The translations under genes were made by a program, and so were the position numbers. The notes under the pieces are model-generated. The model did no database searches, had not been told where the DNA came from, and saw only the letters and a program-made list of their open reading frames with translations. A stretch of 33,781 nucleotides of DNA from a virus: the IMG/VR virus record IMGVR_UViG_3300032288_003216, positions 1 to 33,781 of that record; one strand, 5' to 3'. Positions 1 through 33,781 of this stretch are shown here, piece by piece. Numbering within the stretch: position 1 is the first letter of the stretch; every line of letters begins with the position of its first letter.

Positions 1-647
1 GTAATCACACCAAACGTGCTTTTTTAAAATCAAAAAGTGCAACAAAATTGAAAGCCATCATCATACCATATGATAGGCACAAAAATATACCGGATGTAGC
101 ATTAAACTCTATTGGTAATCATCTCAACAGAAAGAGTGATAAAGTAAAAGAAGATGTTAGCATAAACGATGTAGTGAAAGAGTTGCTGAATTATAAAAAA
201 TCAGGTTATGTAATTACAAATGATGTAATTAAAGAAAGATGTGCTAGATATAATTTCGGACCTTCGATGGTTAAATCGACCATTTCAAAATACAAAAAAG
301 AATCGAAGATTGAAGATAACAACATCAGAAATAATCAAACATACTCTAAGCCATCAGAAACTCTTTTGGAACAAATAAGAGAAATCAGGCAAAGTGAAAA
401 CGATGATAGAATTGTAGTGGTTTCATCATCTACCACTCTGACTGTGGATCGCATGACTCAAAAGATGAAAGAACACAATATGAGAAAAGCATTGGTTATG
501 GTACATCACCCAAATAGTACGAAAGAAGATGAATGGTTATCGGGGAGAATGAATTACTTTACTGATAATATTGATTTTTTCAATTCCGATGTTGAAATAG
601 AATTTGAATCAATTAGTGGATGGGGCAAAAGTGATATTTTAGATTAA
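1..647 (+). CDS. Hypothetical protein, 5'-truncated by window start
   Basis: The reading frame (codons counted from base 3) is open from the window edge to the TAA at 645-647, so the true start lies outside. The first in-window start-like codon is TTG at 48, but nothing favours it. The visible part is soluble and charged. It has a helical lysine-rich middle and a C-terminal half with alternating hydrophobic strands (IVVVSSSTTL, then KALVMVHHP), which suggests an alpha/beta domain. No family is recognised. It is followed by a large hairpin that could terminate its transcription. Confidence 0.75.
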   Translation, partial: NHTKRAFLKSKSATKLKAIIIPYDRHKNIPDVALNSIGNHLNRKSDKVKEDVSINDVVKELLNYKKSGYVITNDVIKERCARYNFGPSMVKSTISKYKKESKIEDNNIRNNQTYSKPSETLLEQIREIRQSENDDRIVVVSSSTTLTVDRMTQKMKEHNMRKALVMVHHPNSTKEDEWLSGRMNYFTDNIDFFNSDVEIEFESISGWGKSDILD

Positions 648-693
648 CCCAACATATGGTAAAAATTCATAATATGTCCTAAAATGGGGACTT

Positions 694-830
694 CATAAGT
701 CATTGATTTACAACAAGTTAGCATAAGTCATTGATTGTCAACGAGAAAAAAGTTTATTGACAATCAATGACTTATGCTTTTCGTTTTATAGGGCATTTCA
801 TAACTCGTTGATTGTCAATAAACTTTTTTT
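694..830. repeat. Iterated 20-bp repeats with a 21-bp perfect inverted repeat
   Basis: Four copies of a repeat close to CATAACTCGTTGATTGTCAA lie here: 694-713 (+), 722-741 (+), 757-776 (-) and 799-818 (+). Bases 721-741 and 757-777 form a perfect 21-bp inverted repeat around a 15-base loop, followed by a T-rich stretch. The copies at 746-776 (reverse) and 799-829 match over 31 bases with two differences, because the flank TAAACTTTTTT is repeated too. The last copy ends 8 bp before the -33 element of the promoter at 839. The same repeat recurs at 18195-18505. It could be an operator, a replication iteron or a terminator for the upstream gene. Confidence 0.85.
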
Positions 831-838
831 GGTTGAAA

Positions 839-870
839 TTTGGCCAGTATTGTGGAATTTCGTATATTTG
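839..870 (+). promoter_or_regulatory. Bacteroidetes-type promoter (-33/-7)
   Basis: TTTG at 839-842, a 20-bp spacer, then TATATTTG at 863-870 match the consensus of the primary sigma factor of Bacteroidetes exactly. The predicted transcription start is near 877, about 40 bases ahead of the ATG at 917. The 20-bp repeat array sits immediately upstream, so this promoter is probably controlled through it. Confidence 0.75.
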
Positions 871-916
871 TATTCATTCATTCAGTAACCAATCACACAT
901 TATAAATTTTTTTAAT

Positions 917-1738
917 ATGAGTACAATGAAATTTACAACAATCGGTAATGCGAAAAAACAAACGGGTCTTTCTTATTTAGGTAGTGTGGCGAGTAGTTCA
1001 AAAATCGCTAAGGGTTTACAATATAACGAAATGACGTATATATTGTATTTGGCACCCGCTAGTATGAGTGGGTACAATGTATGTCCAATGAGTACGGAAG
1101 AATGTAGAACTGCATGTTTGAGTGAGAGTGGACACAATCGTATTGATGTTAAGAAGAACGCAATCAATAACGCACGTATCAAAAAAACCAAACTGTTCTT
1201 TGAACAACGTGAGTTCTTTATGGCTTGGTTAGTTACCGAAATTGAGAAAGCGAAATACCAAGCGGAAAGTAGTGGGTATAAGTTTTCAGTTAGATTGAAT
1301 GGTACATCCGATATTGAACCGACACGTTTTCAACACAATGGTAGAGTATTGTTTGAATTGTTTGATGATGTTATGTTTTACGATTATACCAAAGTAGCAA
1401 AACGATTCAACCTATTAGGATTCTATCCTAACTATGATATTACATATTCATTCAGCGGACACAATATGTTCCAATGTTTGGATTTGTTGAATAAAGGTAA
1501 CGGACGTGTGGCTATGGTGTTTGAAGGTAAGGTATTACCACAATCGTTTATGGGTTACAAAGTAATTGATGGTGATGCATACGATATGAGATATTTGGAT
1601 GAGCAAGGTGTTATCGTAGGTTTGAAGTTTAAGAAAGTTCGTAACAAAATCGATACAGCAAATAACGCATTTATCATTCCAATGGATTCTAAATTTAGTG
1701 TTTATGAAAAACAAAGTGAAAAGATTAAGTCAAAATAG
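917..1738 (+). CDS. GP88-family phage protein
   Basis: 273 residues starting at ATG 917, downstream of the predicted transcription start; an upstream TTG at 812 lies before the promoter and is not credible. The segment LAPASMSGYNVCP followed by STEECRTACL matches the hallmark of the phage 'gene product 88' family, with cysteines at 56, 63 and 67 that could bind a metal or an Fe-S cluster. A region of conserved asparagine, tyrosine and histidine residues follows. The biochemical role of the family is unknown to me. First gene of the long operon; its 3' end overlaps the next gene by 35 bases. Confidence 0.8.
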   Translation: MSTMKFTTIGNAKKQTGLSYLGSVASSSKIAKGLQYNEMTYILYLAPASMSGYNVCPMSTEECRTACLSESGHNRIDVKKNAINNARIKKTKLFFEQREFFMAWLVTEIEKAKYQAESSGYKFSVRLNGTSDIEPTRFQHNGRVLFELFDDVMFYDYTKVAKRFNLLGFYPNYDITYSFSGHNMFQCLDLLNKGNGRVAMVFEGKVLPQSFMGYKVIDGDAYDMRYLDEQGVIVGLKFKKVRNKIDTANNAFIIPMDSKFSVYEKQSEKIKSK

Positions 1739-1853
1739 TTCTAAACGTAAAGACCAGCTCGAAGCTGGTCTTTTTGATGGTAGATACCGTGAACGTATTG
1801 TTACGGATAAAAAGAAAAAACAGAGTCGTAATTGGGCTCGCAAAAACAAATAG
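1704..1853 (+). CDS. Small basic protein (49 aa)
   Basis: ATG at 1704 lies inside the end of the preceding gene; the frame reads MKNKVKRLSQN, then a stretch containing KDQLEAGLFDGRYRER, and ends in a lysine-rich tail (KKKKQSRNWARKNK). Composition is strongly basic, suggesting nucleic-acid or ribosome binding. The stop TAG at 1851-1853 is one base before the next ATG, as expected in a translationally coupled operon. The codons for DQLEAGL also form a terminator-like hairpin. I do not recognise a family. Confidence 0.7.
   Translation: MKNKVKRLSQNSSKRKDQLEAGLFDGRYRERIVTDKKKKQSRNWARKNK
1751..1775 (+). terminator. Terminator-like hairpin inside a small gene
   Basis: AGACCAGCT at 1751-1759 and AGCTGGTCT at 1763-1771 form a perfect 9-bp stem with a 3-base loop, followed by TTTT. 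In form this is an intrinsic terminator just after the GP88 stop, yet it lies inside the 49-aa gene at 1704-1853. Translation of that gene would open the hairpin, so it may act as an attenuator. It may also be only a coincidence of coding. Confidence 0.5.
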
Positions 1854-1854
1854 T

Positions 1855-2205
1855 ATGAGTAAAGTAAAAGTATTAGGTACAATGTATGGTATTCAGATTA
1901 CCAAGCCGTGGAACAACGAAATGTATGAACACAATGATTTGGTTGCAGATGAAATGAAAGAAAATCTATTTCAAGCAATTAATGAAGCGTATCAAAAAGA
2001 TGATGAAACATCTTTAAGAGAGATTGGTAAATCATTGTTGGCTTATGGATTCGGACAAGGATATGGTTTGGATGAGATACACGCCGAAATTTGTAGAGAA
2101 TTAGATATGGTTCAAAACTATTGGTTAAATGAGGAGTATCCGTATTTGGTGAAGAAAGGTTATGTTAAAAATACTAAAATGAATTTCATTGGTTATGATA
2201 AATAA
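1855..2205 (+). CDS. Conserved phage-type hypothetical protein
   Basis: 116 residues, ATG at 1855 directly after the stop of the 49-aa gene; a TTG at 1774 in the same frame would overlap that gene fully and is rejected. Soluble, with a helical middle (MKENLFQAINEAYQKDDE) and the segment LLAYGFGQGYGLDEIH. It ends in an aromatic and basic tail. It resembles a family of short phage proteins beginning KVLGT, but no function is known to me. Confidence 0.8.
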   Translation: MSKVKVLGTMYGIQITKPWNNEMYEHNDLVADEMKENLFQAINEAYQKDDETSLREIGKSLLAYGFGQGYGLDEIHAEICRELDMVQNYWLNEEYPYLVKKGYVKNTKMNFIGYDK

Positions 2206-2212
2206 TAAAGGT

Positions 2213-2470
2213 ATGAACAAAGTTAAGGTTAAGTTAGAAATGACTGATTGTATTAAATGTGGGGGCGAGATGCCCCTTCTTCGTTTAGTAAAGTATGGTT
2301 ACAAACATTGTGTTAATTGTAGTTCAGTACAAAAAGTTGGTGGAGTGAAAATCGCTAACCACAAAACAGGTAATGAGATACAAATTGTTCCAATGGAAGA
2401 TGCTATACGTCTTAACAACCTTGCAGCAAGACAGGGTTATGGTGTATGTAAAGGTATGAAACACAATTAA
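2213..2470 (+). CDS. Small C4 zinc-finger protein (TraR/DksA-like finger)
   Basis: 85 residues. CIKCGGEMP at 13-21 and HCVNCSS at 32-38 give a C-x2-C, 16-residue gap, C-x2-C cluster that resembles the zinc finger of TraR/DksA-type proteins, though the coiled-coil part of those proteins is missing. It may bind RNA polymerase or DNA. ATG 2213 is preferred because it follows the previous stop at 2205; ATG 2195 in the same frame is possible. Confidence 0.75.
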   Translation: MNKVKVKLEMTDCIKCGGEMPLLRLVKYGYKHCVNCSSVQKVGGVKIANHKTGNEIQIVPMEDAIRLNNLAARQGYGVCKGMKHN

Positions 2471-2487
2471 AAATTAAAATAAAGTAT

Positions 2488-2859
2488 ATGTTGAACAAAG
2501 AATTTTATCAAAAGTATTTTAGTAATGACCCAAATAGTGAAACTGATGTTTATAATGAGAGGAGTTTGATTAACGAACTATCCTATATGGTAGAACATCA
2601 CGACTATTCTCACCAATTTTCAGATGATAATCGCCATTATATTAGTGGTGAACGTAGTGAAAAAAAGATTCAAGAATTGATACATTCGTTGGTTACGATT
2701 TGTAGAGTAGATGCGGAACGATTGTTGGAAGATTGTTTGTATGAAAGAGATGAACAATATTTGAATGGGCTGACTCACAAAACTATCCGCAATTGGTTTA
2801 AACCATATGTGGAGAATGTAGATAACATTTTTGTAAAACCTAAATTTGATTATGAATAA
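2488..2859 (+). CDS. Hypothetical protein (123 aa)
   Basis: Acidic and histidine-rich in its first half (MVEHHDYSHQF), helical in the second (ICRVDAERLLEDCLYERDE). No membrane segment, signal or known motif. The start is preceded by an A-rich stretch (AAATTAAAATAAAG), the usual start context here. It ends at the start of the next gene, so translation is probably coupled. Confidence 0.75.
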   Translation: MLNKEFYQKYFSNDPNSETDVYNERSLINELSYMVEHHDYSHQFSDDNRHYISGERSEKKIQELIHSLVTICRVDAERLLEDCLYERDEQYLNGLTHKTIRNWFKPYVENVDNIFVKPKFDYE

Positions 2860-2860
2860 T

Positions 2861-3562
2861 ATGAACGGAAAATATATGACAGTATCTAAAAGAACATCAA
2901 CTTACATTGCCACTATTCCAATGAAGAATATTGAGCAGGTTATCGAAGTGAAAAAAACATTAGAACAAATATTTGGGTGGGTTGTATTGAGAGGACGTAA
3001 CTCCGATAGGAAAAAAGTATTGGGTGATGGATATCGACGTGGTACTCAAAACGATATTCCGTGGCGTAAAGCTGAACGTATTGATATATACCTTCATCCT
3101 AAAAATCCGAATTACGAATCGGCTGGAAAGGGCAAGGGTATTCAAAGGCAAAATCTACGAACCTTCAATGTAGGTGCAATGATGTTGGGTATGCAAGGTA
3201 GGGGATTTTATGATGCATATCTTCAAACATTAAGTGAAAAGGGAAAACGTAATCCAAAGTTTTTAAGAAAAATGATGTTGGAAAAATATCAAGACAAATC
3301 ATATAAACTACAAAAAGGTGATTGGGGATATGTTACGCAATCTATTTTGGATTTCGTAGAACAAAAAGGTAGAGCTACATTTACTGAAATGAAAACATAT
3401 TATGATGTGGTTTTGAGAGGTAAATCTCAAATGGAAAATGGTGGTTCCTTCATCCACCATCTCCAATCGTTAGTTAAGATTGTAAATGTTTACAATAGAA
3501 GGTGTAAACGATTGTTAGTAAAAGATATGAATGATGGAAAATATTTTGTAAGTAAATTTTAA
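2861..3562 (+). CDS. Hypothetical protein with possible winged-helix C-terminus
   Basis: 233 residues from ATG 2861 (ATG 2852 in frame is an alternative that overlaps the previous gene by 8 bases). The N-terminal half is basic, with many lysines and arginines. Around residues 150-215 the pattern YVTQSILDFVEQKGRATFTE resembles the first helices of a winged helix-turn-helix, which would fit DNA binding. This resemblance is by eye only. The protein ends three bases before the next start. Confidence 0.7.
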   Translation: MNGKYMTVSKRTSTYIATIPMKNIEQVIEVKKTLEQIFGWVVLRGRNSDRKKVLGDGYRRGTQNDIPWRKAERIDIYLHPKNPNYESAGKGKGIQRQNLRTFNVGAMMLGMQGRGFYDAYLQTLSEKGKRNPKFLRKMMLEKYQDKSYKLQKGDWGYVTQSILDFVEQKGRATFTEMKTYYDVVLRGKSQMENGGSFIHHLQSLVKIVNVYNRRCKRLLVKDMNDGKYFVSKF

Positions 3563-3564
3563 TT

Positions 3565-3768
3565 ATGATTTGGACAATACTATTGATATGGTTGTTGGCT
3601 ACATTACCAATGGTTGTATCAACAATGAAACTTTTAGAAGAACAAAACCGACCTGAAAGACATGGGTTGTTATTTCAAATCATACTGATAATTCAATCAA
3701 TGATTAGACTTCCGCAATACTACTTTTTAGTTATTGCTAACTTTATTGTAAAACTTATTAAAAAATAA
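3565..3768 (+). CDS. Small two-span membrane protein
   Basis: 67 residues. One hydrophobic helix at about 2-20 (IWTILLIWLLATLPMVV) and a second hydrophobic stretch at about 32-62 are separated by a short charged loop, with a lysine-rich C-terminus. Probably inserted in the inner membrane. It sits three bases after the previous gene and three before the next. Function unknown. Confidence 0.7.
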   Translation: MIWTILLIWLLATLPMVVSTMKLLEEQNRPERHGLLFQIILIIQSMIRLPQYYFLVIANFIVKLIKK

Positions 3769-3771
3769 TTT

Positions 3772-4134
3772 ATGTTCAAAGAAATTAGAGAAAAGATTGA
3801 GAAAACAAATGAGCAAAGAATAAAGATGGCTTTGACTCTAATGAATGTAATGAAACATTCTAACGCAGCAACCATTGAACTACGAGCATCCGTTGCGGCA
3901 TCACTATTGGATATGTTAGAAACCGATATGTTGCCAGAAGATGATGGGTTGATTAGAGTAATCAATGAAGGTATTGATGTGGTTTGTAAAGATGCTGAAA
4001 AACATGGAGTGAAAGACCTTCGGAGTAGATTACTGGAAACAATTGTGGTAGCTAAAAAAATCATTGATGAAAAGATTGATAGAGTGAATGAGGGTGATAG
4101 TATTCTTAATAACATTAATTTTAATTTAAACTAA
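3772..4134 (+). CDS. Hypothetical helical protein (120 aa)
   Basis: Almost entirely predicted helix, with alternating charged and hydrophobic residues (KIEKTNEQRIKMALTLMNV) and no cysteine clusters, signal or membrane span. This is typical of small phage proteins that bind a host partner, but no family is recognised. Codon pattern and start context match its neighbours. Confidence 0.75.
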   Translation: MFKEIREKIEKTNEQRIKMALTLMNVMKHSNAATIELRASVAASLLDMLETDMLPEDDGLIRVINEGIDVVCKDAEKHGVKDLRSRLLETIVVAKKIIDEKIDRVNEGDSILNNINFNLN

Positions 4135-4140
4135 TAAACT

Positions 4141-4512
4141 ATGGGATTAGATATGTACGCAATCGCAACACCTGCGCCTCTCAAAGAGGAAGTAGATTTC
4201 TCAACAAATAATGTTGATGGTGAAGAAATAAAATATTGGCGTAAACATCCAAACTTACACGGATGGATGGAAGAACTTTACTATCGTAAGGGTGGTACGG
4301 CTGATTCATTTAATTGTGTCGGTGTGGTATTGACTGAAGATGATTTGGATAAATTAGAAGATGATATTATCAATCGTAATTTACCACATACATCGGGTTT
4401 CTTTTTTGGAGTATCGGATGACGAATCGATAAAAGAAGATTTGGAGTTCATTAAAGTAGCTAAAAGATCTATATCGGATGGAATGACTGTTTACTATACA
4501 AGTTGGTGGTAA
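4141..4512 (+). CDS. Conserved phage hypothetical protein, MGLDMYA family
   Basis: 123 residues. The beginning MGLDMYA, the middle YWRKHPNLHGWMEELY and the segment SGFFFGVSDDE match a widespread family of uncharacterised phage proteins whose members share an N-terminal GLDMY motif, an arginine-lysine/His-Gly-Trp segment and a Gly-Phe-Phe-Phe-Gly segment. The function is not known to me. Complete length for the family. Confidence 0.8.
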   Translation: MGLDMYAIATPAPLKEEVDFSTNNVDGEEIKYWRKHPNLHGWMEELYYRKGGTADSFNCVGVVLTEDDLDKLEDDIINRNLPHTSGFFFGVSDDESIKEDLEFIKVAKRSISDGMTVYYTSWW

Positions 4513-4527
4513 TATAAAAACAAAATT

Positions 4528-5649
4528 ATGAAATTAGATACAATTTACAAATCCACAAAAGGTGGTAAAACGCAAGAGTGGACTATCGAAGTAGTTGGAA
4601 ACAAATATCGAACTATATCAGGTCAAACGGATGGTAAGAAAGTTGTAAGTGAATGGACTGTGTGCTATGGTAAGAACGAAGGTAAAGCAAACGCAACTAC
4701 GGATAAGGAACAAACATTGAAAGAAGCTGAAGCAAAACGTAAGTTGAAGTTGGAAAAAGATTATTCGGAAACAATTAGTGGTATAAATGTTCAAAGACAT
4801 TTCGAACCAATGTTGGCAAGTAAGTGGGAAGATAAGAAAGATACCATTGAATATCCTATCTATTCACAACCGAAGCTTGATGGTATTCGTTGTATCGTAA
4901 ACAAAGATGGTATGTGGAGTCGTAATGGTAAACCGATTATCTCTGCACCGCATATTTACGATTCATTGAAACCATTGTTTGAGGAAAATCCACATTTGGT
5001 ATTTGATGGTGAATTGTACGCTGATAAGTTCGCTAACGATTTCAATAGTATCGTATCATTGGTTAAGAAAACAAAACCGACAGCAAACGATTTGAAAGAA
5101 AGTAAAAAGAACATTCAGTATTGGATATACGATTTACCCCGTTCAGTAGAAGATATGGACTTTACATTTTCAGTTCGTTATGAAGAATTGTATGATATGT
5201 TTATGCATTGGAGTTGTTTCAACGCACATTGTATATTGGTTGATACCGACCTTTGCCAAAGTGAAACTGAACTGATGGAATTCTATGAACATTATGTTAA
5301 TGATGGATTTGAGGGTCAGATGTTGCGTGTTGATACTTGGTACGAAAACAAACGTAGTAAGTTCTTATTGAAACACAAATCATTCATTGACGAAGAATAT
5401 ACTATCGTTGATATTTGTGAAGGTGAAGGTAATAGAGCAGGAACTGCTGGTTACTTTGTGTTTGAAACGGCGGATGGTAAACCTTTCAAATCAAATGTAA
5501 AAGGAACGTGGGAAGAAACGGCTGAGATGTTAAAGAGTAGAAAGAAACTAATCGGTAAGGAAGCAACCGTTAAGTATTTCAATCTAACCCCTGATGGCAT
5601 ACCCCGTTTTCCGTATGTTATTAGTATTGATAGAAATAGTTACGAATAA
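4528..5649 (+). CDS. ATP-dependent DNA ligase with N-terminal WGR-like domain
   Basis: 373 residues. Residues 1-90 resemble a WGR-type domain (EWTIEVVGNKYRT, then VSEWTVCYGKNEGKAN), as in several phage ligases. The nucleotidyltransferase core follows: motif I with the adenylated lysine K116 in QPKLDGIR, then FDGELYAD (motif III), GFEGQMLR (motif IV) and KFLLKHK (motif V). A C-terminal OB-fold-like part ends the protein (GTAGYFVFETADGK). It seals nicks with ATP in replication or repair of phage DNA. Confidence 0.93.
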   Translation: MKLDTIYKSTKGGKTQEWTIEVVGNKYRTISGQTDGKKVVSEWTVCYGKNEGKANATTDKEQTLKEAEAKRKLKLEKDYSETISGINVQRHFEPMLASKWEDKKDTIEYPIYSQPKLDGIRCIVNKDGMWSRNGKPIISAPHIYDSLKPLFEENPHLVFDGELYADKFANDFNSIVSLVKKTKPTANDLKESKKNIQYWIYDLPRSVEDMDFTFSVRYEELYDMFMHWSCFNAHCILVDTDLCQSETELMEFYEHYVNDGFEGQMLRVDTWYENKRSKFLLKHKSFIDEEYTIVDICEGEGNRAGTAGYFVFETADGKPFKSNVKGTWEETAEMLKSRKKLIGKEATVKYFNLTPDGIPRFPYVISIDRNSYE

Positions 5650-5660
5650 AAATAAAATAT

Positions 5661-5870
5661 ATGTTTAACGAAAATGCTATTTGTTGTTCTGGGAATGATT
5701 GTTCAAAAACAACCACCGATGAAAACGCATATGTGGAATTAAGATACGATGCGTATGGAATACCAACAAGATACTATTGCGATGATTGTTATGAAAACAA
5801 TTATCCATATCGTAAAGATGCGTATTATGATTACTTAAACGCAGGTGAGTATTTAGATGATGATTATTAA
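5661..5870 (+). CDS. Small cysteine-rich conserved phage protein
   Basis: 69 residues. Cysteines at CCSGNDC near the start and CDDC at the middle (YYCDDCYENNYPYRKD) suggest a zinc-binding knuckle. The central VELRYDAYGI, then CDDCY and YPYRKD resembles a family of short phage proteins I recognise but cannot name. Very rich in tyrosine and aspartate. Function unknown. Confidence 0.75.
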   Translation: MFNENAICCSGNDCSKTTTDENAYVELRYDAYGIPTRYYCDDCYENNYPYRKDAYYDYLNAGEYLDDDY

Positions 5871-5880
5871 AATAAAAACT

Positions 5881-6132
5881 ATGGATATAAGAGAACAATA
5901 TAGAGAGCGAGCTATTCAATTCGCTAAAGAATGGAGAGAAGATGTAAGTGAACACATTTTGGATATTATGGTTTCTATTATGTGCACGCGTGATAAGAGT
6001 TCTTATTCAGGTGGTGGGTTTGTTCAATCTATTATTGATAACAACCTATACCTTGCTGCAAGTAGAGCGGATGTTGAGTGCAGTAAACACTTAAAGTTAC
6101 TAACGATGTGTAACGCAAATTGTTATTTATAA
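5881..6132 (+). CDS. Hypothetical protein (83 aa)
   Basis: ATG 5881 gives MDIREQYRERAIQF; an ATG at 5857 would overlap the previous gene and code for an unlikely lysine/isoleucine tract. Helical N-terminal half followed by SSYSGGGFVQSIIDNN and two C-terminal cysteines. No family recognised. Confidence 0.7.
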   Translation: MDIREQYRERAIQFAKEWREDVSEHILDIMVSIMCTRDKSSYSGGGFVQSIIDNNLYLAASRADVECSKHLKLLTMCNANCYL

Positions 6133-6143
6133 ATTACAAAATT

Positions 6144-6506
6144 ATGAGATTCAAATCATTTTATCCACCACTATCATACAAAGGTGATAGTTCAGGTCAA
6201 TGGTATGTTATATGTTCATCCGATGGAGATGGGTGGGTTAAAGTTACCCGCCATTATCCTTGGAATGAATTGGAAAAACTTTGGGATAAGATTGAGTATT
6301 CAAAACCAAAAGAGTTCCAAAAAGTCAAAGTGAAAAAAGAATGGAAAGTAGATGGTAGTAAAGGAAATGTATATAGTGTGGTAAATGATGGTGATTTTTG
6401 GACTTGTAGTTGTCCTGCACATGGATTTGGTAGAGGAAAGGATTGTAAACATATAAAACAAATTAAAGATGAAATATCCAAAAAAGGAAGTAGAAAAAAA
6501 GTATGA
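6144..6506 (+). CDS. SWIM zinc-finger protein
   Basis: 120 residues from ATG 6144. The C-terminal part has a SWIM finger: C88-x-C90, ten residues, C101-x-H103 (CSCPAHGFGRGKDCKHI), preceded by beta strands (GNVYSVVNDGDFWT) as usual for the family. SWIM fingers mediate DNA or protein binding. The N-terminal part (residues 1-50, rich in Trp, Tyr and Pro) is unknown. A second SWIM protein with identical spacing is at 8670. The last 38 bases overlap the next gene. Confidence 0.85.
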   Translation: MRFKSFYPPLSYKGDSSGQWYVICSSDGDGWVKVTRHYPWNELEKLWDKIEYSKPKEFQKVKVKKEWKVDGSKGNVYSVVNDGDFWTCSCPAHGFGRGKDCKHIKQIKDEISKKGSRKKV

Positions 6507-6726
6507 AGTAGATCAATACCAACGTGATTCTCTATTCGCCGAACTAAAACAATTTTGTACATTCTCTATCGCAAAAGATAACCACGACTATATTGAAGTG
6601 ACTGAATGGGCAAATGGTGAAGGGTTTGATATTGATATTGAAACATCACAACGTCAGAGATTCCAATTAAGTTGGGGTCAATATGAAGCTTTGAAACATT
6701 TGGTTAATATTATTGAAAATAAATAA
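6469..6726 (+). CDS. Hypothetical protein (85 aa)
   Basis: Starts inside the 3' end of the SWIM gene. Sequence is soluble, with a lysine-rich beginning and a compact alpha/beta core (YIEVTEWANGEGFDIDIE, then FQLSWGQYEALKHLV). The overlap suggests coupled translation. Family not recognised. Confidence 0.75.
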   Translation: MKYPKKEVEKKYEVDQYQRDSLFAELKQFCTFSIAKDNHDYIEVTEWANGEGFDIDIETSQRQRFQLSWGQYEALKHLVNIIENK

Positions 6727-6736
6727 AAAGTAAGTT

Positions 6737-7195
6737 ATGGGATTTTTTAGTTGGAAAACAATGGATACTGATAAAAGTATTAGTAACGCCTATTCAAATA
6801 GAGGCACATTCAGAGTCCAAATGGTGGATGATAAGGGTAATGTATGGACCGAAGATAACTATGAAGGTTATGGTGTATTTGGTGGTAAAGATTACTATGA
6901 GTTGTTAGCTGAAATGAATGGTGAATATGTTGATAAAGAATTTCGTGATACAATTACAGATGAACAATATACAAATATGATGAGAATGGAAGGCATCAAT
7001 ATGGCTTTCAAAGATAATGGAAGTGGTGAACATACGTTTGGTGTTAAGTATCCTAATTTGGTTGAGATGGCAGATGGTTGGAATTATCAGCATTGGGGAC
7101 CCGAAAGTTGTGATGATCAGGGTTATTTTTATGCTGATGATTCTTTTGAAGAAACCGATTGGGATGAGTTTGAAGATGAAGAAAACGAATTTTAA
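6737..7195 (+). CDS. Conserved phage hypothetical protein, MGFFSWKT family
   Basis: 152 residues. The start MGFFSWKTMDTDKSI and the segment NYEGYGVFGGKDYYELLAEM belong to a recognisable family of uncharacterised phage proteins. An acidic tail follows (FEETDWDEFEDEENEF). No enzyme motif is seen. The acidic, aromatic composition would fit protein or nucleic-acid mimicry, but that is only a suggestion. Confidence 0.82.
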   Translation: MGFFSWKTMDTDKSISNAYSNRGTFRVQMVDDKGNVWTEDNYEGYGVFGGKDYYELLAEMNGEYVDKEFRDTITDEQYTNMMRMEGINMAFKDNGSGEHTFGVKYPNLVEMADGWNYQHWGPESCDDQGYFYADDSFEETDWDEFEDEENEF

Positions 7196-7212
7196 TTCTT
7201 AAAAATAGAACG

Positions 7213-7539
7213 ATGAATGTACCACAGAATTATAGAAAAATAAATGGGTATCAATGCGACCCAATTAGATTTGAAATTGGTAGAGAAAATATTGATGAAC
7301 TTTGGGTTTTTAACGATGATTTATGTTTGATGAAAGACTATTGTACGTTAATGACAATAGATTGGAAAAAACGTGAGTTTCATTTAAGAAAATGTGTTTT
7401 AGGTCGTGGATATGATGGTGAAGATATAACTGGTATTCACTATTTCAATAATACCATATGTAAAACTATGGATAGTTTTGCAAAGTATATACTATCGGTA
7501 GTCGAAAAATTATCAAAAATGGGAGTTTACAATAATTAA
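7213..7539 (+). CDS. Hypothetical protein (108 aa)
   Basis: Soluble alpha/beta protein with four cysteines spread along the chain and the segment RKCVLGRGYDGEDITGIHYF. No signal or membrane span. It lies in the dense operon with 17-base spacers on both sides. Family not recognised. Confidence 0.72.
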   Translation: MNVPQNYRKINGYQCDPIRFEIGRENIDELWVFNDDLCLMKDYCTLMTIDWKKREFHLRKCVLGRGYDGEDITGIHYFNNTICKTMDSFAKYILSVVEKLSKMGVYNN

Positions 7540-7555
7540 ATCAAAACAAAAATAT

Positions 7556-7825
7556 ATGGAAATTTATAGATTTTTTATAGATCGTAAAATTACGACTTGG
7601 GTAAGAGAATGGCATCAATGTGAGGCCGAATCATTGGAAGAAGCTAAGAAAGAAATGATTAGTTCGTTTCACAACAATATGTGTGTTGATACATTCGATG
7701 AACAAGAAACTTTAGATGATACGGAAGAATATTTGGAACCTGGAAATAATGGTGGTGAACCAACTGCTGAATTGTATTGCCCTGATGGAAATGATTATGA
7801 AGTATTGGCCACAAACATAAATTAA
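7556..7825 (+). CDS. Hypothetical acidic protein (89 aa)
   Basis: Begins with a strand-like segment YRFFIDRKITTWVREWHQC followed by EAESLEEAKKEM, the layout of small DpnD/PcfM-like proteins (strand, then an 'A-x-S-x-EEA' helix). The second half is acidic and proline/glycine-rich. The gene at 23268 has a similar opening layout. Function unknown. Confidence 0.7.
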   Translation: MEIYRFFIDRKITTWVREWHQCEAESLEEAKKEMISSFHNNMCVDTFDEQETLDDTEEYLEPGNNGGEPTAELYCPDGNDYEVLATNIN

Positions 7826-7846
7826 TAACAATAAACATAGATTAAA

Positions 7847-8068
7847 ATGGAACAAAACACAATGAAAAGAATTGATGAAAACAGAATTTCTGCCGATGGA
7901 TTGATTTGGGATAATAGATCCGATAAATCAATCAAAGTAAAGAATTTGGCAAGTGGACACAATGTACACTCAATCGTTTTAGAGGGAGTTAGTTACTATC
8001 CCACATCAATCGATAAAAACAACAAAAACAAAAATTACATTCAGATAATCGAAAAAGAAAAAGCATAA
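7847..8068 (+). CDS. Hypothetical protein (73 aa)
   Basis: Small soluble protein with beta-strand character (DGLIWDNRSDKSIKV, then HSIVLEGVSYYP) and a basic end (KNNKNKNYIQIIEKEKA). Preceded by an A-rich leader. Ends two bases before the next gene. No family recognised. Confidence 0.7.
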   Translation: MEQNTMKRIDENRISADGLIWDNRSDKSIKVKNLASGHNVHSIVLEGVSYYPTSIDKNNKNKNYIQIIEKEKA

Positions 8069-8069
8069 T

Positions 8070-8429
8070 ATGAAAGCAATATTAATTGATTCTATCAACA
8101 AAGAAGTTAAAGAAGTTGAAATCGGAAAAGGTATTGATGAAATGTATAAGTTTCTACAATGCCAATGTTTTACAATAGCAACATACCTACCAAAAGAAGA
8201 TGCTATCTTTGTAGATGATGAAGGTTTGATGAATGGTACGGATACATTTTTTACATATGATGGAGCACATCAACCATTCGCTGGAAACGGATTGATTATG
8301 GGATGTGATGATGAAGGTGAAAGTGTGGATTGTAAAGTGGAATTAACCGAAGTGAAAAACAAAGTAAAATTCTACACCCGATACGAATTGGCGATGGGTA
8401 TAGCAATGGGAGCAATCAAAGCATTTTAA
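8070..8429 (+). CDS. DUF3846-like protein
   Basis: 119 residues. The layout MKAILIDSINKEVKEVEI, then IATYLPKEDAIFVDDEGLM, then HQPFAGNGLIMG fits DUF3846: an opening strand ending in charged residues, a 'DDEGL' segment and a late 'aGnGLi.G' strand. DUF3846 proteins occur in large phages and plasmids and have no established role I know of. Full-length for the family. Confidence 0.65.
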   Translation: MKAILIDSINKEVKEVEIGKGIDEMYKFLQCQCFTIATYLPKEDAIFVDDEGLMNGTDTFFTYDGAHQPFAGNGLIMGCDDEGESVDCKVELTEVKNKVKFYTRYELAMGIAMGAIKAF

Positions 8430-8430
8430 T

Positions 8431-8691
8431 ATGGAAACGATAGGTTATTTGGGTGGAGTGCTATTGGCAATCTGCGGAATACCTGAAGTTATACGAACTA
8501 TTAAAGATGGAAGGTGTCACTTGGGTTGGCCCTTTCTTCTTTTATGGTTCTTTGGTGAAGTATTTATGGAAATATACGCATTCGGACTTTGGGATTTTCC
8601 TTTGTTGTTTAATTACACATTCAATTTGGTATTGGTAGGAATAATGTTATACTTTAAAATAAAAACAAAATGGGACAGTATTATAAAATAG
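8431..8691 (+). CDS. PQ-loop/SemiSWEET-like small membrane protein
   Basis: 86 residues with three hydrophobic helices: about 4-20 (IGYLGGVLLAICGIPEV), 33-52 (WPFLLLWFFGEVFMEIYAF) and 58-77. The proline in GIPEV at the end of helix 1 and the pattern of a short charged loop then WFFGE resemble a half-unit PQ-loop transporter. It may sit in the inner membrane as a dimer. Overlaps the next gene by 22 bases. Confidence 0.65.
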   Translation: METIGYLGGVLLAICGIPEVIRTIKDGRCHLGWPFLLLWFFGEVFMEIYAFGLWDFPLLFNYTFNLVLVGIMLYFKIKTKWDSIIK

Positions 8692-9266
8692 TAAATATAA
8701 AGAAAAAGCAGTACATCAATCCACATACATTTGGTGATGGTGCAAAGTTAATGGAGTTTAGTATGTCAGCAAATGGCGTATTGGTCGGATTGGCAATACT
8801 ACTTGCCGATGGAAACGGTAGAGGTGGCGGAGACCTTAATAGTGAAAACGAAATCGTAGGTAGTTGGGCAGGTGATAATATCGTAATTGCAGGCGATTAT
8901 GCTGATAATGGAAAGTTTTTACCTGTGGATAAAATTGATTTAAATTTATATGGTGTAGCATTGGAGGAAGGTGAAGATATATCCATAAAAGTATTGGATG
9001 CACTTTGTGATGACCCCTTTTACTTTGAAGAGTTTCGTAAACATAGAGCGGGGTGGAGTAGCGATAATGATGTTAAGGAGTTGATTGAAAGAAAACTGAA
9101 AGAGAAAGGATTGAATCACCCTAAAAAGTATCAGGTGGTTTCATCAAAAGACCCCAATGTAAAATACAATGTGATTGAAGATAATGGTAATTGGGAATGT
9201 AATTGCCCTTCGTTCACATATACAGGCGGAAAAGAGTGTAAACATATTAAATCAGTAAAGGTATGA
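8670..9266 (+). CDS. Phage protein with C-terminal SWIM zinc finger
   Basis: 198 residues. The first 150 residues (MGQYYKIVNIKKKQYINP, GGGDLNSENEIVGSWAGD, IVIAGDYADNGKF) belong to a known but uncharacterised phage family. Fused to it at 165-198 is a SWIM finger, C177-x-C179, ten residues, C190-x-H192, with the same spacing as the protein at 6144. The fusion suggests that the SWIM unit brings the conserved domain to DNA or to a protein complex. Confidence 0.82.
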   Translation: MGQYYKIVNIKKKQYINPHTFGDGAKLMEFSMSANGVLVGLAILLADGNGRGGGDLNSENEIVGSWAGDNIVIAGDYADNGKFLPVDKIDLNLYGVALEEGEDISIKVLDALCDDPFYFEEFRKHRAGWSSDNDVKELIERKLKEKGLNHPKKYQVVSSKDPNVKYNVIEDNGNWECNCPSFTYTGGKECKHIKSVKV

Positions 9267-9481
9267 TAAAGTATAAAAAAATGAAAACAGGTCCCGTTGA
9301 AATAGATTTGACCGGACCGGATGGTAACGCATTTACGTTAATTGGAATTGCTGGTAATCTTGCAAAGCAATTGTATTTAGATAAAAAGAAAATTCAAAGT
9401 GAAATGATGTCGGGTGATTATGAAAATCTAATCAAAGTATTCGATAAACATTTTGGAGAATTCGTAACTTTATATCGTTAA
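9263..9481 (+). CDS. Conserved small phage protein
   Basis: 72 residues. The segments VEIDLTGPDGNAF, QSEMMSGDYENLI and KVFDKHFGEFVTLYR form a compact, recognisable phage family without assigned function. It starts four bases inside the preceding SWIM gene; an alternative start at 9281 removes the lysine-rich first six residues. Last gene before an internal promoter. Confidence 0.78.
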   Translation: MIKYKKMKTGPVEIDLTGPDGNAFTLIGIAGNLAKQLYLDKKKIQSEMMSGDYENLIKVFDKHFGEFVTLYR

Positions 9482-9485
9482 TAAT

Positions 9486-9516
9486 TTTGAAAAACCAAAA
9501 AGTTTTTGTATATTTG
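9486..9516 (+). promoter_or_regulatory. Bacteroidetes-type promoter (-33/-7)
   Basis: TTTG at 9486-9489, a 19-bp spacer, then a perfect TATATTTG at 9509-9516. The spacer ends in TTTTTG, similar to the other promoters here. Predicted start near 9523, about 13 bases ahead of the ATG at 9536. It would boost the second half of the long gene array. Confidence 0.7.
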
Positions 9517-9535
9517 TTAATATAAAACAATACGT

Positions 9536-9712
9536 ATGAGCAGGATGAATGAACTTTTTATGAAAAAAAATAATGAACCATTGGATTTGAAAGGGGATGA
9601 AGATTATCTATATGAACAATATCTTCAGCAAGAAAACATCAACCAAGAATATTGGTCAGAAGTGAATAGTGGTTCTATTTTTCCTGATGGGATGGAATAC
9701 GATGATTTATAA
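9536..9712 (+). CDS. Small acidic protein (58 aa)
   Basis: ATG 9536 opens a frame reading MSRMNELFMKKNNEP and ending with FPDGMEYDDL, stop TAA at 9710-9712. It is rich in Glu, Asp and Tyr and has no membrane segment. It is first after the promoter at 9486 and is followed 15 bases later by the next gene, the normal spacing here. Family unknown. Confidence 0.7.
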   Translation: MSRMNELFMKKNNEPLDLKGDEDYLYEQYLQQENINQEYWSEVNSGSIFPDGMEYDDL

Positions 9713-9727
9713 AAATAAAAAAATAGT

Positions 9728-10054
9728 ATGGAAATATTACCAGAAATAATTACACTATCAAACGAAATGATTGATACGTTAGATGAGGCGGAGTTTTTTG
9801 AAGGCAATCCGTTTATTGAACGATTACCATTAAAAAGAAAGTTGCAAATAACCATGCAAAGAAAATGGGAAGAGCAATTTGAAATGCACCTAACTGATGT
9901 TGAATTTGAAAAGGTAGTTAAAGAAACGTTGGATGAAGCGGTTTCAAATACGATTGAAGATTTGATTGATAAAGGTGCAATTGATATGAGTATAGGTAAA
10001 GATGGGGATGTATTATATTCGATAAATAAAGATTTTGATACAGATGAACTTTGA
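9728..10054 (+). CDS. Hypothetical helical protein (108 aa)
   Basis: Acidic and mostly helical (LSNEMIDTLDEAEFFEG, KVVKETLDEAVSNTIEDLI) with a short strand-rich end (DVLYSINKDFDTDEL). No cysteines, signal or membrane span. A long open frame on the opposite strand overlaps it but lacks the local start context. Function unknown. Confidence 0.75.
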   Translation: MEILPEIITLSNEMIDTLDEAEFFEGNPFIERLPLKRKLQITMQRKWEEQFEMHLTDVEFEKVVKETLDEAVSNTIEDLIDKGAIDMSIGKDGDVLYSINKDFDTDEL

Positions 10055-10307
10055 TAAAACCGATGATGAATTAAAACAAATGACGGAAGAGGAGTTGTTT
10101 GAATATTTGGATGCCAAAGCAGCATACTTATCAAAGCACACTTCACCACTGTCTGAATATCACACAAAACGATTTGCAAGTTTAGCATCAACGATATCCA
10201 AAACCGAATTCGAATATGATGTTGTAAAAAAGATTGCAAAGGAAAATGATAGGATGGCTTGGGAAAAATTTATAAATGAAAAAAACAAACAAAATGAAAT
10301 TGATTAA
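10044..10307 (+). CDS. Hypothetical protein (87 aa)
   Basis: ATG 10044 overlaps the previous gene by 11 bases; TTG 10035 is a less likely start. The opening TDDELKQMTEEELFEYLDAKAAYL is an acidic helix, followed by a basic region. Its 3' end overlaps the signal-peptide gene at 10276 by 32 bases. No family recognised. Confidence 0.7.
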   Translation: MNFDKTDDELKQMTEEELFEYLDAKAAYLSKHTSPLSEYHTKRFASLASTISKTEFEYDVVKKIAKENDRMAWEKFINEKNKQNEID

Positions 10308-10710
10308 AAATCTATTATTAGCAATTGCTTTTGTACTTACATATTCGGGTACAATGGCTCAAACAAATGAAAGTTATTATAAAGCAGTTGTTACTGAAAT
10401 GTATATTAGAAGTGATGCTGAAAGTAGCTGGGAGTTGTACCAAAAAAATGGAACAACAAATATAACGATTGTAGTAGAAGATGAATTCATATCAATACAA
10501 TCTCAAAAACCAACTATATACAGGATATTTAAAAACAATACCGAAGAAATAAACACCGATAAATTGGTCGGAATTAGATACCTTGGTAAAGATTTGAAAA
10601 CAGATGAATATTGTACATTGGATATTGTAAAAAGTAAATCAAGTGAAACGTATTTAATTAGTATCATAAAAAAGAATATGAATTTTAGATACTTTATAGA
10701 TAGAAACTAA
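10276..10710 (+). CDS. Secreted protein with Sec signal peptide
   Basis: 144 residues. Residues 1-28 form a clear Sec signal: basic start, hydrophobic core LLLAIAFVLTYSGT and a cleavage site TMA|Q typical of Bacteroidetes exports. ATG 10294 is an alternative start and also gives a full signal. The mature part is strand-rich (TNITIVVEDEFISIQ). Probably periplasmic, so it acts on the envelope of the infected cell. Family unknown. Confidence 0.78.
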   Translation: MKKTNKMKLIKNLLLAIAFVLTYSGTMAQTNESYYKAVVTEMYIRSDAESSWELYQKNGTTNITIVVEDEFISIQSQKPTIYRIFKNNTEEINTDKLVGIRYLGKDLKTDEYCTLDIVKSKSSETYLISIIKKNMNFRYFIDRN

Positions 10711-10729
10711 ACTCAATAAAACACAGAAT

Positions 10730-11137
10730 ATGAATTATAGTAATTTTAAGCACGATTTCAATAAACCATCTAGGTTTACTGCAGAACACTACGGAACAAA
10801 AGTATCAGTTGAATACGACCATAGTGATTTGAGTTTGGATGAGGTATTTGATGCGTTTGAAACATTGGTGACCGGTATGGGATATCACAAAGATTCTTGG
10901 AAACAATGGATATTAGAAAGAGCAGAGGAATATCAGGAAGAAGAAAACGATAAATGGGACGAAGATGAAAAAATAACGTATGAAGATTGGAAACAGCAAG
11001 AAGAGGAAGCAGTGAGAAGTATAATCAAATCAAAAATGGATGCGAAAACTTTTTCAGATGCTTTAGAAAATCCACCAGAACCAAATGAGAATTTAAAATA
11101 TGCGGCTGCAGAGTTTTTGAAAAAAATAAAAAAATAA
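10730..11137 (+). CDS. Hypothetical acidic phage protein (135 aa)
   Basis: N-terminal strand-rich segment (FTAEHYGTKVSVEYDHSDLSL), then a helix and a very acidic, tryptophan-containing stretch (EEYQEEENDKWDEDEK). The first part, with 'EYDHSDLSLDEVFDAF', resembles small phage proteins of unknown role. Cytoplasmic. Ends four bases before the next start. Confidence 0.73.
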   Translation: MNYSNFKHDFNKPSRFTAEHYGTKVSVEYDHSDLSLDEVFDAFETLVTGMGYHKDSWKQWILERAEEYQEEENDKWDEDEKITYEDWKQQEEEAVRSIIKSKMDAKTFSDALENPPEPNENLKYAAAEFLKKIKK

Positions 11138-11140
11138 CCA

Positions 11141-11353
11141 ATGGGTTTCAATCATTGTTACTTTTCAAGTTTAGATAACCTACAAAAAGAATACGAAAGT
11201 GTAGGATTAGAATCTTTTGTAAAAAGATATAGAAAATACGATGCGTTGACAGGTCCAAGTGAATGTTTTAGATTTTTAGAAGAAAAACAAAAAGAATATG
11301 AGTTACAATCCATACAGGTGGTGGACAAAGGGAAGGAAACGAAAACCACTTAA
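11141..11353 (+). CDS. Hypothetical protein (70 aa)
   Basis: Begins MGFNHCYFSSLDNLQKEYE and stays charged and helical to the end. It overlaps the following gene by 56 bases, longer than other overlaps here, so one of the two starts may be wrong, although both frames have ordinary codon use. No family recognised. Confidence 0.65.
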   Translation: MGFNHCYFSSLDNLQKEYESVGLESFVKRYRKYDALTGPSECFRFLEEKQKEYELQSIQVVDKGKETKTT

Positions 11354-11789
11354 AGCAGATGCACCTTTGTTATTAAAAATCCGCAATGGTGATTTTGATT
11401 ATTCATATATGTTTGCTGAAGCTAAAGAGATGAGAGAAACGGCTGAAAAAACTTATCAACAAACATATGAAAACTACGCAGGCAACGATGAACGGAATAG
11501 AATAGATGCGGCATTGGAAGCAAGTAGGATGAAACGAGTGAAGGCAATCAAATTAGAAATTGAAGCTGATAAAGATGAAAACCAAATCCTATGGAAACTT
11601 CGCAAAGAGTTAGAAAAGGAATTTGAAAAGGATTTGTGGGATAAAGCAATGGAGAGACAGAGAGGAAAAGGAACATTGGAAGATTTATATGAATGGTATC
11701 GTAAAAATTCCAAAGTGAAAAATCCACAATCTATTCAAGATATTCAATTAAGAAGAACGAATACCAAAGGTTTAGAATATTTATTCTAA
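11298..11789 (+). CDS. Basic coiled-coil protein
   Basis: 163 residues, strongly charged. After the start MSYNPYRWWTKGRKRKPLK, residues 40-130 are a long charged helix with heptad-like hydrophobic spacing (KRVKAIKLEIEADKDENQ, LRKELEKEFEKDLWDKAME), probably a coiled coil. This would suit a scaffold or nucleic-acid-associated protein. Function not assigned. It is followed by a 42-base spacer before the membrane gene. Confidence 0.75.
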   Translation: MSYNPYRWWTKGRKRKPLKADAPLLLKIRNGDFDYSYMFAEAKEMRETAEKTYQQTYENYAGNDERNRIDAALEASRMKRVKAIKLEIEADKDENQILWKLRKELEKEFEKDLWDKAMERQRGKGTLEDLYEWYRKNSKVKNPQSIQDIQLRRTNTKGLEYLF

Positions 11790-11831
11790 AGGTTACACTA
11801 TTGTAAACGAAACCAACCCAGATGGACGACG

Positions 11832-12074
11832 GTGATAAACAAAATCAGAGAAAAATATTTGGAAAAACGCCAAAGGTTAATGCTATACAAGGACGTGACT
11901 TTGTTTCTAGCACTTTTCTTCAATCCCTTTGGATTCGATGCCGTTCAATATTCCCTAATACTACTGACGGGAAGTTTATGGAGAGCGAACTTCGTTATGT
12001 ATTGTATTGCGGCATCTTTTTTTGGATGTTACATATACTTTGGCAAACAATTAAATAAAACAATGAATTCGTAG
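11832..12074 (+). CDS. Two-span membrane protein, GTG start
   Basis: 80 residues from GTG 11832; ATG 11880 gives a shorter but still complete membrane part (MLYKDVTLFLALFF). Two hydrophobic helices: about 23-40 (VTLFLALFFNPFGFDAV) and 54-71 (NFVMYCIAASFFGCYIYFG). The 'ALFFNPFGFDA' plus 'SFFG.Y.YF' pattern resembles a small membrane protein family seen in other environmental phages. An overlapping frame from ATG 11822 is less plausible. Confidence 0.68.
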   Translation: MINKIREKYLEKRQRLMLYKDVTLFLALFFNPFGFDAVQYSLILLTGSLWRANFVMYCIAASFFGCYIYFGKQLNKTMNS

Positions 12075-12076
12075 AT

Positions 12077-12415
12077 ATGCAAGAAAAACCAATTGTAATT
12101 CATATTGATATTGGTAATCAATCATTGACGAGTTGGGTTAAAGAAAACAAATACGTTATACATTCAGAATTGATTAGATATTCTGAAAAAATGATAAAGG
12201 AAAATATTGATGTACTACAGGCAATAATGGTTTCCAATTTAGTTGATAATGTGGTATTCATTTTAAAAAAAGATTCATTGGATTTGACTTTGGAAAAAGC
12301 AATGAAGTATTTTATGTCAATTGAGGAATATGAAAAATGTGCGAAAATTAGAGATTTGGAATACTTATTGAAAAACCAAAAGAATGAAACAAAAAATACT
12401 AAAGATCGTAAATGA
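12077..12415 (+). CDS. Protein with UVR-like helical motif
   Basis: 112 residues. The segment AMKYFMSIEEYEKCAKIRDLE at about residues 75-95 resembles the UVR motif of UvrB/UvrC and McsA-type proteins, a helical hairpin for protein contact. The N-terminal half has strands (IVIHIDIGNQSL). It may interact with a host repair or protease complex; only the motif supports this. Overlaps the next gene by 32 bases. Confidence 0.65.
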   Translation: MQEKPIVIHIDIGNQSLTSWVKENKYVIHSELIRYSEKMIKENIDVLQAIMVSNLVDNVVFILKKDSLDLTLEKAMKYFMSIEEYEKCAKIRDLEYLLKNQKNETKNTKDRK

Positions 12416-12566
12416 TATAAAGGACCATCTCAAAGATATTGATGATGATGGTGTTTATCATTCTCGTCTCGATGATATTTACGATTCATTATCTTTGATT
12501 GAAGATGAACTTTATGCAGAGGATGATGTAGACGTGAATGATTTGGGATTGGATGATGACTTTTAA
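12384..12566 (+). CDS. Small acidic protein (60 aa)
   Basis: Starts inside the end of the previous gene. After a short basic start (MKQKILKIVNDIKDHLK) it is dominated by aspartate and glutamate (DIDDDGVYHSRLDDIYDS, AEDDVDVNDLGLDDDF). The strongly negative tail could mimic nucleic acid or bind cations. No family recognised. Confidence 0.68.
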   Translation: MKQKILKIVNDIKDHLKDIDDDGVYHSRLDDIYDSLSLIEDELYAEDDVDVNDLGLDDDF

Positions 12567-12578
12567 CAAAACAATTTT

Positions 12579-12917
12579 ATGAATTTATTTTATGGAGTCC
12601 TATGGGGTATAATAGGACAGATATTAACGTTTCTACAATTACAGGGAAATGTTAAGTGGAATTGGATGCAGAGATATCCAATTAGTACATTGGCTATGTC
12701 AGTACCTATGGCATATTGTTATATTAAATCAGTAGAGTATTTAGTAAAGGCATACAATGGTGAACTATGGCCATCCCGAATGATTGGATTCGGTGTTGGG
12801 ATTATTATATTTTATTTATTGAGTATGGTTTTATTTGGAGAAACTATTTCAACAAAAACGTTTGTTTGTTTACTCCTTGCTATATCAATTATATTAGTTC
12901 AAATATTTTGGAAATGA
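12579..12917 (+). CDS. Four-span membrane protein (112 aa)
   Basis: Four hydrophobic helices at roughly 2-20, 36-54, 68-88 and 92-111, ending in LAISIILVQIFWK. The helix count and length resemble small multidrug-resistance/DMT-type transporters, but the typical conserved glutamate in the first helix is not seen. Probably inner membrane. It overlaps the next gene by 4 bases (ATGA). Confidence 0.72.
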   Translation: MNLFYGVLWGIIGQILTFLQLQGNVKWNWMQRYPISTLAMSVPMAYCYIKSVEYLVKAYNGELWPSRMIGFGVGIIIFYLLSMVLFGETISTKTFVCLLLAISIILVQIFWK

Positions 12918-13105
12918 TAATTAAGGAATTTATAAGATTTAATGATGGGTTGTATATTCTAAAAAGAAAGTTTCAAGAACTATCGGTAAAACAGGATAAG
13001 ATTCAGGAATTAAAATCTCTATTAGGATGTGATATTGTATTGAGAAAAGATGGGTGGTTATTGTATTGTGAACAAATAGCAGAAGCGGAAATAGTAAATG
13101 AATAA
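12914..13105 (+). CDS. Hypothetical small protein (63 aa)
   Basis: ATG 12914 shares ATGA with the stop of the membrane gene, so coupling is very likely. Sequence: a helix (EFIRFNDGLYILKRKFQEL), then a short alpha/beta unit (CDIVLRKDGWLLYCEQIA) with two cysteines. Cytoplasmic. Ends 8 bases inside the next gene. Family unknown. Confidence 0.68.
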   Translation: MIIKEFIRFNDGLYILKRKFQELSVKQDKIQELKSLLGCDIVLRKDGWLLYCEQIAEAEIVNE

Positions 13106-13430
13106 TAAGTACACAAAAATAATTTCAGATTTACACTATCCACTATGGTTATTAAAAGATTTTATGTGGATGATCAAATTACCTATCATTAGTTTCATAC
13201 TTGCAGTACCTACAATAATCATTTCAATTTATATGTATCTCAAAACAAACGGTAAATCTAAATTAGAAAACCAAATGGTGTTGGCATGGTTATGTGCAAA
13301 TACCACTTGGATGTGTAGTGAACAATTTGAAATGCCTGTATTGTGGTTATCTTATTTGTTTTTTATTGTGGGAATAATTACGTTAATCTTTTATATTCCA
13401 TATTTATTTCTACAAAATAATTCGGAATGA
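13098..13430 (+). CDS. Three-span membrane protein (110 aa)
   Basis: Hydrophobic helices at about 25-48 (LPIISFILAVPTIIISIYMYL), 60-72 and 80-103 (VLWLSYLFFIVGIITLIFY). The opening segment DLHYPLWLLKDFMW is amphipathic. Probably inner membrane with a cytosolic N-terminus. Function unknown. Overlaps the following small gene by ATGA. Confidence 0.7.
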   Translation: MNNKYTKIISDLHYPLWLLKDFMWMIKLPIISFILAVPTIIISIYMYLKTNGKSKLENQMVLAWLCANTTWMCSEQFEMPVLWLSYLFFIVGIITLIFYIPYLFLQNNSE

Positions 13431-13525
13431 CTAAAAAGGAACGTAAATACAGAAATAGAAAAAAGATGCAAAAGCAATCCAGAAAATTGAACATAAAAAA
13501 GGGGTTGCATCAAAAGCACACATAA
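13427..13525 (+). CDS. Tiny basic protein (32 aa)
   Basis: ATG 13427 overlaps the previous stop (ATGA). The frame reads MTKKERKYRNRKKMQKQ and ends HQKHT, about half Lys/Arg. Composition suggests RNA or DNA binding. The tight coupling and the terminator right after it support it being a real last gene of the operon, but the length leaves doubt. Confidence 0.55.
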   Translation: MTKKERKYRNRKKMQKQSRKLNIKKGLHQKHT

Positions 13526-13535
13526 AGTATAAGTT

Positions 13536-13560
13536 AAGGGGATATTATATCCCCTTTTTT
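13536..13560 (+). terminator. Intrinsic terminator of the first long operon
   Basis: GGGGATAT at 13538-13545 and ATATCCCC at 13547-13554, flanked by AA and TT, form a strong GC-rich stem ending in TTTTTT (13555-13560). It follows the last gene of the array by about 10 bases and precedes the promoter at 13562, so it marks the end of the operon that begins at 839/9486. Confidence 0.8.
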
Positions 13561-13561
13561 A

Positions 13562-13593
13562 TTTGGTAAATACAAATATTTTTCGTAGATTTA
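13562..13593 (+). promoter_or_regulatory. Bacteroidetes-type promoter (-33/-7)
   Basis: TTTG at 13562-13565, a 20-bp spacer ending TTTTCG, then TAGATTTA at 13586-13593 (one mismatch to TAnnTTTG). Lies directly after the terminator. Predicted start near 13600, only a few bases ahead of the ATG at 13607. Confidence 0.7.
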
Positions 13594-13606
13594 ATGGTAT
13601 TTGAAA

Positions 13607-13777
13607 ATGGCATACTTTAAAATGTTAAAAAACATAGATAATAAAATAAAATACTGGGAAGAGTATGTGCCAAATGGATTTTTCCAAAAACAATGGGTAC
13701 GTATTCAATTATGTAACCTTCGCAAAAAAAAGCAAAACGTAGAAAATATATTAAGTAAACTAAAAATAAAAAAGTAA
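13607..13777 (+). CDS. Small basic protein (56 aa)
   Basis: ATG 13607 opens MAYFKMLKNIDNKIKYW and the frame runs to TAA at 13775-13777, one base before the next gene. Basic, helical, with the segment FFQKQWVRIQLCNLRKKK. First gene after the promoter at 13562. No family recognised. Confidence 0.68.
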   Translation: MAYFKMLKNIDNKIKYWEEYVPNGFFQKQWVRIQLCNLRKKKQNVENILSKLKIKK

Positions 13778-13778
13778 A

Positions 13779-14204
13779 ATGAAAAAAGTATTTTTAGCAC
13801 TATGTATGTGCATTACACAATTTGTATTCGCACAAACCCAAAGTTTGGATTCATTCATAAATGAGTGGATTGGTAAACCCTATAAATTTGGGGGCAAAAC
13901 AAAATCAGGTATTGATTGTTCGCAATTCACAAAAAGATTATACAATGATGTTTATGGGTTGGAATTGAGGGGCACCTGTTCAAGACAATGGAATCAAACA
14001 ATTCGTGTTTCAAAAACCGATTTGCAAGAGGGGGATATTGTATTCTTTAAGAGTCGTCTATCACCAAGTGGATGGCACTGTGGGTTATATATTGGAAACA
14101 ATAAATTTGTACATGCTTCAAATAAATTTGAAGGTGTAAAGATTAGTAGTTTAAGTGAAGATATTTATAGAAAAAACTATAAAGGTGCCGGTAGGTTAAT
14201 GTAA
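13779..14204 (+). CDS. Secreted NlpC/P60 cell-wall hydrolase
   Basis: 141 residues. Residues 1-18 are a Sec signal peptide (cleavage after VFA|Q). The mature part is a single NlpC/P60 domain: nucleophile C47 in GIDCSQF, catalytic histidine H100 in WHCGLYIG and the third polar residue H112 in FVHAS. Such enzymes cleave peptide bonds in peptidoglycan stems. In a phage this could be an exported endolysin or a wall-remodelling enzyme. No substrate-binding extra domain is present. Confidence 0.88.
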   Translation: MKKVFLALCMCITQFVFAQTQSLDSFINEWIGKPYKFGGKTKSGIDCSQFTKRLYNDVYGLELRGTCSRQWNQTIRVSKTDLQEGDIVFFKSRLSPSGWHCGLYIGNNKFVHASNKFEGVKISSLSEDIYRKNYKGAGRLM

Positions 14205-14221
14205 TTTGTAAATTGTATAAA

Positions 14222-14452
14222 ATGAATAATGAAATTTTTGGTTACATTGGAATGGCAGTCGTTCTATTTTCATTCACATTGAATGATGTAGCGAAGTTAA
14301 GATTAGTGAATTTGATTGGTTCTATCTTTTGGATATTGTATGGGTGGTCAATAGATTCGACACCGACTCTTATAGTTAATACGGCAGTTGTATTAATACA
14401 TACATACTGGTTTTATAAAAATGGAAACTGTTTTGATAATTTTAAAAAATAA
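14222..14452 (+). CDS. YgjV-like small membrane protein
   Basis: 76 residues from ATG 14222 (a TTG at 14213 is less likely). Three hydrophobic helices: EIFGYIGMAVVLFSFTL, LVNLIGSIFWILYGW and TLIVNTAVVLIHTYWFY. The pattern 'GYIGM...FSF...LRLVNLIG..FW..YG.....PTLI.N' resembles the YgjV inner-membrane family. Function of that family is unclear. Confidence 0.68.
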   Translation: MNNEIFGYIGMAVVLFSFTLNDVAKLRLVNLIGSIFWILYGWSIDSTPTLIVNTAVVLIHTYWFYKNGNCFDNFKK

Positions 14453-14457
14453 ATAAT

Positions 14458-14766
14458 ATGGATTACAAGTACGACATTAGAAACTTTTTTTGGAATAAAG
14501 AGTTGAATACATTTTTCGCACAAGGGTGGGATTTGGTTGCAGAACTACCCGATGGGTCTATTCACCCAGAAGCATTTCCAAATGGCAAAGAGGAATTTTA
14601 TATTCATAACTACCAAACGGGTGGATTCAGAAGATTTAGATTTGTTGATACTCTTATAGAACACTACGTAGACACTTACGAAGATGGATCTTTTTCTGAA
14701 TTCGAAGTTAATAGTTTGTTATTTGAAAGTGAAGATGGTATTAAATGCAATATTATTATTTCATAA
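14458..14766 (+). CDS. Hypothetical protein (102 aa)
   Basis: Soluble, aromatic and acidic (NFFWNKELNTFFAQGWDLVA, EEFYIHNYQTGGFRRFRF), likely beta-rich. No signal or membrane span although flanked by membrane proteins. Family not recognised. Confidence 0.7.
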   Translation: MDYKYDIRNFFWNKELNTFFAQGWDLVAELPDGSIHPEAFPNGKEEFYIHNYQTGGFRRFRFVDTLIEHYVDTYEDGSFSEFEVNSLLFESEDGIKCNIIIS

Positions 14767-14776
14767 ATAAATTCAT

Positions 14777-14974
14777 ATGACTCCACTAGAAAAATTTGTA
14801 CAATATATTGGTGAAGAAAAATTAAAAGATCACAATATTAAATTCTTTTTGCAAGTAGAAGAAAAATGTATTAAAGATGCGATAATGTATTCGTTGGATG
14901 AAGATGGGCACACCGGCGATTGGAAATTAAAATTCGCAGACGATTACTACAAAAAATTAAAGGAACAAAAATAA
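14777..14974 (+). CDS. Hypothetical protein (65 aa)
   Basis: Small, helical, charged protein beginning MTPLEKFVQYIGEEKLK and ending in DDYYKKLKEQK, with one central DEDGHTGDWKLKF turn. No known motif. Four bases separate it from the SPFH gene, so the two may work together. Confidence 0.68.
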   Translation: MTPLEKFVQYIGEEKLKDHNIKFFLQVEEKCIKDAIMYSLDEDGHTGDWKLKFADDYYKKLKEQK

Positions 14975-14978
14975 GTTT

Positions 14979-15509
14979 ATGTTTGATAAGTTAATACAAA
15001 TGATTCAGCAGTTCGGAAAGGATATACTACCTTTCGTAATTGTTGAACAATGGAATGAAGCAGTATTGTTAAGATTTGGAAAATATAAATCTACATTGAA
15101 GGCGGGAATATATTTTAAAATTCCTTTTCTTGATTCGGTTATAGAATGTCCTGTAATTACACAATCGGTAAATCTACCTGCACAAACACTAACTACATTA
15201 GATGAGCAAGGAATAGTTTTGAAAGCAATAATTCGATATAAAGTTTTTGATGTTAAAAAATTCTTATTAAGTGTAATGCATGCAAACGATGTACTGATTG
15301 ATACTACGCAGGGAATGATTAGAGATATAGTTGAAGTAACTAATTGGCCTGACTTGGTTGATGTTAATCAAACTATAACAAATGAAGTATTGGAATTTGT
15401 TGAACAATGGGGAATAGAAATAGAAGCAATAACAATTACGGATTTGGGTATTGTAAAAACATATCGTATATTGGGTGAAGATAATAAACCTATTTTAACA
15501 AACGAATAA
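14979..15509 (+). CDS. SPFH (stomatin/band 7) domain protein
   Basis: 176 residues. Residues about 18-150 carry the SPFH pattern: VVEQWNEAVLLRFGKYK-like start (VEQWNEAVLLRFGKY), KAGIYFKIPFLDSVIE, a repeated strand unit (VNLPAQTLTTLDEQGIVLKA) and the helical end (LEFVEQWGIEIEAITITDLG). The usual long coiled coil after the domain is missing, so it is a short version. There is no clear membrane helix; membrane contact may be through the hydrophobic N-terminus. Family members form oligomeric rings or domains on membranes. Confidence 0.8.
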   Translation: MFDKLIQMIQQFGKDILPFVIVEQWNEAVLLRFGKYKSTLKAGIYFKIPFLDSVIECPVITQSVNLPAQTLTTLDEQGIVLKAIIRYKVFDVKKFLLSVMHANDVLIDTTQGMIRDIVEVTNWPDLVDVNQTITNEVLEFVEQWGIEIEAITITDLGIVKTYRILGEDNKPILTNE

Positions 15510-15519
15510 ATAAAATTGT

Positions 15520-15798
15520 ATGAGATTAATTGAGTGGATTAAAAAGAACGCAACTATTTTAGTGATTGTGGTAATCAGTATTTTATTTTTTGCAGACTCT
15601 TTACAAAGATACAATGAAAAAGCAAGAACGCATTATAGAATCGATTTACCAAATGGTAGAGTATATTGGAGTAAAAGTGTAGAGGAATTTTCAAACGGGA
15701 TTCGTTTTAAAAATGCAGAAAATGATATGACGGTTACTCTTTATAGTCGATATACTATAACCCCACCAAACAATGAAATTATTTGTTGCAAACCATAA
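15520..15798 (+). CDS. Membrane-anchored hypothetical protein
   Basis: 92 residues. Residues 11-27 (TILVIVVISILFFADSL) form one membrane helix after a basic start, so the remainder (about 28-92, strand-rich, HYRIDLPNGRVYW) probably lies outside the cytoplasm. Ends in CCKP. It follows the SPFH gene by 10 bases and could be its partner. Function unknown. Confidence 0.7.
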   Translation: MRLIEWIKKNATILVIVVISILFFADSLQRYNEKARTHYRIDLPNGRVYWSKSVEEFSNGIRFKNAENDMTVTLYSRYTITPPNNEIICCKP

Positions 15799-15807
15799 TA
15801 GAAAATG

Positions 15808-15855
15808 AAGGGGGGCCGGGGGGAACAAACCCGTCGTTCCGCCAAAATTTTTTGA
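15808..15855 (+). other. G-run element and hairpin, possible terminator
   Basis: Two runs of six Gs (810-815 and 818-823 of the 15-kb block, separated by CC) are followed by GGAAC at 15822-15826 pairing with GTTCC at 15836-15840, then AAAATTTTTT. In an AT-rich genome this is conspicuous. It may be a terminator between 15520-15798 and 15872, or a G-quadruplex-prone signal. The minus strand at 26326-26338 carries a similar GAAGGGGGCCGGG. Confidence 0.4.
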
Positions 15856-15871
15856 TAGTAAAATAAAACAT

Positions 15872-16081
15872 ATGAATGAAGTAATTGGAAACTATAAAGA
15901 TTTCGTAATCATTGAAAGGGATTATCTAAAAGAATTAGAAACGAATGGTAAGGAAACTTTGAGAGAGGGGCAAGATGTACATAGTAAAGAATTAATACAA
16001 AGAGGAAAAACAATATTAGAATGTGTTGAATGGATTAAGAGGGGAAACATATACGCAAACGGATTAAAAATAAAAGGATAA
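15872..16081 (+). CDS. Hypothetical protein (69 aa)
   Basis: Helical and charged (KDFVIIERDYLKELETNG, HSKELIQRGKTILECVEWI) with a basic end. ATG preceded by AAAATAAAACAT, the usual start context. It is followed within 5 bases by a small membrane gene. Family unknown. Confidence 0.68.
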   Translation: MNEVIGNYKDFVIIERDYLKELETNGKETLREGQDVHSKELIQRGKTILECVEWIKRGNIYANGLKIKG

Positions 16082-16085
16082 TAAA

Positions 16086-16190
16086 ATGGAAACACTAATT
16101 GAAATAACCGCATACATATTTTACACGGTAGTAGCAGCAATGGTATTTGTAGGTATAGGTAGTTGGTATAGGAATCGTAAAAGTAAATAA
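16086..16190 (+). CDS. Tiny single-span membrane protein (34 aa)
   Basis: ATG 16086 reads METLIEITAYIFYTVVAAMV and ends SWYRNRKSK, with the stop TAA at 16188-16190. One hydrophobic helix (residues about 8-26) and a basic tail indicate N-out/C-in insertion. The stop overlaps the next ATG (TAATG). The length leaves some doubt, but the position and coupling support it. Confidence 0.6.
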   Translation: METLIEITAYIFYTVVAAMVFVGIGSWYRNRKSK

Positions 16191-16888
16191 TGAATTGGGC
16201 AATTGTATTTTTGGCATGTGGTGATGAGCATATAAAAGAATTCAATATAGTAGCAAAAACAATTAATGAATTAAATCCCAAATTGAAAATAATTGTTGGG
16301 ACGGATACGCCGGAAAACATTACAGCAAATACATACAAAACAATTCATATATCAGAACCATTTAATTACAATTTAAAAAGAATACCAATACGGGAAGCAT
16401 TGGATGAATTCAATACTATATTGTTTTTAGATACCGATACATACGTTAGGAATGATATTGATTTTTCCATAATGAATAATATATCGGATGGATTATATGT
16501 TGATGACATTGTACCACCCGAAAGGCAAGATAGGAATGGTTCAATTGAATGGATACAAAACTACATTGATAAGTTAAACGAATTGTGGCCGCATAATAAA
16601 CCACAACTTATTCCTGAAGGACGTTTTATCCTGAAATGGAATACAACTGAACAAAGGAATGCGTTTATCGAAATGTGGGAACGAGGATACAATTGGACGG
16701 TAGGTACTCAACCCGAACAATATGGATTGAGTGGATGCATGGAGGGTTTTCTTATTTGGATAGCGGCAATGGACGCCGGAATACCTGTAAAGAAAATATG
16801 GAATGAATCGGAAACCCATCGAACCTTTTTTCAAAGTATGGTTCACTTTGCGAGTCCAAATAAAAAGTTAAACCCGACAATTCTATAA
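16190..16888 (+). CDS. GT-A-type glycosyltransferase
   Basis: 232 residues. It opens with an alternating strand (WAIVFLACGDEH), a second strand KLKIIVGTDTP, then FNTILFLDTDTYVRND with the DxD motif (D-T-D) that binds a metal and sugar nucleotide. The later GLSGCMEGFLIWIAA and ETHRTFFQSM segments fit the acceptor side of GT8-like enzymes. It probably transfers a sugar to a phage or host glycan. No membrane span. Substrate cannot be read from the sequence. Confidence 0.78.
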   Translation: MNWAIVFLACGDEHIKEFNIVAKTINELNPKLKIIVGTDTPENITANTYKTIHISEPFNYNLKRIPIREALDEFNTILFLDTDTYVRNDIDFSIMNNISDGLYVDDIVPPERQDRNGSIEWIQNYIDKLNELWPHNKPQLIPEGRFILKWNTTEQRNAFIEMWERGYNWTVGTQPEQYGLSGCMEGFLIWIAAMDAGIPVKKIWNESETHRTFFQSMVHFASPNKKLNPTIL

Positions 16889-16935
16889 CCCGCCGGAAAA
16901 CCTTAATAAAAATAATTCAGCAAAGGGTACACTAT

Positions 16936-17232
16936 ATGACACTAACAATACAAAACATAAATAAGATATATAAGAGAGATGTAAGGGAATGGAGAATAGG
17001 TAAGATAGAAACCTTAAACGCAGTGTATCTAATAACCCTATATCAACCTAACGGAAACCGGTTACAAATAAATTTAGAAAGGATATCGAACATATATAAG
17101 AGTAAGAGGTGGGAAGTATGGCATTGGGATGAGAACGGAAAACCAAATAGTGTATATGTAGAGAGTACGGGATTAAGTACACCCGGCGATTTCCTTACTA
17201 TATTGCACCGATTATTAACACAAACACAATAA
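16936..17232 (+). CDS. Hypothetical protein, paralogue of 17425 gene
   Basis: 98 residues, strand-rich and basic. The layout 'LTI... EWRIGKI... YLITLYQP... LERIS... WEVWHWDENG... T' parallels the gene at 17425, which has the same length. The pair probably arose by duplication. Function unknown. A 47-base gap without clear signals precedes it. Confidence 0.7.
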   Translation: MTLTIQNINKIYKRDVREWRIGKIETLNAVYLITLYQPNGNRLQINLERISNIYKSKRWEVWHWDENGKPNSVYVESTGLSTPGDFLTILHRLLTQTQ

Positions 17233-17236
17233 GAGT

Positions 17237-17434
17237 ATGAAAAAAGAGTATAAGATACAAGTAATCAATACCGGAAACCCACCACTACACTACACTGTCC
17301 ATGCTGAAGGTGTTATAGTATGTAGTGATGTATATGAATTTTGGGTAACGAGTGAGTATGGCATACCTGAAACGGTTGCGTACTTTCCAATCGGTAAAAC
17401 AATAATAACTGGAATATTTGGTATATGCGATTAA
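17237..17434 (+). CDS. Hypothetical protein (65 aa)
   Basis: Strand-rich small protein (EYKIQVINTGNPPLHYTV, GVIVCSDVYEFWVTSEYG). No signal or known motif. Lies between two paralogous genes and overlaps the second by 10 bases. Function unknown. Confidence 0.66.
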   Translation: MKKEYKIQVINTGNPPLHYTVHAEGVIVCSDVYEFWVTSEYGIPETVAYFPIGKTIITGIFGICD

Positions 17435-17721
17435 CAATAAAAGAATACGGCAACATAAAGGGAAAGGGAGTAGGGGAATGGTATATAGCGGAAGTGGCTC
17501 AATGGGATTGGAAATACGTATTCGAATTAATCCATCCGGAACGGCGTGAGATAAAAACCTTAATACTCGAAAGGGAAAGTAAGACTGGAGGGGTTTGGAA
17601 TATGCATGATGAAAACCAAAAATTCATTATGAAAGTAACAACGGATCAAATATCAAATCATTTAGGAATGCTATACCAAATGGTTAAATTCATAACTGAA
17701 TCTCAAAAGATGTGTGTATAA
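17425..17721 (+). CDS. Hypothetical protein, paralogue of 16936 gene
   Basis: 98 residues. Shared positions with the earlier gene include MxLTI at the start, E-W-x-I near residue 19-21, a strand with Tyr and Leu, 'LERES/S' near the middle, W..HDEN and a threonine-rich end. Last gene before the longest gene-free stretch, with no clear terminator immediately after it. Confidence 0.7.
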   Translation: MRLTIKEYGNIKGKGVGEWYIAEVAQWDWKYVFELIHPERREIKTLILERESKTGGVWNMHDENQKFIMKVTTDQISNHLGMLYQMVKFITESQKMCV

Positions 17722-18180
17722 ACCAATACCATATCAAAATAAATAATGTAGTGTGAATTTGTGGTAAAAAGTGGGGAATTGTGTTAAAGAGTGGTAACTA
17801 AAAGTATCTGTCAAAATAATTCTTTATATACTTACACACTACAATAAAACCAAAACACTATAAAAGTATATCAGTATGAAACCAAAAGTCCCACCTGCGT
17901 TCACATTGCAACAATTTTTTTCCTGTATGGGGATTTGCGGAGTAAGGGATTGCGCAGAGAGAGTGCCGCAAGTAGGGTGAGTGCGGTGAGTCGTGGTGAG
18001 TGGATTGCGCAGAGGTGAGATGAACTGAAATATTTTCACTCCAGTTTTTATCGCATATAACGGAAGCCAGGTCTACGTTCCCTGAAGATACGAAAAATAA
18101 TCGGTATTGCCAAATATAGACCTGGTCTGCGTTTCATTGAATAATTTTTATTTCGCACCGTGTCCGAATTAAAAAACATC
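17722..18180. other. Long gene-free stretch with tandem and inverted repeats
   Basis: No credible gene. It holds a 20-bp tandem repeat (TTGTGGTAAAAAGTGGGGAA at 17759-17778 and a 15/20 match at 17779-17798). These units sit inside an 8-bp inverted repeat (GTAGTGTG 17748-17755 with CACACTAC 17835-17842). A GC-rich patch has GGATTGCGCAGAG twice (17947-17959 and 18002-18014) and several GTGAG units. CCAGGTCTA at 18067-18075 is inverted as TAGACCTGG at 18117-18125, and part of this arm also recurs directly at 18121-18135. Candidate origin or structured RNA. Confidence 0.6.
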
Positions 18181-18194
18181 TAATAAAACCCTTG

Positions 18195-18505
18195 CATAAT
18201 TAATTGATTTTCAACGGATTAGCATAACTCGTTGATTTTCAGCCGGTTACACACGGTATATATAATATATTATGTTAAATAGGGAAAGGATTGAGTGTCA
18301 ACGAGTTATGCTCAAAAAAGCAATGTTTTACTGATATGTTATATTATGTTAAATAGGGTCCCACGCTCCAGCTGCGCAACTCGTTGATTGTCAGGCCTTT
18401 ATGCCGGTCCCCTTATATTCAAAGATTTTTTATTGACAATCAACGAGTTAGATGGATTAAGAAAAAAAATATGTATAAAGCATTGATTGTCAAGAAACTT
18501 TTTTT
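18195..18505. repeat. Second array of the 20-bp repeat
   Basis: Copies of the motif near CATAACTCGTTGATTGTCAA: 18195-18214 (+, 4 mismatches), 18223-18242 (+), 18291-18310 (-, diverged), 18378-18393 (+), 18434-18449 (-) and 18481-18494 (+) followed by AAACTTTTTTT. GCATAACTCGTTGA 18222-18235 pairs with 18298-18311, and 18378-18393 pairs perfectly over 16 bp with 18434-18449. A separate 19-bp direct repeat (TATATTATGTTAAATAGGG) occurs at 18266-18284 and 18340-18358. The same family is at 694-830. Confidence 0.85.
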
Positions 18506-18515
18506 CCTATTGGGC

Positions 18516-18546
18516 ATTGCCATGTCGGGAAATAGTTGTATCTTTA
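18516..18546 (+). promoter_or_regulatory. Bacteroidetes-type promoter beside repeat array
   Basis: ATTG at 18516-18519, a 19-bp spacer, then TATCTTTA at 18539-18546. The -33 element starts 11 bp after the T-run of the last repeat copy, the same relation as at 839. Two palindromes lie on it: GGGAAA 18527-18532 with TTTCCC 18557-18562, and CTTTAC 18542-18547 with GTAAAG 18551-18556. These could be an operator at the start site near 18553. Confidence 0.6.
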
Positions 18547-18594
18547 CGAAGTAAAGTTTCCCAGATAGGGTATCACATAGTAAAAAATCGTAAT

Positions 18595-18969
18595 ATGAGT
18601 AAGTTTAGTTTAGAGTTTAGAGAGTCCGTAAAAACTGGCGGAAATCGTTTGGGTCAGTTGATTGAAAATCCTTATAAGAATTTTTCAGCTTCGAAAATGA
18701 GTAATTCAGTTAAACCTTTGACGGTTGTTGAATATACCGATTTGATGGGTAAAGTTCACCGCATCAAATGTGCTAACCGCACTCAAATGAAAGAAGCGAT
18801 GTTATTCCTTTCTATCTTTAAGAAAGAAGCCGCTTCAATCAAAGGTATTATTTCCGAATATCCTATTTCATTCGGTCGTATCCCTAAAAGGTTTATGAAA
18901 GAACTTCGTTCTGAATTGAAAGAGTTTGGTTTGAGTCTCCAATTCATTAACAAATTGGCTGGTTATTAA
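18595..18969 (+). CDS. Hypothetical basic protein, first of the second operon
   Basis: 124 residues from ATG 18595; a TTG at 18487 lies in the promoter region and is rejected. Basic and helical, with segments SLEFRESVKTGG, QMKEAMLFLSIFKKEAAS and FMKELRSELKEFGLSL. The first part of its leader is strongly structured. Followed by a terminator-like hairpin that overlaps its stop codon. Family unknown. Confidence 0.75.
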   Translation: MSKFSLEFRESVKTGGNRLGQLIENPYKNFSASKMSNSVKPLTVVEYTDLMGKVHRIKCANRTQMKEAMLFLSIFKKEAASIKGIISEYPISFGRIPKRFMKELRSELKEFGLSLQFINKLAGY

Positions 18970-18981
18970 TACCGGCCTTTT
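18957..18981 (+). terminator. Terminator-like hairpin overlapping a stop codon
   Basis: GGCTGGT at 18957-18963 and ACCGGCC at 18971-18977 form a 7-bp stem (one G-T) with loop TATTAAT, which contains the stop TAA (18967-18969), then TTTT, CC and TTTT. It probably stops or attenuates transcription after the first gene of the operon, so later genes would be made at a lower level. Confidence 0.6.
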
Positions 18982-19012
18982 CCTTTTAATCAATCACCTT
19001 TAAATTATGTAT

Positions 19013-19243
19013 ATGAGTAAGAAAAATAAATTTAGTGTTAAGAAAGTCCGCAGAGTAATGAGAATGGCGGATAACGAGTTTGAATCCGCTACGTATGAAG
19101 TTTGGAAAGTATCCGGTCCTCGTAAGTTCGTTAAATACTTTGTAAGTAAAACCGACGCTCAAGCGTTTATTAAGAAACATACCGATACCACTATGACTAT
19201 GGATATCGTCCGAAACATTATGAAAGAAATTAATTATAAATAA
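19013..19243 (+). CDS. Small basic protein, MSKKNK family A
   Basis: 76 residues from ATG 19013 (ATG 19007 gives two extra residues). Strongly basic at the start (MSKKNKFSVKKVRR), then ESATYEVWKVSG and KYFVSKTDAQAFIKKH. The latter half resembles the gene at 20618 (YEVYELAG, FFVDEDSVRMFIN), suggesting a duplicated domain. Function unknown. Confidence 0.72.
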   Translation: MSKKNKFSVKKVRRVMRMADNEFESATYEVWKVSGPRKFVKYFVSKTDAQAFIKKHTDTTMTMDIVRNIMKEINYK

Positions 19244-19244
19244 T

Positions 19245-19355
19245 ATGGGTACACACATTACAATCTTTGAATTCATTGTTATATCAATCGGTTCAATTTT
19301 CAGTTACGTCTTTGTTAAGGCATTTTATGAAACATACATTAAAAATAGTAAATAA
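19245..19355 (+). CDS. Tiny single-span membrane protein (36 aa)
   Basis: ATG 19245 reads MGTHITIFEFIVISIGSIFS and ends ETYIKNSK at TAA 19353-19355. One hydrophobic helix from about residue 6 to 25 and a short basic tail. It fills the gap between two genes exactly, with one base to each side, which supports it. Confidence 0.6.
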   Translation: MGTHITIFEFIVISIGSIFSYVFVKAFYETYIKNSK

Positions 19356-19356
19356 T

Positions 19357-19755
19357 ATGAGTAAGTCAGTATTGAGTATGGGTAACGGGTTTATAGATAG
19401 ACAGTACCTTTGGGAAGAGAAAGTCGGTTATGATTCGGCTAATAAGAAAATGATAGCAAGAGTATATGAAGCATTGCGAGATGTAGTCGAAGGTAAATCA
19501 GACCTGGATAAGAGTTGGGCTAATGTAGTTCGTTATATGTTTGTACACGAGAATCGTGAGAAGCAGTTGAGAAACATTCGTGTGAATGGCTACTACAATA
19601 GTATAAAACGTAATCTTAAACAACTTGATATTATCCGTTACGAAGGTAGGAAATTGGTTAAAGGTAGTAATTGGGACCGATTCTATTCCGATGAAGATTG
19701 GAGTTGGTTTATAACCGATACCGCATCGTGGGGACAGGCTAAAATTGTAAAGTAA
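19357..19755 (+). CDS. Hypothetical protein (132 aa)
   Basis: ATG 19357 follows AATA after the tiny membrane gene. An earlier in-frame start at 19267 would overlap that gene and is rejected. Helical and basic with LGN-type turns absent; notable segments are QYLWEEKVGYDSANKK, VVRYMFVHENREKQLRNI and a tryptophan-rich end (DEDWSWFITDTASWGQ). No family recognised. Confidence 0.75.
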   Translation: MSKSVLSMGNGFIDRQYLWEEKVGYDSANKKMIARVYEALRDVVEGKSDLDKSWANVVRYMFVHENREKQLRNIRVNGYYNSIKRNLKQLDIIRYEGRKLVKGSNWDRFYSDEDWSWFITDTASWGQAKIVK

Positions 19756-19770
19756 ATTAAAATAAAGTAT

Positions 19771-20040
19771 ATGAGTATTTCAAAAACAGTTATTAACGCT
19801 ATTAGCAAAATGGATAGAGTAACCCTCAGTCAATTACAGGCCTATGTGAATTTACGTAAAGATGAACTTGCAATCGAAGTGAAACGTAAGTTGAAAGTTG
19901 GTGATTCAGTTAGAGTGAATCATAAGAAACTGGCCGGTATGAAATGTACGATTACCGCAATCCGTACAACGAGAGCATCCGTACAAACAATGTATGGTAA
20001 CTACAATGTACCAATGACACTGATAACCCCTGTTAAATAA
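19771..20040 (+). CDS. KOW/SH3-like small protein
   Basis: 89 residues. The N-terminal helix (TLSQLQAYVNLRKDEL) is followed by a compact beta part KVGDSVRVNHKKLAGMKCTI then TRASVQTMYGNYNVP, which looks like a KOW or SH3-type barrel as used for RNA or protein contact. The assignment rests on pattern only. Confidence 0.65.
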   Translation: MSISKTVINAISKMDRVTLSQLQAYVNLRKDELAIEVKRKLKVGDSVRVNHKKLAGMKCTITAIRTTRASVQTMYGNYNVPMTLITPVK

Positions 20041-20051
20041 AAAAATAGTAT

Positions 20052-20294
20052 ATGAAGTTAGAATTAGATTTAATGGAGTTGAACTCCCTGTATGTTGCAG
20101 TTAGCCACCAATTAGATAGAGCTAAATCGGATGCAATGGAATACCCATCTGATTATTTTCAGAATGAATTGGTTAGGGTTGAGAAACTGGTTGAGAGAGT
20201 GCAAGATGCATTGTACGCTGAATGTAAGGTGGTTGATGACATGGTAGCCGAATACCGAATGAAGGCCGGCATTAGTATGATTAACGAAAAATAA
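20052..20294 (+). CDS. Helical coiled-coil-like protein (80 aa)
   Basis: Almost wholly helical, with heptad-like leucines (LELDLMELNSLYVAVSHQL, NELVRVEKLVERVQDAL). It could dimerise as a short coiled coil. No signal or known motif. Four bases separate it from the nuclease gene. Confidence 0.7.
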   Translation: MKLELDLMELNSLYVAVSHQLDRAKSDAMEYPSDYFQNELVRVEKLVERVQDALYAECKVVDDMVAEYRMKAGISMINEK

Positions 20295-20298
20295 TTTT

Positions 20299-20616
20299 AT
20301 GAATAGAAAGAAACGCTCAGATCGAAATCACGTGATATATGAGATAGTGAATACATCCAATGGCAAATCGTATATCGGTATAACTGCCGCAATTGGTAGA
20401 CGTTTCCACTACTCCGCTCACTTACGCTTTCTCAAACATCAGAGCAGAGCTCGAAAAGAGAATAAGCAATGGGCATTGTATATTGATATGCGTGAGAATG
20501 ACCCGAGCGTTTATGAGCTGTTCATTGTGGATGTAGTCAGAGGTAAGAAGCTGGCACACCAAATAGAAACTGAATTGTTAAAAGAATTCCATTACGAACT
20601 AAATAGTACACATTAA
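20299..20616 (+). CDS. GIY-YIG nuclease
   Basis: 105 residues. The core GIY-YIG layout is visible: strand VIYEIVNTSNGKSYIGIT (the Y and Y-I-G positions), GRRF with the catalytic arginine, a histidine-rich helix SAHLRFLKHQSR and late acidic IETELLKEF with the metal-binding glutamate. This is a stand-alone domain without a DNA-recognition partner, as in many free-standing homing or host-DNA-degrading enzymes. It could also act in phage DNA repair. Confidence 0.8.
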   Translation: MNRKKRSDRNHVIYEIVNTSNGKSYIGITAAIGRRFHYSAHLRFLKHQSRARKENKQWALYIDMRENDPSVYELFIVDVVRGKKLAHQIETELLKEFHYELNSTH

Positions 20617-20617
20617 T

Positions 20618-20989
20618 ATGAGTAAGAAAAACAAAACATTGAAAGGATTGAAACGTGGTTATGTAGCAACCCTTAAAACAAAGATTTATGACTTTGGGAC
20701 CGGACGTCACAAGTATGAAGTATACGAACTTGCCGGCGATAAAATGGATAAACCCCGTTTCTTTGTTGACGAAGATTCGGTACGTATGTTTATCAATGCA
20801 AACGAAAGCGAAACCCAATTGGTTAAATCATTTGAGAATGCAGTGAAGCGTGCATCTACAAAGAGTGAACGTAAAGAGATGCAAGCAGCAAAGGAATTAG
20901 AAGAACTGACTTCGGTTCAGCTTGAGAAATGGATTGATGCGGATATCCGTGACACCAAAGCCAAGCGTCCTGAAGATACTGATAAATAA
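20618..20989 (+). CDS. Small basic protein, MSKKNK family B
   Basis: 123 residues beginning MSKKNKTLKGLKRGY. The central part (KYEVYELAGDKMDKPRFFVDEDSVRMFINA) parallels the gene at 19013. The second half is a charged helix (KRASTKSERKEMQAAKELEEL). Paralogue of the 19013 gene, with an added tail. Function unknown. Confidence 0.72.
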   Translation: MSKKNKTLKGLKRGYVATLKTKIYDFGTGRHKYEVYELAGDKMDKPRFFVDEDSVRMFINANESETQLVKSFENAVKRASTKSERKEMQAAKELEELTSVQLEKWIDADIRDTKAKRPEDTDK

Positions 20990-21008
20990 TTATTTACTCA
21001 TATACTAC

Positions 21009-21032
21009 GACCTGATGTGTCTACATCGGGTC
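21009..21032 (+). other. Hairpin directly upstream of tRNA gene
   Basis: GACCTGATGT at 21009-21018 and ACATCGGGTC at 21023-21032 form a 10-bp stem (one G-T) with loop GTCT. It is not followed by a T-run, so it is not a typical terminator. It lies 7 bases before the tRNA 5' end and may be a processing or leader signal for the tRNA. Confidence 0.6.
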
Positions 21033-21038
21033 CCTTAT

Positions 21039-21112
21039 GGTCGGATGGCGCAATTGGTTAGCGCAAGATGCTTATACCATCGAGGCTACGGGTTCGAGTC
21101 CCGTTCCGACCA
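21039..21112 (+). tRNA. tRNA-Ile (anticodon UAU)
   Basis: A complete cloverleaf: acceptor GGTCGGA/TCCGACC (21039-21045 and 21105-21111), D arm GCGC-loop-GCGC with GG in the loop, anticodon arm AGATG/CATCG with one A-G mismatch at its top, loop CTTATAC with anticodon TAT (21073-21075), T arm ACGGG/CCCGT with TTCGAGT. Discriminator A; CCA is not encoded. It would read AUA, abundant in this AT-rich genome, whereas most bacteria use a lysidine-modified CAU tRNA. Confidence 0.9.
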
Positions 21113-21136
21113 CTTAACAATTTAAAAACAAATAGT

Positions 21137-21451
21137 ATGCAAAACAAAATCACAAAGAGCGAAGCATTAGGAATGGTAGCGGATTCAATCGGTTCAATCT
21201 TTACAAAGGATGACGTATTGGAATTGATTGGTCGAATCGATACTGAATCGGATGAATCGGTTAGTTGGGATGACCTTAAGAACTTCCTATCTGAATACAT
21301 TGCAGATAACATGGATGTGGATTGTGTTGACACGGACTCCGCTGAGTTTGAATTGGATGGAGCTACAATACAACTTTCCAATATTGAAGTGGATGCATAC
21401 TCAGTCGAATCGATAGTACGGGATGCGGTTGATGCATATAAAGAAAAATAA
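21137..21451 (+). CDS. Acidic hypothetical protein (104 aa)
   Basis: ATG 21137 lies 24 bases after the tRNA; a longer frame from 21068 would run through the tRNA and is rejected. Opens with a helix (SEALGMVADSIGSIF) and is very acidic (DTESDESVSWDDL, DVDCVDTDSAEFELDG). Its acidity would fit nucleic-acid mimicry. Family unknown. Confidence 0.7.
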   Translation: MQNKITKSEALGMVADSIGSIFTKDDVLELIGRIDTESDESVSWDDLKNFLSEYIADNMDVDCVDTDSAEFELDGATIQLSNIEVDAYSVESIVRDAVDAYKEK

Positions 21452-21452
21452 A

Positions 21453-21484
21453 TTTGGCAGTATCGAAAAGTTTTCGTATATTGT
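21453..21484 (+). promoter_or_regulatory. Bacteroidetes-type promoter of lipoprotein cassette
   Basis: TTTG at 21453-21456, a 20-bp spacer ending TTTTCG, then TATATTGT at 21477-21484. Predicted start near 21491, giving an 80-base leader ahead of the ATG at 21571, the longest leader in the window. The promoter overlaps the end of the preceding gene by no bases. Confidence 0.7.
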
Positions 21485-21502
21485 ATAACAATCTGAAAGA
21501 AA

Positions 21503-21557
21503 CCATAGTAAACGGCCCCACTATGGCGGACTTCATTAATTAATAATCAAGCGGGTC
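21503..21557 (+). promoter_or_regulatory. Pseudoknot-like leader RNA
   Basis: CCATAGT (21503-21509) pairs with ACTATGG (21520-21526). The loop contains GGCCC (21514-21518), which can pair with GGGTC (21553-21557) downstream, with one G-U, giving an H-type pseudoknot. The second helix ends 13 bases before the start codon, so forming it could block ribosome access. No known riboswitch class is recognised. Pairing is read by eye. Confidence 0.5.
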
Positions 21558-21570
21558 AAAACAGTTTTTT

Positions 21571-21933
21571 ATGGCTAAGACAATTAAGTCAAAAGTTGAG
21601 TATCAGGTAACAGAATTAGTAAACAACCTTAACAGTGCGGCAACCACTACTAGTGAGCAGAAGCGTGACTTCTTTACTACAAAGGCGTTGTACAATGCAA
21701 AGCGTTTGAGCACTATCGTTAACAAAGCAAAGATTGGTGCAATGGCATTGGTACTTTCAATGAGCATCGTTGCTTGTGGTGGTAATGCATCGAGTGAGCA
21801 AACACATACTGATTCAGTTTCAGTAGGTGGTGGTGGTTCAACCGATAGCATCGTTAAACCATCAACGGATAACGAACAATTACAATCAGAAACATCAACA
21901 GGTTCTAAACCTGCTGCTGAAGCGATTAAGTAA
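21571..21933 (+). CDS. Lipoprotein-like protein in an isolated transcription unit
   Basis: 120 residues if the ATG at 21571 is used. A hydrophobic segment ends in a lipobox (MALVLSMSIVACGG, Cys 69), but with 52 residues before it the signal would be too long. A TTG at 21706 in frame gives a normal signal of about 24 residues with lysines at the start, so it may be the true start or an internal one. After the cysteine the mature part is short, Ser/Thr-rich and acidic. Such small lipoproteins in phages often act in superinfection exclusion; that is inference. Confidence 0.65.
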   Translation: MAKTIKSKVEYQVTELVNNLNSAATTTSEQKRDFFTTKALYNAKRLSTIVNKAKIGAMALVLSMSIVACGGNASSEQTHTDSVSVGGGGSTDSIVKPSTDNEQLQSETSTGSKPAAEAIK

Positions 21934-21940
21934 TCCAATA

Positions 21941-22000
21941 GCCGGATAAACGCCGGCAAAACCCCTTAGCGTAGGATGGGCTCGATACCCTACCTACGCT
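21941..22000 (+). ncRNA. Structured 3' region of the lipoprotein transcript
   Basis: GCCGG (21941-21945) and CCGGC (21953-21957) form a small hairpin. AGCGTAGG (21968-21975) and CCTACGCT (21993-22000) form a perfect 8-bp stem around an inner GGG/CCC helix. They lie between the lipoprotein stop and the terminator at 22076 and suggest a stable 3' RNA or an independent small RNA. Confidence 0.4.
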
Positions 22001-22075
22001 CTATGTTGGTGTAGCATCTCGAATTACTCTAATGGTTATTCTCCGATTTACTTTACACTAAAGCACCCAACTATT

Positions 22076-22109
22076 GAACCAGTGCACGAGAGCGCTGGTT
22101 CTTTTTTTT
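22076..22109 (+). terminator. Strong intrinsic terminator
   Basis: GAACCAGTGC (22076-22085) and GCGCTGGTTC (22092-22101) form a 10-bp stem with one G-T and a 6-base loop, followed by eight Ts (22102-22109). This is the strongest terminator in the window and closes the lipoprotein cassette. The next gene begins 17 bases later without a clear promoter. Confidence 0.9.
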
Positions 22110-22125
22110 AACAAACAAAGTGTGT

Positions 22126-22533
22126 ATGATATATTTAAACACCCCGATAGCACATCTGGGAAGAGAGCCCGCTGTGCGTATCGCTAACATGGCATTACGC
22201 TGGTGTAAGAAAACATTTGGAGTGAACAATCGCAAGAAGTACGAACCTATTTGGACAATACATAAGGGATGTGGCGATAATGTTTGCGGTGAATACGATG
22301 ATGCGGATAATGAGGTCCACATCTATTGGGACCAATGTGAAGATGTAAAGGAATTGGTTGCAACGTGTATACATGAGTGGACACATCAACTACAACCAAT
22401 TACAACAAAATACTATAAGTACCCCGGCTCATATAGTCGAAACCCATACGAGCGACAGGCACGATATAGAGAAAAGAAATACACCCCGATATTTTGGAAT
22501 GAGTATAAAGATAAAATAAACAAAGTGAAATGA
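22126..22533 (+). CDS. Zinc-metallopeptidase-like protein (HEWTH)
   Basis: 135 residues from ATG 22126 (an earlier GTG adds two residues). The HExxH zinc motif is HEWTH at 83-87 in the helix VKELVATCIHEWTHQLQP. A nearby acidic helix with ERQARYREKKY could supply the third ligand. Six cysteines elsewhere may be structural. The layout fits a compact gluzincin or SprT-like domain, but the substrate cannot be inferred. No signal peptide, so it acts inside the cell. Confidence 0.75.
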   Translation: MIYLNTPIAHLGREPAVRIANMALRWCKKTFGVNNRKKYEPIWTIHKGCGDNVCGEYDDADNEVHIYWDQCEDVKELVATCIHEWTHQLQPITTKYYKYPGSYSRNPYERQARYREKKYTPIFWNEYKDKINKVK

Positions 22534-22739
22534 TATTAAAATTAACAAACGTCCGAACAGATGCACCTATCCTAGTAGGAACTGAAAGCATTATTGAAGC
22601 GAATCCATTTGTAATGAAGGTTCATACAGGTGAGCAATACGATTGTACAAAGATAGAAAGCAGAGGTGCAATGGTATCCACTATGTATGTTGCCGAAACC
22701 GTTGAGCAAATTTGGGAAATGATAAATAAAACAAAATAA
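22530..22739 (+). CDS. Hypothetical protein (69 aa)
   Basis: Overlaps the peptidase gene by 4 bases (ATGA), so it may be its partner. Strand-rich (LKLTNVRTDAPILVGTESII, NPFVMKVHTGEQYD) and followed by a helix (VAETVEQIWEMINKTK). No family recognised. Confidence 0.68.
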   Translation: MILKLTNVRTDAPILVGTESIIEANPFVMKVHTGEQYDCTKIESRGAMVSTMYVAETVEQIWEMINKTK

Positions 22740-22742
22740 ACA

Positions 22743-23018
22743 ATGAAAAATTTAGAAACCTACGAGTTTGAAATGTTTACCAAAGCAGGAAACAATGCAT
22801 GCCGGTCAGTAGTGAAAAAAGCAATCAAAAAGATTACTGGTCCGAAGCGTATTACTCAAGAAGAGATTACGCAGTATTGTACCAATCTAATCAATAAGGT
22901 TGAGGAGAAGCATCCTGAAATAGGAGATACCGAACCAGGCTGGCATATCGCTGACCTTATTAACCGGTCCCTAGCAGAAGTCGGATATCAATTCCAAGTA
23001 TCTAGGTACGATTTTTAA
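22743..23018 (+). CDS. Hypothetical protein (91 aa)
   Basis: Helical protein with a lysine-rich beginning and a segment EEITQYCTNLINKVEEKHPE followed by GWHIADLINRSLAEVGYQF, which resembles a small winged or helical adaptor domain. No clear family. Spacers of a few bases on both sides. Confidence 0.68.
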   Translation: MKNLETYEFEMFTKAGNNACRSVVKKAIKKITGPKRITQEEITQYCTNLINKVEEKHPEIGDTEPGWHIADLINRSLAEVGYQFQVSRYDF

Positions 23019-23033
23019 TATAAAACAAACAAC

Positions 23034-23264
23034 ATGGAAGAAGCAATAAAGGTATTAGAGCATAGTGAGGTGGTCCTTATGAAAAAGATTAAAGGGATGA
23101 AGGACGGAAAACCGAAGTATGCGGCAAGTGAAAGATTGAATGAATTACGTATGGCTATCCACATACTCAAAACACACGGTGAATTGGACCAGATGTTAGC
23201 AGAGAATGAAGATGCCATCCTAATGGAGCAGTTTATACATAACCCACCCAAAGCCAAAGCGTAA
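23034..23264 (+). CDS. Hypothetical protein (76 aa)
   Basis: Helical, charged protein: MEEAIKVLEHSEVVLMKKIK, then YAASERLNELRMAIHILKTH and a proline-rich end (HNPPKAKA). No signal or known motif. Short A-rich leader before the ATG, as for its neighbours. Confidence 0.68.
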   Translation: MEEAIKVLEHSEVVLMKKIKGMKDGKPKYAASERLNELRMAIHILKTHGELDQMLAENEDAILMEQFIHNPPKAKA

Positions 23265-23267
23265 CGT

Positions 23268-23453
23268 ATGAAGTACGATGTAGTAGTCAAACAAACCCTT
23301 ATCCAATACAAGGTGTTCACGGTTGAAGCAAGCAATGCAGATGAAGCAGCTGATATTGCAGAGCGTGATGCATCGGAGTTAGACTTTTGGTCGTGGGATG
23401 AGATAGATACAAATGAGTTCGAAGTTATAGATGTAGAACCTGCCGGACATTAA
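23268..23453 (+). CDS. DpnD/PcfM-like small protein (61 aa)
   Basis: Strand then helix layout (VVVKQTLIQYKVFTVEASNA, DEAADIAERDASELDF) resembles small DpnD/PcfM-type proteins and the gene at 7556. Acidic. Function unknown. Confidence 0.65.
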   Translation: MKYDVVVKQTLIQYKVFTVEASNADEAADIAERDASELDFWSWDEIDTNEFEVIDVEPAGH

Positions 23454-23473
23454 TAAAAATAAAATCAGTTCAA

Positions 23474-23698
23474 ATGTATACCATAATAGATACAATAGAG
23501 ATAGAGAGATTGGAAGCCATAGATAGAGAAAGAGAAATCACAATGGGTACTCCTGAATTCCAGAAATGGTGCAAGGACATGAGAATAGGAATACTATATA
23601 CAAAGAGAGAAGGTATATCCAATGCTAACTCAATGATGGCCCAATGGAATAACGAAGTAGACTCTGGATTGCCAGAGTGGATACGTCGAATGTATTAA
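23474..23698 (+). CDS. Hypothetical protein (74 aa)
   Basis: Charged, mostly helical protein (IEIERLEAIDREREITMG) with a tryptophan- and methionine-rich end (ANSMMAQWNNEVDSG). The last gene before a 363-base gene-free stretch. No family recognised. Confidence 0.66.
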   Translation: MYTIIDTIEIERLEAIDREREITMGTPEFQKWCKDMRIGILYTKREGISNANSMMAQWNNEVDSGLPEWIRRMY

Positions 23699-24061
23699 CG
23701 ATAACGGATTGCTACGTATCGAATACGTCACAATATAAACCGATAGTGTATGAAACCGTACTAATCCACATAACGAATTGCATGCCATGCGAGTAGCCCC
23801 AACTAATGGGTGAACCCGTTGCCGCCGTGAGGTGAGCAACGGGATTCTCATGCTCTCCCGTTTCCTCCCCCTATACCACTACTGCGCACTGAATTTCGTG
23901 TAACTGCGATTTTTGCGCTCTCGTATATAGCGGTCGGATACGTGCGAATACCGGGGCCAAGTTTTTTCCATATAGAGCGCAATTTGACATATGAGTTGAC
24001 ACTCACATTTCGGAATGAACTGAATATAAATCTATTAAGGAGATATTTATAGTAAAAGATT
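23699..24061. other. Gene-free stretch with several inverted repeats
   Basis: ACGTAT-CGA-ATACGT (23714-23728) is a perfect small hairpin. CCCGTTGC 23815-23822 pairs with GCAACGGG 23836-23843, with weaker flanking pairs around it. TTGCGCTCT 23913-23921 pairs with AGAGCGCAA 23974-23982, extended by ATAT/ATAT and enclosing CGGT/ACCG. GTTGACACTCA near 23995-24005 matches the 18291 repeat copy in reverse. Possible structured RNA, origin or late-module regulatory region. A TATAAATC at 24025-24032 might be a late-type promoter element. Confidence 0.55.
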
Positions 24062-24169
24062 ATGGCAAGGAGAAAATCAAAACCAAAAGCAATGAGAAGT
24101 AGAAAATCCGGAGTGAAAACGGAAAAGAGAATAGCAAAAAATATTGAAGTTCTTAAAAAATATATGTAA
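24062..24169 (+). CDS. Tiny basic protein (35 aa)
   Basis: ATG 24062 reads MARRKSKPKAMRSRKSGVKT and ends VLKKYM at TAA 24167-24169, overlapping the next ATG (TAATG). About 40% Lys/Arg, suggesting DNA or RNA binding, possibly in condensing packaged DNA. It leads the module with the shared leader peptides. Coupling to the next gene supports it. Confidence 0.65.
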   Translation: MARRKSKPKAMRSRKSGVKTEKRIAKNIEVLKKYM

Positions 24170-24462
24170 TGATAAAGTTAAAAGATTTATTAAATGAGGG
24201 ACCAAAGGAAATGGTTTCCAAAATTGACAAGATAGCAAAAAAAGAATTGGGAAATAAAGTTTTCGCTAGTCATTTCAGAGATAATATCTATTTAGTATCT
24301 CCGGGTGGATTTTATTCACCTGTTAGGTTAAGACAAATGGCAGAAGATTTGTTAGATGTTTTCCCACCAGAAATGTTGGATAAGCCTGTTGGTGATTTAA
24401 AACCTATAAGAGTTGGAACGGGTGGAGCAACGGAAGGACAGATTATAATCAGATTAAAATAA
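24169..24462 (+). CDS. Protein with capsid-targeting-like leader (1 of 3)
   Basis: 97 residues. The start MIKLKDLLNE|GPKEM fits the short capsid-targeting peptides of T4-type internal proteins, in which a prohead protease cuts after (L/I)-x-E (here LNE). The rest is a basic alpha/beta domain (MVSKIDKIAKKELGN, NIYLVSPGGFYSPVRL). Two following genes share the leader, so packaging into the capsid is a reasonable inference. Confidence 0.72.
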   Translation: MIKLKDLLNEGPKEMVSKIDKIAKKELGNKVFASHFRDNIYLVSPGGFYSPVRLRQMAEDLLDVFPPEMLDKPVGDLKPIRVGTGGATEGQIIIRLK

Positions 24463-24469
24463 AATAAAG

Positions 24470-24826
24470 ATGATTAGGTTAAAATCATTATTAGAACAAG
24501 AAGAATCCAAAGTGGATAACAAAGAGTTTATAGAATTTTCTAAAAAGAGATTAGAAGGAGCAACAAAGATAGCAAACACCGCAAAAGAGAAAGGTGGACC
24601 GGCACTCTTAACATATAACCACTTTGTAGTTAAACTACCTTATTATCAGAACGCAGTTGATGGTGGATTTGATTGTAAGATGGCAGAAGTAGAATACGCA
24701 ACCCATTTGAATACCTTATGTGGTGTAATGGAAGCAGATGGTTTCGACCAAATTGAATTTCAGAAATTAGTTGGACTAATAGAGGTATTAGGTGAACTAA
24801 TAATCAAACACAAACAAAAGAAATGA
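24470..24826 (+). CDS. Protein with capsid-targeting-like leader (2 of 3)
   Basis: 118 residues. Starts MIRLKSLLEQEESK, the same leader with a possible cut after LLE or after the next glutamates. The rest is a soluble helical domain with VVKLPYYQNAVDGGFDCK and LNTLCGVMEADGFDQI. No known family. Overlaps the next gene by 4 bases. Confidence 0.72.
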   Translation: MIRLKSLLEQEESKVDNKEFIEFSKKRLEGATKIANTAKEKGGPALLTYNHFVVKLPYYQNAVDGGFDCKMAEVEYATHLNTLCGVMEADGFDQIEFQKLVGLIEVLGELIIKHKQKK

Positions 24827-25023
24827 TTAGATTAAAGGATATATTGAAAGAAGAAGCAGGACACGAAAACGATAGAGATATGGTAACAGGTGTGGCAGAG
24901 ATACTTAAAATGGTAACGGATATAAACAATAGAAAAGACATAGCAAACGTAATGATAGGAAAGTTCAGAAGTGAAAACGTTCTCTTCGATAAAGATGAAT
25001 TCCTAAAAATGTGTGGATGTTAA
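24823..25023 (+). CDS. Protein with capsid-targeting-like leader (3 of 3)
   Basis: 66 residues. Starts MIRLKDILKEEAGHEN, with a cut site after LKE. The rest is charged and helical (DMVTGVAEILKMVTDIN) and ends in a CGC-like CGC-free tail (MCGC is MC-G-C). Three genes in a row with the same first nine positions (I-K/R-L-K-x-L/I-L) make chance unlikely. Confidence 0.7.
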   Translation: MIRLKDILKEEAGHENDRDMVTGVAEILKMVTDINNRKDIANVMIGKFRSENVLFDKDEFLKMCGC

Positions 25024-25328
25024 AACAAGAAACATATGAACTATGGGCGGACCTCTTCGGAAGTTCCATAGGTGTAGCAACCGTTATGAAGTACGCAGAG
25101 ACATCGGGTCTAAACCCAGAATCATATAAGAAGTTATCGGCGGCAATCGGAACCAATCGTACCATATGTAAGGCGATTGATACGGGGTTATACCAAAAAC
25201 TACAAAGAGAGATATATAAATTAGAAAAGGGTGATAAGAGGTTGAAGGAAAACGGAATCGTTAAAAGAGCATGGGATAATATAAATGGCAAAAAAAGAAT
25301 TAATACAAAATCCACAAAGGTACTCTAA
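25017..25328 (+). CDS. Hypothetical protein (103 aa)
   Basis: ATG 25017 (or 25011 two residues earlier) overlaps the previous gene by a few bases. Helical (ETYELWADLFGSSIGVATV, YQKLQREIYKLEKGDKRL) and basic at the end. Overlaps the next gene by 44 bases. Probably a virion-associated or scaffold protein by position; no family recognised. Confidence 0.68.
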   Translation: MLKQETYELWADLFGSSIGVATVMKYAETSGLNPESYKKLSAAIGTNRTICKAIDTGLYQKLQREIYKLEKGDKRLKENGIVKRAWDNINGKKRINTKSTKVL

Positions 25329-26112
25329 AGAAGGGGACCAATGGATAATATCGGCATCTCCGGATATCGAACCCCTACGTTTACCCGTTGGTGAGGAAAT
25401 ACCAAATCTAAAACCCTTATTGGAAGCAGACGGTATAATAGTAAGGGTTAAGACAATTGATCCCGTTTCGGACGTGTACCTAATCTCTCCGCAAACCCTA
25501 CAGGACATTGGGGATAGTAATCACCCACATTATACATCAGCGGATTCAGGTAAAGTATTAGGAGCACAAATGGGAAAGAGTATTCCTATTGTATCCGTAG
25601 ATGTAACTAAACTGGATAAGATAGCAGAAGCACAGAACGAAGGTAATCTCAAAGCCGGTGTTAAGGAAGTAGAGTATGTATATGAGACAGAGGTAGTATC
25701 CGGTCTCCCTACTGGGTTAGTGGAGCAGATTAATTGGACATTACTGAATGATTTCCCAAAACCTTCCGATACATTCCAAGTATGGGATTTGGACCTGAAA
25801 GCGGATTACTCCATTGAGAGGTTACTCATCGAAACTGCTCAAGGTGGTGGTAAGATAGATACGGATAAGTTGATTCGTTTAATAGAGGGGGTTAATGAAA
25901 GGTTAAGAGGCCTCCGTGCTGATTTCAATATGATTGTTGATGTATATGAGAACGGAAAGCCCCCTGCCGCTACGGGCTATTCCGAAATCACAAAGGTTGC
26001 ACTCTCCCCTACGGAAACGGGTACAACGGAAGATGATGTAAAGACACAAGTTGTAATCAAATACTCCGAAATTGGAGAAATTCTACCAACCCCACTCACT
26101 ACGGGTGGATAA
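25285..26112 (+). CDS. Possible virion structural protein (275 aa)
   Basis: Soluble, balanced composition with many prolines and glycines and repeated beta segments (IIVRVKTIDPVSDVYLI, VEYVYETEVVSGLPTG), plus a HPHYTSADSGKVL segment that resembles phage tail-fibre or baseplate repeats. A C-terminal low-complexity end (TPLTTGG). No defined family. Its place in front of the surface genes supports a structural role. Confidence 0.7.
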   Translation: MAKKELIQNPQRYSKEGDQWIISASPDIEPLRLPVGEEIPNLKPLLEADGIIVRVKTIDPVSDVYLISPQTLQDIGDSNHPHYTSADSGKVLGAQMGKSIPIVSVDVTKLDKIAEAQNEGNLKAGVKEVEYVYETEVVSGLPTGLVEQINWTLLNDFPKPSDTFQVWDLDLKADYSIERLLIETAQGGGKIDTDKLIRLIEGVNERLRGLRADFNMIVDVYENGKPPAATGYSEITKVALSPTETGTTEDDVKTQVVIKYSEIGEILPTPLTTGG

Positions 26113-26121
26113 TCCTCTACT

Positions 26122-26286
26122 ATGAAACCCATTACCTTCTTATATAACTTTCTTGCTTCTCTACTAATAGTGCCAATTCTTGCTATCGTTTCCCTTACCG
26201 TTGGTTTGGGAATGGGTATAGGATTTTTCCTTTGGTGGTTAAAAAGATACGGAATACGCAATCGTTGTTGCTGTGGCGCAAAGTGA
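26122..26286 (+). CDS. Small membrane protein with cysteine tail (54 aa)
   Basis: ATG 26122 reads MKPITFLYNFLASLLIVPIL and the frame ends RNRCCCGAK at TGA 26284-26286. Two hydrophobic helices (about 5-25 and 28-41) precede a basic tail with three adjacent cysteines. It sits between a structural gene and the lipoprotein, where holins or spanin-like proteins are often found, but this is only positional. Confidence 0.6.
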   Translation: MKPITFLYNFLASLLIVPILAIVSLTVGLGMGIGFFLWWLKRYGIRNRCCCGAK

Positions 26287-26325
26287 AACTATCAACCCCT
26301 AACAAAAAATTTCTTCTAAAAACGA

Positions 26326-26345
26326 CCCGGCCCCCTTCCCCGCCC
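26326..26345 (-). other. Canonical G-quadruplex motif on minus strand
   Basis: The plus strand reads CCCGGCCCCCTTCCCCGCCC; the minus strand therefore has G-runs of 3, 4, 5 and 3 with loops of 1-2 bases, a textbook quadruplex motif in an otherwise AT-rich region. It lies in the 155-base gap ahead of the metzincin gene. It may pause polymerase or regulate the downstream gene; no function is known. Confidence 0.6.
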
Positions 26346-26441
26346 TTCCGTTTCGGTTTAGGGTTTTATATTTATTACCGAACAATCCTACCCTCTACAC
26401 AATTGGTTATATTCTTTTTATAAACACATAACCAATTAATT

Positions 26442-27347
26442 ATGAAAAATGCATCCCTTATAGGATTGGGTATTTTTGCTATTCTTCTTACTACATGTAC
26501 AAAAGAGAGGGTAATCACCAACAGAAAGCCAGAAATTTGTGATTTTGGTACATTGAGCGATAATTCATTTAGAAGTACGGAAGAATTTGAAATGGCAAGA
26601 AGTGGTGGTAGTACAAAGTTAAGAGATTTTGATAAAGATGGTATCCCTGATATAAACGATAATTGTCCTAAAACAAAGAATACTGACCAAAAGGATACCG
26701 ATGGTGATGGTATAGGTGATGTATGTGACCCTTATCCATATGGTAATGAACCTTCGGTTGGTTCTGTAATTCTATTAGATTTCGATGGTTATTACTTAAA
26801 TAGTCCGATGTGGAATAGTGGTACACCGTATCAGTGTCAACCAAGTGGATTACTACCAGAACAAATACAAACGATACTGGATAGTGTTAAGAAAGATTTT
26901 GCAAAATATAATATCACAGTTACAACCGATGAAATGGTATATCTCAACGCATCTTCAGCAAAAAGAATGAGAGTAGTTGTAACCACATCAAGTGAAGTAT
27001 ATCCGGGTGTTGCAGGGATTGCATATGTAGGTTCTATGTTTTGGAATGATGGAACTCCATGTTTTGTGTTCTCTAATACAATGTCATTCAATACATTAAG
27101 AATAAGAATTGCAACATCACATGAATCAGGCCACACAGTCGGATTATATCATCAATCACAATGGGATACTAATTGTAATTTGATATATACGTACAAACCA
27201 TGTGATTATTCTACAAATTCAGGTCCTATTATGGGTTCAATAGGTTCGACATGTTTACCTTTGTGGTGGGTGGGACCAACTCCGAATGGATGTAACTACA
27301 TTCAAGATGATAATGCAGTATTGACATCCAATTTAGGTATCCGATGA
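26442..27347 (+). CDS. Metzincin metalloprotease lipoprotein with TSP3 repeats
   Basis: 301 residues. Lipoprotein signal with lipobox LTTC (Cys 19). Residues about 62-97 form thrombospondin type-3 repeats (DKDGIPDINDNCP, DTDGDGIGDVCD) that bind calcium. The catalytic part has the full metzincin signature HESGHTVGLYH at 227-237 with the Met-turn near residue 264 (PIMGS). Four or more cysteines near the end could form disulfides. It would be exposed on the outer membrane or released, possibly to cut host or competitor proteins. Rare in phages. Confidence 0.85.
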   Translation: MKNASLIGLGIFAILLTTCTKERVITNRKPEICDFGTLSDNSFRSTEEFEMARSGGSTKLRDFDKDGIPDINDNCPKTKNTDQKDTDGDGIGDVCDPYPYGNEPSVGSVILLDFDGYYLNSPMWNSGTPYQCQPSGLLPEQIQTILDSVKKDFAKYNITVTTDEMVYLNASSAKRMRVVVTTSSEVYPGVAGIAYVGSMFWNDGTPCFVFSNTMSFNTLRIRIATSHESGHTVGLYHQSQWDTNCNLIYTYKPCDYSTNSGPIMGSIGSTCLPLWWVGPTPNGCNYIQDDNAVLTSNLGIR

Positions 27348-27391
27348 TTTTTTTAGGTAGGAATACTTATATTTAAAGAAAATCGTATCTA

Positions 27392-27778
27392 ATGAAAAAA
27401 GTTTATTTAATTTTGTTATGCATTGCATTAACAAGCATCAGTTCATTCTCACAAGAAAAATGGAGAGCACTGACATTCAATTCCGTAAGCGGAACAGATT
27501 TTAAAGGAAATAAGTTTAACATGATTACTTCCGGATTACATTATGATTTAAAAAATCGTATGTATATATCCAATTGGAATGGTGTCCAATTTAATTATGG
27601 CAAACAAAAATCCAGTTGGTTTAGTTCACAAACAACTCTTAATAGTTATTTGGGTAAGTGGACATTTGGTGCAGGCGTTCAATATGGAATGGTATCCGTT
27701 CCTAACTTTACACCATACTTTTCAAACAACACCACATATTTTATATCTACCGTATCCTATCGATTTAAATTGAAGTAA
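27392..27778 (+). CDS. Secreted barrel-like protein
   Basis: 128 residues. Signal peptide at 1-21 (cleavage SFS|Q). The mature part consists of alternating aromatic strands with turns (MYISNWNGVQFNYGKQ, YLGKWTFGAGVQYGM) and ends in YRFKLK, the style of small outer-membrane barrels in Bacteroidetes. It is short for a full barrel. Two bases before the synthase gene, so the two are probably co-translated. Confidence 0.65.
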   Translation: MKKVYLILLCIALTSISSFSQEKWRALTFNSVSGTDFKGNKFNMITSGLHYDLKNRMYISNWNGVQFNYGKQKSSWFSSQTTLNSYLGKWTFGAGVQYGMVSVPNFTPYFSNNTTYFISTVSYRFKLK

Positions 27779-27780
27779 TT

Positions 27781-29091
27781 ATGGATGGGTTGTTACAAAA
27801 CATAGCATACCTATTTGCAGGTATGTATATATTCTATTCCCTTATCATATTGGGAGTATATTTTATCACATCTATTAAATTGTGGTTTACTTATAAAGAA
27901 TCCGAATCAGTTAGTAGAGACCAATCAAATCTACCATTGGTATCGGTAATTGTTCCTGCATACAATGAAGAAGTTTCCATTGTGGAATGTATTCGTTCTC
28001 TATCTTTACAAGATTATCCAAATAAAGAGATTATAATTGTAGATGATGGGTCTACCGATAAAACATTGGAAGAAGTTGTTGATAATTTCAATCTTCGTTT
28101 GGTTGGTGGAATATGGAGAGGTTGGGACATATATTTAATCCGAACAGAAAACAAAGGTAAATGGTCAGCCTTAAATACAGGGTTAAAATTTGCTAGAGGT
28201 GAGTGGGTTTTAAATGTTGATGCCGATACGATACTTGTCAAAACCGCAATAAGTAGGACTGTAGAATTGTTGAGAGAAGATACCGATGCAGTATCCTGTT
28301 TCATAGGTGTTGCAAATGGAAATAAAATAGTAGATGGAAATATTATAAAAAATTCTATTCCAAAAAATTGGTTAGCAAGAATCCAATGGTTGGAATATAT
28401 TCGTTGTTTCTTATTATGGAGAACTGCAAATGATAAACACAATGCAACATTGGTTTTACCCGGTGCTTATTCGTTTATGAAAAAAGATTTGGTTTTAAAG
28501 TTGGGTGGGTATAAAGAAGGATATTTGAGTGAAGATATGGAATTGACAATGAACATTATAAAAAATGGTGGCAAGATACAATTTATATCGGAGTTTTTAG
28601 CATGGACAGAAGTACCTGAAAATTTGGGTGACCTTACAAAACAAAGATTAAGATGGTATAGGGGTGGATTACAAAATCTTATTACATATTGGAGAATGTT
28701 GTTCAGTACCAAAAGAAGTAAATTCGTAGGATGGTATATGTTGCCGTTCTTATGGTTTGCCGATGTGTTTGGTATATGGGTTGAACTATTCGGATTGATA
28801 CAACTATTTGTATATTGGTATATGGACATTCCGATTGAATGGAATTTAGTTTGGTTATCAATCGTTATTATAGTTTGTATGTATTATTTTTCTATGATTT
28901 CTTTGGTTTGTTTTGCAAAAAGAAAAATATTCAAAAACAAACCGATTGATTTACATAGAGTATTGCCGGTTATTTTATTGGAGCCGGTATCCTACCATTT
29001 TGTAAACCTATATTGGATGTTAAAATCCCATATAAACCAATATTTACACAGAGGAAAGAACTGGAATAAATTTAAAAGAAAAGGATTTTAA
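27781..29091 (+). CDS. Processive family-2 glycosyltransferase (polysaccharide synthase-like)
   Basis: 436 residues. N-terminal membrane helix about 10-36, then the GT-A core: D88-D89 (VDDGS), D147-A-D149 (metal), E251-D252 (base, SEDMEL) and Q288-R-L-R-W292 (QxxRW), the hallmark of processive beta-glycan synthases such as those making cellulose, hyaluronan or poly-GlcNAc. Three C-terminal membrane helices (about 325-390) could form a polymer channel. It probably makes an extracellular beta-linked polysaccharide from an activated sugar. No export partner or c-di-GMP-binding PilZ domain is present here. Confidence 0.9.
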   Translation: MDGLLQNIAYLFAGMYIFYSLIILGVYFITSIKLWFTYKESESVSRDQSNLPLVSVIVPAYNEEVSIVECIRSLSLQDYPNKEIIIVDDGSTDKTLEEVVDNFNLRLVGGIWRGWDIYLIRTENKGKWSALNTGLKFARGEWVLNVDADTILVKTAISRTVELLREDTDAVSCFIGVANGNKIVDGNIIKNSIPKNWLARIQWLEYIRCFLLWRTANDKHNATLVLPGAYSFMKKDLVLKLGGYKEGYLSEDMELTMNIIKNGGKIQFISEFLAWTEVPENLGDLTKQRLRWYRGGLQNLITYWRMLFSTKRSKFVGWYMLPFLWFADVFGIWVELFGLIQLFVYWYMDIPIEWNLVWLSIVIIVCMYYFSMISLVCFAKRKIFKNKPIDLHRVLPVILLEPVSYHFVNLYWMLKSHINQYLHRGKNWNKFKRKGF

Positions 29092-29115
29092 TATTTATTT
29101 GTATATAAATACGTT

Positions 29116-29418
29116 ATGAATATTAAGGTTTTGGATAAAATAGAGAGTGGATATGTTAAGATGTATTGGAAAGAACATATTCATAAAGTACCAATACAAG
29201 ATTTAGAAAAAGTATTAGATATCGTTGATAATTTTAAATCTAATAAATCTACAAAAGAAATAATCCTTTTTAAATTCAAAAAAATAAAAGGGTACGTTAC
29301 TATAAAATCAATAGAATATAAAGATTTATTAAACTATATTTATAGTAAGTTCATCGAATTAGAGATGTATGAAAATTGTAAAAAATGTCTACTTATAATA
29401 AATAAATTAAAAAAATGA
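29116..29418 (+). CDS. Hypothetical basic protein (100 aa)
   Basis: Basic, lysine-rich, with a strand-helix mix (NIKVLDKIESGYVKMYW, LIIFKFKKIKGYVTIK-like segments) and a C-terminal IELEMYENCKKCLLIINK that recalls the UVR-like part of the gene at 12077. It overlaps the next gene by 4 bases. Function unknown. Confidence 0.66.
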   Translation: MNIKVLDKIESGYVKMYWKEHIHKVPIQDLEKVLDIVDNFKSNKSTKEIILFKFKKIKGYVTIKSIEYKDLLNYIYSKFIELEMYENCKKCLLIINKLKK

Positions 29419-31400
29419 GAGCAGTAATATTAGGAACCGATTTCATAAAAGATACCGATGGTTCATTTAAAGCTATTGAAACGAATACAAATGTTGGATT
29501 GAGTGTTGATGCTGCAAGATATATGGATTTAGATTCCTTTGCATCTTTTGTGGAAAGTGGTAGTTTTAATGAAATTACTGTAATATATACACAAGCTAAT
29601 ATACAAATATTTAGTTCGGTAAATGAGTTAGAACCTGAAAATTCTACCTATGGGAAATCTCTTACATTTTATTCTCTTTTAAAAGAATATTATAGTGGTA
29701 GTTCGGTAACCATTAATCAACAAATATTGAGCGATACCGCTGTTACAATACCAAATGTTACCGATTCTGCAGATAAACTGATAATAAGAATATCTTACGA
29801 TTCCACTGCGTTGATAGATGATACTTATGCAAGAGATAATTGGGAATTTTTAAAATTAATGTATGATTCAAACCCAAACTCTATTCCGAAAACATATATT
29901 GATGATGTTGAATTGGGATTCGACAGTATCGGTATTACATTAAGAGATAATGGTAGTCAACCAAATTATTGTATTAAAAAAAGAATAACACCAACTAATA
30001 ATAACGTATATCCAAAACTTTTAAAAATATCAACAATTCAAGAATTGGATTTGGTAAAATCCAATTTAGAGGCAGATGAATATATACAGGAGTATATTTT
30101 CAATTCATCGGATTTGTTAAATAATAAATCAAAAGTTTATAGAAGTGTGGATATGTTATATGGTAGTGAATTGGATACCATAAACTTATGGATAAATGAA
30201 CATACAAATATTTTAGATGTTATAAGTACTCCGGATTACGATGATAATAACGAAATACAAATATGGGATAGAAATCGATACACCACTAAATATAATTCTA
30301 AAACAGATGATATTGCTATAAAATTTTCAGCAGATGCAGATACTAAAATTTTAGATACAAATGATAATATAATTTATGTACAGGCTTTGAATGTAAATGA
30401 TATAGTTAAATCCATAGATTTTCCAAATATTCAATATGATGCGCCGGAATTTGTCACTATGAATTGGACCGGTAGTACTTCCGATATAATAAACCAATCC
30501 TATGTTACCTCATCGAAAGTTGCTAGTATTATTCAAAGACCTTATTTTGGACAAATAATAGAAATAGAACTTGATAATGGTTCGGTTTTTTCAGATGTAC
30601 CGCATGCAACAATTTTAACAGAACAAATTATTTCCGGATCAACACTTGCTAAATTTTCAAATTATAGTGCATTATCCACTGGTTCTACGGTTTTTGTTTG
30701 GGATAATGATACAAATACAATGAACACAAGTTCAATTGTTAATTTATATTACTCATATCAACAATTAAACGCATATACTATTAATTTAAATCAATTTGAT
30801 TTATTCCTAACATTAGAAGAAAGTTCTAATAATAGATATGGATTGATTACACACAACTATGATTATGATTGTAAAGCCTATACGTGTCCAGGATATAGTA
30901 CTGCACAATATATACCCGGAGCAACTTGTACAGATTGTTGGTCAGGAAATGCCAGCTACCCTTCATCAGGTTGCGCGCAAGCGGGTGTTTGTTGTAGAGT
31001 AGCTGTACCCCTATATTTTACACCGGCTTGGTATCAATGTCAATATTGGGTATGGGGACAGGGATGTAACGTCGGTCCAACACAGGTTATAACCGGTGGG
31101 TTTTGTAATGGACAAAAAAATCCATCCGATATGGGATTAAAGAAATCAATAGTTTATATTGGTAAAACAGAAGATAACTTAAAACTTTATAAATTCCAAT
31201 ATACCGATGATATTAAAACTCTTTGGCAAGAAGAAACGGGTAATAATTTGGATGGAGAGTGGATTGGTGTAATGGCACAGGATTTGATTGGAACGAAATA
31301 CGAATCTGCTTTATCAAAACATAATAATGGTTTCTGGGTTGTTGATTATGAAATATTACCAGATATAGAATCTTTATATAATACTATAAATAATAATTAA
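29415..31400 (+). CDS. Tail-fibre-like protein with S74 chaperone domain
   Basis: 661 residues. The N-terminus AVILGTDFIKDTDGSFKAI, then ETNTNVG, resembles ATP-grasp-type ends found on some environmental phage proteins. A long beta-rich shaft follows, with many Ser, Thr and Asn. Residues about 490-565 are cysteine-rich (CTDCWSGNASYPSSGCAQ). At 571 onward is an S74-like intramolecular chaperone: SDMGLKKSI (Ser 571, Asp 572), GVMAQDL and VDYEIL. Such domains help trimer folding and cleave themselves. It probably binds the host surface. Confidence 0.75.
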   Translation: MRAVILGTDFIKDTDGSFKAIETNTNVGLSVDAARYMDLDSFASFVESGSFNEITVIYTQANIQIFSSVNELEPENSTYGKSLTFYSLLKEYYSGSSVTINQQILSDTAVTIPNVTDSADKLIIRISYDSTALIDDTYARDNWEFLKLMYDSNPNSIPKTYIDDVELGFDSIGITLRDNGSQPNYCIKKRITPTNNNVYPKLLKISTIQELDLVKSNLEADEYIQEYIFNSSDLLNNKSKVYRSVDMLYGSELDTINLWINEHTNILDVISTPDYDDNNEIQIWDRNRYTTKYNSKTDDIAIKFSADADTKILDTNDNIIYVQALNVNDIVKSIDFPNIQYDAPEFVTMNWTGSTSDIINQSYVTSSKVASIIQRPYFGQIIEIELDNGSVFSDVPHATILTEQIISGSTLAKFSNYSALSTGSTVFVWDNDTNTMNTSSIVNLYYSYQQLNAYTINLNQFDLFLTLEESSNNRYGLITHNYDYDCKAYTCPGYSTAQYIPGATCTDCWSGNASYPSSGCAQAGVCCRVAVPLYFTPAWYQCQYWVWGQGCNVGPTQVITGGFCNGQKNPSDMGLKKSIVYIGKTEDNLKLYKFQYTDDIKTLWQEETGNNLDGEWIGVMAQDLIGTKYESALSKHNNGFWVVDYEILPDIESLYNTINNN

Positions 31401-31401
31401 T

Positions 31402-31554
31402 ATGGCAACTGAAAATAACAAAAACATAAAATACACTTCAAAAAATAATGTAAGACCGGCCAGAAGAAAATTAACGGATGTTAATACTATAAATTCTATA
31501 AAAGGAGTATTGGCACAATTTATAACTGCCGTAAAGGTAAAACATCTATCTTAA
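31402..31554 (+). CDS. Small basic protein (50 aa)
   Basis: ATG 31402 reads MATENNKNIKYTSKNNVRPA and ends AVKVKHLS at TAA 31552-31554. Basic, with the helical segment INSIKGVLAQFITAVKV. It fills the gap between the fibre and the cysteine-rich gene. No family recognised; possibly a fibre-associated peptide. Confidence 0.62.
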   Translation: MATENNKNIKYTSKNNVRPARRKLTDVNTINSIKGVLAQFITAVKVKHLS

Positions 31555-31573
31555 ATGATAAATAAAAAGTTAT

Positions 31574-31900
31574 ATGAATTTAGGTCTTAAAAAAATATTG
31601 AGTTCTTTAGTAAAAGATCCTACAAAATTGGTTACAATCGCAGATGCTTGGATTACTGCTAGAAATCCGACTGCAGAACAAAAAGATATGGCAGAAGCTA
31701 GATGGAATGTGTGTATTCAATGTCCTGAATTTAGAGCAAAAAGAGATATAACAGGAGAACCGTATTGTAATGATTGTGGGTGTCCTTTGAACAAAAAAAT
31801 ATTTACTAAAAATTATAATGAATGTCCTCTCAAAAAGTGGAAATCCGTAGATGATATATTTTGGCAAGCAACACAGAAAAAAAATAAATCTCTATTATAA
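31574..31900 (+). CDS. Zinc-ribbon phage protein
   Basis: 108 residues. A helical start is followed by a cysteine cluster with CIQCPEF, YCNDCGCPL and a late CPLKKW, giving at least two zinc sites. This pattern is shared by a family of short proteins in large environmental phages near tail genes. Function unknown. Confidence 0.75.
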   Translation: MNLGLKKILSSLVKDPTKLVTIADAWITARNPTAEQKDMAEARWNVCIQCPEFRAKRDITGEPYCNDCGCPLNKKIFTKNYNECPLKKWKSVDDIFWQATQKKNKSLL

Positions 31901-33193
31901 ATGTTACAAAAAATATATGTACACCACTTTTATACTAAATCATTATTTTATAAATTAGCACACAACACCACAAATAGGGAATATCATTTAGTAGGCGATA
32001 TTGGTTCTATTTTTTGCGAATACTTTGGTAAAAAGTTTGAGTTCATTTTTAATCCTGAAATGAATGATAATTCCGATGGTTATCATCTAATTGATTTTCT
32101 TACAATATTATCGCAATTAAATGTTGATCCTAAACTATCATCAATAGATTGTATTAATAAACAAAAGGGAGATAACTCACATAGAGGAAAGTGGGGTGCG
32201 GAGTTTGGAATAAATGATATACCAATTATGAAATGGATAGCAGATGAATTACAATATAGAAAAAATTGGATAATATTCATATTGAGAACGGAAAAATCTT
32301 TCATCCAATACGATTTACCTTCTTATTATCAAATTTTAGATTTAGAATTGCAACTTAATAGATTAAAAAATCACCACATATTTAGTGATAATTATTTTAT
32401 AAATAAAACAATAGAATCAAAATATCCAAATCACAATTTTCTTTTAACAAATACAATACATCAATGGAATGAATTATTATCTATACGTTGGTACTATGAA
32501 TTTAAAAACATATACGAAAAATTAAATCCCCCATATGATTTGTGTTTTTCAATGCGATATCATAAAAAAAATAGAACACAAATAATCAAAGCTTTGGCAA
32601 ATTTAAAAAATAATCGTATATTCCTATCTAGAACAAATAATTGTAAAAATAATGAATTTTTTAAACAAAACATCGAATTAAATAAATTCAAAAATATAAA
32701 TGTGAATAATTGGGATGGAGATGATTTTGAAGATATAAGTTATATTGAAAATATAGAACACTATTTAGATTATATAATGCGAATATTGCCAATGGCCAAA
32801 CTACATATTTTATCAGAAACTTGGGATTGGTATAATGGTGAATTAACATCTAACTATTTATCGGAAAAAACATATGGTTTGGTATTAAGTAATATACCAT
32901 TTATATCCACTCATACATATCCATTGGATATTTTACAAAAAGTATTAAATGTAAAAGAATATCCATTTTATAATCAAGTAAAAGAATCAATGGGTGATGA
33001 AAAAAAATTTTCAAAATTTATAGATGATATTTTAAAAGATTATGATAAAAGTTTATTGTTATGCAAGGATTGGGTAACCGAATGTCATACCAAACTCATG
33101 AATAAAATAAACACAGAAAATTCATTTTTTGAAATTATAAAGGATGGATTATATCACAATATTTCAAATAACCCTACAAAAAAAATATTCTAA
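31901..33193 (+). CDS. Hypothetical 430-aa protein, possible glycan-related enzyme
   Basis: No signal or membrane span. Strongly AT-rich codon use. The C-terminal half carries CFSMRYHKKNR, an ILSETWDWYNG segment and YLSEKTYGLVLSNIPFIS with a late FYNQVKES, which resemble exostosin or related glycosyltransferase-like ends in environmental viruses. Assignment is weak. It lies between the zinc-ribbon gene and a sulfotransferase-like gene, which supports a link to glycan modification. Stop overlaps the next start (TAATG). Confidence 0.6.
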   Translation: MLQKIYVHHFYTKSLFYKLAHNTTNREYHLVGDIGSIFCEYFGKKFEFIFNPEMNDNSDGYHLIDFLTILSQLNVDPKLSSIDCINKQKGDNSHRGKWGAEFGINDIPIMKWIADELQYRKNWIIFILRTEKSFIQYDLPSYYQILDLELQLNRLKNHHIFSDNYFINKTIESKYPNHNFLLTNTIHQWNELLSIRWYYEFKNIYEKLNPPYDLCFSMRYHKKNRTQIIKALANLKNNRIFLSRTNNCKNNEFFKQNIELNKFKNINVNNWDGDDFEDISYIENIEHYLDYIMRILPMAKLHILSETWDWYNGELTSNYLSEKTYGLVLSNIPFISTHTYPLDILQKVLNVKEYPFYNQVKESMGDEKKFSKFIDDILKDYDKSLLLCKDWVTECHTKLMNKINTENSFFEIIKDGLYHNISNNPTKKIF

Positions 33194-33781
33194 TGTTAAT
33201 AGAAGATAAATTCTTTTTTATATCATTACCAAGATCAGCTTCTACATCTTTTATGGCAAGTTGTATAAAACAAAATCTAAAAATAAGACATGCGCGACAG
33301 GCCGTTGATATCGAAAATCAATTAAAAATTAGAAAAAAGAAAATAGAAGATATAAGTTATGAAAACTTTGCAAGTGAGTTTAATCATGCACATGAACCAT
33401 TGAATGTTTTGATAGAAAGATTTGGGGATAAATATGATATAATATCCGTCAGAAGAAATAAGTATGAAAGATTCATATCACTATGGAAGCACATACTTCA
33501 TGAAATGGATTTAAAAGAAAGCCGCAAGGTTTTTAATATTTGTGCAAAGTTATCTTTGGATGAAATATTGTTTTATGATAGTACAGATTTAATAGATGGT
33601 GATTCGGTAGCAAATACTATAGATACTTTTATAAAAAAATATAATCTACATGGAATAAGCGAATATGGTAAAAATATGATTTCAATACTAATAAAACCAT
33701 ATTCGGATTACCATCATCATAATAAAAATATAATATGGTTTGAATTCAATGAATTATATAAATTGGAAGAATGGGTTTCTA
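33193..33781 (+). CDS. Sulfotransferase-like protein, 3'-truncated by window end
   Basis: ATG 33193 opens a frame of at least 196 codons that runs off the window. The N-terminus FFISLPRSASTSFM carries a 5'-PAPS-binding loop (P-R-S-x-S-T-S), and later IISVRRNKYERFISLWKH matches the 3'-phosphate site of the fold (R-x-x-x-x-R-F-x-S). It probably transfers sulfate to a carbohydrate. Together with the synthase at 27781 and possible glycosyltransferase upstream, it suggests a sulfated glycan on virion or host surface. Confidence 0.78.
   Translation, partial: MLIEDKFFFISLPRSASTSFMASCIKQNLKIRHARQAVDIENQLKIRKKKIEDISYENFASEFNHAHEPLNVLIERFGDKYDIISVRRNKYERFISLWKHILHEMDLKESRKVFNICAKLSLDEILFYDSTDLIDGDSVANTIDTFIKKYNLHGISEYGKNMISILIKPYSDYHHHNKNIIWFEFNELYKLEEWVS

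Follow-up and report, generated by a model that had tools for sequence, protein, structure and literature searches.

Lineage-Specific Leaders on Unrelated Phage Proteins Suggest an Expanded T4-Type Capsid-Targeting System

Introduction

Why should three successive genes of an uncultivated virus, encoding proteins with unrelated bodies, begin almost alike? The locus lies in a 33.8-kb record, analyzed here at its full length and referred to as the window. In phage T4, the internal proteins IPI, IPII, IPIII, and Alt carry capsid-targeting sequences of 10–19 residues that are cut by gp21 (PMC9026906). Cleavage occurs after (L/I)-x-E, and mutational data for IPIII assign positions 4 and 7 of the leader to targeting and positions 8 and 10 to processing; the same work already suggests that T4-like phages bring varied proteins into their heads by means of such leaders (PMC9026906). 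In the giant phages phiKZ and SPN3US, a protease distantly related to gp21 removes N-terminal propeptides from head and ejection proteins, cutting after Glu (PMC5694885), but these propeptides are mostly longer than 100 residues, with (S/A)-x-E, whereas the leaders described here span ~10 residues, with (L/I)-x-E. No description of this tag, or of its expansion in such phages, was found in the open-access literature. An earlier note on this DNA had read the common start as a capsid-targeting-like leader, a reading supported by the same-start proteins and T4-type prohead protease that we found in relatives.

Three Adjacent Genes with a Common Leader

The three genes lie side by side on the plus strand within positions 24169–25023 and encode proteins of 97, 118, and 66 amino acids that start MIKLKDLLNEGPKE, MIRLKSLLEQEESK, and MIRLKDILKEEAGH, respectively. 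The 97-aa product (24169–24462, plus strand) is a basic orphan protein (pI 9.3) and candidate cargo, whose leader MIKLKDLLNE (24169–24198) is predicted to be cut after E10. The 118-aa product (24470–24826, plus strand), a conserved helical candidate cargo protein as judged from its relatives, their alignment, and an AF2 model, has the leader MIRLKSLLE (24470–24496), with a predicted cut after E9. The 66-aa product (24823–25023, plus strand), a modular candidate cargo protein recognized through its IMG/VR relatives, carries MIRLKDILKE (24823–24852), with a predicted cut after E10. The predicted boundaries are thus MIKLKDLLNE|G, MIRLKSLLE|QE, and MIRLKDILKE|E. The earlier note had described a common start pattern, an (L/I)-x-E site in each leader, and unrelated bodies, and all three observations hold: the ORFs are in place and the T4 IPIII register is enriched above chance; L-x-E occurs in every leader (LNE10|G, LLE9|Q, and LKE10|E), one residue early in the middle one; and an all-against-all blastp comparison of the bodies returned nothing significant. 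Pfam and PHROGs offered no convincing family for any of them.

A 35-aa, very basic, unlisted ORF (24062–24169, plus strand; pI 11.5; MARRKSKPKAMRSRKSGVKTEKRIAKNIEVLKKYM) lies directly upstream of the 97-aa gene, and its stop overlaps the start of that gene (TAATG); the 118-aa and 66-aa genes are likewise joined, stop to start, by ATGA. Because of these overlaps, the 35-aa ORF and the trio likely form one operon. The ORF itself is possibly a DNA-binding head protein made without a leader; tiny basic ORFs (35–47 aa, RSRKSGVK-like) occur in the same neighborhood of three related loci (L003, L005, and L115). Elsewhere in the window, which is otherwise densely coding, ~760 bases at 17722–18486 have no plausible plus-strand gene and no Rfam match, and a single tRNA-Ile gene (anticodon TAT) is found at 21039–21113.

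To count leaders, we used a register set beforehand from the published IPIII mutational data, M-x-x-hydrophobic-x-x-hydrophobic-(L/I)-x-E, since clustering of N-termini without the T4 rule also collects signal peptides and paralogous families. Among the 73 window genes scored, the exact register occurs in two, the 97-aa and 66-aa genes of the trio, whereas shuffling of N-termini predicts 0.10 (p = 0.002) and sampling of internal windows 0.05. All three leaders have hydrophobic residues at positions 4 (L) and 7 (L/I); the 118-aa leader keeps positions 4, 7, and 8, with Glu at 9 rather than 10. As controls, ~114 kb of T4 yielded four matches (IPII, IPIII, gp24, and 61.1; 0.27 expected), and no crAss001 gene matched. 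Most relatives of the window virus were likewise enriched for the register. The trio leaders differ at synonymous positions (ATA/ATT, TTA/TTG, and AAA/AAG) and the DNA upstream of them is dissimilar, so a recent DNA duplication is rejected as the source of their likeness.

A Conserved Body behind Diverging Leaders

The 118-aa protein has relatives at 38 IMG/VR loci, at locus L115, and in Flavobacterium phage immuto (vB_FspM_immuto_2-6A, NC_055915; gp082), the only cultivated relative found. Identity to the window protein is 46–89% pairwise, and the alignment contains many invariant body residues. Across lineages, the leaders are unlike, while the body is conserved in ~40 phage records. They include MIKFSDLLVE|S, MKNLIKKILKE|E, MKLIEMLNE|G, MKNQVKQFSEFINE|A, MDNYIKLYSDFLNE|G, MKYVITEDQLKKIVLNE|Q, and, in immuto, MRLLELLRE|A, the letters of which differ from those of the window; two lineages come close to T4, with FSEFINE|A and YSDFLNE|G versus YQEFIAE|A. 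Among the 29 distinct leaders of the family, which are mutually related and therefore not independent events, all 29 contain (L/I)-x-E (14.9 expected in shuffles) and 25 have the T4 spacing Phi-x-x-Phi-(L/I/V)-x-E (1.5 expected in shuffles).

The AF2 model of the 118-aa protein (pLDDT 88.8) has a confident helical domain from residue 18 onward, preceded by a poorly ordered, low-confidence leader and linker (residues 1–14, of which 1–3 and 9–14 fall below pLDDT 50); the model thus shows a disordered leader in front of a folded body. No solved structure matched this fold at E ≤ 0.001, and the sole viral match was an uncharacterised phage protein, 45% identical. In NC_055915, gp082 (104 aa) is annotated as a tRNA(Ile2) C34 agmatinyltransferase; we found nothing that supports this name.

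The other two proteins are distributed differently. The 66-aa protein has 28 IMG/VR relatives, in which its body lies directly behind MIKLSSLIKE-type leaders or forms the last module of longer leader proteins; at one locus (L115/G042), it adjoins the 118-aa family. At six loci (L122, L127, L130, L132, L133, and L136), the module follows zinc-ribbon (CDKCDWTWKISEG...CHKCG) or basic (PSAYANGWAAKNYK) modules, frequently with an I-K-E-V-E-V joint. Such fusions, read from sequence, suggest mosaic cargo built from small modules. The 97-aa protein has no relative in IMG/VR or INPHARED. In a tblastn search of phage records, the 118-aa family yielded immuto alone, and the 66-aa and 97-aa proteins yielded no match.

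The Leader Appears to Follow the Virus

Within a single relative of the window virus, one leader can stand on many unrelated proteins. In one genome (G023), MIKLxxIL.E introduces a P-loop/zeta-toxin-like kinase, a deoxyribonucleotidase, a Cys-rich protein, the 118-aa protein, and a 343-aa protein; a second genome (G033) resembles it in this respect, and a third (G042) has a leader of the same type on three proteins. G021 and G013 use M(K/R)NLI(K/R)KILKEE on many proteins, and G012 has a leader class of its own, I(L/I)TExQ. Counting the T4 spacing at any register with Glu at positions 9–14, we found 39 leader candidates in the 318-kb contig G021 (4.4 expected), 14 in G013 (1.4 expected), and 13 in immuto (1.9 expected), with no enrichment for this spacing in G012. 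Leaders of the 118-aa family are more similar to the leader on the best other body in their own virus (score 34.0) than to those of their orthologues in other viruses (21.8). Each lineage thus appears to have its own version of the leader, common to its cargo, and the leader would therefore follow the virus, not the body.

Further N-terminal patterns were observed in these genomes. A 268-aa leader protein of G021 (L082:2025–2828; G021 80025–80831) has a second, internal lineage leader (KSLIKKILKENEWEWAED) near residue 145, as though two cargo units were to be cut from one polyprotein. In immuto (L040–L043), unrelated proteins at 1803, 103806, 117631, 118632, 102294, and 113188 fall into two further N-terminal classes, MENFDLKKFLVENKL and MKKSQLRQIIKEAL, the latter also present on gp072, located between the portal and protease genes. 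In G050, ~16 diverged ~100-aa proteins starting MLTIEN are arranged in tandem (37344–53046), and the window genes at 16936 (MTLTIQNINKIY) and 17425 (MRLTIKEYGNI) resemble members of this family.

The deoxyribonucleotidase points to grafting. PHROG 2643 (5'-3' deoxyribonucleotidase) matches the G023 protein from residue 13 onward only. When the N-termini are aligned, G023 reads MIKLLDILKE|AEEQQYKIYCDMDG, immuto MKKVMGNLADLLLE|ESDFMPKYQIYCDMDG, Melnitz MKSIVEVTSINE|EELPELYCDMD, and HTVC008M ...LHLVQE|QDSLPTIYCDMDG, while homologues in Phosso (MPQIFCDFDG) and Cr30 (MVYKQLWLDCDG) are leaderless. A leader was thus apparently placed before an enzyme that other phages encode without one.

Bodies are also exchanged at the window's own locus. 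The corresponding locus in a close relative, L005, has a near-identical right flank (103-aa and 275-aa genes, 82–84% identical), with a 128-aa MISLIKLLE protein as the left neighbor of the 118-aa gene and a 264-aa MIKLIPLLE protein as the right cargo. In L003, MIKLKDLLLE introduces a 274-aa relative of the L005 264-aa protein. Close relatives therefore swap bodies while keeping a leader. The 274-aa protein (FHITS...STTTK) has no Pfam or PHROG match and a poor AF2 model (pLDDT 46), and we make no claim that it is an Alt-like ADP-ribosyltransferase.

Association with Prohead Genes

Further same-start proteins and a prohead protease were found in relatives, while the window fragment contains no leader genes beyond the trio, no S77 protease, and no other head genes; the closest contigs also have no S77 protease. 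Peptidase_S77, the family of T4 gp21, is encoded in 17 of 39 records with the 118-aa family and in five of 24 with the 66-aa family, mainly in long records, and T4-type gp23 in 16 of 18 relatives' records tested. Both are present in immuto (S77 protease, 6.9e-36; gp23, 1.6e-85). Leader genes also lie close to head genes: a 142–144-aa protein with MIKLKDLLKEE or MIKLKNILRE is encoded near the protease in G042 and G043, MIKLKxLLKEE occurs on a gene one gene away from a prohead protease, MIKLTNILKED adjoins a portal-like gene in G050 and G055, and immuto gp071, near the protease, has HFIAE|A. Several of the proteases themselves start with LLIE, like T4 gp21.

Interpretation and Alternatives

With the evidence from relatives being decisive, we consider it quite probable that these leaders belong to a capsid-targeting system of the T4 type that has undergone great expansion in giant phages. 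By analogy with T4, the amphipathic N-terminal stretch (Phi-x-x-Phi-(L/I)) would bind the prohead scaffold core and carry the protein into the prohead, where the S77 protease would cut after Glu and free the body within the head; cleavage at this residue is proposed because (L/I)-x-E is conserved and a gp21-type protease co-occurs. Together with the genome, the bodies would then pass into the host, in the manner of T4 internal proteins and Alt. The trio would represent a small, variable cargo cassette, composed of a conserved helical protein (118 aa), a modular one (66 aa), and an orphan (97 aa). We infer core binding, cleavage, retention in the head, ejection with DNA, and roles in host takeover or protection. 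Against this reading, the window contains no protease, the 118-aa leader has Glu at 9, and G012 lacks the spacing enrichment. In addition, the predicted P1' residues in two of three leaders are Q and E, whereas T4 commonly has Ala or Gly there.

The likeness to T4 internal proteins encompasses leader length, hydrophobic residues at 4 and 7, L/I at 8, and Glu at 10 (exact in two of the three window proteins), as well as small variable bodies and relatives with a gp21-family protease and gp23 capsid protein. The leader letters, however, are different (MIKLKDLLNE versus MKTYQEFIAE), and the bodies have no homology to IPI, IPII, IPIII, or Alt by Pfam, PHROG, tblastn of phage records, or the fold search with the 118-aa model. 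Another match is the propeptide of T4 gp24, MAKINELLRE|S, which is cleaved by gp21 and has nearly the same pattern as MIKLKDLLNE|G, although gp24 is a shell protein, unlike the candidate cargo here. Also unlike T4, the proposed system has lineage-specific tags, up to ~35 candidates per genome, modular or polyprotein-like cargo, and a conserved 118-aa core cargo protein.

Alternatively, most of the leader proteins may serve in the prohead core or in assembly, as T4 gp22, gp67, and gp68 do, being targeted and cut for head building and not for delivery. Some leader genes do sit within the prohead cluster, the 118-aa protein, more conserved than any other member, could belong to the core, and T4 IPIII also affects head assembly (PMC9026906). 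The bodies, however, vary strongly and are exchanged among close relatives, and some are enzymes, the deoxyribonucleotidase and zeta-toxin-like kinase among them; they therefore fit cargo better than scaffold, and we regard an assembly role as unlikely. Less likely still, with only a slim chance of being correct, is that the leader docks proteins to a non-prohead target, for example a replication compartment, a membrane, or a host protease. Many docking functions are conceivable for an amphipathic helix at the N-terminus, but this explanation sits poorly with the strict (L/I)-x-E in 29/29 orthologues of the 118-aa protein, the T4 register, the co-occurring gp21-type protease, and the leader genes beside it. 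Chance, or a translation-start effect of AT-rich codons (ATT, AAA, and TTA, at a local GC of ~33–39%), is largely refuted and very improbable, as same-composition shuffled N-termini rarely reach the observed counts, the crAss001 control has none, and the synonymous differences and dissimilar upstream DNA reject a translation-start effect.

Going beyond capsid targeting as such, we tentatively propose, at slightly less than even chances, that giant T4-type phages, probably of Bacteroidota, use lineage-own address tags to preload their heads with dozens of proteins, including enzymes, zinc-ribbon and basic modules, and some tag-separated polyproteins, so that, across a genome, the leader would point out the host-takeover proteins that are injected. 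A Bacteroidota host is likely for the window virus because the only cultivated relative infects Flavobacterium.

Significance

T4 heads are already loaded with proteins by a targeting tag. If our reading is right, heads that have diverged widely still obey the T4 targeting rule, and a ~10-residue tag allows many small phage genes that lack annotation to be predicted as virion cargo, along with the mature N-terminus of each product. A single virion proteome could then test what large phages inject besides DNA; none for immuto was found in the open-access literature. Lineage-specific tags could likewise be used to load proteins into the heads of Flavobacteria phages. The presence of the tag on up to ~35 unrelated proteins suggests that giant-phage heads carry a large protein payload in addition to DNA.
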